Origin: Gemmatimonadaceae bacterium
GTDB lineage: Bacteria; Gemmatimonadota; Gemmatimonadetes; Gemmatimonadales; Gemmatimonadaceae
DNA length: 64,000 bases
Assembly (NCBI GenBank): GCA_036504815.1
Contig: DASXUN010000021.1
Coordinates: forward strand, 62,001 to 126,000
Reading direction: 5' to 3'
Shown: one piece after another, positions 1-64,000 of the stretch
How the letters are laid out: every line of letters begins with the position of its first letter
Numbering within the stretch: position 1 is the stretch's first letter
The notes under the pieces: generated by a model
The model's database searches: none
What the model was told of the DNA's origin: nothing
Seen by the model: the letters and a program-made list of their open reading frames with translations, nothing else
Position numbers and translations under genes: made by a program

Positions 1-43
1 CGGCGTTCGCGATCTCTTCTCCGACGGACTGCGGGCGTGACAT
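1..43 (-). CDS. Hemolysin III / PAQR-family membrane protein, N-terminal end only
   Basis: Only the first 14 codons lie in the window, read leftwards from an ATG at 43. They give MSRPQSVGEEIANA. GEEIAN is the opening of the conserved N-terminal block of the hemolysin III (YqfA/COG1272) seven-helix membrane family, where it is normally followed by a THG motif that would lie outside the window. A weak AGAGG-type ribosome site sits upstream. The call rests on one short motif. A plus-strand reading of the same bases ends at a TGA at 38-40 but has no recognisable content. Confidence 0.5.
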   Translation of the reverse strand, partial: MSRPQSVGEEIANA

Positions 44-119
44 GGGGGCCTCTGGGCCGCGAGTGGTCAGCGGCGGATGCGGCCGACCCTTCTCTGCAAG
101 ATAACTACCCCAGGAAGGG

Positions 120-311
120 TCAGAGCGGTTGCATCGGATTCGTTGGCCCGGCCTGCTTCTTGCCAAGCCGGTCGCCCAGCAGGAGCCCCGCCCCCATGCC
201 AAGAATGAAGATGCCGGCCAGCGACGTGCGGATCTTCAGAATGAACTCGAAGATCACGAACATGAAGCCGATCGCCATGGTGATGATGGCGCCCTTCAAC
301 TGCTGGGACAC
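120..311 (-). CDS. Small two-helix membrane protein, 63 aa
   Basis: The product has two hydrophobic stretches, about residues 7-25 and 31-46, then a polar tail rich in Lys, Pro and Gln, so it is probably a small inner-membrane hairpin protein. The start is a GTG at 311. It is favoured because a strong GGGAGGA ribosome site lies about 5 bases upstream and no ATG is available there. The coding strand matches its neighbours on both sides. I do not recognise a family and assign no function. Confidence 0.6.
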   Translation of the reverse strand: MSQQLKGAIITMAIGFMFVIFEFILKIRTSLAGIFILGMGAGLLLGDRLGKKQAGPTNPMQPL

Positions 312-405
312 AGTTCCTCCCGTTGGTGCCTGCTTTCTATATAGAAGTGCTACGAGAAACGCGCCAATTCTCGCGTGACGCCTCGCGTTGCCCGGCGGCT
401 CCGCC

Positions 406-1734
406 CTACAAGACGGCGATCATGCCCGCGATGAAGAGCAACGTCAGGACCACGACCATCGGCGCGGCGAATCGTAGCCACCGCTCGTACGGGCACTTCA
501 CGCTGAGCAGGATCGCCATCAGCGTGCCGTTGGTCGGCGTCCAGAACTCCGTGAGTCCAGCTCCGGCCTGATACGCAAGCACCGTCGCCTGGCGTGAGAT
601 ACCCAGCAGGTCGGAGAGTGGAATCATCACCGGCATCGTGAGCACGGCCTGTCCGCTCACGCTGCTCACCGGGATGTGGAGCAACGCCTGCACCGGCACC
701 ATCAGCACCGCGGCGAAGGCGCGCGGCGCACTGGCGAGCGGCGTGACAAGCCCCTGTAGGATGGTGTCGATCACGCGCCCGTCCTCGAGCACCAGCGAGA
801 TCGAGCGCGCCACGCCGATCAGCACCGCGGCGGCCGTCACGGAACGCATGCCGTCGAAGTACGCGTCCACCGTGCCCTGCACGCCGAGGCGGCCGACCAA
901 TCCGACCAATAGACCAGAGACGAAGAAGGCCGCCGAAAGTTCGTTGAACCCCCAGCCGAACTTCAGCACGCCGACGATGTACGCGACGAACGGCGCGGTG
1001 ATGAGCAGCAGGATGACGCGCTGGCGTGCGTCGAACGTGTGCGCCGACGGCCGGTGCGCCTCATCCGGCTCCACGCGGTGCTTCTCAGCGTGCCGGATCG
1101 TCCACCAGGTCCACAGTGCGAGCGCCACCAGGAGCAGACCAGTGCGCAGCAACGCCCCCGACAGCAGCGGCAGCTGTGCAAGCTTCAATGCGATCCCCGC
1201 CTGGAAGGGATTGAGCGGACTGAACGCGCTGCCGATCATCGCCGAGCCGATGCTCATCGCCGCGGCCGTGAGTGCATCGTAGCCGAACCCCTGGCAGAGC
1301 AGGAGCAGCACCGGGACGAGCGGAATGATCTCCTCGCCCATGTTCTCGAGTGCACCACCGGCCGTGAAGGCGCATGACAGCAGGATGATGGCGAGGTGCC
1401 GTTGGCTCCCGAACGTGGCGACCAGCCAGTCCACGATGGCGCGCAGCGTCCCCGCCTTGTCCACGACGGTCCACGCCCCGCCCACCAGCAGGACAAGCAC
1501 AATCACTTCGGCGCCAGCAACGAATCCGCGCGGCACCGCGACGAAGGCGGCGAAGGGGCCGACGGGCTGCGCTTCCACCCGATGATACGTATTCGCGACA
1601 ACCACGGTCCGCCCCGTTGCCGCATCCTCCTGCCGGTCGAATTGCCCCGCGGGAATGACGTGCGTCAGCGCGGCCGCGACGAGCACGCAGGCGAGCAGCA
1701 AGACCATGGGGTGCGGCAGGTGCAGTGTGCGCAT
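406..1734 (-). CDS. YfcC/DcuC-superfamily carboxylate or amino-acid carrier
   Basis: A 442-residue polytopic inner-membrane carrier with about 10-12 hydrophobic segments. The N-terminus (a membrane helix running into THVIPAGQF) and the central block SAFSPLNPFQAGIA are typical of the YfcC family (C4-dicarboxylate anaerobic carrier / arginine-ornithine antiporter relatives). Members are secondary transporters of carboxylates or basic amino acids; the substrate cannot be read from sequence. It begins 9 bases after the alpha-galactosidase stop and has a GGGAGA ribosome site, so it is probably the last gene of the minus-strand operon that starts with the SSS symporter near 6.8 kb. Confidence 0.8.
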   Translation of the reverse strand: MRTLHLPHPMVLLLACVLVAAALTHVIPAGQFDRQEDAATGRTVVVANTYHRVEAQPVGPFAAFVAVPRGFVAGAEVIVLVLLVGGAWTVVDKAGTLRAIVDWLVATFGSQRHLAIILLSCAFTAGGALENMGEEIIPLVPVLLLLCQGFGYDALTAAAMSIGSAMIGSAFSPLNPFQAGIALKLAQLPLLSGALLRTGLLLVALALWTWWTIRHAEKHRVEPDEAHRPSAHTFDARQRVILLLITAPFVAYIVGVLKFGWGFNELSAAFFVSGLLVGLVGRLGVQGTVDAYFDGMRSVTAAAVLIGVARSISLVLEDGRVIDTILQGLVTPLASAPRAFAAVLMVPVQALLHIPVSSVSGQAVLTMPVMIPLSDLLGISRQATVLAYQAGAGLTEFWTPTNGTLMAILLSVKCPYERWLRFAAPMVVVLTLLFIAGMIAVL

Positions 1735-1743
1735 CGAATCTCC

Positions 1744-3864
1744 CTACGGTGTCTGTCGAAAACGAACAGTCCATCGCAACGTCGTTGCCGGCCCCGCCAG
1801 CACCACTCTCCGCCAGCGCACACCGTTCGGCCCTGCCGGCTCAACCCGCTCCCCGAGTTGCGCCCGAGCGTCCGGCGACTCGATCGCGATCGCTTCCCAC
1901 CCCGGCGGCTCCGTCACCGCAATCTCAAGAGCGTCACCCGCCACCGTGCTGGAGATGCCGCGCAGTGCGCTCCCCTCCCACCGCACATCCTGCAAGTCAG
2001 CGCCGCCGCACGTGACGTGCCGATTGGTGGACAGGAGCTGCGGATGGTCCACGCGCTCGCGCAGGCAGACCACCTGCACCGCATCGCCCGTCACGGGCTC
2101 CAGCGCGAGCGACGACCGGATGGCGCCGAGGGCCTGGTCATTCCAGTAGTCGAAGGCGACGTAGACGCGCGCTGTGTCGAGCCCAAGCTCTTCCATCGCG
2201 ATCGTCGTCGGCGCTCCTGCGGTGCGCGCAAGCACCGTCCACCGCTCGAAAGGACGCGCAATGTCAGTCTGGTAAAATGTCTGCTGCAGCCGTTGGTCCG
2301 CCTCGAACGGCCGCGGCCCGGCGCCGCTCACCTCGCTCTCCACCATCCACAGCCGGTCGGTGCGCGACGGATCCACGTCGTACACCTGCCCCGGGCGCGT
2401 CACGAGCACCGGCGCCGTGCGCTGCGCCGTGAGGAGTGCGGCGCCGTGATAGGTCTCCGGCTTGTCGGTCAGCATCAGCAGCGAGCCTGTGAGCGAGGTC
2501 AGCGTCGCCGCGCGCCGACCATCCGGCTGGCTCAGTTCGATATGATCGGGATCGTTGCGCCAGACTACGTTGTTGAACGAGTTGAACTGCGCGAAGCCGC
2601 CGTAGCCGAACCCGTCGTCACCCAGCCGCGTGGCGTCGATGATCCCCACGAGCTCCGGGCGCGGTCCCCACGACGCCAGCAGAAAGGCGTCGCGCCCGAT
2701 CACGGTACGGATCTGCTGCGTGAAGTCGCGGTACACCTTCACGCGGTCCAGCGTGCGTTGCGCAAAGTACGCGCTGTGGCTGTTGAACCCTTCGTACCGC
2801 AGGTGCCGCAGGGCGTCCACCTTGTAGTAGCCCCACCCCTGCCGCTTGAGCGCGGCATAGACCGGGAGCACCAGGTCGCGCATCGTGGCGGGACTGCCGT
2901 CCATCACGTACCCCACCCAGTTGCCGCGCGACGGCTTGCCGGCGGCATCACGCACGAAGTACTGCGGATGCGCGTACGCCCACGCCGAATCGTGAAAGGC
3001 CGTGTTGGTCCAGAGGCCCGCCGTCAGTCCCTTGCCGGCGATATAGCGCTGCAGCCCGCCAAGGCCGCTCGGGAACTTCGCATTCGTGTTGAGCCAGTTG
3101 TCCGGCACCGAGATGGGTGACCGCTGGAAGCCGTCGTCGATCTGCAGCACGTCATAGCCGTACGGCTTCAACCGCTCGGCCATCACGTCGGCGGTGCGTT
3201 GGATGTCGGCTTCCGTGACGCGGTCCTTGAACGCAAACCACGAGGTCCATCCCGCCACCGAGCGCGGCCAGGTGCGGTAGGCCCACGGTTCATAGGGCGC
3301 GAGCCCACGGTGCTTCTGGTAGAAGCGCGGCCGGAAGCGGAGTGTTATTTCGTAGCCATCTGCTACTAATTCAAACGCCGCCGAATCGCCACCGGCCACC
3401 GGCGTAATCCGGGCGCTCGCCGGGAAGTCGACGCTCAGCAGCCAGTCGCGGTCGCGCGCATACACCGCGCGGTTCAGCTGGTTGTAGCTGGGCCCCACAC
3501 TATGCCGCACCACCGGCACGCCATCCTCGCGCGGGTCGGCGTCCACCGCCAGCGCCTCGCCCGTCGTGTGCACTGTGCCGCGCAGCGTGTACCGGCCGGC
3601 GCCCGACACCCAGCTCACGACCTGGGTGACGCGGCCGTTCGCCGTATCCACGAGCTGGCGGACCGTGGGCACGCCGCGCGTGGCCGTCACTTCAGCCGTG
3701 AGGATGGTCGCGCCATCGTAGCGCACAGTGATTGTACGCCCGGAGACTGTCACCCGCGCCGGCCCGTTGGGCGGCGGCGCGGGCTTTGCCGCCACCGGCG
3801 CCTGCGCCGCCGACGTGGCGGCAAGGCCCAGACAGAGGACAGCCGCCACGAACTGCTTCGCCAT
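1744..3864 (-). CDS. Secreted alpha-galactosidase-like glycoside hydrolase (GH27/GH36 type)
   Basis: A 706-residue exported protein. The signal peptide ends near Ala-Gln at residues 20-21. An N-terminal beta-sandwich (about 35-190) is followed by a TIM barrel. The clan GH-D signature QIDDGFQ is at 241-247, the probable nucleophile is Asp350 in YYKVD, and the acid/base candidate is Asp416 or Asp417 in RLGDDGFG. A C-terminal beta-domain closes the protein. It should release terminal alpha-galactosyl (or related) residues outside the cytoplasm. I chose the ATG at 3864: it has a GGAG site, follows the isomerase gene by 13 bases, and starts a proper signal peptide, unlike the longer frame upstream. 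Exact specificity is unknown. Confidence 0.85.
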   Translation of the reverse strand: MAKQFVAAVLCLGLAATSAAQAPVAAKPAPPPNGPARVTVSGRTITVRYDGATILTAEVTATRGVPTVRQLVDTANGRVTQVVSWVSGAGRYTLRGTVHTTGEALAVDADPREDGVPVVRHSVGPSYNQLNRAVYARDRDWLLSVDFPASARITPVAGGDSAAFELVADGYEITLRFRPRFYQKHRGLAPYEPWAYRTWPRSVAGWTSWFAFKDRVTEADIQRTADVMAERLKPYGYDVLQIDDGFQRSPISVPDNWLNTNAKFPSGLGGLQRYIAGKGLTAGLWTNTAFHDSAWAYAHPQYFVRDAAGKPSRGNWVGYVMDGSPATMRDLVLPVYAALKRQGWGYYKVDALRHLRYEGFNSHSAYFAQRTLDRVKVYRDFTQQIRTVIGRDAFLLASWGPRPELVGIIDATRLGDDGFGYGGFAQFNSFNNVVWRNDPDHIELSQPDGRRAATLTSLTGSLLMLTDKPETYHGAALLTAQRTAPVLVTRPGQVYDVDPSRTDRLWMVESEVSGAGPRPFEADQRLQQTFYQTDIARPFERWTVLARTAGAPTTIAMEELGLDTARVYVAFDYWNDQALGAIRSSLALEPVTGDAVQVVCLRERVDHPQLLSTNRHVTCGGADLQDVRWEGSALRGISSTVAGDALEIAVTEPPGWEAIAIESPDARAQLGERVEPAGPNGVRWRRVVLAGPATTLRWTVRFRQTP

Positions 3865-3877
3865 TTCGTCTCCGTGC

Positions 3878-4717
3878 CTAGAAGCGGAGCGCGCGCATGT
3901 ACTGCAGGTTGCGCTTGGCGCTCTCGAGCGGAGCCGCCGACCCCTCCTGCTCCACCACGCACAGCTTGTCATCGATGTCGCGCACCATCCCGAGCAGCGC
4001 CTTGAAGTCCACCGTCCCCGTGCCGAGGTCGGTGTCCCTGGTGTTGTCGGCGACGACGTCCTTGATATGGAAGGACCAGAACCGGTCGTGATGCTTCATT
4101 AGATACTGCATCGGGTCGCCGCCGCCCATGCGCATGTTGCCGGCATCGAGTTGCAGGCGCACGGCAGCCGGGTCGGTGCGCTCGATGAACAGGTCGAACG
4201 GCACCACGCCGTCGATCGGCTTCATATGGTTGGGTTCGTTGTGGAATCCCAGCCAGATGCCGCCCTTCCGCGCCACGGCGCCCGCGGCGTTGAACAGATC
4301 GGCCCACCGCTTCCATTCGTCGAGCGACTTGTCGGCCTCGGCGGTCAGGCTCGGAACGATCAGGTACTGCTGTCCCAGGTACTCCGCCGCATCCACGCTC
4401 TTCTGCCAGTCCTTGGTGAGCAACGACGGCGCGATGTGCGCTGACGACGCCTTGAGCCCCGTGTTGGCCAGCGCGGCCTTCACCTGCTCGTTCGTGCGCC
4501 CGAAGTTGCCGAACGACCAGAGGAGTTCGACGTCGTCGTAACCCATCGCGCGCACCGCGGCGAGGGTCCCCTCCGGGTCCTTTCGCATCTCATTGCGCAC
4601 CGAGTAGAGCTCGAGGCTCACATGCTTCACTCGGCCCGCGCTGCGCGCAAACGGCGCCGGCAGCGCGCACCCCGCCGCCGCGACGGCGGCCACTTCCACG
4701 AATTCACGACGCTTCAT
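3878..4717 (-). CDS. Exported sugar phosphate isomerase/epimerase-like TIM-barrel protein
   Basis: A 279-residue xylose-isomerase-like (AP endonuclease 2 fold) barrel. The N-terminus MKRREFVEVAAVAAAG is a twin-arginine signal, and Cys17 could serve as a lipidation site. Metal-site signatures of the fold are visible: the strand HVSLELYSVR, a Glu in DVELLWSFG, GFHNEPNH, and an acidic C-terminal strand ending CVVEQEGS. Family members isomerise or epimerise sugars or inositols using a divalent metal. It lies between the SSS symporter pair and the alpha-galactosidase, so it may act on the sugar released by that enzyme, but the true substrate is not known. The gene is preceded by a 24-bp tandem repeat. 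Confidence 0.8.
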   Translation of the reverse strand: MKRREFVEVAAVAAAGCALPAPFARSAGRVKHVSLELYSVRNEMRKDPEGTLAAVRAMGYDDVELLWSFGNFGRTNEQVKAALANTGLKASSAHIAPSLLTKDWQKSVDAAEYLGQQYLIVPSLTAEADKSLDEWKRWADLFNAAGAVARKGGIWLGFHNEPNHMKPIDGVVPFDLFIERTDPAAVRLQLDAGNMRMGGGDPMQYLMKHHDRFWSFHIKDVVADNTRDTDLGTGTVDFKALLGMVRDIDDKLCVVEQEGSAAPLESAKRNLQYMRALRF

Positions 4718-4732
4718 CTCTCCCCCGTCCCG

Positions 4733-4786
4733 TGCACCCCACCGTGCCCGTGTCCTTGCACCCCACCGTGCCCGTGCCCCTGCACC
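4733..4786. repeat. 24-bp tandem repeat ahead of the isomerase gene
   Basis: Two exact 20-base copies of TGCACCCCACCGTGCCCGTG at 4733-4752 and 4757-4776 are spaced by 4 bases, giving a 24-bp period. A third copy begins at 4781 with TGCACC. The repeat fills most of the gap between the 66-aa gene and the isomerase gene and ends 15 bases before the isomerase ATG. On the coding strand it is purine-rich and could influence translation initiation. I know of no named element that matches. Confidence 0.75.
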
Positions 4787-4787
4787 T

Positions 4788-4988
4788 CTATGGCCTCCCT
4801 CGCGCTCGCACGGCGAAGATCAGCATCCCCCCGCCAAACCCGCACAGCACCACCCCCCAGTACAGGTTTACGTTGATGCCGAGCGACTGCGTGTAGGCCT
4901 CCGGCGGTGTCACGAGGCCGTAGATGACCAGGATCGCGCCGAAGAGTGAGAACAGGAATCCGATGGGAAGTCGCAAGTCGAATCGCAT
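4788..4988 (-). CDS. Small membrane protein linked to SSS symporter, 66 aa
   Basis: The protein has two membrane segments, about residues 8-27 and 41-60, and a short basic tail. It starts at an ATG at 4988 with an AAGGGGG ribosome site and lies 9 bases after the SSS symporter stop, in the same operon. Small two-helix proteins often sit beside sodium/solute symporter genes and are thought to be accessory subunits. That role is inferred from position only. Confidence 0.7.
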   Translation of the reverse strand: MRFDLRLPIGFLFSLFGAILVIYGLVTPPEAYTQSLGINVNLYWGVVLCGFGGGMLIFAVRARGRP

Positions 4989-4997
4989 GGCGCCCCC

Positions 4998-6794
4998 TTA
5001 GAGGAATGCGAGGTTGAGGGCGGTCACGGCGGCGAGGATCATCGCGCCGATGTAGATCGGCCGCTGGTACCACGGCAGGTGTCCTTCGCTGTGACGCTCG
5101 GTCAGGCTGTACACGAGACCGCGGAGTTCCTCGTCGCTCTTGAGTCTCTTCGTCAGCAGGCTGATCAGGATGGTCACCGTGAAGCACGTCGACCACGACC
5201 AGATGGCGGTCCAGAAGTTCTGCGCCATCTCGCTGGGATACGTGTGCATGATCGGCCCGATCCACCCGCCCTTGAACAGGCTCTCGGCGCCCACCGGAAT
5301 CGTCAGGCCGTGATGCATCGCGGCGGCGAAGGTGCCCGCCAGCAGGCCATAGAACGCGCCGTGCCCTGTGGTCCGCTTCCAGAACATCCCCAGCAGGAAT
5401 GTGGCGAACAGCGGAGCGTTCACGAAGGCGAACACCAGCTGCAGCATGTCCATGATGTTGTTGAAGTGCTGCGCCATGTACGCCGTGAGGATCGAGAGGA
5501 CGGTGCCGAACACCGTCGCCATCCGTCCCATCCACAGGTAGTGCGCGTCGCTCTTGCTCGGCGCGATATGGCTCTGGTAGATGTCGTACGTCCAGACCGT
5601 GTTGAATGCCGTCACGTTCCCCGCCATGCCGCTCATGAACGACGCCATCAGCGCCGTCAGCCCGAGCCCGAGCAGGCCGGTCGGGAAGTAGTGCTTGAGC
5701 ATCAGCGGGATCGTCATGTCGTAGTCGTACGCGTTCCCCTTCACCGGGAGCGCAAACCCGGTCTGCCCGCTCTTGTACGTGAGCGCGATGGCGATCATGC
5801 CCGGCAGGATCACCAGGAACGGGAAGAGCATCTTGGGCACCGCGGCGATGAGCGGCACGCGCCGCGCCGCCTGCTCGTCCTTGGCGACCATCGCGCGCTG
5901 TACCACCAGGAAGTCGGTGCACCAGTAGCCAAACGACAGGACGAAACCGAGTCCCATCACCATCCCGAACCACTCGACGCCCATCGGGTTGCCGCCGGGC
6001 GTCCCCATATGGTTCCAGGCACTCACCCACGCGCCGGCCTGGTACGGCTGCCCCGCGAGGTTCTGGCTTCCCGTGGCCACGAGGTCGAGCCGCGACACGA
6101 GCCCCGACCAGCCGCCCGCATCGCGCAGCCCCAGGAAGACGAGCGGCGCGAAGCCGAGCACGATCAGGAAGAACTGCATCACCTCGTTGTAGATCGCCGA
6201 GGTCAGGCCGCCGAGGAAGATGTACGCGAGCACGATCGCGGCGCTCGCCCACAGGGCGACGTCGAAGTTCCAGCCGAGCAACAGGTTGAGCAGCTTCGCC
6301 ATGGCGTACATCGAGATGCCGCTCGAGAAGACGGTCATCGTGGCGAAGCTCAACGCGTTGAACGTTCGCGTCTTCTCGTCGTAGCGCAGCTTCAGGTATT
6401 CCGGGACGCTGCGCGCCTTGGAGCCGTAGTAGAACGGCATCATGAAGACGCCCACGAAGACCATCGCCGGCACGGCGCCCACCCAGTAGAAGTGGGAAGT
6501 CATCATCCCGTACTTCGCGCCGGACGCGGCCATTCCCATCACTTCCTGCGCCCCCAGGTTCGCGCTGAGGAAGGCGAGGCCGGCGATCCACGACGGGATA
6601 TTGCGTCCCGACATGAAGAAGTCGTTGGAACTCTTCATGCCGCGCTTGAGCGCCGCGCCGATCCCCACCACCGTGGTGAAGTAGAGGACGAGGATCAGCC
6701 AGTCGACGGCGCCGAGTTGGATGCTCTGAGTGATCGGAATGGGAACGCTCCCGGAGAGCCACGCAGGGTGGCGATGAACGCGGTGAGGCGGCAC
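4998..6794 (-). CDS. SSS-family sodium/solute symporter
   Basis: A 598-residue inner-membrane symporter with about 13-14 helices. The N-terminal core reads LGAVDWLILVLYFTTVVGIG, followed by the SSS hallmarks FFMSGRNIPSW, FLSANLGAQE and GGLTSAIYNEVMQ. Given the downstream alpha-galactosidase and isomerase, sugar or sugar-acid uptake driven by sodium is likely, but the substrate is not proven. The reading frame opens at a GTG at 6794. The first 25 or so residues are unlike the family, so a start nearer the first helix is possible. It appears to be the first gene of the operon. Confidence 0.88.
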   Translation of the reverse strand: MPPHRVHRHPAWLSGSVPIPITQSIQLGAVDWLILVLYFTTVVGIGAALKRGMKSSNDFFMSGRNIPSWIAGLAFLSANLGAQEVMGMAASGAKYGMMTSHFYWVGAVPAMVFVGVFMMPFYYGSKARSVPEYLKLRYDEKTRTFNALSFATMTVFSSGISMYAMAKLLNLLLGWNFDVALWASAAIVLAYIFLGGLTSAIYNEVMQFFLIVLGFAPLVFLGLRDAGGWSGLVSRLDLVATGSQNLAGQPYQAGAWVSAWNHMGTPGGNPMGVEWFGMVMGLGFVLSFGYWCTDFLVVQRAMVAKDEQAARRVPLIAAVPKMLFPFLVILPGMIAIALTYKSGQTGFALPVKGNAYDYDMTIPLMLKHYFPTGLLGLGLTALMASFMSGMAGNVTAFNTVWTYDIYQSHIAPSKSDAHYLWMGRMATVFGTVLSILTAYMAQHFNNIMDMLQLVFAFVNAPLFATFLLGMFWKRTTGHGAFYGLLAGTFAAAMHHGLTIPVGAESLFKGGWIGPIMHTYPSEMAQNFWTAIWSWSTCFTVTILISLLTKRLKSDEELRGLVYSLTERHSEGHLPWYQRPIYIGAMILAAVTALNLAFL

Positions 6795-6826
6795 CTCAGC
6801 AGTGCACCACTAGCCGGACAGGCTCT

Positions 6827-6855
6827 ATAGTCGTCGGCGGGGCGGGCACCGTCAA
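6827..6855 (-). promoter_or_regulatory. Candidate promoter for the sugar-use operon
   Basis: Read on the minus strand, TTGACG (6850-6855) is a near-perfect -35 box, and GACTAT (6827-6832) lies 17 bases downstream as a weak -10 box. It would start transcription about 25-30 bases before the symporter GTG. The -10 match is poor, so this is tentative. Confidence 0.3.
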
Positions 6856-6941
6856 GAAAACATGCCACGTCGTTGAGGGGACATTGCGCCACCCCCGTGC
6901 GGCGGCGAGGGTGCGGCCGCGGCGCTAGCTTAGTCGTGAAT

Positions 6942-7682
6942 ATGCGCGTCGCGCTGGCCGTCCCCTGCTACGTCGACCAATTCCGCCCACAGGCGGCGCG
7001 GGCAACGCTTGCGCTGCTCGAGCGGCTGGGGTGCGACGTCCGCCTCGACTTCGACGCCCCGTGCTGCGGTCAGCCGATGTTCAACGCGGGCGTGGTGACC
7101 GCCGCGCGCGCCGCTGCCGAGAACTGGGTTCGCCAATCCAGTGATTTCGACGCCATCGTGATGCCGTCGGGAAGTTGCACGCAGCATGTGCGGCACCATC
7201 TGCCGCCGTTCCTCGGGAGTGGAACCGCCGCCTACGCCGCCAAGGTCACCTACGAGCTGTGCGAGTTCATCGCCGGTCCGCTCGGACGACCGACCCTTGC
7301 CGGCCGGTTTCCGCATCGGGTCGCAATGCACCTGGGTTGCCACGCGCAGCGCGGACTCCGGCTGGGCGGTGCGTCGGAGCTGCACCAGCCGCTCGACGGG
7401 CCCATGCACTCGCTTCTCGCCGGACTCGACGGACTGACTTTCGCCACTCTCAGCCGGCCGGACGAGTGCTGCGGCTTTGGTGGGTCGTTCGCTGTCGGCG
7501 AAGCGGACGTGTCGGTCGCGATGGGCTGCGACAAGCTCGCCGACTTGGACGCAAGCGGCGCCCAGGTGCTGGTCAGCAGCGATCCGTCGTGCCTGCTGCA
7601 CCTCGAAGCGATCGCGCGTCACCGCGGTTCGTCCCTGCGAACGATGCATGTCGCCGAACTGCTCGAGGAGGCGACGCGATGA
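6942..7682 (+). CDS. lutA: LutA/LldE-type (Fe-S)-binding lactate oxidation subunit
   Basis: A 246-residue cytoplasmic protein with the two CCG domains of the LutA/GlpC heterodisulfide-reductase-like family: PCCGQPMFNAG in the first half and DECCGFGGSF in the second. With LutB and LutC it forms the iron-sulphur complex that oxidises L-lactate to pyruvate. The ATG at 6942 is preferred because MRVALAVPCYVD is the family's usual N-terminus; the frame runs 23 codons further up without family features. The stop overlaps the lutB start (ATGA). Confidence 0.92.
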   Translation: MRVALAVPCYVDQFRPQAARATLALLERLGCDVRLDFDAPCCGQPMFNAGVVTAARAAAENWVRQSSDFDAIVMPSGSCTQHVRHHLPPFLGSGTAAYAAKVTYELCEFIAGPLGRPTLAGRFPHRVAMHLGCHAQRGLRLGGASELHQPLDGPMHSLLAGLDGLTFATLSRPDECCGFGGSFAVGEADVSVAMGCDKLADLDASGAQVLVSSDPSCLLHLEAIARHRGSSLRTMHVAELLEEATR

Positions 7683-9073
7683 GCGCACCGGTCGGCGCCG
7701 CGCGTCGCGGCCATTCCGAAGCGGCGGCGGGCTTCCTCGTCGACGCCGAACGCGCCGCGTGGCATGACCAGTCGCTCTGGTTCATGCGGCAGAAGCGCGA
7801 CAAGGCCACCGCCCTGCCGGAGTGGGAGCAGCTGCGGTTCGCCGGTTCCGCGCTCAAGACACATGCGATGAGCCGGCTGGCGGACCTGCTCGAGGAGTTC
7901 GAGCGGAAGGCGACCGCCAACGGCGTGGTCGTGCACTGGGCGCGCGATGCCGCCGAGCATAACGCGATCGTGCTCGGCATCCTGCATGCCGCGGGGGTCA
8001 CGCGCGTCTCGAAGAGCAAGTCGATGCTCACCGAAGAATGCGGGCTCAATCCGTTCCTCGAGGCGCGCGGCATCGAGGTGGTGGACACCGACCTCGGCGA
8101 GCGCATCGTCCAGCTGGCCAAGGAACCGCCATCGCACATCGTGATCCCCGCCATCCATTGGAAGCGCGAGGAGATTGGCGAGCTCTTTCACCGAACCATC
8201 GGCACGCCGGCAGGCGAATCGAGCCCCGACGCGCTGGCCGCGGCGGCGCGCGTGCACCTGCGTGACGCGCTGCTCAACGCCGGTGCCGGCATCACGGGGG
8301 CCAATGCCATTGTGGCGGAGACTGGCGGTGTCGTGGTCTGCACCAACGAAGGGAACGCCGACCTCGGCATGCACTCGGCGCCCATCCATATCGCCTGCGT
8401 GGGTATCGAGAAGATCGTCGCCACGCGTGACGATCTTGGCGTGCTGCTGCGGCTGCTCGCGCGCAGCGGCACGGGACAGCCCGTGACTTCGTACACGACC
8501 CACGTGAACTCGCCCAAGCCCGGCGGGGCGATGCACGTGGTCCTCGTGGACAACGGCCGCACGGCCCGGCTTGCCGATGAAGTGATGCGCACCGCCCTGC
8601 ACTGCATTCGCTGTGGCGCCTGCCTCAATACCTGCCCTGTTTATCGCCGCAGCGGGGGTTACAGCTACGGGCACGTAGTTCAGGGACCCATCGGCGCAAT
8701 GCTCGCGCCGGCCGTGGACCTCGATGTGCATAGCACGCTGCCCTTCGCGTCCACGCTCTGTGGGTCGTGCGCCGACGTCTGTCCGGTGCGCATCGATATC
8801 CCCACGCAACTGCTCGCCTGGCGGGCGCGGGCGGCGGCGGCCAAGCGGCTGCCGCGCGGCTATGCGCTCCTCTTCCCGCTGTTGGGATGGGTGCTCGCGT
8901 CGCTCAACCGGTACGAGCGACTGGCGCGATGGGGCCGGCGTATCCAACGACTGCTCCCCCCGTCATGGATCTCGGGGCGATGGAATCCCTGGACGCGTCC
9001 GGGGCGCGCGCTGCCGCTGCTGGCGGATGAGTCATTCCGCGAATGGGCACAACGCGAGGGACGGCACACGTGA
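7679..9073 (+). CDS. lutB: LutB/LldF-type iron-sulphur lactate oxidation subunit
   Basis: A 464-residue protein: an N-terminal LUD domain (about 60-290) followed by a ferredoxin-like domain. Two 4Fe-4S clusters are visible as CIRCGACLNTCPVY, starting at Cys309, and CGSCADVCPVRI, starting at Cys361. It is the electron-transfer subunit of LutABC, which oxidises lactate to pyruvate. The ATG at 7679 overlaps the lutA stop by 4 bases, which implies translational coupling. A basic C-terminal tail of about 80 residues follows the second cluster, as in other LutB proteins. Confidence 0.93.
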   Translation: MSAPVGAARRGHSEAAAGFLVDAERAAWHDQSLWFMRQKRDKATALPEWEQLRFAGSALKTHAMSRLADLLEEFERKATANGVVVHWARDAAEHNAIVLGILHAAGVTRVSKSKSMLTEECGLNPFLEARGIEVVDTDLGERIVQLAKEPPSHIVIPAIHWKREEIGELFHRTIGTPAGESSPDALAAAARVHLRDALLNAGAGITGANAIVAETGGVVVCTNEGNADLGMHSAPIHIACVGIEKIVATRDDLGVLLRLLARSGTGQPVTSYTTHVNSPKPGGAMHVVLVDNGRTARLADEVMRTALHCIRCGACLNTCPVYRRSGGYSYGHVVQGPIGAMLAPAVDLDVHSTLPFASTLCGSCADVCPVRIDIPTQLLAWRARAAAAKRLPRGYALLFPLLGWVLASLNRYERLARWGRRIQRLLPPSWISGRWNPWTRPGRALPLLADESFREWAQREGRHT

Positions 9074-9576
9074 GCGCGCGCGACGAAATCCTCGCGGCCA
9101 TCCGGGCAGCGAACGTTCCCGACGCGCCGCCGGCGGCGCCGCTCGTCGCGGCTCCGGCAGCGATCGATGCATTGCGTGAGCGGTTCCTGCGTGTGCTCGC
9201 CGACGTCGGCGGTCAGGGTGTGGTGCGTCATCCGTCGCAGCCGCTCGACGCCCTGCTCGACGAACTGCTGGGCGACGGTCGCGAGAGCGCGATGGTGGTT
9301 CGCGGTGAGGTCGCGGTGGCGGAGAATGGAGCGGTGTACATCGATGCCGCTCGTCTTGCCCAGCGCAATGACATCGTGCGCGAGGAGCATCTGGTCATCG
9401 TCGTGCCACGGGATGCCATCGTGCCCACGATGCACGAGGCGGTGCGCTGCATTCCCGTTGGCGCCGGATGCGGCTGGTTCCTGAGCGGGCCCTCCAAGAC
9501 GGCGGACATCGAACAGTCGCTGGTGTTCGGCGCCCAGGGCTCCCGCACGCATCGCGTGATCTTCGACTGCGCCTAG
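9070..9576 (+). CDS. lutC: LutC/YkgG-type LUD-domain lactate oxidation subunit
   Basis: A 168-residue LUD-domain protein. The central portion has the family's Asn-Gly and Gly-Pro-Ser-Lys-Thr-Ala-Asp-Ile-Glu features (AENGAVYID and GPSKTADIEQSLVFGAQG). It is the third LutABC component. The GTG at 9070 overlaps the lutB stop (GTGA), matching the lutA-lutB arrangement, so I prefer it to an ATG 27 bases upstream. It is shorter than the Bacillus LutC of about 240 residues, which has a longer N-terminal region. Confidence 0.88.
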   Translation: MSARDEILAAIRAANVPDAPPAAPLVAAPAAIDALRERFLRVLADVGGQGVVRHPSQPLDALLDELLGDGRESAMVVRGEVAVAENGAVYIDAARLAQRNDIVREEHLVIVVPRDAIVPTMHEAVRCIPVGAGCGWFLSGPSKTADIEQSLVFGAQGSRTHRVIFDCA

Positions 9577-9627
9577 CGGCAACCCTCCGTTCGCGGCTGC
9601 CGCCAGGTCATTCACGAGTTACCGATC

Positions 9628-11706
9628 CTACATTCGCCCGGTGGTGAGTTCGCGCACCACGCGATCGGCCCGGTACACATACGCCAGCGCCTCCTGAATG
9701 GCGCGCACATCCACCATCACGTTACGGCCGCGCTCGGGCAGGTAGATATAGTCGCGCACCAGCGCATTGATGTTGCGGTCGAAGTTGAGCCCGACAATGC
9801 GCAGGTCCTTCGTCACGGCCGGCGAACCGGAATTGCCACCGTAGCTGTCGGCGGTCGAGACGAAGTTGAGTGGCGTGCCGAGATCCAGGCCGACCGGCGG
9901 CACGCGCCAGCGATACGGCAGGTCCCAGTCGCTCCCCGCGCCATGGCTGCGATTTCGGTCGTAGACGCCATAGAACGTCGTGAAGGGCGCGGCCAGCGTG
10001 CCGTTGTATTCGTACCCCTTCACTACACCGTCGGCGATGCGTGGCGATGACGACCCGTCCGGCGGGATGTTTGATCCGTAGAGTTCGAACCGCACCCGGC
10101 CGATCTGCGCCGAGAGCGCCGCTTCCTCCACATTGATGCGCGCCTGTTCCAGTTCGAAGGCGAGCACGCTGGGCATGATTGTGTTCATCAACTGCATCAC
10201 GGGGTCTGTGGCCAGCTCCCCGGCGGCGGCACGGCGCGCACCGGCAGTGTCGGTGAGCGCCGTCGCGCTGAGCATCGCGTCGGCCGCTTCGGCGGCGGTA
10301 CGCTCGCCCAGCGCGGCACGGGTGAACTCATGCCCGGCGCCGTACGCCGTGGCGATGTCGTCGAGCGAAATGGCCAGGTAGCGGCGCTCCAGGTCGCGCA
10401 CCTGCGGACGCACGCGCGCGAGCCGCTGCTGGAAGGCCGGCACGCTGTCGGCGGGACCATGCTGCACCCGCCACGCCCAGTACCCGGCCTGCAGCGTCGA
10501 ACTGCTCGCCGCGGGGCTGACCAAATTTGAGAAGGCCGTGAGCGCGGTGCGGGACTTCGTCCGCTGGCGCTGCAGCTCGGTCATCCGGTCGAACAGCTTG
10601 CCGTACGTGCTCTTCAACTCGGACGTCGCCTGGATGGCGTTCACCAGGTCGCGTTCGATGGCCGACCGGCGTCCCATGATGTTGGCATCGCGGAGTCCTT
10701 CGAGCCGTCCCGGAATCGGTTTCCAGCTGTTCGACAGGCTGAGCATCGTGACCATCGCATCGGCCCGCTGCCGTTCGTCGTTGCTCGCATCGCGGAACGC
10801 CTTGAGCGCGGCCAGATGCGACGACAGGAAATGCTCGGTATATGGCAGCGCGACGTCGCGCTGATATTCCAGTTGGCTGATCGTCGTGAGGCGCCGCGTC
10901 GCGCCGGGGTTGCCGATCACGAAGACGACGTCGCCTTCCTTGACGCCGTTGACGCCGCCCCACGCGAAGTGCGCCGGACTCGCGACGGGCTTGCCGTCGG
11001 CGCCATAGGCGCGCATCACCGCGAAGTCGAGTGCATAACGCGGGAAGGTGAAGTTGTCCCAGTCGCCGCCGAGGTTGGCCACGCCGAGTTCCGCGGCAAC
11101 GACCAGACGGACATCGGTGTAGCGCTTGAAGACGTAGGCCGAGGCGCGGGCACCGTTGTACAGCCCCACCACCTGCACCCAGATGGAGTCGCCGGGCGAC
11201 GCATACTGGGCCTTCAGCCGATTCTGCGCCGCGGCCGTTGCCGCGCGCCGTGCGTCGTCGCGCGCGGCCCCTTCGCCCGCTGCATCGCCTGCGGCGTTCA
11301 CTTCCTTCGAGATATCGACCGCCGCGAGCAGCTGGTCGGCAATCATGTTCGGCAGGCGCCGTTCATCGGCGAGAGTCCGCGCGACGAACCCCGAGTCGAG
11401 CAGGTGTTCGCCCGGCCGGCTGATGGCGTTCACCGACCCCCGTACGCAGTGATGATTCGTGATGATCAGCCCGTTCTCCGAGACGAACGCAGCCGAGCAG
11501 CCGGGAATGCGCAGCGCGGCAAGGCGGGCGCGGGCAAACCAGGCGGAATCCGCCGCGAACCCGTACGTCTTCGAGAAGTATTCGGACGGGGCGTACTCGA
11601 ACGTCCACATCTTTCCCAGGTCGAATCGACCGGGAGAGACCGCGGACTGGGCGGAGAGCGAGGCGGCCGTGCACGCGGCAAGGAAGAGCGCGCGAATGAA
11701 GCGCAT
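9628..11706 (-). CDS. S46-family dipeptidyl-peptidase, secreted
   Basis: A 692-residue exported serine peptidase of the DPP7/DPP11 family. The signal peptide ends at about residue 20 (SLSAQ). The chymotrypsin-like double barrel is split by a helical domain. The catalytic His lies in TNHHC (84-87) and the nucleophile is Ser626 in GGNSGSP. A conserved Asp-containing block, DNFTFPRYALDF, lies between them. S46 enzymes remove N-terminal dipeptides in the periplasm or outside the cell and are typical of asaccharolytic Bacteroidota and related phyla. The ATG at 11706 is chosen because it begins the signal peptide; the frame extends 31 codons further up without sense. It is divergent from the MHS transporter. 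Confidence 0.92.
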   Translation of the reverse strand: MRFIRALFLAACTAASLSAQSAVSPGRFDLGKMWTFEYAPSEYFSKTYGFAADSAWFARARLAALRIPGCSAAFVSENGLIITNHHCVRGSVNAISRPGEHLLDSGFVARTLADERRLPNMIADQLLAAVDISKEVNAAGDAAGEGAARDDARRAATAAAQNRLKAQYASPGDSIWVQVVGLYNGARASAYVFKRYTDVRLVVAAELGVANLGGDWDNFTFPRYALDFAVMRAYGADGKPVASPAHFAWGGVNGVKEGDVVFVIGNPGATRRLTTISQLEYQRDVALPYTEHFLSSHLAALKAFRDASNDERQRADAMVTMLSLSNSWKPIPGRLEGLRDANIMGRRSAIERDLVNAIQATSELKSTYGKLFDRMTELQRQRTKSRTALTAFSNLVSPAASSSTLQAGYWAWRVQHGPADSVPAFQQRLARVRPQVRDLERRYLAISLDDIATAYGAGHEFTRAALGERTAAEAADAMLSATALTDTAGARRAAAGELATDPVMQLMNTIMPSVLAFELEQARINVEEAALSAQIGRVRFELYGSNIPPDGSSSPRIADGVVKGYEYNGTLAAPFTTFYGVYDRNRSHGAGSDWDLPYRWRVPPVGLDLGTPLNFVSTADSYGGNSGSPAVTKDLRIVGLNFDRNINALVRDYIYLPERGRNVMVDVRAIQEALAYVYRADRVVRELTTGRM

Positions 11707-11871
11707 GATCGTTGATCCGTTGAGGCCGCGACACCATGACGCGGCGATGCCTGATTCTAATGATTTGCCGGGCACGACGCCTGCGGACGACAGCGGCACT
11801 TCGCGCCGTCGACGGTCGAGAATCGAGAATCAACTCGCCGCCCGCCAGTTGTCGGTGCAACTTTCCCTGCC

Positions 11872-13173
11872 ATGCAGAGTCGCCGCCACGCAGCGCCGCT
11901 GGGTAATGCCACGTCATCCACAACGTCGGCGCGTGCCGCGCGGATTGCCGTCACCGCCGCGTCGCTGGGCAACGTTCTCGAGTGGTTCGATTTTGCCGTC
12001 TACGGATTCTTCGCGGCGGTCATCGGTCGGAATTTCTTTCCAACCGGCGACGAGGCGACGGAGGTGCTCGCTTCCTTCGCCGCGTTCGGCGTCGGCTTCC
12101 TGGCGCGTCCGTTGGGTGGAATCGTCATCGGTCGCATCGGGGACCTGAAAGGAAGGCGCACCTCGCTGCTGCTCACCATCTTCCTGATGGCGACCGGCAC
12201 GGTGTTGATTGGCGTGGCACCGACATACGCCACCATCGGGATCGCGGGACCCATCATCATTGTCATTGCCCGCCTGCTTCAGGGATTCTCCGCCGGCGGC
12301 GAGTGGGGCGGGTCGACGGCATTCATGGTCGAGTGGTCGGAACCCGGCCGGCGCGGGTTCTATGGCAGTCTTCAGCAGGTGGGGGTCGTCTCGGGGGTGC
12401 TGCTCGGCTCGGTCGCCGGGGCGACCATCAACACGTTACTGACGCCGGATCAGATTGCCGGCTGGGGATGGCGGCTCCCGTTTCTGTTCGGCGGCCTGAT
12501 TGGACCGGTCGGACTGTACATGCGGCGCAGCATCGGTGAGACACCGGCCTATCGCGAAGCCGCGCCCGAGTCGGTGAAGGTCAGTGCCCATACGATCGGA
12601 CTCACGGCGCGCGCCGCCGGCTTCACCATCCTGTGGACCGTCGCGTTCTACATCTACATCAACTACATGCCGACCTTCACGCGCACGTACGCCGGACTGT
12701 CCGGCGCACAGTCGCTTTGGTCCAATTCCATTGGCATCGCGGTCCTGCTGGTCTCGATTCCCCTGATGGGCCGCCTGTCTGATCGTATCGGACGCAGGCC
12801 GCTGCTGCTGACCTGCTGCGCGGCCTTCGTCGTCCTCCCATATCCGATGGCCCGGCTCTTTCTCACGGCGCCGCCCTTTGCGGTCATCGCCGCCTCACAG
12901 GTGCTCTTCGGTTTGGTGATTTCGCTTTACAGTGGCGCCGGTCCGTCGGCGATCGCCGAGATCTTCCCCACGCGCAGCCGCTCCACGCTGATGTCCGCCG
13001 GCAACGCGTTGGCGACCGCGCTCTTCGGCGGCTTCGCTCCCTACATCGCCTCGTGGCTCATCGCGCGCACCGGCAACCCCATCGCCTGGGTGGCGTACGT
13101 GATGTCGGCCGCCGTCGTCACCGGACTCGTCATACTCTCCCTCAAGGAAACGGCGCACGAACCGCTGCGCTGA
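11872..13173 (+). CDS. MFS transporter, metabolite:H+ symporter (MHS) family
   Basis: A 433-residue, 12-helix inner-membrane carrier. The MHS-type N-terminus is clear (GNVLEWFDFAVYGFFA), with the MFS loop motif GRIGDLKGRRTSLL, then LLQGFSAGGEWGG and a second loop motif GRLSDRIGRRPLLL. Relatives (ProP, KgtP, ShiA) import organic acids, betaines or shikimate with protons. A deacetylase-like gene starts 13 bases after its stop, so the two probably form an operon for uptake and hydrolysis of one compound. Confidence 0.9.
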   Translation: MQSRRHAAPLGNATSSTTSARAARIAVTAASLGNVLEWFDFAVYGFFAAVIGRNFFPTGDEATEVLASFAAFGVGFLARPLGGIVIGRIGDLKGRRTSLLLTIFLMATGTVLIGVAPTYATIGIAGPIIIVIARLLQGFSAGGEWGGSTAFMVEWSEPGRRGFYGSLQQVGVVSGVLLGSVAGATINTLLTPDQIAGWGWRLPFLFGGLIGPVGLYMRRSIGETPAYREAAPESVKVSAHTIGLTARAAGFTILWTVAFYIYINYMPTFTRTYAGLSGAQSLWSNSIGIAVLLVSIPLMGRLSDRIGRRPLLLTCCAAFVVLPYPMARLFLTAPPFAVIAASQVLFGLVISLYSGAGPSAIAEIFPTRSRSTLMSAGNALATALFGGFAPYIASWLIARTGNPIAWVAYVMSAAVVTGLVILSLKETAHEPLR

Positions 13174-13186
13174 CGGTATCCCTCAG

Positions 13187-14089
13187 ATGACACCAGATTC
13201 GCCCGCACTGGAACCCTGGCAGTGGCCCGAGACTCACTGGCGCGCCCTCGTCAACCAGGTGCGCGCCGGCCGGACGTTGCGCCCCGCGGCCTGGAAGGAC
13301 GGCGCCCGCTGCGCCGTGGCGCTCTCCTTCGATTCCGATCACGAAACGAACGAACTTCGCGAGGGCGGCCGTTCCATCGGCCGCATGGCATGGGGGGAGT
13401 TCGGCAGCCGGGTCGGGGTTCCTGCCCTGCTGAACATCCTGCGCACCCACGACGTGCGCGCCTCCTTCTTCGTGCCCGCTGTCTCCGCGCAATTGCATCC
13501 CGACGAACAGCGCCGGGTGGTGGCCGAAGGTCATGAGATCGGCATCCACGGCTGGATTCACGAACTCAACTCGGTGCTCCCGTACGAAGCCGAGCGTGAC
13601 CTGATGATGCGGTCAGCGGAGGCGCTCGAGCGCATCACCGGCGTGCGTCCCGTGGGGCTTCGCACGCCCTCGTGGGACTTCAGTCCCAACACGCTGCGCA
13701 TCGAGCGCGAGATGGGACTGCAGTACGATTCGTCGCTGATGGCCGACGTCGACTGCTATGAACTGCTGCTCGACGGCGCACCGAGCGGCATTGTGGAGCT
13801 CCCGGTCGAGTGGATTCGGGACGACGCGCCGTACCTGAGCATGCATCGCTTCCAGTCATTGCGGCCGTACACGCCGCCACAGGCGGTGTTTGAGATCTTC
13901 CGGCGCGAGCTGGACGGCGCGCACGCGGCCGGCGGCATCTTCCAGGTGACGATGCACCCGCACATCATCACGCATCGGTCGCGCATCTGGATCGTCGAGG
14001 AACTCATCCGCCACGCCAAGGCGAAGGGCGACGTCTGGTTTGCCACGCACGCCGAGATCACGGCGTGGGTGCGCGAGCACGCAACATAG
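13187..14089 (+). CDS. Polysaccharide deacetylase-family hydrolase (PuuE-like)
   Basis: A 300-residue cytoplasmic protein with the NodB fold: the first-motif Asp is in FDSDHE (48-53) and the metal-binding pair is His121/His125 in GIHGWIHE. RTPSWDFSPNT and the C-terminal TMHPHI are also family-like. There is no signal peptide, which argues for a small amide substrate, as in PuuE allantoinase-type members, rather than a cell-wall polymer. It follows the MHS transporter by 13 bases. Confidence 0.82.
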   Translation: MTPDSPALEPWQWPETHWRALVNQVRAGRTLRPAAWKDGARCAVALSFDSDHETNELREGGRSIGRMAWGEFGSRVGVPALLNILRTHDVRASFFVPAVSAQLHPDEQRRVVAEGHEIGIHGWIHELNSVLPYEAERDLMMRSAEALERITGVRPVGLRTPSWDFSPNTLRIEREMGLQYDSSLMADVDCYELLLDGAPSGIVELPVEWIRDDAPYLSMHRFQSLRPYTPPQAVFEIFRRELDGAHAAGGIFQVTMHPHIITHRSRIWIVEELIRHAKAKGDVWFATHAEITAWVREHAT

Positions 14090-14111
14090 CGCGCCCAACG
14101 CCGAAGCGTAT

Positions 14112-15503
14112 TCACCGTCGTGTCCATAGCGCGATGACGGCGCAGACGCCGTCCGCTGATCGCCACTCGAACGGCGCCGACATCACGTCCGGATAGGCCT
14201 CGACGGCCAGCACCTGGTCGGGCCGCGCGGTTGCGTCCAGCACCTCGACGCCTTCGATGGCGCGCACCCCGTTCACGTAGACGCCGATCTTCTCGCAACG
14301 CGCGCCGCTGCTCGTGTTGCGCGCGCGGATGTCGGTGGGACTGCGCACCGTGAATCCGCGTGCATTCGAGAGCAGGTCGGTCACGCGCTGCGCGCTGAGC
14401 AGTTGCGGACTTCCCGGCAGGAAGACCGAGCCGCTCGCAATCCGGTGCCGGGCCAGCACCGCGTCGAGCACGTGGATGACGAGGTCGACGCGGCCGGTGA
14501 TCGTCACCGCGTCCAGGCGCTGCGCCTGCTCGCTCACGCGCACCAGCAAGGTCGTATTGCGCCGCCCCGACGCCAGCACCGGCATCGACCGCGGTTCGAG
14601 GCCGATGGCGCGGATTTCCATCACCCAGGTGCCGAACGGAAGGTCCATCAGCGAGAAGGCACCGTCGGTGACGGGTGCCTCGCGCCCGAGCGCGGCAATC
14701 CGCACGCGCCCGCTGACCAGCGGTTGGCCGCGTTCGTTGAGCACCCGACCCCGCACTTCGGCCGGACCAGTCGTCACGGACGAATCAACCAGCCAGACGT
14801 CCTGGCGCAGTGCCCCCGTGGCGGAGATGGTCACCGGACTGGCGACGTCCCGATACCCGGGGGCGTGCACTTCGAAGTTCAGGACCACGCCCGACGGCAC
14901 CTGACACATGCTGTAGGTGCCTGCGGCAGATACCGTGTCCACCGCGCGTCCAGGTTCGGTGCGCATCATTCCCGTCTTCAGCGAGATTGCGCTCCACGAC
15001 ACGGTGACGGTGGCGCCGGGCGCCGACTGCCGTCCGCGCGCCGTCCTCACGAACCCGGCGAGCAGCGCATTCCCGCTCGAGTCGCCCTCGGCGTCGCCGC
15101 ATCGCAGGAGGCGCACGATTCCCCCGGACGGAATACTCATGTTCATGCGGACGATGGAATCCGTGTCGAGATCGACGCCCTGCACGGGAGCGTCGAGGCC
15201 GAGCAGGTCGAGCGCCTCATGGTAGAAGCCGAGCACGTACTTGCCCGATGGAACGCCCCCGATCGCGAAGCGGCCCTCCAAATCGGTGCGAGTCGTGAAC
15301 GGAACGCCGGTTCCATCGCGGGACGCCAGGTGCACCTCGGCACCAACGAGCGGCGCCTGGGCGACGGAATCGAAGAGGACGCCCTGCACCGCGTGAAGTC
15401 GCGCGGGGGAACGCTGGGCGTCGAGCCGGTCGGCCAGGACCGCGGCCAGGTAGACCAACCCAACCGCCGTGCGGGCCATATCACGGATCGTGCGATCACT
15501 CAT
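14112..15503 (-). CDS. Carboxypeptidase regulatory-like domain protein with TonB-plug-like C-terminus
   Basis: A 463-residue exported protein. After a signal region (to about residue 30) there are three beta-sandwich regulatory-like domains: about 38-110 (DLEGRFAIGGVPSGKY), 120-230, and 245-310 (RGRVLNERGQPLVSG). The C-terminal part (about 325-463) resembles a TonB receptor plug, with LDAVTITGR, VTDLLSNARGFTV and VYVNGVRA. No 22-strand barrel follows; the protein simply ends. It is probably periplasmic or outer-membrane-associated, with unknown partner. The ATG at 15503 has no good ribosome site; an in-frame ATG at 15479 is an alternative. Confidence 0.7.
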   Translation of the reverse strand: MSDRTIRDMARTAVGLVYLAAVLADRLDAQRSPARLHAVQGVLFDSVAQAPLVGAEVHLASRDGTGVPFTTRTDLEGRFAIGGVPSGKYVLGFYHEALDLLGLDAPVQGVDLDTDSIVRMNMSIPSGGIVRLLRCGDAEGDSSGNALLAGFVRTARGRQSAPGATVTVSWSAISLKTGMMRTEPGRAVDTVSAAGTYSMCQVPSGVVLNFEVHAPGYRDVASPVTISATGALRQDVWLVDSSVTTGPAEVRGRVLNERGQPLVSGRVRIAALGREAPVTDGAFSLMDLPFGTWVMEIRAIGLEPRSMPVLASGRRNTTLLVRVSEQAQRLDAVTITGRVDLVIHVLDAVLARHRIASGSVFLPGSPQLLSAQRVTDLLSNARGFTVRSPTDIRARNTSSGARCEKIGVYVNGVRAIEGVEVLDATARPDQVLAVEAYPDVMSAPFEWRSADGVCAVIALWTRR

Positions 15504-15574
15504 TGGGGGGCTAGGTGAGTCGTCACCGGGAATCTGGCCTCCCTGCAGCGCGGGTGCCACTCTTAGGGATGATC

Positions 15575-17200
15575 ATGCGCCTCGGTGCCTCGTTCGCGAC
15601 AACGGTGGTCGCCGTCGCCGCACTCTCGGCCCAGTCCCCGTCGCGGGCGTCGGTGCCAGATTGGCGCGAGGGCGCCACCTGTTATGAGGTCTTCGTCCGC
15701 TCGTTCCGCGACTCGAACGGCGACGGCATTGGCGACCTCAATGGCCTCACGGCGAACCTCGACTACATCAACGACGGCAACCCGCGGAGCAGGCGTTCGC
15801 TCGGCGCTTGCTGCCTGTGGCTGATGCCGATCATGGAGTCGCCGAGTTATCACGGCTACGACATCAGCGATTACTACCGCGTGGCCCCGGTGTATGGCAC
15901 GAACGCCGATTTTCGGCGGCTGGTCGCCGCCGCGCACAAGCGCGGCATCAAGGTGCTGGTTGACATGGTGCTGAACCACACGTCAAGCAAGCATCCGGCC
16001 TTCCAGAGCGCCTTGCGCGACCCCAACTCGCCGTATCGGTCATGGTATCGCTTTGCGCCGGCCCCCGGCCCGAACAACCGCTGGGGGAACAACAACTGGC
16101 ACCGATCCCCGGTCCGGGACGAGTTCTTCTACGGTTTCTTCTGGAAGGGGATGCCGGACCTGAATTACGAGGCGCCGGGTGCGTTGGACGAGATGAAGAA
16201 GGTGGCCGCGTTCTGGCTGAATGAGATGGGCGCCGACGGATTCCGGCTCGACGCGGTGAAGTACCTGGTTGAAGACGGATCGAAGGTCGACGACACACCC
16301 GGCACGCATGCCGTGCTGCGCGAGTATGCCGCGTATGTGCGCCAGGCAAAGCCGGGGGCGTTCACCATCGGCGAGGTCTTCGACAGCACTGGCACGCTGC
16401 TCACCTACTATCCCGACCAGCTCGATGCCTACTTCGCGTTCGAAGTGGCCGACTCGCTGATCGCGGGGGTTCGCCGCGGTGATGCGCGAGGGATGCTCGC
16501 CCCGGTGCTGCGGCTGCAGCGCGCGCAGCCGGCCACGCGGTGGGCGCCGTTCCTGCGCAATCATGACCAGCCGCGCACGCGCACCGAACTTGGCGGAGAT
16601 TGGGGGAAGGCGCGCGTGTCGTCGCTCTTGTTGCTCACCCTCCCCGGGCTTCCATTCGTCTACTACGGCGAGGAACTGGGAATGACGGGCGGCAAGCCGG
16701 ACGAGCGGATCCGCACGCCCATGGCCTGGTCGCTCACGACGCCGCACGCCGGCTTCACCACCGGCACACCGTGGGAGCCGCTGGCCGCTGACTCGCTCGA
16801 CGCGAATGTCGAGGCGCAGGCCGGCCGGGCGTCGTCAATGCTCAACCTCCATCGCACGCTGATCCGGGTCCGCGCCGCGTCGCCAGCACTCGCGCGTGGC
16901 GTGCTGGAGCCCCTGACCACCAGCGACGCCGCCGTCGTCGCTTTCCTGCGGCGTGATGCGACGGACGTGGTGCTCGTGATCGCCAACGTTGGCGCGAGGG
17001 CACTCAAGGAGGTGACCGTCACCTCCGCCGATGGCGCCATCTCTTCGCGACGCGCGTGGCCGCGGACGCTGTTTGGCGAGTCTCGGGGACCGACGCTTCA
17101 GGTCGATGCGCACGGACGGCTCAAGGCGACAGTCGACTTGCCCGGCTACGCCGGGTTCGTGATCAGCCTGGGGCGGCCCGGGGGTGCGCCGGCGCGCTGA
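15575..17200 (+). CDS. Secreted GH13 alpha-amylase-family glucosidase
   Basis: A 541-residue exported enzyme: signal peptide ending near SAQ (18-20), (beta/alpha)8 barrel with inserted domain B, and a C-terminal beta-domain. The GH13 catalytic triad is complete: Asp226 in GFRLDAVKY, Glu267 in TIGEVFD and Asp331 in LRNHDQPR. It should cleave alpha-glucosidic bonds in malto-oligosaccharides or similar glucans outside the cytoplasm. The ATG at 15575 is chosen for its AGGG site 6 bases upstream and clean signal peptide; an ATG two codons earlier also exists. It faces a second GH13 gene. Confidence 0.92.
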   Translation: MRLGASFATTVVAVAALSAQSPSRASVPDWREGATCYEVFVRSFRDSNGDGIGDLNGLTANLDYINDGNPRSRRSLGACCLWLMPIMESPSYHGYDISDYYRVAPVYGTNADFRRLVAAAHKRGIKVLVDMVLNHTSSKHPAFQSALRDPNSPYRSWYRFAPAPGPNNRWGNNNWHRSPVRDEFFYGFFWKGMPDLNYEAPGALDEMKKVAAFWLNEMGADGFRLDAVKYLVEDGSKVDDTPGTHAVLREYAAYVRQAKPGAFTIGEVFDSTGTLLTYYPDQLDAYFAFEVADSLIAGVRRGDARGMLAPVLRLQRAQPATRWAPFLRNHDQPRTRTELGGDWGKARVSSLLLLTLPGLPFVYYGEELGMTGGKPDERIRTPMAWSLTTPHAGFTTGTPWEPLAADSLDANVEAQAGRASSMLNLHRTLIRVRAASPALARGVLEPLTTSDAAVVAFLRRDATDVVLVIANVGARALKEVTVTSADGAISSRRAWPRTLFGESRGPTLQVDAHGRLKATVDLPGYAGFVISLGRPGGAPAR

Positions 17201-17220
17201 ACGACCGGCCCGCCGGTCGT
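17201..17220. terminator. Hairpin between convergent GH13 genes
   Basis: ACGACCGGC and GCCGGTCGT form 9-bp inverted arms separated by two bases, immediately after the stop at 17200. There is no T-run on the plus side, so intrinsic termination is uncertain, but a shared terminator between convergent genes is plausible. Confidence 0.4.
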
Positions 17221-17253
17221 GCCTCGGCGGGCCGTATTAGTATCACTTCGCTA

Positions 17254-18648
17254 CTATTTAGCTTTCCGGAAGATGCGCACGCCCCACGGGTCGAGCGTCA
17301 GTACCGGCACGGCCGCCGCGGCTGCCGCGGTCGTGCCCGGGGTGATCTCCGCGTAGCCGCTCCCCGCCACTTCCACCGTGCCAGTGAACGCGCGGTTGGT
17401 GAGGTTGACCGCCACCAGCACGTCCTCCGTGGCGTCCGACCGCACGAAGGTGATCACGCGATCCTCGTCGCTGTTCCGCACCCACGTGGTGTGTCCGCGC
17501 CGCAGCGCCGAATGCGCGCGGCGCAGCGGAATGATGCCGTCGTAGAATTTCGGGAACTCCGGCCGGCGGTCCGTCATCGCCCACCAGACGTTCAACTTCT
17601 CGAACAGCGCCGGGGCGAAGCTCTCGGTGGCGTCCCCCACCTCGTTGCCGTTGTACAGCAGCGGCACGCCGTCCATCGTGAACACCAGCGCGGCCGCGGC
17701 CAGGGCCGCCCGCTCGCCAAAGAAGGTGATGGCGCGCTTCTCGTCGTGATCGTCGAAGATCCCCATGTGCAACGCGCCCCTGGGGTAGACGCGGCGCTCC
17801 GCTTCCCACTCCTCACGCACCGCGCGGGCGCTGCGAGTGCCGAGGATCGCATCCTTGAGCGCGTGGTACCCAGGCCAGCCGTAGTCGAGGTCGAAGGCGT
17901 TGGCCAGCAACTCCGGCTCGTGCGACTCGGCCAGCATCATGATCTCCGGCTTGATCTTCTCGAGGTTGCGCCGGGCCTCCTCCCAGAAATCGGTTGGCAC
18001 CTCGCCGGCCACGTCGCACCGGTAGCCGTCGAGATCGAACTCCCTGAGCCAGTACTGCAGGACGCCGTGCATGTACGCGCGCGTGACCGGAGTCGCGTAG
18101 TTGAGCGCCGCCACGTCCGTCCAGTCGTACGGCGACAGGATCTGCCCCGACGCATCACGCTTGTAGTAGGCGGGCGTCTTCATCAGCACGTTGTCCCACG
18201 ACGTGTGATTGGCCACGATGTCGATGATGACCTTGAGGCCGACGCGGTGAGCCTCGGCGACCAGCTTCTTCAGGTCAGCCTTCGTGCCATAGGCCGGATT
18301 TACATCCATGTAGTCCCGTACGGCATAGGGACTGCCGATGCTCCCCTTCTTCTTCACTTCCCCAATGGGATGGATGGGCATCAGCCAGACGACGGTGACG
18401 CCGAGCTTTTGCAGCTCTGGCAGCCGCGCGGTGACCGCGTTGAATGTGCCCTCTGGTGAGAAGGTGCGGACGTTCAGTTCATAGATGACGCCATCGCGCA
18501 CCCAGGGTGCCACGGGGCGGGCGTCGATGGCGTGGACATCGCGGCGCGCCTGGGCATGCGACGCGAGCGGCGCACCCAGCGCCCACAGGCCAAGCACAAG
18601 TGCCGGGGCAAGGCGCCGGCGGGTCAGGGCGGACACAGGCGTGAGCAT
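17254..18648 (-). CDS. Secreted GH13 alpha-amylase
   Basis: A 464-residue exported enzyme with a signal peptide (residues 1-33, ending SHAQA). The GH13 triad is present: Asp212 in GYRCDVAGE, Glu241 in MMLAESHEPE and Asp302 in FDDHDEKR. It is shorter than the convergent neighbour and belongs to a different GH13 branch (no QLD-type sequence, compact domain B). The likely role is extracellular maltodextrin or starch hydrolysis. The ATG at 18648 starts the signal peptide; an upstream ATG at 18678 adds ten residues without family support. Confidence 0.9.
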   Translation of the reverse strand: MLTPVSALTRRRLAPALVLGLWALGAPLASHAQARRDVHAIDARPVAPWVRDGVIYELNVRTFSPEGTFNAVTARLPELQKLGVTVVWLMPIHPIGEVKKKGSIGSPYAVRDYMDVNPAYGTKADLKKLVAEAHRVGLKVIIDIVANHTSWDNVLMKTPAYYKRDASGQILSPYDWTDVAALNYATPVTRAYMHGVLQYWLREFDLDGYRCDVAGEVPTDFWEEARRNLEKIKPEIMMLAESHEPELLANAFDLDYGWPGYHALKDAILGTRSARAVREEWEAERRVYPRGALHMGIFDDHDEKRAITFFGERAALAAAALVFTMDGVPLLYNGNEVGDATESFAPALFEKLNVWWAMTDRRPEFPKFYDGIIPLRRAHSALRRGHTTWVRNSDEDRVITFVRSDATEDVLVAVNLTNRAFTGTVEVAGSGYAEITPGTTAAAAAAVPVLTLDPWGVRIFRKAK

Positions 18649-19031
18649 CTCGTAATTCTCGGGCAAGGTGAACGTCAAACCTCACCACGGACAATCGACC
18701 CCTCGACGGACTTTCGCAAGCGCTTTGTCCTCGAGGGCAGGGCGGCGCCGGGAGCCGTAAGTCTGAGCCTGCACGTCCTCACCCGTCACCGTGACGAGTC
18801 GCCCATGCGTCCAGTCCATCCGTCCGCCGCACCCGCGATGCAGGCGAAGGGCATGGCCTGCAGATGCGGGAGAACGCCGTGGACTACGAGCGGCGGATCC
18901 TCCAGTCGTTTGGCCATTATCTCAAGGGCGAAGCGGCACCCAGGTGGATCACGGACGGCCAGAGCTGGGTCGAACGCAAGGCGGTGCTGGACGCGAACAA
19001 GTAGGGGCGACTGACGCCGACCATAGAGAAC
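18649..19031. other. Largest gene-poor gap; no confident gene
   Basis: The stretch from the start of the second amylase gene to the hairpin after the molybdenum hydroxylase operon holds no convincing full-length gene. It should carry the amylase promoter at its left end. The only coding-like piece is the 46-codon frame at 18864-19004, listed separately. Confidence 0.6.
18864..19004 (+). pseudogene. Possible small gene or gene remnant, 46 codons
   Basis: A short frame from an ATG at 18864 to a TAG at 19002-19004 encodes a well-mixed, non-repetitive peptide with a normal amino-acid balance (for example YERRILQSFGHYL and WITDGQSWVERK). It has no clear ribosome site, and similar-looking sequence continues upstream of the ATG without a start, which suggests the tail of a decayed gene. 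I do not recognise a family. Confidence 0.25.
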
Positions 19032-19061
19032 AACGTCGCCACCGCGGGCGGTGGCGACGTT
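19032..19061. terminator. Strong hairpin after molybdenum hydroxylase operon
   Basis: Fourteen-base perfect arms, AACGTCGCCACCGC (19032-19045) and its complement (19048-19061), surround a two-base centre. The flanking GAGAA and TTCTC could extend the stem. It lies 24 bases beyond the stop of the minus-strand hydroxylase gene and probably ends that transcript. Confidence 0.55.
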
Positions 19062-19085
19062 CTCGCAGCAAGTCTCTGCGCCGGT

Positions 19086-21251
19086 CTATCCCTTGGCGAG
19101 CGCCGCCTTCATCCGCGCCGGCGTCAGCGGCAGTTGCGGAATCCGTACGCCGGTGGCATCGAAGACGGCGTTCGCGATCACCGCACCCATGCTCACGATC
19201 GCCGGTTCGCCGCCGCCCTGCGACGGCAGGTCGGGTGAGTCGAGGATGAGCGTCTCGATCTTCGGCATCCACGAGAATTTCGGCAGCGTGTAGCTCCCGA
19301 AGTTCTTGTCCAGCACCTCGCCGTTCCTGAAGCGCACCTCTTCGGCGAGCGTGTAGCCGAGTCCCATCATGATGCACCCTTCCATCTGCTGGGTGGCGCC
19401 CTCCGGATTGACGACAACTCCCATGTCCTGCGCGCAGACGACTCGCACGACCTTTATGGCTCCGGTGGCGGCGTCCACCTTCACTTCGGCCATGTGCGCC
19501 ACGTAGGTGCCGGCGTCCTCGCCCAGTGCCACTCCGAATCCGCGTCGACTCGGCGTGGCCTTGGCGGTCCAGCCGAATTTCTTCGCGCAGGCTTCCAGCA
19601 CGCGCCGCATGCGCGGGTTTTGCAGATGGCGCAGCCGGAACTCGACGGGATCCATGCCGGCTTTCGCCGCGAGCATATCCAGGTGCGATTCACGCGCCCA
19701 GACGTTGGCGTTGGCGCCCGGCGCACGCCACGGTCCGACGGCGAACGGATGCATCCCTGCCGGATTCCCCGACCAGCCGCCCTTCGTCAGCGTGCGGTAG
19801 TTTGGAATGTCGTAGAACATGCCCGCGCCACGCCCGCCCGCCCCGATGATTTCGTTGCTCCAGAACACGATGCGCTTGTTGGCATCGAGGCCGGCCCGGA
19901 TGTTGAAGACGGCCGCCGGATCGAAGGTGTCAAAGAAGAATTCTTCCTCGCGGCTCCAGACTACGCGCACCGGGACACCGGCGGCAACGGCCAGCCGCGC
20001 GGCTTCGACACTCTGCTGGTTGGCGCTCTTGCCGCCAAATCCGCCGCCCACGAACGGTGTGATCACGCGGACTTTCTCGGGCGCCAGCTTCAGCGCCCGT
20101 GCGATCTGCGTCTGCAACGGGAACGGTGTCTGGGTGCTCGCCCAGACCGTCACCTTGCCGTCGGCCGCGACCGCGGCCACCGCCGAGTGCGTTTCCATCG
20201 GCGCGTGGGCAACGTACCCCTTCTTGTACTTTGCGCCGACGATCTCGGCAGCGGCCTTCTCGCCGACCGCGATGTCGCCGGCCGCGCCGGCCGGGCGTGC
20301 CTCGGCGGCGAACCCCTCGAGATGCGCGAAGATGTTCTCGTGATCGAGCGTGCTCGGCGAGGGCGTGAAGGTCGCCTTCACCAGCTTGAGGGCACGGTCC
20401 ACTTCATCACGGTGCGCATGCAGCACCGCCACCAGTTCCCCGTCCTTCACGATCCGCACGCCCGGCACGCGCTCGGCGGCGCTGGTATCCACCGACACGA
20501 TCGTCGCCCCGTGGGCCGGCGCCCGCACCACGCGCGCGTGGAGCGCGTCTTTCGGAATGATGTCGCCGGCGTATTTCGCCTTTCCAGTCACCTTCTCCAC
20601 CGCGTCCCGCCGCGGATACGACTTTCCGATGATCGTGTACTCGGAGACCTTGTCGAGCGCGGCCTGCCCTTCAAAGCGCCGCTCCAACTTCTTGCCCCCG
20701 GTGAGCTCGCCGTACGTTGCCTTCTTGGCTGCGTTCGATTTCGCGAGGACAACGCCGTCTTTCACCTCGAGGTCGGCGACCGGTACGCCGAGCTTTTCAC
20801 TGGCCAGCTGCACCAGCACCGCGCGCGCTTCCGCGGCGGCGGCGTGCAGCACGGGGCCAAGCCGCCAGACACTGAGCGAGCCGAAGGTGCCGTTGTCAAA
20901 GGGGCACAGGTCCGTGTCGCCCAGCACGCAGTCCACCCGGTCGAGCGGCACGTTGAGCTGCTCGGCCACGATCTGCGGCAGGCCTGTGATGATGCCCTGT
21001 CCCATCTCGATCTTCCCCACGAGCAGGGTCACGCGGTCGTTCGCGCCGATGTGCAGGAATGCGTTGAAGTCAGGGGGCGTGCGCTGCTGCTCGGCGAAGT
21101 TCCAGACGGGCCGAAGAGCGCCTTCCGGCGGCTTCACCGCGAACACAACCAGCAGGCCGGTGCTCGTGAGCCGCAGGAAGTCGCGGCGGTCGATCGTTTC
21201 CACAAATCCCCAACCCTCGGGGACGACCATTTCTTCGTCCTGGCGGATCAC
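19086..21251 (-). CDS. Molybdopterin-binding subunit of xanthine-dehydrogenase-family hydroxylase (IorB-like)
   Basis: A 721-residue large subunit resembling isoquinoline 1-oxidoreductase beta and related periplasmic aldehyde dehydrogenases. The twin-arginine signal TIDRRDFLRLTSTG lies near residues 14-27. Molybdopterin-domain features include GKIEMGQGI, PFVGGGFGGKS and, near the C-terminus, GGGEPAIVSMGA with the catalytic-type Glu. Substrates could be aldehydes or N-heterocycles. The start is taken as the GTG at 21251, which overlaps the small-subunit stop (GTGA); an ATG at 21230 is possible. No FAD subunit is encoded nearby, which fits this branch, where electrons leave through the 2Fe-2S subunit to a cytochrome or quinone. 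Confidence 0.9.
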   Translation of the reverse strand: MIRQDEEMVVPEGWGFVETIDRRDFLRLTSTGLLVVFAVKPPEGALRPVWNFAEQQRTPPDFNAFLHIGANDRVTLLVGKIEMGQGIITGLPQIVAEQLNVPLDRVDCVLGDTDLCPFDNGTFGSLSVWRLGPVLHAAAAEARAVLVQLASEKLGVPVADLEVKDGVVLAKSNAAKKATYGELTGGKKLERRFEGQAALDKVSEYTIIGKSYPRRDAVEKVTGKAKYAGDIIPKDALHARVVRAPAHGATIVSVDTSAAERVPGVRIVKDGELVAVLHAHRDEVDRALKLVKATFTPSPSTLDHENIFAHLEGFAAEARPAGAAGDIAVGEKAAAEIVGAKYKKGYVAHAPMETHSAVAAVAADGKVTVWASTQTPFPLQTQIARALKLAPEKVRVITPFVGGGFGGKSANQQSVEAARLAVAAGVPVRVVWSREEEFFFDTFDPAAVFNIRAGLDANKRIVFWSNEIIGAGGRGAGMFYDIPNYRTLTKGGWSGNPAGMHPFAVGPWRAPGANANVWARESHLDMLAAKAGMDPVEFRLRHLQNPRMRRVLEACAKKFGWTAKATPSRRGFGVALGEDAGTYVAHMAEVKVDAATGAIKVVRVVCAQDMGVVVNPEGATQQMEGCIMMGLGYTLAEEVRFRNGEVLDKNFGSYTLPKFSWMPKIETLILDSPDLPSQGGGEPAIVSMGAVIANAVFDATGVRIPQLPLTPARMKAALAKG

Positions 21252-21724
21252 TTGGCACCTCCCGCCATCTTCTTCGCGGCCGACTCGACCGCTGCCACGA
21301 TGCGCTGGTGGGCCGCGCAACGGCAGAGGTGGCGCTCCATGCCCTGCACGATCTGCTCGCGGGTGGGCTTGGGATTCGCGTTCAGCAGTGCGGTGGCGCC
21401 AATCACCATGCCGCTGGTGCAATAGCCGCATTGAAAGCCGACGTGTTCGATGAACGCTTCCTGCACCGGGGACAGCTTGTCGCCCTGGGCCAGCCCTTCG
21501 ACGGTCACCACCTTCTTTCCGTCTACGCTGCTGATGGGCGTGATGCAGGAGCGCACTTCCCGGCCATCCACCAGCACGGTGCAGGCCCCACAGAAGGCGG
21601 AACCGCAGCCGAACTTGGTGCCCGTGTAGCCGAGGTCGTCGCGCAGGACCCAGAGCAGTGTCCGGTTGGCCTCCACGGACACCGTTCGCGCGACGCCGTT
21701 GAGGGTGAACGCAATCGGTTTCAT
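21248..21724 (-). CDS. 2Fe-2S small subunit of molybdenum hydroxylase (IorA-like)
   Basis: A 158-residue protein with an N-terminal plant-type ferredoxin cluster (FGCGSAFCGACTVLVDG) and a C-terminal helical cluster domain (FQCGYCTSGMV and HLCRCAAHQRIVAAV). It passes electrons from the molybdenum centre of the adjacent large subunit. Having no signal of its own, it is presumably co-exported with the Tat-bearing large subunit. The ATG at 21724 has a GGAG site; its stop overlaps the large-subunit GTG by 4 bases. Confidence 0.92.
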   Translation of the reverse strand: MKPIAFTLNGVARTVSVEANRTLLWVLRDDLGYTGTKFGCGSAFCGACTVLVDGREVRSCITPISSVDGKKVVTVEGLAQGDKLSPVQEAFIEHVGFQCGYCTSGMVIGATALLNANPKPTREQIVQGMERHLCRCAAHQRIVAAVESAAKKMAGGAK

Positions 21725-21917
21725 GTCCTGTGCTCCGCCAGAAGAGTGGTACGGGGGCAAGCGGCATCGCCTCTAGAGGGATTCTGCGCACGTGCCGCGC
21801 GATCTGCCAGCCATCAAGTCAAACGTTTGTGCGCACCCGTCCGTTGGCTACCGGTGCTCCCGATGCGCAGATTCCGGAGTGACCGCTGGTCCTGATTGAC
21901 TGAACGGAGATGGACTT

Positions 21918-23579
21918 ATGAAGACCCGTCTGGCCCTGCTCGCCCTCCTCGCCTCGGCCGCGCTGCAGTCCGCGCCGGCACAGGGCGCGCGTGCCTTTAC
22001 CCGCGCCGACACGCTGCGCGGCTCCTACAACACACCCCAGCGCGCCTGGTGGGACGTCACCTTCTACGACCTCCACGTCGCCATCAATCCGTCCGACAGT
22101 TCCATCAAGGGCTTCAACGGCATCACCTACCGCGTGCTGAAGCCGGCGTCCGAACTGCAGGTGGATCTGCAGGTTCCGCTGGTGGTGGACAGCATCAGGC
22201 AGGATGGCAAGGCGCTGAAGTATCGACGCGACGGCAACGCCTTCTTCGTCACGGTCGTGTCGCCCCAGCGCGCCGGCGCCAGCAAGCAGCTGACGGTCTA
22301 CTATCATGGCAAGCCGCAGCCGGCCAAGCGGCCACCGTGGGATGGCGGCTTCACGTGGGGCACCGACAGCCTCGGCAGCCCGTGGATAGTTTCCACCGAT
22401 GAAGGCATCGGCGCGAGCATCTGGTGGCCCAACAAGGACACCGAGGCCGACGAACCTGACAGCATGCGCATCGTCACCACCGTGCCCGACCCGTTGGTCA
22501 GCGTGGGCAACGGCCGCCTGCGCAGCATTCGCAACAACGGCAACGGCACGACCACGTACGAGTGGTTCTCGGTCAACCCGATCAACAACTACGCCATCAA
22601 CGTGGCCATCGGGAAGTATGATCACTTCACCGAACTGTACCAGGGGGAGCGCGGCACCCTGACCATGGATTACTGGCCGCTCGCCTACCATATGGATGCC
22701 GCGAGGAAGCAGTGGGCCCAGGCGCGCCCCATGATGGCGTGCTTCGAGCACTGGTTCGGCCCGTATCCGTGGTACGAGGACGGGTACAAGCTCATCGAGG
22801 TCTCCAACAACGGCATGGAGCATCAGACGGCCGTCACCTATGGCAACGGCTTTGCCAACGGCTACCGCGGCCGCGATGCGTCGGGCACGGGCTACGGCAT
22901 GAAGTGGGATTTCATCATCGTGCACGAGAGCGCGCACGAGTGGTTCGCGAACAACATCACGTTCAAGGACCACGCGGACATGTGGGTGCACGAGAGCTTC
23001 GCCAACTACTCCGAGGCGCTCTATACGGAGTGCCAGTTCGGCAAGCAGGCGGGCGCCGAGTATGCCGTGGGCGTGCGCCGCGGCATCCGCAACGACCGGC
23101 CCATCGAACCGCCCAACCGCGGCGTCAACGCCTCCGGTTCCGGCGACATGTATCCGAAGGGCGGCACGATGCTGCACATGATCCGCCAGATCGTGAACGA
23201 TGACGACAAGTGGCGGGGCATCCTGCGCGGACTCGGGCAGACCTTCTGGCACCAGACCGTCACCGGGAGCCAGATCAAGGACTACATGATCAGGGAGTCG
23301 GGCAAGGACCTGTCGAAGATCTTCCAGCAATACCTGACGACGATCCAGATCCCCGTGCTTGAGTACGCGATTGACGGCGGCACCGTGCGCTATCGCTGGG
23401 CGAACGTGGTGCCGGGCTTCAACATGCCCATCAAGGTACGCATCGCGGGCACCGGTTTTGACTGGGTGACGCCCACTGAGCAGTGGCAGTCGGGGAAGTA
23501 CGCGCTGGCGTCCGCCGCGGATTTCCAGGTTGACGTGAACTTCTATGTGACCACGAAGAACGTCGGGGCGGCTCGCTAG
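21918..23579 (+). CDS. Secreted M1-family metallopeptidase
   Basis: A 553-residue exported zinc peptidase. The signal peptide ends near residue 22 (APAQG). An M1-type N-terminal beta-domain precedes the catalytic domain, which has HESAH as the HExxH site and a downstream Glu in MWVHESFANY as third ligand. The exopeptidase loop reads NNGMEHQ rather than GAMEN, so substrate N-terminus recognition may differ from classic aminopeptidase N. The C-terminal helical domain is short, giving a compact protein. It probably trims extracellular peptides, complementing the S46 peptidase. Confidence 0.9.
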   Translation: MKTRLALLALLASAALQSAPAQGARAFTRADTLRGSYNTPQRAWWDVTFYDLHVAINPSDSSIKGFNGITYRVLKPASELQVDLQVPLVVDSIRQDGKALKYRRDGNAFFVTVVSPQRAGASKQLTVYYHGKPQPAKRPPWDGGFTWGTDSLGSPWIVSTDEGIGASIWWPNKDTEADEPDSMRIVTTVPDPLVSVGNGRLRSIRNNGNGTTTYEWFSVNPINNYAINVAIGKYDHFTELYQGERGTLTMDYWPLAYHMDAARKQWAQARPMMACFEHWFGPYPWYEDGYKLIEVSNNGMEHQTAVTYGNGFANGYRGRDASGTGYGMKWDFIIVHESAHEWFANNITFKDHADMWVHESFANYSEALYTECQFGKQAGAEYAVGVRRGIRNDRPIEPPNRGVNASGSGDMYPKGGTMLHMIRQIVNDDDKWRGILRGLGQTFWHQTVTGSQIKDYMIRESGKDLSKIFQQYLTTIQIPVLEYAIDGGTVRYRWANVVPGFNMPIKVRIAGTGFDWVTPTEQWQSGKYALASAADFQVDVNFYVTTKNVGAAR

Positions 23580-23727
23580 GACCGCCGCGCGGACACGGCG
23601 CAGGGTTTCTTCGCCTCCGGGTGTCCTCTGGACAGGAACCCGTGGCGGCGGCGCGGGTACGACTGACTGCGGTCCGACGGACGGCGACGCTCGCCGCCCG
23701 TCGAGCGTACCCTCCGGAGACTGCATC

Positions 23728-24321
23728 ATGAAGAACGTGCGTCACTCCGTCCTCGCGGCGCTTGGCATCGTGGCCAGCGCCGCCTTCGTCGCTTCGCCAG
23801 TGCGTGCGCAGATCACCGAAGTGGCGCGCACGCCCATCGCCGACGCCGCGCAGGTGACGTTCGGCTACGTCTGCGACGATCGCTTCGTCATCCGCAACGA
23901 CGGCACCAAGCCGATCGATCTCGAGTACGGCCTCGAGAAGGGAACCGAGCACACGCGCATCACGCTCAACGAGCGGGAGTCGGTCGAGCTCAATTCGCCC
24001 TCGAGGGCCGCGATGGAGCTCTGGATGGACGGCAAGCTCATCGCCAAGGCCATCAAGGACCGGCGGTCGTGCAGGGATGTCGTCGGCAACTCATCCGTGA
24101 CGGTCAATGCGCCTGACGTGCAGACCCGTCAGCCGACGCACGTCACCAACGTGTATACGGGATGGGGACCGCCGTACCCGTTCTATGACCCGTGGGCCTT
24201 CGGTCTGTATGGCTCGTTCGGCTACTACCGGCCTTACTACTCGGGGGTCAGCGTGACCTTCCCGATCGTCATCGGCGGGCGCAGCGGTCGCTTCGCTCCG
24301 ATGCCGCGCCGGCATCGGTAG
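23728..24321 (+). CDS. Secreted protein of unknown function, 197 aa
   Basis: The N-terminal signal peptide ends near residue 28 (SPVRA-Q). Then comes a beta-rich region with two Cys (49 in YVCDD and about 118 in RRSC) and an aromatic, Tyr/Phe/Gly/Pro-rich tail (about 150-180) that could be membrane- or surface-associating. An ATG at 23728 follows a CTCCGGAGAC ribosome site. The gene follows the M1 peptidase on the same strand after 148 bases. I do not recognise a family. Confidence 0.65.
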   Translation: MKNVRHSVLAALGIVASAAFVASPVRAQITEVARTPIADAAQVTFGYVCDDRFVIRNDGTKPIDLEYGLEKGTEHTRITLNERESVELNSPSRAAMELWMDGKLIAKAIKDRRSCRDVVGNSSVTVNAPDVQTRQPTHVTNVYTGWGPPYPFYDPWAFGLYGSFGYYRPYYSGVSVTFPIVIGGRSGRFAPMPRRHR

Positions 24322-24330
24322 CACGCGCCG

Positions 24331-24367
24331 CACGGCGGCGCGGGGCTCCTGACCCCGCGCCGCCGTG
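24331..24367. terminator. Bidirectional hairpin between convergent genes
   Basis: A perfect 15-bp stem, CACGGCGGCGCGGGG (24331-24345) with its complement (24353-24367) and a 7-base loop, lies between the stops of two convergent genes, 9 and 14 bases from them. There is no T-tract, but the position and stability fit a shared terminator. Confidence 0.6.
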
Positions 24368-24381
24368 TCGCGCTGGCCGTT

Positions 24382-25479
24382 CTAGGCTTTCACGCCGGGC
24401 GCTGGCGTCCCCTTCGGCGCCGCACGCAGATACTGCGCCGGCCAGCGTCCCGGTAGCCCCAGCGTCTGCGCCGCATGCAGCGGCCAGTATGGGTCTCGCA
24501 GCAACTCGCGCGCCAGGAAGATCAGGTCCGCCTTGCCGGTGCCGATGATCTCATTCGCCTGCGATGCCTCGGTGATCATTCCGACGGCGGCGGTGAAGAT
24601 CCCCGCGCGGTGGCGCACCTCGGCCGCGAACGGCACCTGATAACCTGGCGCGAGCGGAATCCGCGCCTTCGCCACGTTGCCGCCGGATGAGCAGTCAATG
24701 ACGTCAACGCCGTCATCCTTCAGCAGGCGCGCCAGCTCGACGGTCTGCGCCACGTCCCAGCCGCCTTCAGTCCAGTCGGTGGCCGATACGCGAACGAAGA
24801 GCGGCAGCTTCTCGGGCCAGGCACCGCGGACCGCCCGGGTGACTTCTCGCACCAGGCGCGTGCGATTCTCGAACGATCCGCCGTACCGGTCGGTGCGCAG
24901 GTTGCTGAATGGCGACAGGAACTGATGCAGCAGGTAGCCGTGCGCGGCGTGCAATTCGATCACCTGCATGCCGGCCGCCCGCGCGCGGCGCGCGGCATCC
25001 GTGAAGGCGCGCACGATGCCGGCGATCCCGGTGTCGTCGAGCGCCTGGGGCATCAGGTGGCCGTCGGCGAACGGCAGCGCGCTCGGCGCCACGATATCCT
25101 CCCATCCGCCCTCCGCCGCCGGCGCGGTGTTCCCTCCTTCCCACGGACGGCGCGTGGAGGCCTTGCGTCCGGCGTGCGCGAGTTGCACCCCCGCCACGGC
25201 ACCATGCTCTTCCAGCATGCGCACGATGCGCGCCAGCGGCTCCACCTGGGTGTCGTTCCACAATCCCAGGTCGTGCGGCGAGATTCGCCCCTGGGGTGTG
25301 ACCGCCGTTGCTTCCACGATCACGAGGCCGGCGCCGCCGACCGCGCGACTGCCGTAGTGCACCAGGTGCCAGTGGTTTGCCAGGCCGCCCGTGGCAGAGT
25401 ACTGGCACATGGGCGACACACCGATGCGGTTGCGCAGCGTCACGCTGCGTACGACAAGGGGATCAAACAGGTTGGGCAT
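24382..25479 (-). CDS. Old Yellow Enzyme-family NADPH:flavin oxidoreductase (YqjM/NamA type)
   Basis: A 365-residue FMN-dependent TIM-barrel ene-reductase, cytoplasmic. Features of the thermophilic-like class are clear: redox-tuning Cys25 in SPMCQYSA, His177 and His180 in ELHAAHGYL, and the YGGSFENR phosphate-binding block. It reduces activated C=C bonds of enals, enones or quinones using NADPH. Length matches YqjM (about 338) with a slightly longer C-terminus. It converges on the secreted-protein gene through a hairpin. Confidence 0.92.
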   Translation of the reverse strand: MPNLFDPLVVRSVTLRNRIGVSPMCQYSATGGLANHWHLVHYGSRAVGGAGLVIVEATAVTPQGRISPHDLGLWNDTQVEPLARIVRMLEEHGAVAGVQLAHAGRKASTRRPWEGGNTAPAAEGGWEDIVAPSALPFADGHLMPQALDDTGIAGIVRAFTDAARRARAAGMQVIELHAAHGYLLHQFLSPFSNLRTDRYGGSFENRTRLVREVTRAVRGAWPEKLPLFVRVSATDWTEGGWDVAQTVELARLLKDDGVDVIDCSSGGNVAKARIPLAPGYQVPFAAEVRHRAGIFTAAVGMITEASQANEIIGTGKADLIFLARELLRDPYWPLHAAQTLGLPGRWPAQYLRAAPKGTPAPGVKA

Positions 25480-25499
25480 ATCGGCGACCCGGTTTCCGT

Positions 25500-25640
25500 C
25501 TACCGGCAGGATGTTGAGGGAGTGATCGTGCTCGGCACGCCCGGAGTGCAGGTGACGCGCCGGATCACGACTTCAATGGGCTGGCCATTCAGCGGCGCCG
25601 TGCCGCCATACAGCCACAGGTTCAGGTGGAGGAACCGCAC
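25500..25640 (-). pseudogene. C-terminal remnant of an unidentified enzyme
   Basis: The minus frame ending at the TAG at 25500-25502 reads RFLHLNLWLYGGTAPLNGQ then PIEVVIRRV. This looks like the last beta-strands of a concanavalin-like or GH16-type carbohydrate enzyme, in which HLNLW and EVVI segments close the domain. A stop codon just upstream, and the symporter gene overlapping that side, leave only about 46 codons with no proper start beyond a GTG at 25640. I read it as a decayed gene tail; the family assignment is by eye and weak. Confidence 0.3.
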
Positions 25641-25665
25641 ACGCGCACTTCGACACCGCAACTCC

Positions 25666-27126
25666 CTATGCCACGCGCTCCCTCACCCGCCGCGGCATCA
25701 CGGCGGAAACGAGCAGGATGACAGCGATATTCACGAGGAGGGCCACCACACCGACGTTCAGGTCTTTCGCCGCCTGCGGCAGCCCCGGGGCGAGCTTCGC
25801 CAGCGACGTCCCCGACAGCGTGACCGCGGCCACGGTCAGTTCGCCGGCAATGATCCCGGCAAGCGCGGCCGTCGTGCCAATCCGCGGCCGGTCGCCGAAT
25901 GAGAGCACGAGCGCCGGGAAGAGCTGCGTCACGACATTGTAGCCCATCAGCAGCAGCGCGACGATCGCCTGGCCGCCGTGCAGCGCGAGATAGAGCGAGA
26001 TGAGCGCCAGCACCGGCACCATCGAGCGCGCGACGATGCCCACCGTGCGGTCGCTGCTCTGGGGCACCGCGACGCGGAAGATGTTCTTGGCCAGGATTGT
26101 TGCCGCCGTGATCAGCAGCATGGATCCGGGCACCAGGGCGGTCAGCAGTCCCGCCGCGCCAATCATCCCCACCGCCCATGGCGCGAACGTCAGCTTCGCG
26201 ATGCGGAACAGCGACAGGTCCGCGTCGGAGCCGGTCAGTCCCGGCACGGCCAGCGTCGCCGCAAAGCCGGTGAAGAAGACGAAGAGCACCACCAGCTGGT
26301 AGAGCGGCAGCATGACCGCATTCTTGCGGAAGACGTTCTCGCTCTTCGCCGTGTAGACCCCGGCAAAGAACTGCGGCCAGGTATAGACGCCCACCGACGT
26401 CAGCAGCACCGTCGAGATGAACCACGACTGGCTCATCCCGTTGTCGGGGAGGGTGAGGAATCCCGGCTTCGCCGCATCGATGGCCGTGAACATCGCGCCA
26501 TAGCCGCCGTGATAGTGATACGGCAGGTACACGCCCATCACGACCACGATCACCAGGATCATGATGTCCTTCAGCGTCGCGGTCCACGCCGATCCGCGCA
26601 CGCCAGACACCACCACGTAGAACATCAGCGCCGCCGTGCCGCACCACATCGCCGTCACCGGCGAAATGGCGCCATACGACGCTTCCGTGACGATGATGCC
26701 CAGCCCCTTCAGTTGCAGCACGAGATACGGCACCAGCGCCGCGACTCCCACCGCCGAGACGAGCAATCCCATGGCCGGGCTCTCGTACTTGGCGATGAAG
26801 AAGTCGGCTTGCGACACGAGCCCGCGTCCGCGCGCGTAGCGCCAGATGGCCGGCAGCAGGAAGTACGACAGCGTGTAGGCCAGCGTGAGATAGCACAGGA
26901 TGTACAGGGCCGGCGCGCCCTTTCCGTACGCCCACCCGCTTCCGCCAAGGAAGGTGAAGGTGGTGTAGATCTCGCCCGCCATCAGCAGGAAGACGAACAG
27001 GCTACCAAAGCCGCGCCCGCCCACGCTCCACTGCTCGAGCGTCATCGTGTGCCCGCGCTTGGCGAGCAGCCCGAGTCCGATGGCGATGATGAAGAAGGTG
27101 CCAAGGATGGCGAGGGAAATCGTCAT
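25666..27126 (-). CDS. SSS-family sodium/solute symporter (monocarboxylate or amino-acid type)
   Basis: A 486-residue inner-membrane symporter with 13 helices, including WSVGGRGFGSLFVFLLMAGE and an LLMGYNVVTQLFPALVLS segment. The pairing with a DUF3311 subunit is typical of the MctP/YodF-like branch that imports monocarboxylates or amino acids. The ATG at 27126 overlaps the DUF3311 stop (ATGA). With the upstream M20 amidohydrolase it suggests uptake and cleavage of N-acyl amino acids. Confidence 0.9.
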   Translation of the reverse strand: MTISLAILGTFFIIAIGLGLLAKRGHTMTLEQWSVGGRGFGSLFVFLLMAGEIYTTFTFLGGSGWAYGKGAPALYILCYLTLAYTLSYFLLPAIWRYARGRGLVSQADFFIAKYESPAMGLLVSAVGVAALVPYLVLQLKGLGIIVTEASYGAISPVTAMWCGTAALMFYVVVSGVRGSAWTATLKDIMILVIVVVMGVYLPYHYHGGYGAMFTAIDAAKPGFLTLPDNGMSQSWFISTVLLTSVGVYTWPQFFAGVYTAKSENVFRKNAVMLPLYQLVVLFVFFTGFAATLAVPGLTGSDADLSLFRIAKLTFAPWAVGMIGAAGLLTALVPGSMLLITAATILAKNIFRVAVPQSSDRTVGIVARSMVPVLALISLYLALHGGQAIVALLLMGYNVVTQLFPALVLSFGDRPRIGTTAALAGIIAGELTVAAVTLSGTSLAKLAPGLPQAAKDLNVGVVALLVNIAVILLVSAVMPRRVRERVA

Positions 27127-27413
27127 GAGGTCTTTCCCTCATCTTCCCCCGCACCACCCTCTTCTCCCTGCCCCTGCACCTGGTCTGAAGCCAGCCCGTT
27201 CGCGGTGTCAGTTCGCAGTATCCACGCCATGATGGCCGCGGTGACAATCACCCAGGCCACCAGCCAGGCCATCACGAATGGCAATCCAAGAATCAGCGGC
27301 TGCACCCGATTGGCGAACGGGAGTCCGCCGAGCATGCCGAGCGCCGGCAGCAAGGCCAGCAGGTGATATCGGCGCCACCGTGAACGTCGCGTACCGGGCG
27401 AATCAGCCGGCAT
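27123..27413 (-). CDS. DUF3311 small membrane subunit of SSS symporter
   Basis: A 96-residue protein with two helices (about 17-36 and 44-66) matching the DUF3311 pattern LLPALGMLGGLPFANRV, then LPFVMAWLVAWV. Such proteins co-occur with SSS symporters and are believed to support them. The ATG at 27413 overlaps the M20 stop by 11 bases, and the stop overlaps the symporter ATG by 4, so the three genes are tightly coupled. The Gln/Gly/Glu-rich tail (about 78-96) is encoded by a C-rich stretch that shares 13 bases with the repeat near 4.8 kb. Confidence 0.85.
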   Translation of the reverse strand: MPADSPGTRRSRWRRYHLLALLPALGMLGGLPFANRVQPLILGLPFVMAWLVAWVIVTAAIMAWILRTDTANGLASDQVQGQGEEGGAGEDEGKTS

Positions 27414-28596
27414 GGGGATCACCAAGTTGTGCGAGGGCTGCGGCGACGAAGATGCGCGTGCCGTAGTCCAGCGCGCGTTCGTCGAGGTCGAAGCGTTCGT
27501 GATGGTGAGGATAGACGATGCCGCGTTCCTCATTGCGTGCGCCGATGAAGAAGAACGCGCCCGGCGTGGCCTGCTGGTACGCCGAGAAGTCCTCGGCGCC
27601 CATCGTGGGCCTCGCCTCGACCAGCACGTCCGGTCCGAGGGCGCGCACCACGGCGCGCCGCACCAGGTCACAGGCGGCCGCGTCGTTGTCGACGGCGGCG
27701 TACCCGGGTTCGAACGTCCACTCGTAGGTCGCGCCGTGCGCACTGCAGATTCCCGCCACCACGCGTTCCATCAGCACGGGTATGCGCTGTCGCAGTTCCG
27801 GATCGAAGGTGCGCACCGTGCCCGCCATCTCCACGGCGCCGGGGATCACGTTCGTCGTGCTGCCGCCGTTGATTTGCGTCACCGAAATCACCGCCGACGC
27901 CAGCGGATCGACGTTCCGCGACACGACGTGCTGCAGGCTCGTGACCACCTCCGCCGCCGTCACGATCGGGTCGATGGTCTGTTGCGGAATGGCGGCGTGC
28001 CCGCCGGCGCCGGTGATCGTGATCCGGAACGTGTTCAGCGACGCCATCAACGGCCCGGCCTTCACGCCGACGCGGCCGAACGACATCGACAACCAGAGAT
28101 GGGCACCGATGACCAGCTCCACGCCGTCGAGCGCGCCGGCCGCGACCATCTGCGACGCGCCGCCAGGATACAGTTCCTCCGCGTGCTGAAAGAGGAAGCG
28201 CACCTCTCCCCGCAGCGCGCGCCGGTGACCGAGCAGCACCTTCACGGCGCCCAGGAGCATCGAGGTATGGCCGTCGTGACCGCAGGCGTGCATCACCCCC
28301 GGCGCCTGTGACACGAAGTCGTGCGTGTTCGCCTCGACGATCGGCAGGGCATCGATGTCGGCGCGGATCGCGAGCACCGGCCCCGGTCCCGCCTCACCAA
28401 ACAACCGCGCCATCACGCTGGTCGGCGTCGGTCTGGAGATCTCCAGTCCGCCAAACGACGCCAGCGTGTCCGCGACAAACTGCGACGTGTTCCGTTCGTG
28501 GAATGACAACTCGGGGTGCTGGTGCAGGTGCCGGCGCCAGGTGATGACCTGTTCGCGCATGGAGTCAGGCGTTGCGGCAGAGGTGGTGGCAGACAC
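27403..28596 (-). CDS. M20-family amidohydrolase (HipO-like)
   Basis: A 397-residue cytoplasmic metal-dependent hydrolase of the hippurate hydrolase / N-acyl-L-amino-acid amidohydrolase group. Visible features are RRHLHQHPELSFHE, the metal ligands in MHACGHDGHTSML, the catalytic-type Glu pair in QHAEELYPGG, the dimerisation domain (GAGGHAA) and the late ligand region MGAEDFSAY. It releases amino acids from N-acyl or aromatic conjugates. The GTG at 28596 has a GAGGGAG site; an ATG at 28560 is a possible later start. Confidence 0.92.
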   Translation of the reverse strand: MSATTSAATPDSMREQVITWRRHLHQHPELSFHERNTSQFVADTLASFGGLEISRPTPTSVMARLFGEAGPGPVLAIRADIDALPIVEANTHDFVSQAPGVMHACGHDGHTSMLLGAVKVLLGHRRALRGEVRFLFQHAEELYPGGASQMVAAGALDGVELVIGAHLWLSMSFGRVGVKAGPLMASLNTFRITITGAGGHAAIPQQTIDPIVTAAEVVTSLQHVVSRNVDPLASAVISVTQINGGSTTNVIPGAVEMAGTVRTFDPELRQRIPVLMERVVAGICSAHGATYEWTFEPGYAAVDNDAAACDLVRRAVVRALGPDVLVEARPTMGAEDFSAYQQATPGAFFFIGARNEERGIVYPHHHERFDLDERALDYGTRIFVAAALAQLGDPHAG

Positions 28597-28683
28597 GGGC
28601 TCCCTCGGGGATTGGCGGCGATCAGCGTGCCACTAAGAATTACCGCGGGGGCGCGCCCGCCGACAGCGCGAACGAGAGTCCCT

Positions 28684-30450
28684 TCAGTAGCCCGCAATCC
28701 CGCCCGGGCGACGCGGGTCGCCCACGGCTTCGTAGCCGCCACGCACGCGCATGATCGCGTTCACAAGCCCCACGTTGCTGATCAAGCCCACGGCATGCCC
28801 GCGTGCGGTGAGCGCTTCGATGGTCGACCGGTCGAGACCGCGTGGCTCCGTCCGCAGCGTGTCGGGCAGGGCCTGATGATGCAGGCGCGGCGCCGCCATC
28901 GCGTCGGCGATCGACATCCGGTGATCGATGACGTTGAGGATCACCTGGGAGGTCGCCGTGATGATTCGCGGCCCGCCGCGGCATCCCACCACCAGGAGCA
29001 GCTGCCCGGCCGGGTCGAGCACGATGGTCGGTGACATGGCGCTCAGCGGCCGTTTGCCCGGCGCCACCGCGTTGTTCTCGCCTTCCACGAGCCCAAACTG
29101 GTTCGGCTCGCCCGGCTTCGCCGCCAGGTCGTCCATCTCGTTGTTCATGAAGAATCCCGCCCCGCGCACCAGGACGCCCGAACCGTAGAGTCCGTTCGTC
29201 GTGGTCGTCATCGCCACCGCATTGCCGCGGGCGTCCACGACGGAGAAGTGCGTCGTCTCGGTCCCCTCGCGCATGCGCCGCTCCAGCGCGGGGGTCGGCG
29301 TATGGCGCACCGGGTCGATCGTTGCGCGCAACCGCCTCGCATACCCCTTGTCCGTCATCGTGTCCACCGGCACACGCACGAAGGCGGGGTCGCCCATCCG
29401 GCTGTTCCGGTCGATGAACGCGCGCTGATAGGCCGATCCGAGGAGGTGCGCGTAGTCGGCCGTCGCAATCGGCGGCAGCGTATCGTACGTCTCGAGGATG
29501 TTCAGCGCTTCCGCCACGATGGTGCCGCCGCTCGACGACGGCGGCATCGTGATGAAGCCATAGCCCCGGTACGATCCCCGAATTGGCGTCCGCCAGATCG
29601 GCTTGTAGTTGGCGAGATCGCCCTTCGTGATGATGCCGCCGCCTCGCTGCATCTCCGCAACGATCGAATCGGCCACCTCCCCCTTGTAGAACGCATCGGC
29701 GCCCTGTTCGGCGATGAGCCGCAGGGTGCGCGCCAGCCACGGCTGCCTGAGCCGCGATCCAACGGCGGGAACGCGGCCCTCCGGCAGGAAGACGCCGGCG
29801 GCCACGGGGAACTTCGCGATGCGTGCGCTGTCGTTGCGCACCGAACGCGCAAAGTTCTCGCTGACCACAAAGCCGTCTTCGGCGAGCCGAATCGCCGGCT
29901 GCATCACGGTCCGCAGCGGCAACGTGCCGTACTTCGCGAGGACGGTCGTCAGCCCGGCCACCGATCCGGGGACGCCGGATGCCAGGGGTCCATCGAGGCT
30001 CTTGTCGGTTTTGTTTCCCTGTGCGTCCAGATACATGTTGCGGGTGGCCTTCCCGGGTGCCATCTCACGAAAGTCGATGGCGTCGGTGCGTCCGTCCGCC
30101 ATGCGCAGGACGAGGTAGCCGCCACCGCCAATGTTGCCCGCCTCCTGATACGTGACCGCCAGCGCGAAGGCCGTGGCCACCGCACCATCCACGGCGTTGC
30201 CGCCGGCGCGCATGACGTCCACGCCCGCCGCGCTCGCAATTGGATCGTCGCTGGCCACCATCGCCTGCGCGGCAAAGGTGGCCTTCGCCCCCGGCTGCCA
30301 CGGCCATTCTGCGGGGAAGACGGGCACGCGCCGTTCGGGAATCGCGGGTGCCTCCGCGCGTGAAGCAGATTTCGTCGCTGGCCACTCGCAGGCGGCAATC
30401 GTCAGGGCGAGGAGCGCAATCGGTATGTACGGTCGGCAGGTCGGTCGCAT
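28684..30450 (-). CDS. ggt: Gamma-glutamyltransferase, lipoprotein type
   Basis: A 588-residue Ntn hydrolase precursor that hydrolyses or transfers gamma-glutamyl groups from glutathione and related peptides. The N-terminus is a lipoprotein signal with Cys21 (LTIAAC). The large-subunit part runs to about 398. Autocleavage should occur before Thr399 in ETTHFSVVD, the small-subunit nucleophile. Substrate-site blocks SAMSPTIVLD and GCRGGPRIITAT follow. The ATG at 30450 is chosen for the lipobox; a longer frame exists upstream. It is divergent from the DUF4382 gene. Confidence 0.93.
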   Translation of the reverse strand: MRPTCRPYIPIALLALTIAACEWPATKSASRAEAPAIPERRVPVFPAEWPWQPGAKATFAAQAMVASDDPIASAAGVDVMRAGGNAVDGAVATAFALAVTYQEAGNIGGGGYLVLRMADGRTDAIDFREMAPGKATRNMYLDAQGNKTDKSLDGPLASGVPGSVAGLTTVLAKYGTLPLRTVMQPAIRLAEDGFVVSENFARSVRNDSARIAKFPVAAGVFLPEGRVPAVGSRLRQPWLARTLRLIAEQGADAFYKGEVADSIVAEMQRGGGIITKGDLANYKPIWRTPIRGSYRGYGFITMPPSSSGGTIVAEALNILETYDTLPPIATADYAHLLGSAYQRAFIDRNSRMGDPAFVRVPVDTMTDKGYARRLRATIDPVRHTPTPALERRMREGTETTHFSVVDARGNAVAMTTTTNGLYGSGVLVRGAGFFMNNEMDDLAAKPGEPNQFGLVEGENNAVAPGKRPLSAMSPTIVLDPAGQLLLVVGCRGGPRIITATSQVILNVIDHRMSIADAMAAPRLHHQALPDTLRTEPRGLDRSTIEALTARGHAVGLISNVGLVNAIMRVRGGYEAVGDPRRPGGIAGY

Positions 30451-30669
30451 GGCACACCTGTGTTCAGTGCAGCGGAGCGTCGGCAGAGAGGCTGAATTTG
30501 CCTCACGCACCCGGGCCACGCGAGGCATGGACCATTGGGACTACTCACATTGCGCGATGGTTTCGCAAGCGGGAGAAGCCTACTCATTCGACATCCCCCG
30601 AAATGGTGGCGGCGCATCCCGATGCCGCTGGATGATCGGGCGTCACACGTCACCAGCAACGAGGACCGC

Positions 30670-31365
30670 ATGACCAACACCAGAACCTCCGCACGACCCA
30701 CGCCCACCACGAAACCCGTCGCGAACACGCCACCGTCCGCGTGGCTGCGCACGACCGGGATCGCCGCGCTCTTCGCGGCCGCGACACTCGCCACCGCCTG
30801 CGGCACGTCCACGACCGAAGCGGGCCGCGGCACGATCGCGGTGCAGCTGACGGACGCGCCGTTCCCGACCGATTCCGTGCAGCGCGTCGACATCTTCGTC
30901 GTCCGCGTGGACGCGCGAATGGCCGACACCGACTCGGCGGCCGCAGCCAAGGGCGCGCCGGATGACAGCGCGAGCACCGGTGGTTGGACGACGATCACGC
31001 GGCCAAATCAGCTGGTCAATCTCCTGGCGTACCAGAGTGGCGCCGTCCTGCCGCTTGGCAATGCGGGCGTGGCCGCGGGAAACTATGCCGGCTTCCGCCT
31101 GATCCTCGATCCCACCAGATCGAGCGTCACGCTCAAGAACGGCGCCGTGCTGAGTGGCACGAGCACCCCCAGCATTCTCTTCCCCAGCGGTTCGCGCAGC
31201 GGCATCAAGGTCGTCTTCGCCACGCCGGTTGCAGTCGCGGCCAACGATACCACGACGGTGCTCGTCGATTTCATCGTCGCGAACAGTTTCGTGATGCGCG
31301 GCAACTCCATCAGCCAGAACGGCCTGCTGTTCAAGCCGGTCATTCAGGGTTCGGTCCGGCCGTAA
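30670..31365 (+). CDS. DUF4382 lipoprotein
   Basis: A 231-residue exported protein: a long basic N-terminus, a hydrophobic stretch and lipidation Cys44 (LATAC). The following GTIAVQLTDAPFPTDSVQRV block and the LLAYQSGAVLPLGNAGVAAG segment are hallmarks of DUF4382, a beta-sandwich domain of unknown function found in lipoproteins of Bacteroidota, Gemmatimonadota and others. The ATG at 30670 has a GAGGA site. Confidence 0.85.
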   Translation: MTNTRTSARPTPTTKPVANTPPSAWLRTTGIAALFAAATLATACGTSTTEAGRGTIAVQLTDAPFPTDSVQRVDIFVVRVDARMADTDSAAAAKGAPDDSASTGGWTTITRPNQLVNLLAYQSGAVLPLGNAGVAAGNYAGFRLILDPTRSSVTLKNGAVLSGTSTPSILFPSGSRSGIKVVFATPVAVAANDTTTVLVDFIVANSFVMRGNSISQNGLLFKPVIQGSVRP

Positions 31366-31432
31366 CGCTCGCGCGACGGCCCCCCGGACGATCAGCGCGT
31401 CGATGTGTAGGACGCCGTCTGACCCTTGGTTC

Positions 31433-31465
31433 GTGCTGCCAGGTGCTAATTGCAGTTGGCAGCAC
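31433..31465. other. Stem-loop in intergenic region
   Basis: GTGCTGCCA (31433-31441) and TGGCAGCAC (31457-31465) are 9-bp inverted arms around a 15-base loop, in the 276-base gap between the DUF4382 gene and the next gene. There is no T-run. It could be a weak terminator or a leader structure; I see no riboswitch pattern. Confidence 0.35.
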
Positions 31466-31641
31466 GTGTCCTGCGAAACTTGAAGAACCTGGGCGGTTAT
31501 ACAGAACAGGGATGGGGAGCATCCGGCGGTCGCCGGGTGCTGCGCCGTCTGAGCCGGTCTCTTCCCAGCGATCACGACGGTGGTGACGCTGGTCCGCAGT
31601 GAACTCCCGTAGGACCTCTTCATTACATATCGGAGGATCGC

Positions 31642-32187
31642 ATGAACAGGCCAGTGCAGACATTTTCGATTGCGCGAACGGCGGTCATCGCCACGTTGCT
31701 GCTTGGCGTGGCCCTGCCGGCCGCAGCACAGAAGGGCAAGCAGCCCGCCGGACCTCCCGTCACGACACAAGGCGCCGTGAAGTCGAATCCGAAGGCGGAC
31801 AAGGGCCAGGCGACGGCCGAAGCCAGCCGCACCGAGGCGCGCGAACGCAAGATGGCAGCGGACGTCGCCAAGTCTGAAGCCAAGGCGCTTCGCGACGCGG
31901 CCAAGGTGGCGCGCAAGGAGCCCGTGGCCCTGCTCAAGGGCGTGCCGATGACCAAGGAGCAGCGCAAGGCGGCCAAGGAGAGCCGGAAGCGTTACGAAGC
32001 CGAAGTCCGCGAACTGGACAAGGAAGCCCGGCAGAATGAGAAGGATGGCGTTCGCGATGCCACGGCCACCGCGCGCCTCGAGGCGCTTCGGCTCAAGGAG
32101 CGCGCCGAACTGCGGGCGTTGCTGAGCTCCGAGGGACGCGCGCGCTTCGACGAGAACGTCGCCGCGTACGGCCGCAAGAAACCCTGA
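31642..32187 (+). CDS. Secreted, charged helical protein of unknown function
   Basis: The 181-residue product has a signal peptide (to about 29, PAAAQ), a Lys/Pro-rich linker and then a long, highly charged alpha-helical region rich in Ala, Lys, Glu and Arg (about 50-175). The pattern MTKEQRKAAKESRKRYEAE, then a second helix ending in an FDENV-like segment, recalls periplasmic Spy/CpxP-like chaperone folds, which is a guess. The ribosome site CGGAGGA is strong. A clear terminator follows. Confidence 0.65.
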   Translation: MNRPVQTFSIARTAVIATLLLGVALPAAAQKGKQPAGPPVTTQGAVKSNPKADKGQATAEASRTEARERKMAADVAKSEAKALRDAAKVARKEPVALLKGVPMTKEQRKAAKESRKRYEAEVRELDKEARQNEKDGVRDATATARLEALRLKERAELRALLSSEGRARFDENVAAYGRKKP

Positions 32188-32206
32188 TTTCCTGTTCCTG
32201 ATCTTC

Positions 32207-32238
32207 AAGACGGGCCCCGTGGGGGCCCGTCTTGTTTT
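32207..32238 (+). terminator. Rho-independent terminator
   Basis: AAGACGGGCCCC (32207-32218) pairs perfectly with 32222-32233, followed by GTTTT. It lies 20 bases after the stop of the charged helical protein and is the clearest intrinsic terminator in the window. Confidence 0.85.
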
Positions 32239-32343
32239 CCCTGGTGACGTCAGCCGACGGGAAGCGATTTCCGTATTATAGAAACGCGTCGCGCCTTTCA
32301 TAGGCTTCGCATCTGTCGGGACCACTCGATCGTGACTCCTCCC

Positions 32344-33594
32344 ATGCTGACATCAGTGCGCGGCCTCGCCCTGGCCGCACTCGCCCTCGCCGCCTGCGCG
32401 CCGCACCGGCCGCCCGTCGTTCGGACCCCCATTCCCATGCCGCCGGAGGTGCGCGCACTCTGGGTGGTGCGCGATGTGCTCACCCACCCTGACAGCATCA
32501 AGGTGATGGTGGCGCGCGCGCACGCGAGCGGCTTCAACACGCTCATCGTGCAGGTGCGCGGACGTGGCGACGCGTACTACAACGCGCGATGGGAACCGCG
32601 CGCGGCCGGTATCGCCGACATCAAGGGCTTCGATCCGCTCGCGCTCGTGATCAAGGAGGCGCACGCCCGCAACATCGCGGTGCACGCGTGGCTCAATACC
32701 ATGCTCCTCGCGAACATGGACACGCCGCCCACTGACACGGCGCACATGCTCAACCGTCGGCCCGACTTGCTCGCCGTGCCGTACAGCGTGGCGCGCGAAC
32801 TGTATGCGATGGATCCGTTCACTCCGCAGTACCGCGCCCGGATCCTCGAGGCGGCCAGGCTGGAACGGGCGCAGGTGGAGGGCGTCTATCTCTCGCCCGC
32901 CGCCCCCGAGACGAAGGAACACATCTACTCCATGTGGATGGACGTCCTCGAGCACTACGACGTGGACGGCCTCAACTTCGACTACGTCCGGTATCCGGCG
33001 CCTTCACACGACTACTCGCGCGTCTCGCTCGACCGCTTCCGCCGCTGGCTGCTTCCGCAGCTGTCCGAAGAACAGCGCGGGCGATTCGCCGTGCTTGGCG
33101 CGGATCCCCTCGCCTATGCCGATTCCTTCCCGGCCCAGTACAACGACTTCCGGCGCGCGCAGATGACCGAGATCGTGGAGCGCGTCTACTTCGGGGTGAA
33201 GAAACGCAATCCCAACGTCCTGGTTTCCGCGGATGTCTTCGCGAATGCGAAAGACGCGTACGAGAACCGTTTCCAGGACTGGACCGACTGGCTGCGCCGC
33301 GGCTTTCTCGACGTCGCCGCCCTGATGGCGTACAACACCAACACGCAGCTGGTGAGCGACCAGGTCAAGGTGGCCATCGAGGCGGGTGGCGGTGCCAAGG
33401 TCTGGGCGGGGCTGGGCGCGTACCGCATGGAGGCGGACTCCCTGGTGGCAAAGATCAATGCCGCCCGCACCCTCGGTGCGCGCGGCATCGTCCTCTTCTC
33501 CTACAATTTCACCGTTCGACCCGGCCCGCTCAATCCGAATATGGACTACCTGCAGCGCGTGCAGCGCGCCGCGTGGCCCGCCCCGACTCCCTAG
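32344..33594 (+). CDS. Family 10 glycosyl hydrolase-like lipoprotein (GHL10/DUF187)
   Basis: A 416-residue lipoprotein (Cys18 in ALAAC) with a GHL10 TIM barrel: EVRALWVVRDVL, then ANTLI-type strand FNTLIVQVRGRGDAYY, HAWLNTMLLAN, and the conserved VDGLNFDYVRYP with acidic residues at the barrel end. LVSADVFAN and LMAYNTN follow. GHL10 proteins are thought to act on cell-wall or uronic-type glycans, but few are characterised. A GTG at 32332 would add four residues; neither start has a good ribosome site. It converges with ychF and shares a CTAG with its stop. Confidence 0.82.
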   Translation: MLTSVRGLALAALALAACAPHRPPVVRTPIPMPPEVRALWVVRDVLTHPDSIKVMVARAHASGFNTLIVQVRGRGDAYYNARWEPRAAGIADIKGFDPLALVIKEAHARNIAVHAWLNTMLLANMDTPPTDTAHMLNRRPDLLAVPYSVARELYAMDPFTPQYRARILEAARLERAQVEGVYLSPAAPETKEHIYSMWMDVLEHYDVDGLNFDYVRYPAPSHDYSRVSLDRFRRWLLPQLSEEQRGRFAVLGADPLAYADSFPAQYNDFRRAQMTEIVERVYFGVKKRNPNVLVSADVFANAKDAYENRFQDWTDWLRRGFLDVAALMAYNTNTQLVSDQVKVAIEAGGGAKVWAGLGAYRMEADSLVAKINAARTLGARGIVLFSYNFTVRPGPLNPNMDYLQRVQRAAWPAPTP

Positions 33595-34631
33595 ACGTTG
33601 AAGCGGATGTGCAGGATGTCGCCGTCCTGCACCAGGTAGTCCTTGCCTTCCACCTTGAGATGGCCGTTGTCGCGGGCGGCGTGTTCCGATCCGTCCACGA
33701 TGAAATGCTCGTACGCGATCACCTCGGCCCGGATGAACCCGCGCTCGAGATCCGAGTGGATCTTCCCCGCCGCCTGCTTGGCGTGGGTGCCGCGCAGGAT
33801 GGGCCACGCCCGCACCTCGTCCTGCCCAACGGTGAAGAATGAGATGAGGTCGAGCAGGCTGTAGGTACCGCGGATGAATCGCGACGCCGCGGACTCCGTC
33901 AGGCCGAGGTCCTCGAGAAACGCCTTCTGGTCGGCGGCATCCATGGCCGCAATCTCGGCCTCGACGCTGGCCGACAGCACCACCCCGGCCGCGTGCAGCT
34001 GCCCGAGGCGCTTCGCCATCTCCGGAGGCATCGGAGCGGCCGCCTCCGATTCGCTCCGGTTCAGCACCACCATCAACGGTCGGTCAGTCAGGAAGCCGAA
34101 GTTCGTCAGCTTGCTGCGATCGAGGTGATTGGGGGGGATCGAGCGCAGTGGCTGCTCCGATTCAAGCGTCGCGCGCATCATCTCGAAGTTCGCGATGTCG
34201 TGCGGGTCGCGTCGCTCCTTCCGCGCCTTGTCCAGCCAGCGCTCGATCATTGCGAGGTCGGCGAACAGGCATTCGGTCACGAACGCGTCAAGGTCCTTCA
34301 TCGGGTTCGGCGCTCCGTCGAGCGCCGGATTCTGGAAATCGCGCAGCACCAGCGCCAGCACGTCCTGGTCGCGAATCTGCTGCAGCGCCTTCCCGGAAAG
34401 TCCCTTGCTCTCAGCGCCGTGCTCACCGGGAATGTCGCTGTAGACGATCTCCGCGTACGTCGTCTTCTTCGGACTGAACATCGCGCTCAGTTTGTCGATG
34501 CGCGCATCAGGCACCCGGACCGTGCCGAGGTGCACCTCGCCGCCGAAGCCGATGGGGACGTGCAGTCCCGTGAGCGTGTTGAAGACGGTCGTCTTCCCGG
34601 ACCCCGCGAAACCCACCAATCCAATGCGCAT
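33591..34631 (-). CDS. ychF: YchF/OLA1-like GTP- or ATP-binding protein, divergent
   Basis: A 346-residue cytoplasmic Obg-family NTPase. The C-terminal TGS/DUF933 region is classic: GTHAKQAAGKIHSDLERGF and then EGKDYLVQDGDILHIRFNV. The N-terminal G domain is unusual: the P-loop is GFAGSGKTT instead of GLPNVGKST, and the G4 site reads NRSE where YchF has NxxE. YchF binds ribosomes and prefers ATP. It could be the sole YchF or a paralogue. The stop overlaps the convergent glycosidase stop within one CTAG. Confidence 0.82.
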   Translation of the reverse strand: MRIGLVGFAGSGKTTVFNTLTGLHVPIGFGGEVHLGTVRVPDARIDKLSAMFSPKKTTYAEIVYSDIPGEHGAESKGLSGKALQQIRDQDVLALVLRDFQNPALDGAPNPMKDLDAFVTECLFADLAMIERWLDKARKERRDPHDIANFEMMRATLESEQPLRSIPPNHLDRSKLTNFGFLTDRPLMVVLNRSESEAAAPMPPEMAKRLGQLHAAGVVLSASVEAEIAAMDAADQKAFLEDLGLTESAASRFIRGTYSLLDLISFFTVGQDEVRAWPILRGTHAKQAAGKIHSDLERGFIRAEVIAYEHFIVDGSEHAARDNGHLKVEGKDYLVQDGDILHIRFNV

Positions 34632-34757
34632 GGACTTAAGAATCGGTGCGCCGCCACGGAATTGCCAGCGACCCGCTGGGCGCGCGACAGCCGCGATTGT
34701 GGTGTCGCCACGCGACCGGCCGCGCTACCTTCTTCGGGATCAACCGGAGGGTGATTC

Positions 34758-36518
34758 GTGAGCGACGCCGTTCCGCAGAAACCATCCCACATCCGCGAGT
34801 TCACGCCGCGATCCATCGCCGTCGGCCTGCTGGTGGCCGTCATCATCGGCGCGTCCTATCCATATGTCGTCCTGAAGTTCGGCATCGGCCCCAACATTTC
34901 GGTCGTGTCGGCGTTCTTCGGCTTCCTGGCACTCGGCATCTTCTCCAAGGGGTACAACCGCTGGGAGAACAACGTCGTCCAGACGGCCGGAACGAGCGCC
35001 GGACAGATCGCCTTCATCTGCTGGTTGCTCGCCGCCTTTGACATCCTGGCCGCCGAGCCGGGGAGCGGCTTCAACGTCCACCTCACGCGGCTGCAGATCT
35101 GGCTCTGGCTCTCGACCGCCGGCATCCTCGGCGTCTTTCTCGCCGTCCCGCTCCGCAAGCACTTCATCGATGACGAGAAGCTCCCGTTCCCCGACGGCAT
35201 CGCCGCGGGTGAGACGCTCATCATGCTCGACTCGCGCGGCGCGCAGGCGCGCAAGTCCACCATCGCCATGATCGGCTCGCTCTTCGTCTCGGGGCTCGTC
35301 TTCTTCGCCACGCAGGCCCGCTGGATCATCGAGGTCATCGCCGTTCGCGTGAACAGCTGGTCGCCGACCGTGGGGCTTGGCTTCGCGCTGTCGCTGCTGA
35401 ACATCGGTTCCGGGATGATCATCGGCCTGCGCATCACGGCCAGCATGCTGATCGGTGCGGTGCTCGCTTGGGTCGTCGCCCCAGAATGGCTCTATCAGCA
35501 TGGCTACATCGGAGAGCACGCCAAGCGCACCGAGATCCTGCTCACGGTGATGTGGCCCGGCATCGCGGTGCTCATTGCCGGCGGCATCACCACGCTGGTC
35601 CTCCGCTGGCGGTCGCTGCTCACCACGTTCCGCAGCCTCTCGCAATCCGGCAGCGTCAGCGGCGATATGCCGCTCCGCTGGGTGTGGATTGGCAGCGTCG
35701 TTTCCGCCACGGTGCTCGTTGGCATCCAGCTGGCCTTCTTCGGCACCCCCGTCTGGCAGTCGGTCATCGCCATCCTGCTGGCGGTGCCCCTCGGCCTGGT
35801 GGCGTTGCGCGTGCTCGGCGAAACGAACTGGGGACCCATCTCGACGATGGCAAACCTCACGCAGGCGGTCTTCGGGGCCATCGCTCCTGGCTCGCTCAAC
35901 GCAAGCATGGTCTCGTCCGGCGTCACCGGTGCGGTCGCCGCCGAGTCCGAAGGCATCATGCAGGACTACAAGGTGGGATCGATGATCGGCTCGACACCGA
36001 AGATCCTCACCTACATGCAACTGCTGGCCGTGCCGGTCGGCGCCCTCGCACTCGCGTTCGCCTACCCGATGCTGCGCGACACGTACGGCATCATCGGCGA
36101 CAGCGCCCAGCTCTCGAGCCCCGTTTCGGCCCGCTGGGTGGGCTTTGCCAAGATCGTCACGCAACAGTTGTCCGGCCCGGGGGCGCTGACGCCCGAGGCC
36201 ATCATGCGCATCAGCTGGATGAAGAACTCGTTCGCGATCGGCGCCATCATCGGCGTGCTCCTTACCCTGCTCGAGCAGAAGAAGGCGTGGCGCAATTTCG
36301 TTCCGTCTCCCACGGGCATGGGCATCGGCGTGCTGATCCCGATCAGCGCGGTCAGCGTGATGTTCATCGGCGCGGCGGCGGACAAGGCCTGGGAGAAGAC
36401 TGACACCGAGTCGCACACCCGCTATTCCATTGCCACGGCCTCTGGCTTCATCGCCGGCGAAGCCATTGTGGCCGTGATCATTCCCATACTGGTGACGCTG
36501 GGCTTGATGCGGCTCTAG
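34758..36518 (+). CDS. OPT-family oligopeptide transporter
   Basis: A 586-residue inner-membrane protein with about 14 helices. It has OPT features such as FGIGPNISVVSAFFGF, the KLPFPDGIAAGETL block, and SGVTGAVAAESEGIMQDYKVG. Prokaryotic OPT proteins import small peptides or metal chelates; here peptides fit the surrounding peptidases. The GTG at 34758 is chosen because GGAGG lies about 7 bases upstream and the protein begins MSDAVPQ when initiated there. It is divergent from ychF. Confidence 0.9.
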   Translation: MSDAVPQKPSHIREFTPRSIAVGLLVAVIIGASYPYVVLKFGIGPNISVVSAFFGFLALGIFSKGYNRWENNVVQTAGTSAGQIAFICWLLAAFDILAAEPGSGFNVHLTRLQIWLWLSTAGILGVFLAVPLRKHFIDDEKLPFPDGIAAGETLIMLDSRGAQARKSTIAMIGSLFVSGLVFFATQARWIIEVIAVRVNSWSPTVGLGFALSLLNIGSGMIIGLRITASMLIGAVLAWVVAPEWLYQHGYIGEHAKRTEILLTVMWPGIAVLIAGGITTLVLRWRSLLTTFRSLSQSGSVSGDMPLRWVWIGSVVSATVLVGIQLAFFGTPVWQSVIAILLAVPLGLVALRVLGETNWGPISTMANLTQAVFGAIAPGSLNASMVSSGVTGAVAAESEGIMQDYKVGSMIGSTPKILTYMQLLAVPVGALALAFAYPMLRDTYGIIGDSAQLSSPVSARWVGFAKIVTQQLSGPGALTPEAIMRISWMKNSFAIGAIIGVLLTLLEQKKAWRNFVPSPTGMGIGVLIPISAVSVMFIGAAADKAWEKTDTESHTRYSIATASGFIAGEAIVAVIIPILVTLGLMRL

Positions 36519-36601
36519 ACCGCCAGCCACATTGCAGGGGCGGCCGCACTCCGCGGTCGCCTGACCGCGAACCGGCCCCCCAGACTGGAGCGAGTGCCGT
36601 C

Positions 36602-36769
36602 GTGGAATTCCTGAATCTCGTCCTCATCCTCCTCACCGCCCTCTTGGTGCTGCGCAAGCCCGAGAGGGAGCGCGCGGCCTTCCGGATGCTCGTCGTCAGC
36701 ACCCTGCTGATGATCTTCCTGTTCACGCTGGCCACCCGCACCGGGATGCTTCCCGGCTTGAACTACTGA
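36602..36769 (+). CDS. Small two-helix membrane protein, 55 aa
   Basis: The frame from the GTG at 36602 to TGA at 36767-36769 encodes two hydrophobic helices (about residues 2-17 and 29-45) separated by a charged RKPERERAA loop. A GGAG site lies about 11 bases upstream. It ends 2 bases before the DsbB-like gene start, so the two are surely cotranscribed and perhaps form a complex. No family recognised. Confidence 0.65.
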   Translation: MEFLNLVLILLTALLVLRKPERERAAFRMLVVSTLLMIFLFTLATRTGMLPGLNY

Positions 36770-36771
36770 CC

Positions 36772-38337
36772 ATGACTGACTCTCCGTCGATGGTCGCCGG
36801 CGCCCCGCCGTCAGCCGGAAAGAGCGAGACGGTCTTCACCATCACCGCGCTCGCGGTTCTGTTCCTTACCGTCGTTCCCGTCGGCACGGCGGTCTTCTAT
36901 CTTGGCTTTGTGCGCGGCGATTCACCCTGCGTGATGTGCTGGGAGCAGCGCATCGGCATGATGCTGATCTCGCTTGTTGGCCTGTTTGTGCTGCGCTTTG
37001 GCCCCAGGCCCAAGTACGTCGGCATGGCCGTGCTGATCGCGGCGTGGGGCCTGTTCATGGGCATGCGACACACCGGCATGCACGGCGCGCGCGACATCGG
37101 GCAGGGCTTCAGCCTCGAGATCATGGGGGCGCACACGTATACGTGGGCGCTTTTCACGTACTGGATTTGCGTCCTCGCGATGGGAGCCCTGCTCCTCCTC
37201 GTCCGGCCAGCGCACCTCGCGATTGAAGTGCGGACCCTGACTACGCTCGAACGCATCACCGGCTGGGCCTTCGTGGCCGTCGTCGGCGGCAATATCGTGC
37301 AGGCCTTCGCAAGCACTGGACCGCCGCCCTTCATGGGACAGAGCGATCCTATTCGCTTCTCCTTCAACCCCAGGCACTGGCACTGGTCGACAGAGGAGTG
37401 GAAGCCGCCCCTCAAGTACGCCTTCCGCGGCCGTTGGGCGGTGAAGAAACCGGACGTTGCCACCTTCGACGCGGATCCCGCCAAGGGCCCGATTGCTGGC
37501 CTGCCTCAATTGACGGTCAAGAGTCGCAAGCCGCTCACCCTCGCCCTCAACGGGACGCCGACGGATCTCGCATACGATGCCGTCAGCAATCGTTTTCTGG
37601 TCACGACTGACGCCGGGATCTATCTGGCGGACGGCGCGCTGGCCAAGATCGAGCGCTACACCGTCATCGACATCGGCTACTCCGTCGATCTGGGCCGGTT
37701 CGCCGGCGGCGCCTTCCTCGACAAGGGGGAGCTGATCGCCGTCGGGGAGAACAAGAGCTTCGTGGTCCTCAAGCCCAACGACAAGGCGAACGCGGATTCC
37801 AACTTCCGCTACTTCCTCGAGTCGCGCGACAAGTTCGACGAGGTGAACCGTTCGCGCTTTGGCACCGTGCGTGCCCGGATGCTCTACATCATGTCCGCCG
37901 CCTATGACCCGGCCTCCAACTCGGTCTACACCATCACCGTGCCAACCGAACGGGTCAAGCGGATGGTCGTGTCGCGGTTTGATCGAAAGGACTTCACCCT
38001 CTCGGAAGAGTTCGTGCCGACCCTCGCCAAGGACGCTGGTGTTGCCCTGGCGAAGGACCGATCGCTTGGCGAGTACGCCATCACGGGGCTGACGGTGGTT
38101 GGCGGCCAGTTGTACGCCGTCAGCGCCGCATACAGCGCGTTACTCACGCTTGACCTGGCGACGCATCGCGTGCTGGCGGTCCATTCGATTCCGGGGCTCG
38201 TGCGTCCCGTCGGCATGGCCGCCAAGGGCGACGATTTATATATCCTCGGTGACGATCGCACCGTCTCGATCATCGGACGTCCGATACCGCGCCTTGAGAC
38301 GGCACCTGCGGCGGGCGACTCGACACGCAGGCCGTAG
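36772..38337 (+). CDS. DsbB-like membrane domain fused to a beta-propeller-like domain
   Basis: A 521-residue protein. The first half (about 20-190) is a four- to five-helix DsbB-like domain: SPCVMCWEQRIGMM carries the quinone-side CxxC (Cys53, Cys56) and the following Arg. The loop where DsbB has its second Cys pair (HTGMHGARDIGQGFSLE) has none, so disulphide transfer to a DsbA may not occur in the usual way. The second half (about 240-505) consists of repeated beta-strand units (LAYDAVSNRFLVTTDAGIYL, AAYDPASNSVYTITV, LYILGDDRTVSIIG) typical of a propeller, likely periplasmic. Cotranscribed with the 55-aa protein upstream. Function unknown. Confidence 0.72.
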   Translation: MTDSPSMVAGAPPSAGKSETVFTITALAVLFLTVVPVGTAVFYLGFVRGDSPCVMCWEQRIGMMLISLVGLFVLRFGPRPKYVGMAVLIAAWGLFMGMRHTGMHGARDIGQGFSLEIMGAHTYTWALFTYWICVLAMGALLLLVRPAHLAIEVRTLTTLERITGWAFVAVVGGNIVQAFASTGPPPFMGQSDPIRFSFNPRHWHWSTEEWKPPLKYAFRGRWAVKKPDVATFDADPAKGPIAGLPQLTVKSRKPLTLALNGTPTDLAYDAVSNRFLVTTDAGIYLADGALAKIERYTVIDIGYSVDLGRFAGGAFLDKGELIAVGENKSFVVLKPNDKANADSNFRYFLESRDKFDEVNRSRFGTVRARMLYIMSAAYDPASNSVYTITVPTERVKRMVVSRFDRKDFTLSEEFVPTLAKDAGVALAKDRSLGEYAITGLTVVGGQLYAVSAAYSALLTLDLATHRVLAVHSIPGLVRPVGMAAKGDDLYILGDDRTVSIIGRPIPRLETAPAAGDSTRRP

Positions 38338-38350
38338 CGCGCTAACGCAG

Positions 38351-38378
38351 CGAGGCCGGCGCACTGGCGCCGGCCTCG
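38351..38378. terminator. Hairpin terminator between convergent genes
   Basis: CGAGGCCGGCGC (38351-38362) and its perfect complement (38367-38378) flank the loop ACTG, between the stops of the DsbB-like and DUF362 genes. The T-tract is only TT, but the position suits a two-way terminator. Confidence 0.6.
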
Positions 38379-38405
38379 TTGCGCGGGTGCATCCCGCGTT
38401 GGCGA

Positions 38406-39398
38406 TCATCCTTGCGCGAGGATCGCCCGCAGCGCGTTGGCCGTCTTCTGGCTCGCGGCATCCGCCGTCACCAACTCAATCGCATCGGCGCTTTCGACGC
38501 CGAGCTTCAGCTCGACCGCGCGCGCAATCTGCTCCTGCTCGAAGATCTTGCGCGACATGATCGCCGGGTTGGCGCCGAGGTGCTTGAGCATCGCCACGCC
38601 CACCGCGTCCACTGCGACGCGGTCCGTGCCGGCAATCATCACGTTCCCCTGTTTCAGCTCGCCGCGCGACGGTCCGCCGTCGGTGAACGCCAACACGCCG
38701 TCCAGGACGATCAGGTCGGGACGGTAGCCCGTGTTCAGTTCGGCGATCATGCGCCGCATCTCCGGGGAGGCGTGCATCGTCCGCCGGATCGACTTGGGCG
38801 TGAGTCCCACGGAGAGCTTCAGCGACATCGTGAAGACGCCGCCAAAGCCGTGCGTCTTCAGGCAGCACGTCGAGACGTTGTAGTCGGCTTCCACGACGAG
38901 CCGTGGCAGGGAATAGCCGTCCGGCCAATGCGCGCTGGGAAACGCCACCCAGTCCTGGGCCGCAATCTGCTCGTAGTCCACCACGTCGAAGCGGTGTTCG
39001 CGCGCCAGATCGAAGGTCCCCTTCTTCTCCATCACGCCCTGCGTCTTCGGCGGACCGCTCGACTCGCCCAGGGTCACGCTGCGCGCATTCCGATCGTGCA
39101 ACTCGGTCACCAGTTGGCCCAGCGTATCGTTGTGCGTCGAGCCCGGCGCCTCGTCGGCCGAATTGAAGTTCGGCTTGATGACGACCTTCTTGCCCTTCAC
39201 CGCGGAGAGGTCGAGCAGCTTGAGTACCTCGGCGACGCCGCGCTTGCGGTCGGCGGTGGTCACGAGCGCCACCCGGCTGCGGCGCGGTCCGATTGCCTGC
39301 GCTGCGCCAGCCTTGCCGAGCGTCGGCATCAGGGCGACGCCCGCCGCAACGGCGCGAATGAATTCGCGGCGATCCAGGGCATCCACGCGCAAGACCAT
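38406..39398 (-). CDS. DUF362 protein with Tat signal
   Basis: A 330-residue exported protein. The twin-arginine signal DRREFIRAVAAGVALMP is near the N-terminus. DUF362 core blocks follow: GKKVVIKPNFNSADEAPG, TLGESSGP, and the Cys-containing YNVSTCCLKTHGFGGV. DUF362 proteins are often iron-sulphur-associated and of unknown biochemical role; here no ferredoxin-type cluster motif is visible beyond the CC pair. The ATG at 39398 has an excellent GGGAGGA site. It is divergent from the GH20 gene. Confidence 0.85.
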   Translation of the reverse strand: MVLRVDALDRREFIRAVAAGVALMPTLGKAGAAQAIGPRRSRVALVTTADRKRGVAEVLKLLDLSAVKGKKVVIKPNFNSADEAPGSTHNDTLGQLVTELHDRNARSVTLGESSGPPKTQGVMEKKGTFDLAREHRFDVVDYEQIAAQDWVAFPSAHWPDGYSLPRLVVEADYNVSTCCLKTHGFGGVFTMSLKLSVGLTPKSIRRTMHASPEMRRMIAELNTGYRPDLIVLDGVLAFTDGGPSRGELKQGNVMIAGTDRVAVDAVGVAMLKHLGANPAIMSRKIFEQEQIARAVELKLGVESADAIELVTADAASQKTANALRAILAQG

Positions 39399-39616
39399 GA
39401 CTCCTCCCGAGACAGACCACTCGAAAGGGGGGCTGCCCTATTCTACCCGTGGCGCCAGGGCGCTCGCAATCAGGTTACGCCCAAGGCAGGCGGGGGGCCG
39501 ACACCGGCGCGCACCGATCATTGGGCGGTCGCGGCCGGCACGCCGTTCCCGCTGGCGTCCCTTCCTCGCCGCGACGACATTCAATTTGCTTACCCTACCC
39601 TCGCCCGAACTACTAT

Positions 39617-41680
39617 ATGAAGCGCGCTTGCCTCGTTCTGATCGCCGCCCTCCCCTTCGCCGCCGCCGCACAAGCCCCACGGCTGCTTCCTGCCCCGCGT
39701 GAGTTCACTGCCGGGACGACCGTCCCGCTGAAGGGCACCATCTCGGTCACCGCCGGCGCCGACAAGGAGGACAAGTTCGCGGCCGCCGACCTTGCCGCCG
39801 CGCTCAAGGAGCGCGGCGCCAAGGTCGCGGTCGGCGGTACCCTCGCCGTTCAGCTGATGCGCAGCGGCACCGTCGAGGCCAAGGCCCTCCTCGCAAGGCA
39901 CAAGCTGACCTTCACGCCGGACATGAAGGACGAAGGGTACGTCCTCGTGGCCGAACCGAAGTCCATCAAGGTCGTCGGCGCCTCCGCGGCCGGTCTCTTC
40001 TACGGCGCCCAAACCGTCAGGCAGCTCATCACCGGACAGGGCACGGCGATGACCCTGCAGACGGGCGTCGTCCGCGACTGGCCCGCCATGCGCTGGCGCG
40101 GCTTCCACGACGATCTCTCGCGCGGTCCGGTCCCGACGCTCGAGTTCCAGAAGCGCATCATCCGCACCATCGCGGCATACAAGATGAACGCGTACTCGCC
40201 GTACTACGAGCACACGCTGGCCTACAACAGCGACCCGCTGGTTGGCCCGCCCGGCGGTGCGATGACCCGCGAACAGGTGAAGGAGCTGGTCGCCTACGCC
40301 AAGCCCTTCCATGTCGAGATCATTCCGGAGCAGGAGGCCTTCGGCCACCTGCATCATGCGCTCAAGTACGAGATCTACAGCAAGGTCGCCGAGACGCCGC
40401 ACGGCCACGTGCTGGCGCCGGGCCAGCCGGAGTCGATGAACATCATCAAGCGGTGGTTCAGCGAGATCGATTCCCTGTTCCCGTCACAGTTCGTGCACCT
40501 CGGCGCGGACGAGACGTTCGAGCTGGGCAAGGGCCAGACGAAGGAGGCCGTCGCCAAGGACGGGCTCGGCAATGTCTACCTGAAGTTCCTCGGCGACATC
40601 GAACGGGAACTGCGCGCCCAGGGGAGCAAGAAGACGTTCCTGTTCTGGGGCGACATCGCCATGGAGTCGCCACAACTCGTCAACTCGCTGCCGAAGGACA
40701 TGGTCGCGGTGGCCTGGAACTACTGGAGCACGGGCAACTTCGAGCGGTACCTCACGCCGTTCAGCGGCAGCGGCATGCAGACGTGGGTTGCCCCCGGGGT
40801 CAACAATTGGTCGATGACGTACCCCGATAACAACATCGCCCTCAAGAACATCCAGGGCTTCGTGCGCGACGGACAGAAGCTCGGCGCCACCGGAATGCTC
40901 AACACCAGCTGGGGCGACGACGGAGAGGAGATCTTCAACCAGACGTGGTACGGCGTGCTCTTCGGGGCCGCCGCTTCGTGGCAGCCGGGGGAGTCGTCGA
41001 TTCCCCATTTTCAGCGCTCGTATGGACTGCAGTTCCACGGCGATACCACCGGCAAGATTGACGCCGCCCAGCAGCACCTGATGCTGGCCCACGCCGCGCT
41101 CAGCAAGGCGGGCGCCGGCAACGGCCACGATTTCCTGTACTGGGTGGACCCGTACTCGTCGGAAGGGATGGAGATCGCCAAGAAGGTGCGCGTTGCCGCG
41201 CCGGAGCTGCGAGTCCATGCCGAGTCGGCCTCGGTGCTCATCGCGCAGGCGCGTCGCCTGCAGCCGACGCTGCGCGAGCAGGATGCGTTGGATGCCATGG
41301 ACATGGGCGCGCGCCGCCTCGACTTGATCGGCATGAAATTCCAGTTCGCCGACGAGATGGTGAAGGCGTACGCTGGAAGCATCGACCCGGCGCGCACGAC
41401 GCCCGTCACCTGGGTGGAGCTCTCGGAGATCTCCGGCATCAACGGCCGTCTGCAGACGATGCGCGAAGCCTATGTGCTGGGCCGTGAACTCTACGAGAAG
41501 AGCTGGCGGGCCGAGAACCGGCCGTACTGGCTGCAGAACGTGCTCACCCGCTACGACTCGGCCATCCAGCTCTGGTGGAACCGGGCGCTCATGATGGATG
41601 CGGCGCGGCGTGAGTTCAGCCGGACCAAGAAGATGCCGCCACCCGAACGGAGGCCCATTCCGGCAAGCATGCCCCAATAG
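39617..41680 (+). CDS. Secreted GH20 beta-N-acetylhexosaminidase-like enzyme
   Basis: A 687-residue exported enzyme: signal peptide (1-18, AAAAQ), GH20b alpha/beta domain with AGLFYGAQTVRQL (about 125-137), then the barrel with the catalytic pair Asp298-Glu299 in HLGADETFELG. A helical C-terminal region (about 500-680) is longer than in simple chitobiases. It removes terminal N-acetylhexosamine from chitin, peptidoglycan or glycan fragments. The ATG at 39617 begins the signal peptide; no ribosome site is visible, and a TACTATAT stretch abuts the start, so initiation may be on a very short leader. Confidence 0.88.
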   Translation: MKRACLVLIAALPFAAAAQAPRLLPAPREFTAGTTVPLKGTISVTAGADKEDKFAAADLAAALKERGAKVAVGGTLAVQLMRSGTVEAKALLARHKLTFTPDMKDEGYVLVAEPKSIKVVGASAAGLFYGAQTVRQLITGQGTAMTLQTGVVRDWPAMRWRGFHDDLSRGPVPTLEFQKRIIRTIAAYKMNAYSPYYEHTLAYNSDPLVGPPGGAMTREQVKELVAYAKPFHVEIIPEQEAFGHLHHALKYEIYSKVAETPHGHVLAPGQPESMNIIKRWFSEIDSLFPSQFVHLGADETFELGKGQTKEAVAKDGLGNVYLKFLGDIERELRAQGSKKTFLFWGDIAMESPQLVNSLPKDMVAVAWNYWSTGNFERYLTPFSGSGMQTWVAPGVNNWSMTYPDNNIALKNIQGFVRDGQKLGATGMLNTSWGDDGEEIFNQTWYGVLFGAAASWQPGESSIPHFQRSYGLQFHGDTTGKIDAAQQHLMLAHAALSKAGAGNGHDFLYWVDPYSSEGMEIAKKVRVAAPELRVHAESASVLIAQARRLQPTLREQDALDAMDMGARRLDLIGMKFQFADEMVKAYAGSIDPARTTPVTWVELSEISGINGRLQTMREAYVLGRELYEKSWRAENRPYWLQNVLTRYDSAIQLWWNRALMMDAARREFSRTKKMPPPERRPIPASMPQ

Positions 41681-41687
41681 CTGGACC

Positions 41688-41715
41688 GCGAAGGCGCCTC
41701 TCGGGGCGCCTTCGC
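41688..41715 (+). terminator. Hairpin after GH20 gene
   Basis: GCGAAGGCGCC (41688-41698) pairs with GGCGCCTTCGC (41705-41715) around six bases, starting 8 bases after the stop at 41680. There is no T-run, so termination strength is uncertain. Confidence 0.45.
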
Positions 41716-41798
41716 TGCCAACACTATAGTTGTGCCTAGCGTAATTGGCCGAGGATCCATCCACTCGTTCCACGTCTGTTCCTTCAGCCCTCACACCC

Positions 41799-44700
41799 AT
41801 GAGATCTGTCCTGAGACTGGTTGTCCTGAGTGCAGCTGCCGCGGCGCCGCTTGCCGCCCAGCTCGACTCGGCGACCATCGCCGGCTTCCGCTGGCGCAAC
41901 ATCGGCCCGGCCAATCATCAGGGACGCATCGTGGACGTCGCCGGCATTCCGTGGCCGTCGCGCACGTATTACGTCTCGTCCGCTGGCGGTGGCCTCTGGA
42001 AGACCACCAACGCCGGCACCTCCTTCCGTCCGGTCTTCGAGAACGAGCGCGTTTCGTCGGGTGGCATGATCGCCATCGCCCCGTCGGACACCAACACCGT
42101 GTACTACGGCACGGGCGAACCGAACTCGCGCAACTCCATCTCCCCGGGCGCGGGCATCTGGAAGACGGCCAACGGCGGCCGCACGTGGGAGTTTCTCGGC
42201 CTCAAGGAAACGCAGCACATTGGCCGCGTTGTCGTGGACCCGGCCAACAAGGACGTCGTGTACGTCGCCGCGCTCGGCGCGGCCTGGGCGACCAACAAGG
42301 AACGCGGGCTCTACAAGTCCGTGGACGGCGGCAAGACGTGGCAGCTGAAGAAGTTCATCAACGACAGCACCGGCTTCATCGACGTCGCCCTCGATCCACG
42401 TGACTCGAAGGTCGTGTGGGCAGCCAGCTACCAGCGCATCCGCGGCCCGTACTTCCAGTACTCGGGAGGCAAGGGCTCGGCGCTGTGGAAGAGCACCGAC
42501 GCCGGCGAGACGTGGACCGAAGTGAAGGGCGGCGGTCTGCCGGAGACGACGAAGGGGCGCATCGGCATCGCCATCGCCGCGTCGAATCCCGACGTCATAT
42601 ACCTGATGGTCGAAGCCGACACGCTGGCGAACCCCAAGAAGGATCCCAAGGTCAAGGCGCAGAAATCGCCGAGCGGACTGTATCGCTCAGCCGATGGCGG
42701 CAAGACGTGGGAGAAGCGGAACGACGAGAACGTCCGTCCGTTCTACTACTCGCAGGTGCGCGTCGCGCCGAACAATCCGGATCGCGTCTTCTGGTCGTCG
42801 ACGCCGGTGAAGTACTCCAACGATGGCGGCAAGACGGTCGGCAACGCGACGGTCGGCATCCACGTCGATCACCACGCGATGTGGATTGACCCCAAGGATC
42901 CGCAGCACATCGTCGTCGGCAACGACGGCGGCGTCTCGCAGACCTGGGACGGCGGCGGCAATTGGGACGCCAACAACGTGCTCCCGGTGGGCCAGTACTA
43001 CAACGTGTCGGTGGACAACGCGGTGCCCTACAACGTCTGCGGTGGCGCGCAGGACAACGGCTCGTGGTGCGGACCGTCGCGCCGCAAGCAGGGAATGATC
43101 ACCAACTCGATGTGGTTCACGTTCAATGGCGGCGACGGCTTCGTCACCGCGAACGACCCGACGAACCCCGACATCATCTACGGCGAGTCGCAGGGCGGCA
43201 ACATCGGCCGCTATCGCGTCTCGACGGGTGAGCGCACCGCGCTGGTGAAGCCGAGCTGGCGTCCGCGCTACATGCAGTGGGAAGACTCCATTCTCGTCGA
43301 CCGGCCCGACACCACCAAGCCGATGTCGAAGGAGCAGGCCAAGCGGCAGCAGGCGCTGCGCGCGGCCCAGAAGAGGGATTCCGTTGACACCGACATCCGG
43401 TGGAACTGGAACACGCCGTTCTTCATCTCGCCGCACAACGCGTCGGTCATGTATTTCGGCGCCAACCGCGTGCTGAAGTCCACGAAGCAGGGCGATGACA
43501 TGTATTTCATCTCGCCCGAGCTGTCGTATGCCGACACGATGAAGATCCGCGTCTCCACCAAGACGACGGGCGGCATCACGATCGATGCGACGGGCGCCGA
43601 GACTTTTGGCACCATCGTTTCGATCAACGAATCGCCGCTGCGCCCCGGCATCCTGTACGCCGGCACGGACGATGGCCGCCTCTGGTCGTCGCTGAACGAC
43701 GGCGGCAGCTGGACGGAGCACACCGCCAACGTGAAGGGCGTGCCGGCCGGAACGTACGTGTCGCGCATTGAGCCGTCGCATTTCGACTCGCTCACCTTCT
43801 ACGTGACGTACGACAACCATCGCCGCGGCGACTTTACGCCCTACGTCTTCATGACAAAGGACGGCGGCAAGACGTTCGCGTCGATCGCCGGCAACCTGCC
43901 GACGGGCGGCCCGGACTACGTCTACGTGATCCGCGAGGATCTCAAGAACCAGAACCTGCTGTTCGTCGGCACCGACGTCGGCGTGTACGCGTCGCTCGAC
44001 GCCGGCAAGTCGTGGACCAAGTTCATGGCCGGTATGCCCACGCTGCCGGTGCTGGACCTTGTCATTCATCCGCGCGATGGCGAACTCGTGGCCGCGACGC
44101 ACGGCCGCGGCTTCTACATCGTCGACATCAATGCGCTGCGGCAGATGGATGCGACGGTGGCCTCCGCGCCGGCGTATCTCTTCAAGCCGCGCACCGCATT
44201 CCAGTGGGGGGAGAAGCCCTTCAACGGGGAGTCGGTCGGCCAGAACCTGTTCCAGGTGCCGAGTCCGGCGTACGGCGCCGAGATCGTGTACAGGCTGGCG
44301 AAGGCGAACACGGGTCAGGTAAAGGTGGTGATCCAGGACGCCTCGGGTGACACCCTGCGCACGCTGAACGGCCCGGGTGCGGCCGGCATCCAGCGCGTCA
44401 CGTGGGACTTCCGCGGCAAGGCGCCGCCGTCGCCCAAGCTGTCGCCGGCTGAAGTGCGCGATTCCATCAACAACATCCGCAAGATCGTCGCGGCGCTCGA
44501 TTCCATCGCCGCCGATAGCACGTCGACGTTGCCCAAGCCCATGCTCGAGCGGATCCGCACGGGCCTCACCGGCGGCCCGGATGCCATGCAGCAGATGATC
44601 CAGCAGTTCGGCGCGTTCGGCGGGGGCGGCGGATTCGGTGGCCAGCCCATGCGTTGGCAGGACCGTCCGGGTGAGACGCCGGCAGCGGCACCGCGTCCGG

Positions 44701-45005
44701 CAGGCGCAGGGGGCGGTCGTGCGCAGGCCGGCCAGGCGGAGAGCGGAGCGGCCCCGGATCAGAGCCAGTTGATGGGCGTCTTCCAGGCGATCGCCGGACG
44801 CGGCGCTGGCGGCATGTTCGCCATGTTCGGCGGCGGTGGCCGTCGGGGTGGCGGTGGCGCCCCGTTTGTCGGCACGGGCGACTACCTGGTGTCGATCAGC
44901 GTCGGGGGCCAGACGTACAAGCAGGTGCTGCGCGTCGAGCGCATCAGCGGTGGCGGCGGCAGCGGCTTCCCGTTCGAGGACGATGACGAGGAGCGGGAGC
45001 CCTAA
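41799..45005 (+). CDS. Large secreted BNR/sortilin-type beta-propeller protein
   Basis: A 1068-residue exported protein. After a signal peptide (to about 20, PLAAQ) it is built of many BNR/VPS10-like units with the Asp-box look: GGLWKTTNAGTSF, GIWKTANGGRTW, GLYKSVDGGKTW, ALWKSTDAGETW, GLYRSADGGKTW and more, predicting one or two propellers up to about residue 790. The C-terminal part includes a FlgD-like beta domain and a Gly/Pro/Ala-rich insert (about 935-1000) of low complexity. Such proteins are abundant in Gemmatimonadota and Bacteroidota and may bind or process glycans or peptides; no catalytic residues can be named. The ATG at 41799 starts the signal peptide. Confidence 0.85.
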   Translation: MRSVLRLVVLSAAAAAPLAAQLDSATIAGFRWRNIGPANHQGRIVDVAGIPWPSRTYYVSSAGGGLWKTTNAGTSFRPVFENERVSSGGMIAIAPSDTNTVYYGTGEPNSRNSISPGAGIWKTANGGRTWEFLGLKETQHIGRVVVDPANKDVVYVAALGAAWATNKERGLYKSVDGGKTWQLKKFINDSTGFIDVALDPRDSKVVWAASYQRIRGPYFQYSGGKGSALWKSTDAGETWTEVKGGGLPETTKGRIGIAIAASNPDVIYLMVEADTLANPKKDPKVKAQKSPSGLYRSADGGKTWEKRNDENVRPFYYSQVRVAPNNPDRVFWSSTPVKYSNDGGKTVGNATVGIHVDHHAMWIDPKDPQHIVVGNDGGVSQTWDGGGNWDANNVLPVGQYYNVSVDNAVPYNVCGGAQDNGSWCGPSRRKQGMITNSMWFTFNGGDGFVTANDPTNPDIIYGESQGGNIGRYRVSTGERTALVKPSWRPRYMQWEDSILVDRPDTTKPMSKEQAKRQQALRAAQKRDSVDTDIRWNWNTPFFISPHNASVMYFGANRVLKSTKQGDDMYFISPELSYADTMKIRVSTKTTGGITIDATGAETFGTIVSINESPLRPGILYAGTDDGRLWSSLNDGGSWTEHTANVKGVPAGTYVSRIEPSHFDSLTFYVTYDNHRRGDFTPYVFMTKDGGKTFASIAGNLPTGGPDYVYVIREDLKNQNLLFVGTDVGVYASLDAGKSWTKFMAGMPTLPVLDLVIHPRDGELVAATHGRGFYIVDINALRQMDATVASAPAYLFKPRTAFQWGEKPFNGESVGQNLFQVPSPAYGAEIVYRLAKANTGQVKVVIQDASGDTLRTLNGPGAAGIQRVTWDFRGKAPPSPKLSPAEVRDSINNIRKIVAALDSIAADSTSTLPKPMLERIRTGLTGGPDAMQQMIQQFGAFGGGGGFGGQPMRWQDRPGETPAAAPRPAGAGGGRAQAGQAESGAAPDQSQLMGVFQAIAGRGAGGMFAMFGGGGRRGGGGAPFVGTGDYLVSISVGGQTYKQVLRVERISGGGGSGFPFEDDDEEREP

Positions 45006-45009
45006 AGGC

Positions 45010-45135
45010 AGAGAGACAACAGAAAGACAACAGGCAAACAACAGAGAGACAACGGAGGGCTGGCGATGGATGCCAGCCCTCCGTTGTCTCTCTGTTGTTT
45101 CTCTGTTTTCTCTCTGTTGTTTGTCTGTTGTTTCT
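45010..45135. repeat. Long imperfect inverted repeat with 9-bp periodic units
   Basis: The gap between two convergent genes is almost wholly palindromic. The inner arms, 45036-45064 and 45072-45100, are perfect complements over 29 bases around a 7-base loop. Outside them both flanks repeat variants of AGACAACAG on the left and CTGTTGTTT on the right, extending an imperfect stem. It can form a very stable hairpin in RNA from either strand and probably ends transcription in both directions. It does not look like a CRISPR or insertion-sequence end. Confidence 0.85.
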
Positions 45136-47292
45136 CTAGTACCGCAGGTACTGCACATACTTCACCACCACCCCGCCTCGTGAGGGCCGCGACCACGGGA
45201 TCGAGCGTCCCTCGAGGGACGTCGGCCACGCACTGTTCAACACGACATACAGATCGCTCCCCGGCGAGCGGGTCCAGCGAAGGCGCGCATTCAGGGCCCC
45301 GCGATTGGACTCATTGTTCCACTGGGCGAAGAGCGTCGTATTGAGCCGCGGGGTCAGGGCGTAGTCGATGCGAGCGGTGGTCGTTCGCGCGATGAATCGC
45401 GACGAGGGGAAGCGGCCATCGGTGTAGCCGTACTCCAGCGACCAGAGCACGTGCGGCTGCCAGCGTCCCTCGACGGACACTCGGTAGTCCTCGCCGACGC
45501 CGGTGTAGAACTCCCCGAAGCTTGCTTCGACGTTCAGGCGCAGCGGACGGCGTGACGATCCATCGTACTCGAAGCCCCAGCGATCGTACCAGTAATTGCC
45601 TGGGGTGATCGTCGTCCCGTCGAACACGTCGAAGGACTCGAGCGGTGCGTCTCCCTGACGCTGCAGGTTCACCTGAAACTCGTCGCCCGAGCTGAACCTC
45701 ACGCCGAACGGCGTGACCTCGAACGAGGCGTTGTCCATGCTGCCGTCCAGGCGCCGGACGTACTGGTAGTTCAGGAGGTTGAACTCGAGTTGGCGGACAT
45801 GCGGTATGTGCGGCCGTGGCGTGATTCGGAAGGACCCGCCATACCGCACGATGCCGTCGGAGCGGACAAAACCCAGCGCCGGGTTGAACCCGGCTTCCAC
45901 GCGCTCGATGCGATTGACGATGTCGGCGAAGTCGTTCGGGAAGTCGATGGCAAAACGCGAGTAGTTGGGCGCCCCGCCGGTGCTGTCGTGCGTCCATGAC
46001 GTTGCCGCGAGGAAGACGAGGTTCTGTCCGCGCACGATGAACGGCAGGTTGATGTCCAGTCCCGTCGCGGTGGACGGCTGCTCACCGCGCGCATCCGTGC
46101 CCGTGAACATCGCGCCCACATAGCCGCGCCCCAGCAGGTCGCGTCGCACGCGGACCACCGCGTCCGAGGTTGGGCGGTCGCCGCCGGTGCGCACCGCGAT
46201 CACGCCCACTTGCTGGCTTCCGATGCGCCCTGACAGCCGCGCCCCCGCCTGGAGGGGAATCGGTTCGCCGTCACGCGAGAGCCCGATCCGCCGGCTGTAG
46301 AACAATTGGGTCTCCTGCGGGCGGCCGAAGTCGAAGATCCCCGCGCCTTCGGTGAAGAAGGGGCGCCGCTCGGGAAGGAAGAGCGGGAATCGGCTGAAGT
46401 TGATGATCTGCCGGTCCACGTCCGCCTGGGCGAAGTCGGCGTTGGTGGTGAGGTCGAGCGTCAACCCGCGTGACGGGGCGAGCTTGGCATCGAGTCCGAA
46501 GGCGCCCTTCAGCCCGGCCTCGCCAGCGGCGCTGAACGTGCCATCTGGCGAGTACGCGCGCGTCGTCCCGTTTCCCGTGGCCGACGCGTACGGCCGCAGC
46601 TCCACCGTCGCGCGCGGCGGGAGGTCGTTGAATCCTTCCACCTCGCCAGCCTTCTCGAGGAACTTGAGCCCCTCGGTTCGCCGCCAGGCTTTCCACAGCA
46701 CCTCTTCGTTCTTTCGCCGGATCACGCGCAGCACGTTCACATCCCACGAGGTTGCGCTCGCCCGATATCGCAGCGTCTGCCACGGAATGAAGATCTCCGC
46801 CACCCAGCCATCGGCGGTGATTGCGGCCCGGGAGTCCCAGACGGCATCCCAGTTGATGTTGTCGTGCTCGAACGACACCACCTCGCCATCCGTCATCGCG
46901 CCGTTGGGATTGACCGCGAACCAGAACGCCGTGCGCTTGTCCTGCAGCGGGGAGAGCAGCACCTGCACGCCGTCGTCCGTCTCTAACTCGGTGTCTCTCC
47001 GCAGCTGCGCGTGCAGGATCCGCGACGGCTCGCGATCGTAGGCGTGAACGCCCACCCACAGTCCGTCGTGCGCCGCGATGAACCGTACGACCGTGCGCTC
47101 GGTGGCCGGCGCACCCTCCACCGGATCGCGCTGCCGGAAGTCATCGATGCTGTCGGCGCGCGACCAGGCCGCCTCATCGAGCCGGCCGTCGAGTTTCAGG
47201 GCATCACGCGTCGCGTGAACACGAGGCGTTTGAGCGAAGGCGACTATCGGCAGCGTCGCGAGCAGCAGCGCCAGCAGACGGGGATTGATCAT
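45136..47292 (-). CDS. DUF5916 outer-membrane protein with CBM9-like N-terminal domain
   Basis: A 718-residue exported protein. The signal peptide (to about 20, AFAQ) is followed by a carbohydrate-binding family 9-like domain (LDGRLDEAAWSRADSIDDF through WVAEIFIPWQTLRY, about 28-190). The remainder is the DUF5916 region, rich in amphipathic strands (RPFFTEGAGIFDFGRPQ, LDLTTNADFAQ) and ending in an aromatic VQYLRY, consistent with an outer-membrane barrel. Function is unknown; the family is common in Gemmatimonadota and Bacteroidota. The ATG at 47292 is preferred over a TTG two codons upstream. Confidence 0.87.
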   Translation of the reverse strand: MINPRLLALLLATLPIVAFAQTPRVHATRDALKLDGRLDEAAWSRADSIDDFRQRDPVEGAPATERTVVRFIAAHDGLWVGVHAYDREPSRILHAQLRRDTELETDDGVQVLLSPLQDKRTAFWFAVNPNGAMTDGEVVSFEHDNINWDAVWDSRAAITADGWVAEIFIPWQTLRYRASATSWDVNVLRVIRRKNEEVLWKAWRRTEGLKFLEKAGEVEGFNDLPPRATVELRPYASATGNGTTRAYSPDGTFSAAGEAGLKGAFGLDAKLAPSRGLTLDLTTNADFAQADVDRQIINFSRFPLFLPERRPFFTEGAGIFDFGRPQETQLFYSRRIGLSRDGEPIPLQAGARLSGRIGSQQVGVIAVRTGGDRPTSDAVVRVRRDLLGRGYVGAMFTGTDARGEQPSTATGLDINLPFIVRGQNLVFLAATSWTHDSTGGAPNYSRFAIDFPNDFADIVNRIERVEAGFNPALGFVRSDGIVRYGGSFRITPRPHIPHVRQLEFNLLNYQYVRRLDGSMDNASFEVTPFGVRFSSGDEFQVNLQRQGDAPLESFDVFDGTTITPGNYWYDRWGFEYDGSSRRPLRLNVEASFGEFYTGVGEDYRVSVEGRWQPHVLWSLEYGYTDGRFPSSRFIARTTTARIDYALTPRLNTTLFAQWNNESNRGALNARLRWTRSPGSDLYVVLNSAWPTSLEGRSIPWSRPSRGGVVVKYVQYLRY

Positions 47293-47367
47293 ACCCAATT
47301 TACGGGCCGCCGACGCATCTGTTGATCGAACGGCCCTTGGTCCGTATCACCTGGTGCGTGGCGGCGC

Positions 47368-48963
47368 CTACGGCAGGACGACGAGCCGCACCACCGGAGA
47401 TGCCACGCCGGCCCGATCCAGCGCCGTCACTACAAGCCGGTCCGGAAGAACGCCTTCACGGTTGGGGATGATCTGCTCGGCCGTCAGGCTCGGCGTATAC
47501 ATGCGGCTCGTCCAGATGCCGCTGATGCGCGATTGCACCAGGTACCAGCGCGCGACATGCGGCTTGGGAAGCGCAAGGGCCACCGACAATCCGCCGGTCG
47601 CCGTGTTCTTCCTGACGCGAACGGTCGGCGCCGGCAGCGCGCGCTTCGACAGCCACGGCGACGGCGGCACGAGCGCCACCTCAGCATAGGGCTGTGCGAG
47701 CAGCCGCGAGCCGACTCCCGCCTGATCGTTCATGAAGGCCTTCATCGAGAAGTGCACGGTGCCCGAAGCGCGCGGATAGGCGCGCACGGTGTCCACCTGC
47801 GCCAGGATCTCATCCGCGGTCCACGCGTTCGACGGCGAGAGTCCGTTCCCCTCCGGTGTTGCGGCTTTCACCCGGCTCGTGTACAGGCCAAGCCAGAGAT
47901 GGCGCTCGCTGGCGTTCTGCTCGCCCCACCAGCGCATGAGCGCCGGAAAGCTCTGTTCCGGTTTCGCGATCGGCCAGTAGAGCTGCGGCGTGAAGTAGTC
48001 CACCCAATTCTTCTCCCACCACAGCTTCGAATCCGCGTACAGCTGTTCGTACGCATCAAATCCCTTCACCTGCTCCGGGAAGCCCGGCCGCCAGATGCCG
48101 AATGGCGAGATGCCGAACTTCACCCACGGCTTGGCGGCGTGGATCTGTTCGTTCAGCTGACGCACCAGCGTGTTCACGTTCTCCCGTCGCCAGTCGTCGC
48201 GCGACAGCGTGCCCCCGGCGGCGAGGTACTTCTTCCAGCTGCGCGCGTCCGGGAACTCGGTGGTGCCGTTGGCGGTGCGTTCCTTGTACGGATAGAAGTA
48301 GTCGTCCAGGTGCACGCCATCGATGTCGTAGCGCCGCACCACGTCGAGCACCACGCGCAGCGTGCGCTTCCGCACGGCGCTCTCGCCCGGGTCCATCCAC
48401 AGGTGCGTGCCGTACTTCTTGACCAACGCCGGCGCCGTGTTGGCCAGATGGCGCCGTGACAGCGGCCCCTTGGCGCTGGGATGCCGTGCCCGGTACGGAT
48501 TGAACCAGGTGTGCAGCTCGAGGCCGCGCCGGTGCGCCTCGGTCACCGCGAACGCGAGCGGATCCCACGCCGGCGATGGCGCGCGCCCCTGCCGGCCCGT
48601 GAGATACTCCGACCATGGTTCGATGCGGCTCTTGTACAGCGCATCGGCGGCGGGTCGCACCTGCAGGATGACCGCGTTGAGGTGCTGTGCCTGCGTCCGG
48701 TCCAGGATGGCCAGCAACTCGGCCTGCTGCTCCGCTGTCGACAGTCCGGGCTTCGACGGCCAGTCGATGTTCGACACGGCGGCCACCCACACCCCGCGGA
48801 ACTCGCGGCGCATCTCCGGCGCGGCGCAACTGGTATCGGCGGTCCCGCACGGCACCGCGACCGCCGCCGGTGGCGGCGACGTACGCTTGCGGACTGACGT
48901 TTGCGGTGCCTGCGCGGCGAGCGGCAGGGCGATGAGAAGCAGCACGAGGGAGGTCGGTCGCAT
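47368..48963 (-). CDS. Secreted family 10 glycosyl hydrolase-like protein (GHL10/DUF187)
   Basis: A 531-residue exported protein: signal peptide (1-18), a Pro/Lys linker, then the GHL10 barrel with REFRGVWVAAVSNIDWPS, LNAVILQVRPAADALY, HTWFNPYRARH, IDGVHLDDYFYPY and KFGISPFGIWRPG. This is the canonical YngK-like form and is closer to the family consensus than the lipoprotein at 32.3 kb. A C-terminal beta domain (about 430-531) follows. Likely acts on wall or exopolysaccharide glycans. It is read in the same direction as the DUF5916 gene, 75 bases upstream of it. Confidence 0.88.
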   Translation of the reverse strand: MRPTSLVLLLIALPLAAQAPQTSVRKRTSPPPAAVAVPCGTADTSCAAPEMRREFRGVWVAAVSNIDWPSKPGLSTAEQQAELLAILDRTQAQHLNAVILQVRPAADALYKSRIEPWSEYLTGRQGRAPSPAWDPLAFAVTEAHRRGLELHTWFNPYRARHPSAKGPLSRRHLANTAPALVKKYGTHLWMDPGESAVRKRTLRVVLDVVRRYDIDGVHLDDYFYPYKERTANGTTEFPDARSWKKYLAAGGTLSRDDWRRENVNTLVRQLNEQIHAAKPWVKFGISPFGIWRPGFPEQVKGFDAYEQLYADSKLWWEKNWVDYFTPQLYWPIAKPEQSFPALMRWWGEQNASERHLWLGLYTSRVKAATPEGNGLSPSNAWTADEILAQVDTVRAYPRASGTVHFSMKAFMNDQAGVGSRLLAQPYAEVALVPPSPWLSKRALPAPTVRVRKNTATGGLSVALALPKPHVARWYLVQSRISGIWTSRMYTPSLTAEQIIPNREGVLPDRLVVTALDRAGVASPVVRLVVLP

Positions 48964-49031
48964 GCGCGAAATCTAACGCGACTGGCGTCGCATGCCTTCC
49001 GCGTCGCTTGCGCCGCGCATCGAACGCACCG

Positions 49032-49814
49032 CTACCCTCGCCTCGGCCCCCACGGGAAGAACGCCGACACGTCGCGCTGATAGGCGCGGTAGGCCTCCCC
49101 TTTGGTCGCAACCGCTTGCTTCTCCGTGAGTGGAATCCCCGTCACGCGCAGCAGGAAATAGAGCATCAGTATTGGAGCGCTCCAGCCCACCCACCCCCAC
49201 GGCGCCCCGCTCGCCATCAACGCGAACGCGATCCAGATCAGCCACTCGAAGAAGTAATTGGGATGCCGCGACACGCTCCACAACCCGATGCGGCAGACGC
49301 GTCCGCGGTGCGCGGGATCGCGTTTGAAGCGGGCCAGCTGCGCATCGGCGACGCTCTCCCCGCCCAACGCGATCGCCCAGAGCATCAGCCCCGCGAGTTC
49401 CAGCGGCCGGCCGAAGGGCGCGGCGTCCAGCGCCATCAGCAGGAACGGAACGCTCAGCACGACATCCACGACTGCTTGAAGCATGAAGAATCGCAGGAAG
49501 CGCCGCGCGAGCTTGCCTCCCCACTCCGCACGCAACGCCACGTAGCGCGGATCTTCCGGACCGCGCATCACGCGTACGGCAATGTGCGCCGCGAGCCGAG
49601 CCCCCCACAGGCCGCCGACGACGGCGACCACGGCGCGACGCGTTGCGTCGCCCGACAGGAAGACGGCGTAGCCGAAAGTGATTACCGCCAGGTTGCCGGC
49701 CCAGAATGCGTCCACCCAGCTCGCCTTGTCCGTGACCCGGTAGAGCTGCCACGCGACCAGCATCAGCCCTCCGGCAACTCCCAGGGCGGCGACGAGCGCC
49801 ATGCCTGCTTCCAT
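49032..49814 (-). CDS. DUF1295 (steroid 5-alpha-reductase-like) membrane protein
   Basis: A 260-residue inner-membrane protein with six to seven helices. The C-terminal signature GLWSVSRHPNYFFEWLIW and the late GIPLTEKQAVATKGEAYRAY match DUF1295, related to steroid 5-alpha-reductases and isoprenylcysteine methyltransferases. Substrate unknown, probably a lipid. The ATG at 49814 is used; another at 49802 would shorten it by four residues. It is divergent from the multidomain fusion gene, sharing a 106-base intergenic region. Confidence 0.85.
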   Translation of the reverse strand: MEAGMALVAALGVAGGLMLVAWQLYRVTDKASWVDAFWAGNLAVITFGYAVFLSGDATRRAVVAVVGGLWGARLAAHIAVRVMRGPEDPRYVALRAEWGGKLARRFLRFFMLQAVVDVVLSVPFLLMALDAAPFGRPLELAGLMLWAIALGGESVADAQLARFKRDPAHRGRVCRIGLWSVSRHPNYFFEWLIWIAFALMASGAPWGWVGWSAPILMLYFLLRVTGIPLTEKQAVATKGEAYRAYQRDVSAFFPWGPRRG

Positions 49815-49920
49815 GAGTCTTCCCCCCCCATCTACTGGCCGCCCACGCGTTCGCGCGGGATGTTTACCGGGTCCACCCCTGACTGAACGCCCGTCTTCCC
49901 CCAGCGGTGCCCGACCAGCC

Positions 49921-52773
49921 ATGATCCATCATCGCTCCGTGCTGGCCCTCTGCAGCGTCGTGCTGGCGCTCTCGTGCACTCGCGGCCCGATCGGCCGCAC
50001 CGTGCCCACGCGCTCGCAGGTCGGCCCCGCCACGGGCTCGCTTGTCGTGGTGGGTGGCGGAAACATGGGTCCCGAAATCCTCCAGCGTTTCGTGGCGCTT
50101 GCCGGCGGACCGGACGCTCCGATTGTCGTCATTCCCACCGCTGGCGAAGATTCGGTCTATCCGGCCGACTGGCGCGGCCTGGCCGGCCTGCGGGCTGCCG
50201 GCGCCACCAACCTGACCGTCCTGCATACAATGGACCGTCGCCTCGCGGAAAGCGACTCATTCGTCGCCCCGATTCGTGCGGCGCGTGGCGTCTGGTTCCC
50301 GGGAGGGCGCCAATGGCGCCTCGTCGACGCCTACCTCGGCACACGTACGGAGCGCGAGCTGCGCGCCGTGCTCGGTCGCGGCGGTGTCATTGGTGGCACG
50401 TCGGCCGGCGCTTCGATCTTGTCGAGCTACCTCGTGCGCGGTGCCCGTTCGGGCAACAACATCATGATGGCCAAGGGGTACGAGCAGGGCTTCGGATGCC
50501 TGCGCAATACCGCCATTGACCAGCATGTCGTGGCCCGCAACCGGCAGAACGACCTGCAGCAGGTCGTCACCGCCCACCCGGAACTGCTCGGCATCGGCCT
50601 CGACGAGGGAACCGCCCTCGTCGTGCAGGGTGACCGCGGAGAGATCATCGGTCGAGGCAAGGCATTCGTGCATAACGGACGCGATGCCAATGATCCGGGC
50701 TATCCCTACCTCACGCTGCTCCCCGGCGATGAATACGACCTCGCGTCCCGGCGCGTGACGGCGCGGGCAGCAGCAGGGAGCCCGCTGACCGAGGCATTCG
50801 TTGACTCGCTGTTCGCCGATTTCAACACACCGGCGACGCCCGGAGCGGCCGTCCTGGTGGCGATGGACGGGAAGGTGCTCATCAGCAAGGGCTACGGTCT
50901 GGCCGACCTTGAAGCGCGCACGCCCATCACGCCGCACACGAACTTCCGGCTCGCCTCGGTGACCAAGCAGTTCACCGCCATGGCGACCCTGCTGCTCGTG
51001 CAGGAGGGGAAGCTGCGCCTGGATGAGACGCTGACCGACATCTTCCCCGGCTTCCCTGCGTACGGCAGCCGCATCACCGTGCGTCACCTGCTGACGCACA
51101 CCAGCGGCCTCCAGAGCTACGAGGACTTCGTCCCGGACTCGCAGGCCACGCAGGTGCTCGATGCGGACGTCCTGCGTCAGATGACCGCCCTCGATTCGAC
51201 GTACTTCCCGCCCGGAACGCGGTTTCGCTACAGCAACTCCGGCTACGCGGTGCTCGCGATGATCGTCGAACGACGGTCGGGACAGCGGTTCGCCGACTTC
51301 CTCAAGGCGCGCATCTTCGACCGCGTCGGCATGCCGTGGACGCTCGCCCGTGAGGAAGGACGCACGCCGGTGCAGCGGCGCGCCTTCGGGCACTCGCGGC
51401 GTAACGGCGCCTGGCTGCGCACCGATCAAAGCAGCACGAGCGCGGTCCTCGGCGACGGCGGCATCTACTCGTCGGTTTCCGAGCTCTACCGCTGGAGCAA
51501 CGCACTGGAGACGCGTGAACTGCTCGGCGATTCGCTGCGCGCCCTGATCTTCCGCCGCGGGACGCGCTCCGACAGCATTGGCGTCGATTACGGCTTCGGC
51601 TGGTACCTCGAGATGACGCATGCGCTGCCGCGCACGCGGCACACCGGCAGCACGATCGGCTTTCGGAATGCCGTCATTCGCTATCCGACGCTGAAGGCCA
51701 CCATCATCGTGCTCACCAACCGCAACAACGCCAACGCCGCCGCGCTCGCCGAGACGATTGCCGAACGTCTCACCGCCGTGCCGCGCGACCCGCGCTGGAT
51801 CCTGCAACCGAGTGGCACCACGGCATCGTTCCGCGGCATCAGCGCGGTCAACGGACTGGTGGCGTGGGCGGGGGGAAGTCGCGGAACGGTGCTGCGCACC
51901 GTCGATGGCGGCGAGTCGTGGGAGGATGTGTCCATTCCGGGCGCCGACTCGCTCGACTTCCGCGACGTGCAGGGCGTCAGCTCGCGTGTCGCCTACGCGA
52001 TGAGCGCCGGCCCGGCCGAGCAGGGGCAGGCCCGCATCTACCGCACCTCCGACGGCGGCCGGAACTGGACGCTGCAGTGGAGCGACACCACCAAGGGCCT
52101 CTTTCTCGACGGCATCGCCTTCTGGGATTCATCGCACGGGTTCGCTTTCAGTGATCCAGTGAATGGCCAGTTTGTCATCCTGCGCACCGAGAACGGCACC
52201 ACGTGGGAGCGGGTCGATCCGCGAAACATCCCACCGGGACTCCCCGGCGAGGCGGCATTCGCGGCCAGTGGTACGTCGGTGGCGGTGCAGGGTCGCAACC
52301 ACGGCTGGATTGCCACGGGCGGCGGTCGCGAGGCGCGCGTGCTGCGCACCGCGGATCGCGGGCGCACCTGGCAGGTCTCCGGCGCCGGCATTCCGGCCGG
52401 ACCCAGCTCCGGCTTCTTCGGCATCGCCTTCGCTGACACCCGTCGCGGCATCGCGGTGGCCGGTGATTACACCGTGTCGCGCAGCAGCGGCGATGTCACG
52501 ATGGTCACCACCGATGGGGGCGTCAGCTGGAAACGCGCCTCGAGGTGGCCATCACAGGGCATTACCGGTGGCGTGGTGGCGGTGCGTGGCGCGGCCAAGC
52601 CGACGTTTGCCGCGGTCGGCGCGTACGGCACGGCGTTCACGAACGATTTCGGCGCCACCTGGACGCACGGGGACACCCTGACGCTCTACACCATCGACTT
52701 CGCCGCGCGCGACACCGGATGGGCGGTTGGCCCCCGCGGCCGCATCGTGAAGTTCAAGGGGAACGCGCCGTGA
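49921..52773 (+). CDS. Three-domain fusion: cyanophycinase-like S51 peptidase, class C beta-lactamase-type hydrolase, Ycf48/BNR propeller
   Basis: A 950-residue exported protein. The signal ends at a possible lipidation Cys19 (LALSC). Domain 1 (about 38-285) is a cyanophycinase-like peptidase: nucleophile Ser161 in GGTSAGAS, His202 in IDQHVVARNRQ, acidic residues in GIGLDEGTALV. Domain 2 (about 290-620) is a penicillin-binding-protein-like serine hydrolase: Ser346-x-x-Lys349 in ASVTKQF, Tyr437-x-Asn439 in RYSNSGY, and HTG at 574-576. Domain 3 (about 630-950) has repeated propeller units such as GTVLRTVDGGESW, RIYRTSDGGRNW and RVLRTADRGRTW, as in Ycf48-like proteins. All catalytic motifs of both enzymes appear intact. 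Its stop overlaps an amidase start (GTGA). The ATG at 49921 starts the signal; the frame extends further up without sense. Role unknown, plausibly hydrolysis of unusual peptides or amides. Confidence 0.88.
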   Translation: MIHHRSVLALCSVVLALSCTRGPIGRTVPTRSQVGPATGSLVVVGGGNMGPEILQRFVALAGGPDAPIVVIPTAGEDSVYPADWRGLAGLRAAGATNLTVLHTMDRRLAESDSFVAPIRAARGVWFPGGRQWRLVDAYLGTRTERELRAVLGRGGVIGGTSAGASILSSYLVRGARSGNNIMMAKGYEQGFGCLRNTAIDQHVVARNRQNDLQQVVTAHPELLGIGLDEGTALVVQGDRGEIIGRGKAFVHNGRDANDPGYPYLTLLPGDEYDLASRRVTARAAAGSPLTEAFVDSLFADFNTPATPGAAVLVAMDGKVLISKGYGLADLEARTPITPHTNFRLASVTKQFTAMATLLLVQEGKLRLDETLTDIFPGFPAYGSRITVRHLLTHTSGLQSYEDFVPDSQATQVLDADVLRQMTALDSTYFPPGTRFRYSNSGYAVLAMIVERRSGQRFADFLKARIFDRVGMPWTLAREEGRTPVQRRAFGHSRRNGAWLRTDQSSTSAVLGDGGIYSSVSELYRWSNALETRELLGDSLRALIFRRGTRSDSIGVDYGFGWYLEMTHALPRTRHTGSTIGFRNAVIRYPTLKATIIVLTNRNNANAAALAETIAERLTAVPRDPRWILQPSGTTASFRGISAVNGLVAWAGGSRGTVLRTVDGGESWEDVSIPGADSLDFRDVQGVSSRVAYAMSAGPAEQGQARIYRTSDGGRNWTLQWSDTTKGLFLDGIAFWDSSHGFAFSDPVNGQFVILRTENGTTWERVDPRNIPPGLPGEAAFAASGTSVAVQGRNHGWIATGGGREARVLRTADRGRTWQVSGAGIPAGPSSGFFGIAFADTRRGIAVAGDYTVSRSSGDVTMVTTDGGVSWKRASRWPSQGITGGVVAVRGAAKPTFAAVGAYGTAFTNDFGATWTHGDTLTLYTIDFAARDTGWAVGPRGRIVKFKGNAP

Positions 52774-54431
52774 CGTATGACCTGAAGGGCGTGCACCTGC
52801 CGGTTCTTGGCCCCACGGGTATTCGGACCATCAATGCGATCACCGGAATTCCGGGATTCGGCTCGCTGCTCATCGGCAAACTGCGTCGCGATGCCGGGCT
52901 CGATGCCCTGCTTCGCACGGTCGTCGACGATCCGCCCACGAATGAGCCGATGCTGCCCGACGTCGCGCCGCCCATCCCCGCGCTCGACGCACGCGCCGAT
53001 GACGCCCGGGCCGGCTTCCGGTTCCCCACCGTTGAGGATTTCCACGCCACCTATCGCAGCGGTGCGCTCACAGCCTTGCAGGTCGCACAGCAGTTCCTGG
53101 CACGGTGGGAATCGAGCGAGCAGGGCGAGCGCCCGCTGCGCGGCTTCATTTCGATGCGCCGCGAGGACATCCTCGCGCAGGCGACCGCATCGACGGAACG
53201 CTGGAAGGCTGGCCAGCCGATCAGTGTCTTCGATGGCGTGCCGGTGGCGGCGAAGGACGAAGTCGACCAGGCCGGATACACCACCACCGTCGGGACGAAG
53301 ATCTTTCGGAATGCGCCGCCCGCCACGCACGACTCGACGGCCGTGGCCCGCCTGCGCGCCGCTGGCGCCGTGATGGTCGGCAAGGCCAACATGCACGAGA
53401 TCGGCATCGGCGTCAGCGGTCACAACGCGCATTACGGCTCGGCGCGCAATCCTTACAACGACCTCCACCACACCGGGGGCAGTTCGGCCGGGCCCGGCTG
53501 TGTGGTCGGCGCGGGACTCGTCCCCGTCGCCATCGGCGCGGACGGCGGTGGATCCATTCGCCTCCCGGCGTCATTCTGCGGCACGGTCGGCCTCAAGCCG
53601 ACCTACGGACGCATTTCGGAGTATGGCGCAGCCCCGCTGTGCTGGTCGCTTGCGTACCTTGGGCCGCTTGCCAGCTGCGCGCGGGATGCGGCCCTTGCGT
53701 ATCAGGTCATGGCCGGGGCGGATGCGCACGATCCGCATTCATTGGGGCATCCGTCGGCGGTCATTGATGATCGCGCGCCGCGGTCGCTCGCCGGCATCAC
53801 GCTGGGCGTGTTCCGCCCCTGGTTCCAGGACGCGCAGCCAGAGGTGGTCGCCGCATGTGAACGGCTGCTCGACGAGATGACGGCATCTGGCGCGCGCCTG
53901 GTTGAGGTCGAGATTCCGGAGCTCGAACTCGCTCGTCTCGCCCATCTCGTGATCATCACTTCCGAGATGACCACGGCGCTCTGGCCGCAGGTGCGCGATC
54001 GGCTGGGCGAGTTCGGCAGCGAGACGCAGCTCAATCTTGCCATCGCCCGGGCATCGACGGCCGCCGAATATGTCCACGCCCAGCGGGTGCGGACGCGCGC
54101 CATCGCGCACGTCGAGCGGGCGTTGGCGCACTGCGACGCCATCATCACCCCGGCCTCGGGCAACACGGCGCCACGTCTGCATCCGTCGGGTGGTGCCGTG
54201 TCAGATCTTGGCCGGTCGATGGAGACCATGCGTTTCGCCTTCCTCACCAACTTGACCGGACATCCCGCCATCTCCTTCCCCGCCGGTTACGGCCGGGCCG
54301 GCCTCCCCATCGGGATGCAGGCGATCGGCCGCGGATGGGGCGAGCAGTTGCTGCTGCGACTGGCCGCTTTTGCCGACACCGTCGTCGAACGCCGCCAGCC
54401 GTCACGGTTCTACCCGCCGATCGGCGGGTAA
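52770..54431 (+). CDS. Amidase signature-family hydrolase
   Basis: A 553-residue amidase. The Ser-cisSer-Lys triad is visible: Lys162 in PVAAKDEVD, the cis-Ser pair Ser238-Ser239 in TGGSSAGPG, and nucleophile Ser262 in GADGGGSIRLP. The usual GGSSGG is GGSSAG here. About 100 residues precede the amidase core, longer than in GatA-type enzymes, and carry no signal peptide. The GTG at 52770 overlaps the stop of the fusion gene by 4 bases, so the two are translated together. It may hydrolyse an amide released by the exported fusion protein after uptake. The exact substrate is unknown. Confidence 0.9.
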   Translation: MTYDLKGVHLPVLGPTGIRTINAITGIPGFGSLLIGKLRRDAGLDALLRTVVDDPPTNEPMLPDVAPPIPALDARADDARAGFRFPTVEDFHATYRSGALTALQVAQQFLARWESSEQGERPLRGFISMRREDILAQATASTERWKAGQPISVFDGVPVAAKDEVDQAGYTTTVGTKIFRNAPPATHDSTAVARLRAAGAVMVGKANMHEIGIGVSGHNAHYGSARNPYNDLHHTGGSSAGPGCVVGAGLVPVAIGADGGGSIRLPASFCGTVGLKPTYGRISEYGAAPLCWSLAYLGPLASCARDAALAYQVMAGADAHDPHSLGHPSAVIDDRAPRSLAGITLGVFRPWFQDAQPEVVAACERLLDEMTASGARLVEVEIPELELARLAHLVIITSEMTTALWPQVRDRLGEFGSETQLNLAIARASTAAEYVHAQRVRTRAIAHVERALAHCDAIITPASGNTAPRLHPSGGAVSDLGRSMETMRFAFLTNLTGHPAISFPAGYGRAGLPIGMQAIGRGWGEQLLLRLAAFADTVVERRQPSRFYPPIGG

Positions 54432-54451
54432 CTGCGGCGCGGGACGGCCCC

Positions 54452-54489
54452 TTGATTCCTGTATATAATCCACTATATTACGATATAGT
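54452..54489 (+). promoter_or_regulatory. A+T-rich promoter with overlapping palindrome
   Basis: TTGATT (54452-54457) and TATATT (54474-54479), 16 bases apart, make a good sigma70-like promoter; a further TATAAT lies at 54464-54469. The palindrome ACTATAT-TACG-ATATAGT (54472-54489) covers the -10 box and could be an operator. The region 54452-54497 is strikingly A+T-rich in a G+C-rich window. It should drive the rhodanese-TauE pair. Confidence 0.5.
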
Positions 54490-54514
54490 TATATATACCC
54501 ATTTCATCACGCCC

Positions 54515-54931
54515 ATGAGCTTCTTCACTTCCCTCGCCTCTCTCCTCGGCGGCTCAGCCTTCGGGCCCGAGCAGTTTGACGCCGTTCGCGTCGAGCATCC
54601 GGGCACCATTCTGCTCGACGTGCGAACCCGCAACGAGTACGTGCAGGGTCACATCGACGGCTCCACGCTCATTCCGCTCGACCAGCTGTCCGCGTCGCTC
54701 ACGCAGTTGGCCGCCGCGCCGTCACCCATCATCGTGATCTGCCATTCGGGCGCCCGCGCCTCCACGGCGGCGACCGCGCTGCGCCGGCAGGGCAAGCAGG
54801 ACGTCCATGTGCTCGGTGGCGGCGTTGCGTCCTGGGCTGGGTACGGCCGCAAGCTGACCGCGGGCGCGAAGGACATCTCGCTCCGCGACGCCCTCAAGAA
54901 GGCAAAGCAGGCCACGACCGCCGCAACCTAG
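54515..54931 (+). CDS. Rhodanese-like sulfurtransferase
   Basis: A 138-residue single-domain rhodanese, with LLDVRTRNEYVQGHIDGS and the active-site loop ICHSGARAS holding catalytic Cys76. It transfers or carries sulphane sulphur as a persulphide. No convincing signal peptide; a short hydrophobic N-terminus precedes the domain. The ATG at 54515 is the only sensible start. It lies 9 bases before the TauE/SafE exporter gene, a common pairing in sulphur detoxification, downstream of the A+T-rich promoter. Confidence 0.9.
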   Translation: MSFFTSLASLLGGSAFGPEQFDAVRVEHPGTILLDVRTRNEYVQGHIDGSTLIPLDQLSASLTQLAAAPSPIIVICHSGARASTAATALRRQGKQDVHVLGGGVASWAGYGRKLTAGAKDISLRDALKKAKQATTAAT

Positions 54932-54940
54932 CGGCGGCGC

Positions 54941-55720
54941 ATGGCGTCGCGGCTCGCCGTATCTTACGGCGTGCTTGGTTATCTCTTTGCCGCCCTGATC
55001 GGGCTCGCACTCGGCACCCTGGGCGGGGGCGGGTCGATTCTGACCGTCCCCGTCTTCGTGTACGTGCTGGGATTCGATGCCAAGCTCGCCATCGCGATGA
55101 GCCTCCCCGTGGTCGGCATGGCCGCGCTCGTCGGCGTCGTGTCGCACTGGCGCGCCGGCAACGTGCGCCTGCAGACCGCCGCGACTTTCGGTTCGGTGGC
55201 GATGGTCGGCTCGTACACCGGCGCGCGCGCCAGCGTCTGGTTCTCGGGCCGGGCACAGCTGCTGATCCTCGGCACCGCCATGATTGCCGCGGCGGTCTCG
55301 ATGCTGCGAAGCGCCGGCCGCGGCGATCGCGCCGACGATACCACGGCGCTCCCGCATCTGGCCCCGATGCTCGCGGTTGGACTCGGCGTCGGTCTCCTCA
55401 CCGGCCTCGTCGGCATTGGCGGCGGCTTTCTCATCGTTCCCGCCCTGGTCGTGCTCGGACGGGTCCCGATGAAGGCGGCCGTCGGGACGTCGCTCCTCGT
55501 GATCGCCATGAACTCCGCCTCGGGGTACCTCGGGCACCACGGCTACGAGATTGTCCCGTGGCTGTTCGTCGCGAAATTCACTGGCGTGTCCATCGTCGGC
55601 ATTCTCGCGGGAACCGCGCTGGTCCACCACATTCCCACCCGCCAATTGAAGCGCGCCTTTGCCCTGCTCCTCGTCATCATCGGGGTGCTGGTGCTCTGGC
55701 AGAATCGCGCCCAGCTCTAG
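54941..55720 (+). CDS. TauE/SafE-family sulphite/organosulphur exporter
   Basis: A 259-residue inner-membrane protein with eight helices and the internal duplication of the TauE/SafE family: GLALGTLGGGGSILTVPVFV in the first half and GLLTGLVGIGGGFLIVPALV in the second. Probably exports sulphite or another small sulphur compound made or handled with the adjacent rhodanese. It starts 9 bases after the rhodanese stop and ends 12 bases before the argJ-like gene. Confidence 0.9.
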   Translation: MASRLAVSYGVLGYLFAALIGLALGTLGGGGSILTVPVFVYVLGFDAKLAIAMSLPVVGMAALVGVVSHWRAGNVRLQTAATFGSVAMVGSYTGARASVWFSGRAQLLILGTAMIAAAVSMLRSAGRGDRADDTTALPHLAPMLAVGLGVGLLTGLVGIGGGFLIVPALVVLGRVPMKAAVGTSLLVIAMNSASGYLGHHGYEIVPWLFVAKFTGVSIVGILAGTALVHHIPTRQLKRAFALLLVIIGVLVLWQNRAQL

Positions 55721-55732
55721 CGACGCCTCCCT

Positions 55733-56899
55733 ATGACCTTTCACGACCGCGCCCGTTTTCCCAAGGGCTTCCGCTGCGCCAGCCGCAATGTCGGCCTCAA
55801 GCCTGAGGCGCGAGACCTGACGCTCTTCGCGAGCGACGTCGATGCGGCGGCGGCCGCCGTCTTCACGCGCAATCAGTTCCCCGGGGCGCCCATCATCCTT
55901 GGGCGCGAGACCGTCAAGGGCGGATCGCTCCGCGCCATCATTGCCAACAGCAAGGTGAGCAACGTCGCCACGGGTGCGCGCGGCGTCGAGAACGCACGCC
56001 GCATGGCGGCGGCCGCGGCGGCCGAGCTTGGCACCGAAGCCGGCAAGATCCTCGTCAGTTCCACGGGGGTGATTGGCGTCCAACTGCCGGTCGAGAAGAT
56101 TGAAGCCGGCGTGCGCGGCATGAAGGGCGATCTCCAGGACGACCCGCTCGTCGGCGCCGAGGGGATCATGACCACCGACACGCACCCCAAGGCGCTGTCG
56201 GCGTCGGTCGGCGGCACGACCCTCACGTGGGTGGCCAAGGGCTCGGGAATGATCGAGCCCAACATGGCGACGATGCTCTCCTACATCTTCACCGACGCGG
56301 CGTTCGATGCGCCGACGCTCGACCGCCTGCTGCGCGAGGCCGTGCACGTCTCGTTCAACATGCTTTCGGTGGACACGGACACCAGCACGTCCGACACGTG
56401 CGCCATCCTCGCCAACGGACTCGCGGGTACCGTGGACGAGCGGCAATTCCGCAACACGCTCGTCGCGGGCTGCATCCGGATGACCGAAATGCTCGCGCGC
56501 GACGGCGAGGGAGCCGAGCACCTGCTGCGCGTCACCGTACGCGAGGCGGTGAATGACGCCGAGGCTCGTTTCGTCGCCAAGGCGCTCCTCAATTCGCCGC
56601 TGATCAAGACGATGGTGCACGGCGCCGACCCCAATGTCGGCCGCATCCTGATGGCCATCGGCAAGTGCTTTGACGCGACCGTGAACACCACGGCCACCAA
56701 TGCCTGGGTCAATGGGTATCAGGTGGTTGGCAACGGCGTGCGGCTCGACTTCGACGACGCCACGGTGCGCGCCGCGCTCAAGGTGGAAGTGGTGGACCTC
56801 GAGGTTTCACTCGGCGCTGGTGTAGCAACAGCGCGGGCCTACGGGTGCGATCTCACCAAGGGCTATATCGACGAGAACGCGGCGTACTACTCGAGTTGA
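55733..56899 (+). CDS. argJ: ArgJ-like glutamate N-acetyltransferase/amino-acid acetyltransferase
   Basis: A 388-residue autoprocessed Ntn-like enzyme that swaps acetyl between ornithine and glutamate in arginine biosynthesis. The self-cleavage site is canonical, with nucleophile Thr180 in GSGMIEPNMATML, and oxyanion residues in SSTGVIG (109-115). The C-terminus AYGCDLTKGYIDENAAYYSS is near-standard. The block normally reading NSGNANACTG is NSKVSNVATG (72-81), an unusual change. No other arginine gene is close. It may be true ArgJ or a divergent paralogue with another acyl substrate. Confidence 0.83.
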   Translation: MTFHDRARFPKGFRCASRNVGLKPEARDLTLFASDVDAAAAAVFTRNQFPGAPIILGRETVKGGSLRAIIANSKVSNVATGARGVENARRMAAAAAAELGTEAGKILVSSTGVIGVQLPVEKIEAGVRGMKGDLQDDPLVGAEGIMTTDTHPKALSASVGGTTLTWVAKGSGMIEPNMATMLSYIFTDAAFDAPTLDRLLREAVHVSFNMLSVDTDTSTSDTCAILANGLAGTVDERQFRNTLVAGCIRMTEMLARDGEGAEHLLRVTVREAVNDAEARFVAKALLNSPLIKTMVHGADPNVGRILMAIGKCFDATVNTTATNAWVNGYQVVGNGVRLDFDDATVRAALKVEVVDLEVSLGAGVATARAYGCDLTKGYIDENAAYYSS

Positions 56900-56914
56900 G
56901 CGCTCGCGCGTCGT

Positions 56915-58822
56915 TCACGCCACCATTTCATCAAAGTTCGCCAGGTCCTGCAGCCGCGCGGCGTGACCCACCAGGTACGGCACTGCCGTCACCACCACGT
57001 GCGGCTTGAACATGAATGCCGTGCGGATGAACAGCGACGTCTTGTTGTGCAGCAGGTGCTCCCACCAGTGCCGCGGGACGATTTCCGGCACGACAATCGT
57101 GACCAGGTCGGTCTCGCCACGCATGGACAGTCCCTGCACGTAATCGACGATTGGGCGCAGCACCGATCGGAACGGCGACCGGATGACGATGAGCGGCACG
57201 CCGATGTCCCACGCCTCCCACGCCGCCACGAGTTTGGCCGTGTTCGCGTCGTCTACCTCCACATAGACCGCGCGCACGTCCTCCGAGATGGTCGTGGCGT
57301 AGACGAGTGATCCCGCCGTCGGCTTCGAAATGCCGTTGACCGGAACGATCACCGTGTGGTGCAGGAACATCAGCGGTGCCTGCCCGGTGTACGCCAGCTC
57401 CGCCGAGAAGCGTTCATAGTGACGGTGGATCCCCCGCAGCAGCAGGATGATCAGCGGGATGATGAGCACCACGATCCAGGCGCCGTGCGTGAACTTCGTC
57501 GCCACCTGCACCACCGTGACGAGCGCGGTCGCCACCGCGCCGAGGCCGTTGAGCGACGCTTTCCAGCGCCATCCGGGTTCACGGCACCTGAACCAGTGCA
57601 TCACCATTCCCGTCTGCGACAGCGTGAAGCAGACAAAGACGCCGATCGCGTACAACGGAATCAGCGCGCTTGTCTCGCCGGCGAACATCCAGACAAGCAG
57701 GATCGCCATCAGCGCCAGCACGATGATGCCGTTGGAGAAGGCCAGCCGGTCACCGCGCGCCGCGAACTGGCGCGGCATGTAGCCGTCGGTGGCGAGGATA
57801 CTGGCGAGGCGCGGAAAGTCGGCGAAGGCGGTGTTGGCCGCGAGCACAAGGACCGCAAAGGTTGCGTATTGCAGCGCATAATAGAGCGCGCCTCCCCCAA
57901 ACACCTGCCGGCCGATCTGCGACAGCACGGTCTCGGTCTCGCTCGGCATCACGCCGTAGTGCCGCGCGAGGTAGCTCGTCCCGATGAAGAAGGTCGCGAG
58001 GATCGCAGCCATCCACCCCAGCGTCGTCGCCGCATTACGGGCGCTCGGCTTGCGGAATGCGCCAACCCCGTTGGAAATCGCCTCGGTGCCGGTCATCGCT
58101 ACGCACCCCTCGGCGAAGGCGCGCAGCAGCAGGTACGTCAGCGCAAAGCCTGCCGGAAATCCCAGCGGATGTTGCGCCGCGCTCACCGCATCCACATGCG
58201 GGGTGGTGGTCAGCGGTGCCAGGTCGTGGCCCATCACTCCGCGAATTACGCCGGTGGCGATGAGCGCCAGCATCAACGCGATGAAGAGGTACGTGGGCAC
58301 GCTGAACGCAATCCCAGACTCGCGCACGCCGCGCAGGTTCACGAGCATCAGCATGACGATGGCGCTGACACCCAGCGCCACGGTATGCGGCGCGAGTTGC
58401 GGATAGGCCGACGTGATGGCCGCCACGCCGCCCGAAATCGAGACGGACACGGTCAGCACATAGTCCGTCAGCAGCGCCGCGGCGGCCACGAGCCCCGGTC
58501 CGGTGCCGAGGTTCTCCTTGGCGACCGTGTAGCTGCCACCTCCGGCCGGGTACGCAAAGATCGTCTGGCGGTACGACACGGCCACCAGCACCAGCAGGCC
58601 GACGATGATTGCCGAGATGGGAATGATGTACTGCAGCGCCACGGCGCCGAGGATCGCCAGCACGAGCAGCGTCTGTTCGGTGGCATAGGCCACGGACGAG
58701 ATCGCGTCGGACGACAGCACGGCGAGCGCCGTCTTCTTGTTGAGCCGCTCGTGTTCCAGCCGGTCCGATGAGAGTGGCCGGCCGAACAGGACGCGCTTGA
58801 ATTGCACGATGGGTGAGGTCAC
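56915..58822 (-). CDS. kimA: KimA-like potassium importer (APC superfamily)
   Basis: A 635-residue protein with 12 helices and a soluble C-terminal domain of about 150 residues. The N-terminus KKTALAVLSSDAISSVAYAT and YPAGGGSYTVAKENLG closely match Bacillus KimA (YdaO), a high-affinity potassium:proton symporter inhibited by c-di-AMP. TDYVLTVSVSISGGVAAITS and GTEAISNGVGAFRKP also fit. The start is a GTG at 58822. It lies directly downstream of a KdpD-like kinase gene, which supports a potassium role. Some family members may carry amino acids instead. Confidence 0.85.
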   Translation of the reverse strand: MTSPIVQFKRVLFGRPLSSDRLEHERLNKKTALAVLSSDAISSVAYATEQTLLVLAILGAVALQYIIPISAIIVGLLVLVAVSYRQTIFAYPAGGGSYTVAKENLGTGPGLVAAAALLTDYVLTVSVSISGGVAAITSAYPQLAPHTVALGVSAIVMLMLVNLRGVRESGIAFSVPTYLFIALMLALIATGVIRGVMGHDLAPLTTTPHVDAVSAAQHPLGFPAGFALTYLLLRAFAEGCVAMTGTEAISNGVGAFRKPSARNAATTLGWMAAILATFFIGTSYLARHYGVMPSETETVLSQIGRQVFGGGALYYALQYATFAVLVLAANTAFADFPRLASILATDGYMPRQFAARGDRLAFSNGIIVLALMAILLVWMFAGETSALIPLYAIGVFVCFTLSQTGMVMHWFRCREPGWRWKASLNGLGAVATALVTVVQVATKFTHGAWIVVLIIPLIILLLRGIHRHYERFSAELAYTGQAPLMFLHHTVIVPVNGISKPTAGSLVYATTISEDVRAVYVEVDDANTAKLVAAWEAWDIGVPLIVIRSPFRSVLRPIVDYVQGLSMRGETDLVTIVVPEIVPRHWWEHLLHNKTSLFIRTAFMFKPHVVVTAVPYLVGHAARLQDLANFDEMVA

Positions 58823-58902
58823 ACCGCACGATGCACCGTCTGTCGTGAAGCGCGCATGAACGGCGGGAATGGAGCCGTAAAGAAACCGTGAAGACCCCGG
58901 CG

Positions 58903-60336
58903 CTACGGCTCCCCAGGAGCCGCTGGCGCGTCGGTCGCTGGCAGTTCGAAGGCGAACACCGCCCCACCGCCCTCACGCCCTTCGAATCTCAGCGCGCCAC
59001 CCATCGACTCGGCCAACCCGCGCGCGATCGAGAGCCCCAACCCAGTCCCGCCGACGCCGGCCGCTGTCGCACGCGACCGGTAGAACGGCTCGAAGATCCG
59101 CTCTTGCTCGGCCGGTGGCACGCCTGGACCGCGGTCCATCACCGCCAGCGTGACCCGGTCGCCTTCGCGGCGGATGCACAGGTCGATGGGTGCCGTCGAC
59201 GGCGAGTACTTGGCCGCATTCTCCAGCAGGTTCACCAGCACGCGCAGTGCGTCGGTAAAGACAAAGCGCCCGCTGAGGATCTCTTCCGGCCCGTCGATGG
59301 CGACCAACCGATCCTTGAGCACCGCGCGGGATTGCTGTAGTGCGGCGCCGACCAGGTCATCGATCGTCTCAATGGCGGAGGCCGGTCGCACCGCCCCCGC
59401 CTGGATGCGGGAGAATTCCAGCATGTCCCCGATCAGCGCGTTGAGCCGGTCGGCGGCCACTTCGATATCGGCGGCCGCGCGCGGGTCGCCGCCATCCGCG
59501 ATCTCGTGCGCAATCCCCTTGATGCTCGTGAGCGGAGTGCGCAGGTCGTGCGACACCGAGGTGAGCAGGGCATTGCGGAGCGACTCCATCCGCTGATGCG
59601 TCTCGGCGCGCTCCGCGACTTCCGTCAGCCGCACCCGTTCGACACCGAGCGCCGCGTAGTACGCCAGCGCATCGAGCAGTCGCCGCCGTTCCGGCGTGAG
59701 GCCTATGCCGCGAGCATCCTCGATGCGCAGGGCGCCCACGGGCGTGTCGCGCACGCGCAGCGGCAGCAGCAGTTCCCGTTCGCTGTCCTGGGTCTCCGCG
59801 AGTTCTGCAGGCACCGGATGCTCGATGACCGCGCAGTATTCCACGCCGAGAATCGACTGGATCACCCCGACGATGGCACCCAGCGCGTCGCGGGCGTCGG
59901 CGGCGTTGAGCGATTCAGCCCCCAGCGCAGCCAGCCGGTCGATTTCGGTGGCGCGTGCCTGGGCATCCATCGCTTCACGGTTCGCGCGGTAAAGCAGTTG
60001 GGCGGCCACCAGGCTCGTCACCAGGAACGTCGCCAGCACCACCAGGTCCATCGGGTGGGCGATCGTGAACGTCCCGAGCGGCGGCAGGAAGAAGAAGTTC
60101 AGCAGGAGAAAGGCCGCGACCGACACCGAGATGCCAAGTGTGCGGCCGCCGGCGCTGCTTGCCCCGAGCACGACGAGCAGGAGGAGGAGCGCGACGTGCG
60201 CCTTGTCGAGGTATTCGCGACCGGCAATCATTGCCGCCGTGAGCGCCGCCAGCGCCACGAACCACGTCAGCCAGGCACGCAGTGGCGCGGGGCGGCGGAC
60301 GGCAGCCGACTCTCGATCAGGGCGCGCCATCGGCAT
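58903..60336 (-). CDS. kdpD: KdpD-like sensor histidine kinase lacking the N-terminal KdpD/Usp region
   Basis: A 477-residue kinase corresponding to the C-terminal half of KdpD: four helices of a DUF4118 domain (about 18-115, with LLNFFFLPPLGTFTIAHPMD), a GAF-like domain (about 135-238), a HisKA domain with His263 in SVSHDLRTPLTSIKG, and an HATPase domain with LLENAAKYSP, DRGPGVPPAEQ and GTGLGLSIARG. The usual roughly 390-residue cytoplasmic KdpD plus Usp input region is absent. It overlaps the kdpE gene by 20 bases. Start at the ATG at 60336; one at 60330 is equally possible. Confidence 0.88.
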   Translation of the reverse strand: MPMARPDRESAAVRRPAPLRAWLTWFVALAALTAAMIAGREYLDKAHVALLLLLVVLGASSAGGRTLGISVSVAAFLLLNFFFLPPLGTFTIAHPMDLVVLATFLVTSLVAAQLLYRANREAMDAQARATEIDRLAALGAESLNAADARDALGAIVGVIQSILGVEYCAVIEHPVPAELAETQDSERELLLPLRVRDTPVGALRIEDARGIGLTPERRRLLDALAYYAALGVERVRLTEVAERAETHQRMESLRNALLTSVSHDLRTPLTSIKGIAHEIADGGDPRAAADIEVAADRLNALIGDMLEFSRIQAGAVRPASAIETIDDLVGAALQQSRAVLKDRLVAIDGPEEILSGRFVFTDALRVLVNLLENAAKYSPSTAPIDLCIRREGDRVTLAVMDRGPGVPPAEQERIFEPFYRSRATAAGVGGTGLGLSIARGLAESMGGALRFEGREGGGAVFAFELPATDAPAAPGEP

Positions 60337-61066
60337 CCGGTTCGTAACGATATCCCACGCCCGGTTCTGTCTGGAGGTACCGTGGACGCATCGGGTCCCG
60401 CTCGATCTTGCGGCGCAGGTGGCCCACGTACACCCGCAAGTATTGCGGGGCGTCGCCCTCTGAGTTGCCCCACACCGCCGTGAAGAGCTGCCGGTGTGTC
60501 AGCGTCTTGCGCGGATTCTCGATGAACGTGCGCAGCAGTGCCCATTCGGTGGGCGTCAGGTGGATCACCACCTCGCCGCGCGCCACGCGGCGCAGGGCCA
60601 GGTCAACGGTCAGGTCGCCGATCGTCACCCGATCACCCGCCGTCGTCGGGCCGCCAACCTGGCTTGCGCGGCGTAATTGGGCGCGCGCACGCGCGAGGAG
60701 TTCCACGGTGCTGAACGGCTTCGTCATGTAGTCATCGGCGCCGGCGTCGAGCAGCGCCGCCTTCTCCGTGTCCTCGTGGCGCGCCGAGAGCACGATAATC
60801 GGCGCGCGACTCCAACGGCGGATTTCGCGGCAGACCGCAATGCCCGTCAGATCGGGCAAACCCAAGTCCAGAATGATCAGGGCCGGCAGTTCCGCCGCCG
60901 CAATGTCGATCCCGTCGCGTCCCGTCGCCGCCTCCAGCGCGCGCACGGCGGGTGGCGGGCCAGCGTCACCCACGGCGAGCGCCTCTGCCTTCAGTGCGTT
61001 GCGCACCACGCGGCGGATCTGCGGCTCGTCATCGATCACCAGCACGGAGAACGGCACACCATTCAT
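60317..61066 (-). CDS. kdpE: KdpE-like OmpR-family response regulator
   Basis: A 249-residue regulator. The receiver has acidic residues Asp12-Asp13 in LVIDDEPQIRR, phosphoacceptor Asp67 in IILDLGLPD, Ser94 and Lys116 in MTKPFS. An extra loop of about 15 residues (near 37-52) expands the region after helix 1. The C-terminal winged helix (HLTPTEWALLRTF through GYRYEPD) is KdpE-like. It should control transcription of a potassium transporter, here perhaps the adjacent kimA gene. The ATG at 61066 is chosen because MNGVPFSVLVIDDEP is the family start; a longer frame upstream has no homology. Confidence 0.9.
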   Translation of the reverse strand: MNGVPFSVLVIDDEPQIRRVVRNALKAEALAVGDAGPPPAVRALEAATGRDGIDIAAAELPALIILDLGLPDLTGIAVCREIRRWSRAPIIVLSARHEDTEKAALLDAGADDYMTKPFSTVELLARARAQLRRASQVGGPTTAGDRVTIGDLTVDLALRRVARGEVVIHLTPTEWALLRTFIENPRKTLTHRQLFTAVWGNSEGDAPQYLRVYVGHLRRKIERDPMRPRYLQTEPGVGYRYEPDADGAP

Positions 61067-61219
61067 CGTCGGAATGTCCAGGACAGGTGCATTGATGCTG
61101 GTGGATCTCGCGGGCTGGCGAAAGGGGCGCCGCCACGCGTCGGCGTTCTTCACCATTCGTTTATGTACGGGGCGGCGCTCTTCATGCGCAATTCACGCCC
61201 ATCGTTGCACTCTGCAGCC

Positions 61220-61579
61220 ATGCAACGCGCCAATGACGATCGCACCGCTGCCGTTTGGCGGGCCGTGTATGCACTGGTCGAGCGATGGGCTGAGCTGCCC
61301 CCCGACTCATGGCGCACGCTCATCGACGCGGAGCGCCTGGTACCCGTGACGGCTCCGATCTACGCCCCCGATGCACTCGATCAATGGGTCGTGCGCGATC
61401 TCGTCGAGACCGCGTGGTGCATGGCGACGCGCCATCAGCCGCACCGGAAGCGTGACTGGGAGCCAACGGCACGCGACGCGCTCGCGCGGCTCGCATGGCG
61501 CCTGCTCGATCCCCGTGAGGCATCCACGCCACGCGACGATGCGCGATCTCGGCGCCGGCGTCACCTCCGCACCCGGTAA
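61220..61579 (+). CDS. Hypothetical protein, 119 aa
   Basis: A Trp-, Ala- and Arg-rich, mostly helical cytoplasmic protein. The composition looks natural to about residue 98; the last 20 residues are Arg/Asp-rich and low in complexity. An ATG at 61220 is chosen, but the frame is open further upstream with other ATGs and no clear ribosome site. It lies between the divergent kdpE gene and the NRPS, 80 bases before the latter. No recognised family. Confidence 0.5.
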   Translation: MQRANDDRTAAVWRAVYALVERWAELPPDSWRTLIDAERLVPVTAPIYAPDALDQWVVRDLVETAWCMATRHQPHRKRDWEPTARDALARLAWRLLDPREASTPRDDARSRRRRHLRTR

Positions 61580-61659
61580 CACGCGTACGCGTTCATGTGC
61601 ACACCCCGTCCCATTGCGAGCGGGGCGCAATATGTTTTGTGCATGCACGATACGAGTAA

Positions 61660-64000
61660 ATGAGTCCGCCGCCTCCTGCCCTGCTGCACGATTTCTTCAC
61701 GCGCTCGGCCGCGCGTTGGCCGCAGCACGTCGCCGTCGACGTTCCGCCTGGCCGTCTGCGTCCGCATCGGCATCGCACCACCTACGCGGAACTCGACCGG
61801 CAATCCAATGCCGTGGCCCATGCGCTGGCGCCATTCGTCAGGCAGGAATGCATCGTCGCCATTCTCCTGCCGCGCACCAGTGCCCAGCTGTACGCCGCCC
61901 AGATCGGCGTGATGAAGGCCGGCGCCGCCTATGCCTGCTTCGACCTCGCCTTCCCGGATGAACGGCTGCGCGACACGTTCGCCGACGCCCAGCCTGCCGC
62001 CCTGCTGACCGACGCGCTTGGACGCGCCCGCGCAATCGCTGCCGGCTTTCCAGTCGAGCGCATCCTCGACGTCGTCGACCTGTCGCATCAGCATCCGCAG
62101 CCCACGGCGCCGCCGGCGCCGGCCTGGCTTACGCCCGCCTCGCTCGCCTACGTCATCTACACGTCAGGCACGACGGGACGCCCCAAGGGCGTGATGATCG
62201 AGCACCGCTCGATCTGCAACCTGGTGCAGTCCGACATCGACGCGTTCGCGCTCACTCCGGACGATCGCGCGGTACAGGGCTCGTCGGCCGCCTACGATTC
62301 CTCGGTGGAGGAACTGTGGCTGGCCTTTGCCGCCGGCGCCACCATCGTGGTCGCCGACGAGGACACCGCGCGCCTCGGCCCCGACCTTATCGGCTGGCTG
62401 CGCGACGAACGCGTGACCGTCTTCTGCCCGCCGCCGACGTTGTTGCGCGCGACCGGATGCGAGAACCCCGCGCAGGAGCTCCCAGCGCTCCGCCTGCTGT
62501 ACGTTGGCGGTGAGGCACTGCCGCAGGACGTGGCCGATCGATGGGCCCACGGCCGTTCGCTGGTGAACGGCTATGGCCCCACCGAGTGCTCGGTGACCTG
62601 CTCGCGTGCGCATATCACCGTCGGCGCGCCGGTCACCATCGGCATCCCGATCCACAACGTGCAGGCGTGGATCGTTGACGAGTCGCTCGAGCCCGTCCCC
62701 GATGGCGTGCCGGGAGAGCTGGTCTTTGGCGGCGCTTGCCTCGCACGCGGCTACTGGAATCAGCCGGACCTCACCGCACAGCGCTTTTCGCATCACCCGA
62801 CGCTCGGCCGCATCTATCGCACCGGTGACAGTGCCCAGCGGGAAGCGGATGGCACGCTCATCTATCATGGACGGCTCGACGCGCAGGTGAAGTTGCGGGG
62901 ATATCGCGTGGAGTTGGGCGCCATCGAGGCCGCGCTTGTCGCCTGCGACGGCGTGCGGGAGGCCGCCTGCACCGTACAGGAGAGTGATGGCCGCCAGACG
63001 CTGGTCGCCTTCATCGTTCCCGAGATGATGGTGCCGGTGCCCAGTGCCGCCGAGTTGCAGGACGCGCTGCGGACGGTGTTGCCCCCATATATGGTGCCGT
63101 CGCACATCGCGCCGGTGGCCGCGCTCCCCACATCGATTGGCGGCAAACTTGACCGGCGCGCCCTGCCGCGCCTCGATGGCACGCCCGCCGGTGGCGAAGG
63201 CGTCGCACCGGACGATCCGCTCGAGTTCGCCATCGCCGAGGCCGTTCGGCACGTGCTGCGCATGGCGCAGTATCCCGATGTGTCCGCCGACTATTTCACA
63301 GCACTCGGCGGCGACTCGCTCAGCGCCGCGGAATTGGTCACGCGCCTGCGCAATGACCCGCGCACCAACGTGCTCGATGTGCGCGATGTGTACGAGGGGC
63401 GCACGGTGACGGCGCTCGCCGATCGGGTACGCGCACGGGCACCCCGGCAGACGGATGCGCCCGTCAGCGAGACGACCTTGGCGCTCGACGCACCGGTCCT
63501 CGGCCTCACGGTACGACAGACGCTGGCCCTGATCCGTTCGCTGCTGGTCGGATCCGCGGCCCTCTGGCTGGTCGCCTTCAAACTGCTGCCAGCAGTCGTG
63601 CGCGCCATCGGCGTGGTACCCACGGTGATTCTCGCCCCACCGGCGGCGCTGATCGCCGTCTTGGCATGGGCACCCATCGCCGTGGCGCTTGCCGTCTCCA
63701 CCAAGCGCCGGCTTATCGGCACTTACACCCCTGGGCGCGTGCGCGTGTGGAGCGCGGCATTCTTGCCGCACTGGCTGGTGCAGCAGGCCGTGAAGTCGAT
63801 TCCGTGGTGGATTCTCGAAGGCACCGAGTTCCAGGTGATGGCCCTGCGGGCGCTCGGCGCGCGCATCGGCCGGCGCGTGCATATCCACCGCGGCGTCGTG
63901 CTCCTGCGCGGTGGGTGGGACCTGCTGGAGATCGGCGACGATGTCACCCTCTCGCAGGATGCGGCCGTCCGCATTGCCGAACTCGACGCCGGCCACCTTG
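61660..64000 (+). CDS. Pls/PosA-type nonribosomal peptide synthetase, 3' end beyond the window
   Basis: About 780 residues are visible and the frame stays open at the edge. An adenylation domain (about 10-515) has YTSGTTGRPKG (166-176), NGYGPTE, YRTGD and GGKLDRRALP. A carrier domain follows, with the phosphopantetheine Ser553 in LGGDSLS. From about 615 there are hydrophobic helices (about 628-690), then a left-handed-helix-like hexapeptide region (GARIGRRVHIHRGV). This order (A, carrier, membrane segments, acyltransferase-like repeats) is that of epsilon-poly-L-lysine synthetase Pls and PosA-type enzymes, which make linear homopolymers of one amino acid. By-eye pocket residues read D-S-E-C-Y-G-G-V-T-K; the leading Asp indicates an alpha-amino acid. 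There is no condensation or thioesterase domain so far. Confidence 0.88.
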   Translation, partial: MSPPPPALLHDFFTRSAARWPQHVAVDVPPGRLRPHRHRTTYAELDRQSNAVAHALAPFVRQECIVAILLPRTSAQLYAAQIGVMKAGAAYACFDLAFPDERLRDTFADAQPAALLTDALGRARAIAAGFPVERILDVVDLSHQHPQPTAPPAPAWLTPASLAYVIYTSGTTGRPKGVMIEHRSICNLVQSDIDAFALTPDDRAVQGSSAAYDSSVEELWLAFAAGATIVVADEDTARLGPDLIGWLRDERVTVFCPPPTLLRATGCENPAQELPALRLLYVGGEALPQDVADRWAHGRSLVNGYGPTECSVTCSRAHITVGAPVTIGIPIHNVQAWIVDESLEPVPDGVPGELVFGGACLARGYWNQPDLTAQRFSHHPTLGRIYRTGDSAQREADGTLIYHGRLDAQVKLRGYRVELGAIEAALVACDGVREAACTVQESDGRQTLVAFIVPEMMVPVPSAAELQDALRTVLPPYMVPSHIAPVAALPTSIGGKLDRRALPRLDGTPAGGEGVAPDDPLEFAIAEAVRHVLRMAQYPDVSADYFTALGGDSLSAAELVTRLRNDPRTNVLDVRDVYEGRTVTALADRVRARAPRQTDAPVSETTLALDAPVLGLTVRQTLALIRSLLVGSAALWLVAFKLLPAVVRAIGVVPTVILAPPAALIAVLAWAPIAVALAVSTKRRLIGTYTPGRVRVWSAAFLPHWLVQQAVKSIPWWILEGTEFQVMALRALGARIGRRVHIHRGVVLLRGGWDLLEIGDDVTLSQDAAVRIAELDAGHL

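Follow-up and report, generated by a model that had tools for sequence, protein, structure and literature searches.

The window, a 64,000-nucleotide stretch of DNA from a 3.5-Mb Gemmatimonadaceae genome, contains an open reading frame at positions 49921–52773 that encodes a 950-residue protein with three domains in the order peptidase S51, S12/beta-lactamase-fold serine hydrolase, and Ycf48-like propeller. The start at 49921 was favored because orthologs align from this position, each with a lipobox (8/8), which makes the longer start at 49801 unneeded. The features of this gene and of the gene that overlaps its end are as follows:

49921–49977, + strand: signal peptide and lipobox LALS/C19; fits the lipobox pattern, with the codon of the predicted lipidated Cys19 at 49975–49977
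50053–50646, + strand: peptidase S51 domain, residues 45–242 (PF03575, E 7.6e-16; top Foldseek match cyanophycinase 7uqv/3en0)
50308–50310, + strand: Arg130, signature residue of the S51 clade; the CphB counterpart is Asp100
50401–50403, + strand: S51 nucleophile Ser161, aligned with CphB Ser132
50524–50526, + strand: S51 triad residue His202, aligned with CphB His174
50551–50553, + strand: Asp211, signature residue of the S51 clade; the CphB counterpart is Arg183
50605–50607, + strand: S51 triad residue Glu229, aligned with CphB Glu201
50803–51771, + strand: S12/beta-lactamase-fold serine hydrolase, residues 295–617 (PF00144, E 9.2e-64)
50956–50967, + strand: S12 motif SVTK (SxxK), residue 346, located by alignment
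51229–51237, + strand: S12 motif YSN (YxN), residue 437, located by alignment
51640–51648, + strand: S12 motif HTG, residue 574, located by alignment
51802–52770, + strand: Ycf48-like BNR propeller, about residues 628–950 (PF14870 and PF02012; Foldseek matches to Ycf48 structures)
52770–54431, + strand: amidase-signature enzyme (PF01425, E 8e-98), whose start codon and the fusion-gene stop overlap in GTGA

The original prediction placed three folds in one chain and proposed profile searches and structure prediction as checks. All three domains exceeded their Pfam gathering scores, with PSII_BNR/Ycf48 found at residues 704–879 in a profile search (E 1.3e-8; PF14870 scored 34.9 bits against a threshold of 27), and the structural models agreed. 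AlphaFold gave a mature-chain model of moderate confidence (mean pLDDT 63.7), in which the S51 domain and the propeller were well folded and the middle was poor, and Foldseek matched this model to cyanophycinase and Ycf48. The S12 domain modeled alone reached a pTM of 0.79 and matched the S12/DD-peptidase fold. Among solved structures, those closest in sequence include LACTB, a Pyrococcus PBP homolog, D-aminopeptidase, and cyanophycinase. Both hydrolase domains keep their key motifs in this protein, as had been claimed: the three S12 motifs listed above and, in the S51 domain, GGTSAGAS at residue 158 (with Ser161) and DQH at residue 200 (with His202). The propeller has five Asp boxes (residues 660, 709, 810, 863, and 907). 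The protein had also been described as exported; this stands, but the LALSC lipobox, a feature found in 8/8 intact-fusion relatives and 4/4 degenerate three-domain proteins, indicates that it is probably a lipoprotein, anchored by lipid rather than freely exported.

The full-length three-domain order recurs across genomes. Scanning genome contigs and whole-genome loci, we found nine unbroken genes in eight Gemmatimonadaceae genomes, seven of them in the genus of the window, where most sampled members keep the three-domain form, and two in a second genus (G063 and G082). The full-length copies from the contig scan, which come from independent metagenome-assembled genomes, are 61–84% identical across the mature chain, and pairwise dN/dS values among the intact fusions are about 0.05–0.15 in all three domains, indicative of purifying selection. 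An assembly join or a frameshift between the domains, the artifact against which the original prediction had warned, is therefore ruled out by the recurrence of the single reading frame in eight genomes and by the constraint on every domain. One genome (G421, loci L041 and L042) carries two three-domain copies, each followed by its own amidase gene. In line with the claim that no described system joins these domains, searches of open-licence papers returned no relevant description of the combination. The domain combination is thus real, conserved, and apparently undescribed, although it is built from known folds.

We assigned the forms of the family by running the three domain profiles on all fetched loci. 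Form C (S51, intact S12, and propeller) is that of the window genus, G063, and G082. Form D, in which the S12 part is degenerate, occurs in four genomes (G235, G294, G317, and G263), and form B, with S51 and a degenerate S12 and no propeller, accounts for 37 genes, 36 from the family of the window and one from a sister family. Form E, an intact S12 with a propeller and no S51, is found in G057 and G315; two further S12-propeller genes (G114 and G402) are truncated at contig ends and were not counted as cases of domain loss. Stand-alone propellers and stand-alone S51 are both common. The SVTK, YSN, and HTG motifs are kept in all intact-fusion relatives, and the SxxK serine, the YxN segment, and HTG are missing in the aligned B and D examples; in a motif test, none of the 41 B and D fusions (37 + 4) has an intact S12 domain. 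PF00144 was still detected in most of the ten B proteins tested, mostly below the cut-off. B and D group together in the S51 tree as a single clade (support 100/99), which the form C proteins of G063 and G082 adjoin; this points to a single loss of the S12 active site. The S12 tree is affected by long branches and was not relied on for placing the degenerate group. Also in the S51 tree, the S51-alone genes of G029 and G155 (loci L119 and L120) are nested among the S51 domains of three-domain proteins, a placement suggesting that their S12 and propeller parts have been lost; a TAG falls inside the terminal portion of the stretch that aligns with the window protein.

Compared with the S51 domain of the same genes, the degenerate S12 part has a rate of evolution 1.2 to 5 times higher, but its dN/dS stays below 0.27, showing that it is still constrained. 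Retained in dozens of genomes after its catalytic motifs had gone, the domain probably also contributes to structure or binding, a function that would outlive the loss of catalysis. The original view of two partnered serine hydrolases therefore holds for the window genus and the two relatives in the second genus, but not for most related fusions, in which the S12 motifs are lost. By comparison, Ser161, His202, and Glu229 are invariant in all 123 members of the S51 clade that we aligned, fused or not, whereas 41 proteins have lost the S12 motifs, which points to S51 as the core of the family.

Most of what is known about S51 enzymes concerns cyanophycinases and aspartyl dipeptidases. We compared the 123 clade members, the window protein included, with 24 canonical S51 proteins from the same bacterial family, several of them encoded beside the cyanophycin synthetase gene cphA, and with CphB structures. 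The window protein belongs to a separate clade (support 100/100) on a stem of 1.37 changes per column, with members in Gemmatimonadota, Acidobacteriota, Bacteroidota, and others. With Synechocystis CphB (PDB 3EN0/7UQW) it shares the fold, the Ser-His-Glu triad, and the equivalents of Gln101, Asp172, Gln173, Arg178, and Arg180, and, like the secreted cyanophycinase CphE, it is exported. Across the clade the equivalents of Asp172, Arg178, and Arg180 are invariant, and those of Gln101 and Gln173 nearly so. The CphB Arg183 position, in contrast, is Asp211 in 123/123 clade members and Arg in 24/24 canonical proteins and the CphB structures, and the residue preceding the Gln101 equivalent is Arg130 in 123/123, whereas position 100 is never Arg in the comparison set. 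Cyanophycinase activity is reported to depend critically on Gln101, Asp172, Gln173, Arg178, Arg180, and Arg183 (Law et al. 2009, cited by PMC3235067). Arg183 alone is no proof of activity, since PDB 7UQV has both Asp100 and Arg183 and is nevertheless labeled a pseudo-CphB by its depositors.

The window protein misses the TIGR02069 equivalog cut-off of 126.6 bits, scoring 118.8 as a protein and 122.5 in the genome search; one Chitinophaga clade member passes it (132.5), which means that the clade is not delimited by this threshold alone. Cyanophycin synthetase was over its cut-off in 26 of 59 genomes of the family, in none of the three window-genus genomes searched, and not in the genome of the window itself; a link between the window gene and cyanophycin was rejected for this last reason. 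In relatives that carry cphA, a different S51 gene of the canonical type is present, and in several of them it lies beside cphA. The proposal that the protein degrades cyanophycin, a beta-Asp-Arg polymer, is thus not upheld, given the Arg183-to-Asp change in 123/123, the missed cut-off, and the missing cphA. Unlike CphB and CphE, the window S51 domain combines the two substitutions with a separate clade and with fusion to S12 and propeller domains; it appears not to be a normal cyanophycinase. The kept pocket and S51 chemistry suggest an aspartyl or beta-aspartyl residue in the substrate, and the changed Arg130/Asp211 pair suggests a substrate other than beta-Asp-Arg.

The second domain has the fold and the SxxK, YxN, and HTG motifs of an S12/PF00144 serine hydrolase, which it shares with the R61 DD-peptidase, D-aminopeptidase (1EI5), ClbP, and LACTB; unlike in those peptidases, it follows an S51 domain in one chain and is degenerate in most fused relatives. 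It scored below every NCBIfam cut-off shown, its best match being D-aminopeptidase (NF009622, 129.1 bits against a cut-off of 443). The S12 model matched the R61 DD-peptidase, an FmtA-like protein, D-peptidases, D-aminopeptidase, ClbP, and LACTB, with DD-peptidases and D-peptidases ranking above AmpC. These likenesses suggest D-residues or amides as the target of the domain. Assignment as a class C beta-lactamase was rejected (NF033085, 80.7 against 415 bits; third motif HTG, not KTG).

The propeller shares its BNR fold with the photosystem II assembly factor Ycf48/HCF136 (Foldseek 5OJ3 and 2XBG) and differs from it in scoring 40.7 bits against a cut-off of 326 for the Ycf48 equivalog NF010237 and in being fused to hydrolases. 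In the propeller tree, the window genus lies apart from the second genus, whose unfused propellers branch outside the fused ones, a topology that may reflect repeated fusion or one fusion with later splits. The GTGA overlap at 52770–52773 has counterparts elsewhere: an xTGA overlap with the amidase is found in form C, in three of the four form D loci, in form E, and in two of the three unfused propeller genes with an amidase in the second genus, and is thereby kept across two genera. Since the overlap also occurs at unfused propellers, the propeller-amidase pair predates the fusion or is independent of it; the amidase, which has no visible signal peptide, is tied to the propeller and not to S51, and its link with the peptidase may be incidental.

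Genes on both sides of the fusion gene are syntenic across the window genus, among them DUF5916 and GHL10 (glycosidase-like) genes at 45136–48963 on the − strand, and the conserved neighborhood contains no peptidoglycan genes. Also upstream, at 41745–45005, lies a gene for a Sortilin/VPS10-type BNR propeller protein of 1086 residues. Elsewhere, neighbor analysis of unfused S51 relatives revealed no single common partner. SusC-SusD genes lie beside S51 in Chitinophaga and in a few Gemmatimonadota, the linkage being seen in Bacteroidota and a few Gemmatimonadota only. Four Chitinophaga loci (L106, L108, L110, and L113) have the order SusC-SusD-S51, followed in L110 by a CN_hydrolase (nitrilase-type) gene. 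These loci encode the same S51 clade with the Arg/Asp signature in an envelope context; there, unlike at the window locus, which has no SusCD, S51 is a separate gene. S12 genes near unfused S51 genes come mainly from one acidobacterial lineage and were judged not independent. In Flavilitoribacter nigricans (L115:3907–7802), a member of the same S51 clade is fused to an alpha/beta hydrolase (PF20091), and a gene for a Beta-lactamase2 (PF13354) protein follows. A planctomycetal S51 is fused to an M20 peptidase (L098:5953–8214), with a second, partial copy in L102.

From the anatomy, the conservation, the S12 motif loss in relatives, the clade signature, and the gene overlap, we infer, with a probability of about 45%, that the protein is a lipid-anchored, peptide-scavenging peptidase of the cell envelope with an S51 core, an optional S12 domain, and a propeller scaffold. 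Lipidation at Cys19 would place the chain in the periplasm or on the outer membrane. The conserved catalytic core would be S51, acting through Ser161-His202-Glu229, and its most likely activity is to clip aspartyl or beta-aspartyl units from non-cyanophycin peptides. The intact S12 domain, of the R61 DD-peptidase/D-aminopeptidase type, probably contributes a second activity, against D-amino-acid or amide bonds, and its counterpart in most relatives would serve in structure or binding. The propeller, an old stand-alone protein in this family of bacteria, would have been joined as a C-terminal scaffold, and the translationally coupled amidase would act on imported products. SusC-SusD gene layouts serve outer-membrane oligomer uptake, and the Chitinophaga layout is in keeping with this proposal, as are the S12 fold ranking and the amidase overlap. 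The genome also holds one Asparaginase_2-type gene, of the isoaspartyl peptidase family; it too fits, although such genes are common and prove little. The proposal is weakened by the absence of SusCD at the window locus, the tie of the amidase to the propeller, and the moderate pLDDT, and we found no assayed member of the S51 clade.

Three other explanations draw on the same data. The protein could be an extracellular cyanophycinase for cyanophycin from lake cyanobacteria, whose pocket still binds beta-Asp-Arg with Asp100/Arg183 swapped to Arg130/Asp211. Cyanophycinases are its best structural matches, five of the six critical positions are kept, the Chitinophaga member exceeds the TIGR02069 cut-off, and some close relatives are, by their record titles, of lake metagenome origin. 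However, Arg183, reported as critical (PMC3235067), is Asp throughout the clade, the stem is long and the window protein falls under the cut-off, and in relatives with cphA another, canonical S51 gene is present; we consider this explanation unlikely. A cell-wall enzyme, in which S12 would act as a DD-carboxypeptidase or D-amino-acid amidase on the cell's own or foreign peptidoglycan and S51 would trim the released peptides, is consistent with the closest S12 folds, the HTG motif, and the envelope location given by the lipobox. It is quite improbable, as most relatives lost the S12 motifs but kept S51, and the syntenic genes include none for peptidoglycan.

It is similarly doubtful that the domains work independently of one another and came together by chance at a fusion-prone locus, with propeller and amidase as the older unit and the hydrolases as passengers. 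Propeller-amidase pairs without hydrolases do exist (G168, G307, and G258), as do the S12-propeller genes without S51 and the S51-alone genes nested among fusions, but most sampled members of the window genus keep the three-domain form with equal constraint on all parts, and the degenerate S12 domain has been widely retained. Far more speculatively, and as a long shot, the charge-reversed S51 and a D-specific S12 could form a two-active-site enzyme for peptides mixing beta-aspartyl and D-residues, such as the non-ribosomal peptides of lake cyanobacteria, with the S12 site of the sister lineages having decayed into a substrate-binding pseudoenzyme that serves S51.

Two invariant, charge-reversed residues set this wide S51 clade apart, a caution against naming its members cyanophycinases. 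The natural series of intact, degenerate, and missing S12 domains on the same S51 core offers a direct test bed for the role of a pseudoenzyme domain.

Follow-up and report, generated by a model that had tools for sequence, protein, structure and literature searches.

The 64,000-nucleotide stretch of Gemmatimonadaceae DNA analyzed here (the window) ends within a gene whose product, in our judgment, is probably a Pls/PosA-type polymerase, a membrane-bound enzyme which uses a single module iteratively on amino acids and represents a diverged branch of this family. Its adenylation domain is predicted to activate a single cationic amino acid as the AMP ester and to load it onto the adjoining carrier, following which a three-domain terminal part, seated on six membrane helices, would link the residues so loaded into a short homopolymer, which it probably also passes out of the cell. 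Polymerization and export, as well as a presumed antimicrobial use, are ascribed to the enzyme by analogy with characterized members of the family. The aspects of this branch that are new are its breadth and uniformity, together with a recurring, co-diverging neighbor gene which encodes a SET-domain protein.

The synthetase gene opens with an ATG at window position 61660 and its stop codon is located at position 127637 of the contig (C21), 1637 bases beyond the window end, specifying a full-length protein of 1325 amino acids. The features of the window portion, and those of two neighboring genes, are as follows:

58903-60336, minus strand: sensor kinase, KdpD-like (Pfam; best NCBIfam match KdpD, below cut-off)
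60317-61156, minus strand: response regulator, KdpE-like (Pfam; best NCBIfam match KdpE, below cut-off)
61660-64000, plus strand: Pls/PosA-like synthetase, residues 1 to 780 of 1325 (remainder outside the window, to G000:C21:127637)
61660-63198, plus strand: adenylation domain, residues 1 to 513 (Pfam, AlphaFold model, fold comparison)
63232-63429, plus strand: carrier (thiolation) domain, residues 525 to 590 (Pfam; GGDSL motif, attachment Ser at residue 553)
63520-63708, plus strand: membrane helix pair 1, residues 621 to 683 (hydropathy; AlphaFold helices)
63739-64000, plus strand: start of the hexapeptide-type domain C1 (C2 and C3 lie beyond the window)

Pfam analysis of the synthetase identified AMP-binding (residues 13 to 366), AMP-binding_C (residues 422 to 496) and PP-binding (residues 525 to 590) domains and a weak, sub-threshold Hexapep match at residues 785 to 815, while condensation, thioesterase and reductase models were not matched anywhere in the 1325 residues. 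A motif scan located the carrier motif GGDSL at residue 550, with HHxxxDG and GxSxG both being absent. The AlphaFold model of the adenylation domain (pLDDT 91.5) aligned in fold comparisons with the adenylation domain of PosA (8g98; Z 49.1) and with TycA (5n81; Z 53.6). Hydropathy analysis revealed six hydrophobic segments forming three pairs, and the AlphaFold2 model of residues 607 to 1325 (pLDDT 92.4, pTM 0.91) comprises three pairs of long helices, each of which is followed by a run of short strands. The first-pass annotation had described adenylation and carrier domains followed by membrane segments and a hexapeptide region, with no condensation domain, and this description is borne out by Pfam, hydropathy and AlphaFold2 alike; the sequence past position 64000 encodes no standard condensation, reductase or thioesterase domain, and the three tandem C-terminal acyltransferase-like domains which it had anticipated are present in the prediction.

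These terminal domains (C1, C2 and C3) are mutually, if weakly, alike, with E values of 1.7e-7 for C1/C2, 2e-4 for C1/C3 and 0.004 for C2/C3, and C1 resembles hexapeptide acetyltransferases in a fold search (best Z 15.2, rmsd 2.8, 149 residues aligned). When the terminal part was used as the query, the matches listed comprised only single hexapeptide domains, with no solved whole Pls/PosA terminal part among them. The PosA terminal part has been described as six helices and three beta-helices (PMC10522769), to which the fold predicted here conforms. Across an alignment of seven branch sequences and five typical Pls/PosA enzymes, 43 terminal-part positions are identical, among which are Q1253, H1255, E1258 and K1263 of C3. 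At the level of sequence, the domain order, the intact adenylation and carrier motifs, the conserved terminal residues and the pocket composition discussed below are all evident.

The synthetase matches the NCBIfam model of the Pls/PosA terminal part, TIGR02353, over positions 3 to 694 of 695 (E 1.4e-104), although its score of 350.9 bits does not reach the curated cut-off of 423.1 bits, and we therefore refer to it as belonging to a diverged branch rather than as a curated member. A Streptomyces linear-plasmid protein with 52% identity to the window synthetase scores similarly (356.1 bits), an E value matched to the cut-off was reached by 6 of 46 sequences (41 from the branch and five typical enzymes), and none of the 118 genomes in the bacterial family of the window organism encodes a protein which passes the cut-off. 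Features of the Pls/PosA family are present, namely, an adenylation domain and carrier unaccompanied by condensation or thioesterase domains and, by prediction, six membrane helices arranged as three pairs, along with three terminal domains in tandem. In a phylogenetic tree, the branch was separated from the five typical enzymes with full SH-aLRT support; this tree, which omits L048, was rooted on the typical enzymes and so presupposes the split, and its typical set includes no full-length lysine enzyme. The suggestion of a Pls/PosA-type layout holds, while the accompanying step to lysine is not supported, owing to the residue at pocket position 2 and to a published assay of the same pocket code, both of which are detailed below.

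When 84,980 named species genomes were scanned, 126 relatives emerged, and the 80 best were carried forward. The branch is distributed across Gemmatimonadota, Verrucomicrobiota, Planctomycetota, Acidobacteriota, Armatimonadota, Bdellovibrionota and Actinomycetota, these phylum labels being derived from metagenome-assembled genome (MAG) titles, which may mislead for mis-binned contigs such as L059. The latter contig is labeled Phycisphaerae, and its product shares 85% identity over 362 residues with a Gemmatimonadota terminal domain, reflecting either mis-binning or recent transfer. The closest sequences to the window synthetase among the best 80 of the 126 relatives are encoded by Gemmatimonadota MAGs. 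Within the phylum of the window organism, the branch was detected in 6 of 298 genomes (2 of 119 genera), and within its genus in 7 of 11 genomes, one of which (G003) carries two copies, on contigs C36 and C8. Among viral contigs, 46 stretches fit the search pattern and none encodes a relative. The earlier remark that such enzymes are best known from Streptomyces is accurate for the classical family and not for this branch, which is spread over many phyla.

The specificity code of the adenylation domain, D-S-E-C-Y-G-G-V-T-K, had been read by eye in the first-pass annotation and was reproduced here through alignment, a procedure which, when applied as a control to PosA of Acinetobacter baumannii, returned the published code DMEHNGTVSK. 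The contributing residues (all assigned by alignment) are located as follows:

62296-62310, plus strand: D213, S214 and E217, code positions 1 to 3
62425-62427, plus strand: C256, code position 4
62500-62508, plus strand: Y281 and G283, code positions 5 and 6
62569-62598, plus strand: G304, V312 and T313, code positions 7 to 9
63145-63147, plus strand: K496, code position 10

The first 12 branch sequences read all carry DSECYGGVTK, as do 62 of the 73 loci with ten readable positions among the best 80 of the 126 relatives, a selection which favors near relatives, so that this uniformity describes the branch and not the whole family. The D-S-E start, and with it the Asp and Glu at positions 1 and 3 that are characteristic of the Pls/PosA family, is present in 73 of 73 (near-duplicate sequences L045/L048, L079/L092, L091/L108 and L060/L061 being included in these counts and in those for the SET gene). 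The five typical enzymes possess codes of their own, all different from DSECYGGVTK.

Comparison with characterized systems places the window synthetase close in architecture to, and apart in pocket composition from, the known polymerases. PosA, the delta-poly-L-ornithine synthetase of A. baumannii (8g95-8g98; PMC10522769), exhibits the same succession of adenylation, thiolation and three terminal domains with six helices, and its code likewise has Asp in the first and Glu in the third position; identity to PosA amounts to 36% across the adenylation domain and 26% across the terminal part (L041), and the two codes differ, Thr304 of PosA being replaced by Gly. Pls, the epsilon-poly-L-lysine synthetase of Streptomyces, shares the overall layout, and its adenylation domain (7wew) was matched by sequence, whereas it carries Ala at code position 2, where the window synthetase, which scores below the TIGR02353 cut-off, carries Ser. 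A further counterpart is the Bdellovibrionales homologue OFZ39577.1 (PMC10522769), which belongs to a different phylum and whose ten-residue code is identical; a Bdellovibrionales MAG in our own set (L110) encodes an enzyme of the same branch with the same code and 41% identity to the window synthetase, and is likened to OFZ39577.1 on the basis of this code. DSECYGGVTK is already in print as an orphan code and is not new here.

The published work reports that Glu at position 3 is conserved in all cationic-polymer synthetases, and that position 2 is tied to the chain length of the substrate, being Ala in lysine enzymes, Met in the ornithine enzyme PosA and Phe in the diaminopropionate/diaminobutyrate (PDAP/PDAB) enzymes (PMC10522769). 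Patel and Gulick described exactly DSECYGGVTK in one Bdellovibrionales enzyme, the adenylation domain of which displayed modest activation of L-arginine, with none of the four known diamino acids giving higher activity; this assay concerned one adenylation domain of modest activity, and left the substrate open (PMC10522769). Since Glu at position 3 is common to all cationic-polymer synthetases, it does not single out lysine, and lysine is rendered unlikely by the assay of the same code and by Ser214 at position 2. The first-pass inference of a basic amino acid from this Glu remains fair, while the lysine specificity with which it was coupled does not, and lysine was discarded as the leading monomer. 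The monomer is likely to be cationic. By analogy with the sole published assay of the code, we propose that it lies outside the four known diamino acids and is arginine or a compound which the pocket would take for arginine. The side chain of arginine offers no amine suited to the isopeptide linkage which characterizes the known products, and a homopolymer of arginine would therefore require alpha linkage, or else the enzyme would use another monomer.

An all-ORF comparison of the regions surrounding the synthetase loci revealed one recurring cross-phylum neighbor, a protein of approximately 160 to 200 residues with SET and post-SET motifs (Pfam SET). Its gene is located directly upstream of the synthetase gene on the same strand, with a gap of -12 to 327 bases, in 33 of the 69 loci with at least 700 upstream bases. 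By phylum, this arrangement was present in Actinomycetota (12/13), Verrucomicrobiota (10/14), Planctomycetota (5/11), Armatimonadota (3/4), Pseudomonadota (2/3) and Acidobacteriota (1/8), that is, in six named phyla, and in none of the loci of Gemmatimonadota (0/8), Bdellovibrionota (0/3), Myxococcota (0/1) or Chloroflexota (0/1) or of the unassigned group (0/3); the SET gene was likewise absent upstream at all five typical Pls/PosA loci. The 80 loci span 1,345,723 bases, and all 34 matches to the SET subtype within them occupy this upstream position. Pairwise distances between SET proteins and those between synthetases are correlated (r 0.766 across 31 loci, a value which no permutation out of 2000 attained; 0.442 when restricted to 363 distant pairs), and the nearest neighbor is identical for both proteins in 16 of the 31 loci. 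Of 72,556 plasmid records, only four carry the SET subtype, and these are the same four which bear a close synthetase, the two genes being some 10 to 14 kb apart; these plasmids are near copies and represent a single event. The pair is also found in named actinomycete strains of Lentzea, Kutzneria and Amycolatopsis. Within open-license papers, no literature joining a SET domain to poly-L-lysine synthetase was found.

The association is, however, not a strict one. Mapping of SET presence onto the tree requires 14 changes, at least 12 of which are forced by starred branches, and, among 68 loci with a readable code and flank, the exact code is found in 31 of 32 with the SET gene and in 27 of 36 without it. 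Of the 25 genomes of SET-less loci, only that of Streptomyces melanogenes yielded a strong match to the SET subtype, with weak matches to ordinary SET proteins in eight and none in 16. The genome of the window organism encodes the SET subtype on an unlinked contig, C19, with 190 bits on the subtype profile, on which none of the other SET proteins scored exceeded 53; this gene (L140; positions 9790 to 10311, approximately) lies between genes which, by eye, encode PHP-like and metallo-beta-lactamase-like proteins. Across the 11 genomes of the genus, eight carry the SET gene (five with both genes and three with SET only), two the synthetase only and one neither, and there is no association between the two genes. 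Because the pocket is unchanged in its absence, because most SET-less genomes lack it and because no association exists within the genus, the SET enzyme is viewed as a frequent but dispensable partner, either a tailoring enzyme or, in some lineages, a supplier of the monomer; its designation as an obligatory monomer supplier was not adopted.

As regards the putative activity of the SET partner, a profile of 12 SET sequences searched against solved structures returned BurB of Burkholderia thailandensis (9l4t) as the top match with 62.9 bits, the next being a histone methyltransferase with 49.6 bits, which places the partner nearer to BurB than to histone-type SET proteins; a control profile of five ordinary SET proteins from related genomes retrieved histone methyltransferases, the highest scoring 132 bits, and did not include BurB among its best 60. 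BurB, which converts free methionine to S-methylmethionine (PMC12542666), shares with the SET partner its small size, the post-SET cysteines and a Y-x-[ST]-T-E stretch, and its gene also belongs to a cluster with a thiotemplate synthetase, although the relationship is distant (profile positions 34 to 150 of 176). In the BurB cluster, an adenylation domain loads the sulfonium acid with the aid of an acidic pocket residue (PMC7496086). These precedents make a methylated, permanently charged monomer conceivable here, and such a monomer is possible by analogy.

Other neighboring genes were less consistent. In the window, the KdpD/KdpE-like pair (58903 to 61156) is divergent from the synthetase gene and recurs mainly within the genus; beside it, at 56915 to 58822 on the minus strand, is a gene whose product belongs to the amino acid permease family and weakly matches a K+ transporter. 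A PMT_2-family gene, whose product is weakly ArnT-like, starts approximately one base after the synthetase stop codon, and is not among the neighbor families listed as recurring in at least four loci. The neighborhood in the window genome was discounted as a functional clue, as the regulatory pair is mainly of genus level and the PMT_2 gene is not listed as recurring. In one Gemmatimonadaceae lineage, an antiporter-like gene of the basic amino acid/polyamine type (TIGR00905 best, 225.5 bits, below cut-off) directly precedes the synthetase gene (L091:6777-8093 and its near copy L108:6654-7994). A gene for an HGSNAT_cat/DUF418 membrane acyltransferase lies directly downstream in four loci (L049:12190-13437, L103:12013-13233, L111:12112-13155 and L038:16382-17503; Pfam run on three), belonging to Verrucomicrobiota, Armatimonadota (twice) and Gemmatimonadota, which are too few to serve as a clue. 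Downstream of one typical Pls/PosA gene, carried by a Streptomyces plasmid (L029:5914-12633; code DFECLSAVTK), lie genes for diaminobutyrate transaminase and aspartate kinase, which point to a poly-diaminobutyrate product of that enzyme.

The polymerase reading draws on the full TIGR02353 span, the invariant terminal residues, the predicted PosA-like fold, the near-fixed pocket, the L-arginine activation measured for the same code and the antiporter-like neighbor in one lineage; counted against it are the score under the cut-off, the unsuitability of arginine for isopeptide linkage and the modest activity of the one adenylation domain assayed. It is considered unlikely that the enzyme is no polymerase and that its terminal part passes one or two residues on to another acceptor such as a lipid, a polyamine or a cell-envelope sugar, an activity with which the hexapeptide fold, typical of acyltransferases acting on sugars and amines, the poor fit of arginine to an isopeptide chain and the weakly ArnT-like product of the next gene would be compatible; the terminal residues are, however, conserved as in enzymes published as polymerizing, and the ArnT-like gene is not a listed recurrent neighbor.

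Some, albeit low, probability is attached to the view that the SET partner methylates the monomer or the finished chain (for example, yielding S-methylmethionine or N-methylated lysine) to produce a permanently charged polymer. The upstream position of the SET gene (33 of 69 loci, six named phyla), the confinement of all subtype matches to that position, the correlated distances, the shared plasmids (one event) and the proximity to BurB, set against the histone methyltransferases retrieved by the control, all argue for such a role, whereas the retention of the pocket without the SET gene, the lack of a strong match in 24 of the 25 SET-less genomes, the independent occurrence of the two genes in the genus and a similarity to BurB too distant to fix the substrate argue against it. 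That the enzyme instead produces epsilon-poly-L-lysine or another polymer of a known diamino acid is highly improbable: it has the Glu at position 3 of all known members and their domain layout, but position 2 is Ser rather than Ala, Met or Phe, the same code was published without preference for the four diamino acids (PMC10522769), and the branch is separate from the five typical enzymes, all of which carry other codes. The iterative polymerase of a cationic, possibly arginine-like monomer is the reading which we retain.

Seven natural diamino acid homopolymers have been counted, all produced by synthetases of one layout (PMC10522769). Judged by titles, no follow-up on PosA was on topic beyond the 2023 paper, and a literature search on gemmatimonads and polylysine returned only unrelated papers. 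It is doubtful that the SET protein, as a small-molecule methyltransferase, and the Pls/PosA-like synthetase constitute a pan-phylum module for a methylated cationic polymer (of S-methylmethionine or N-methyl-lysine); were this the case, the resulting natural poly-amino acid would bear a permanent charge and so differ from the known homopolymers, both genes would be kept apart in Gemmatimonadota like the window organism, and SET-less bearers would obtain the monomer otherwise or leave the chain unmethylated. The recurring SET gene provides a direct and testable clue to the monomer, and the large sister branch, its pocket almost invariant, extends across many phyla. As its building block is probably not lysine and a putative methyltransferase gene often accompanies it, the product may be a new natural polymer.
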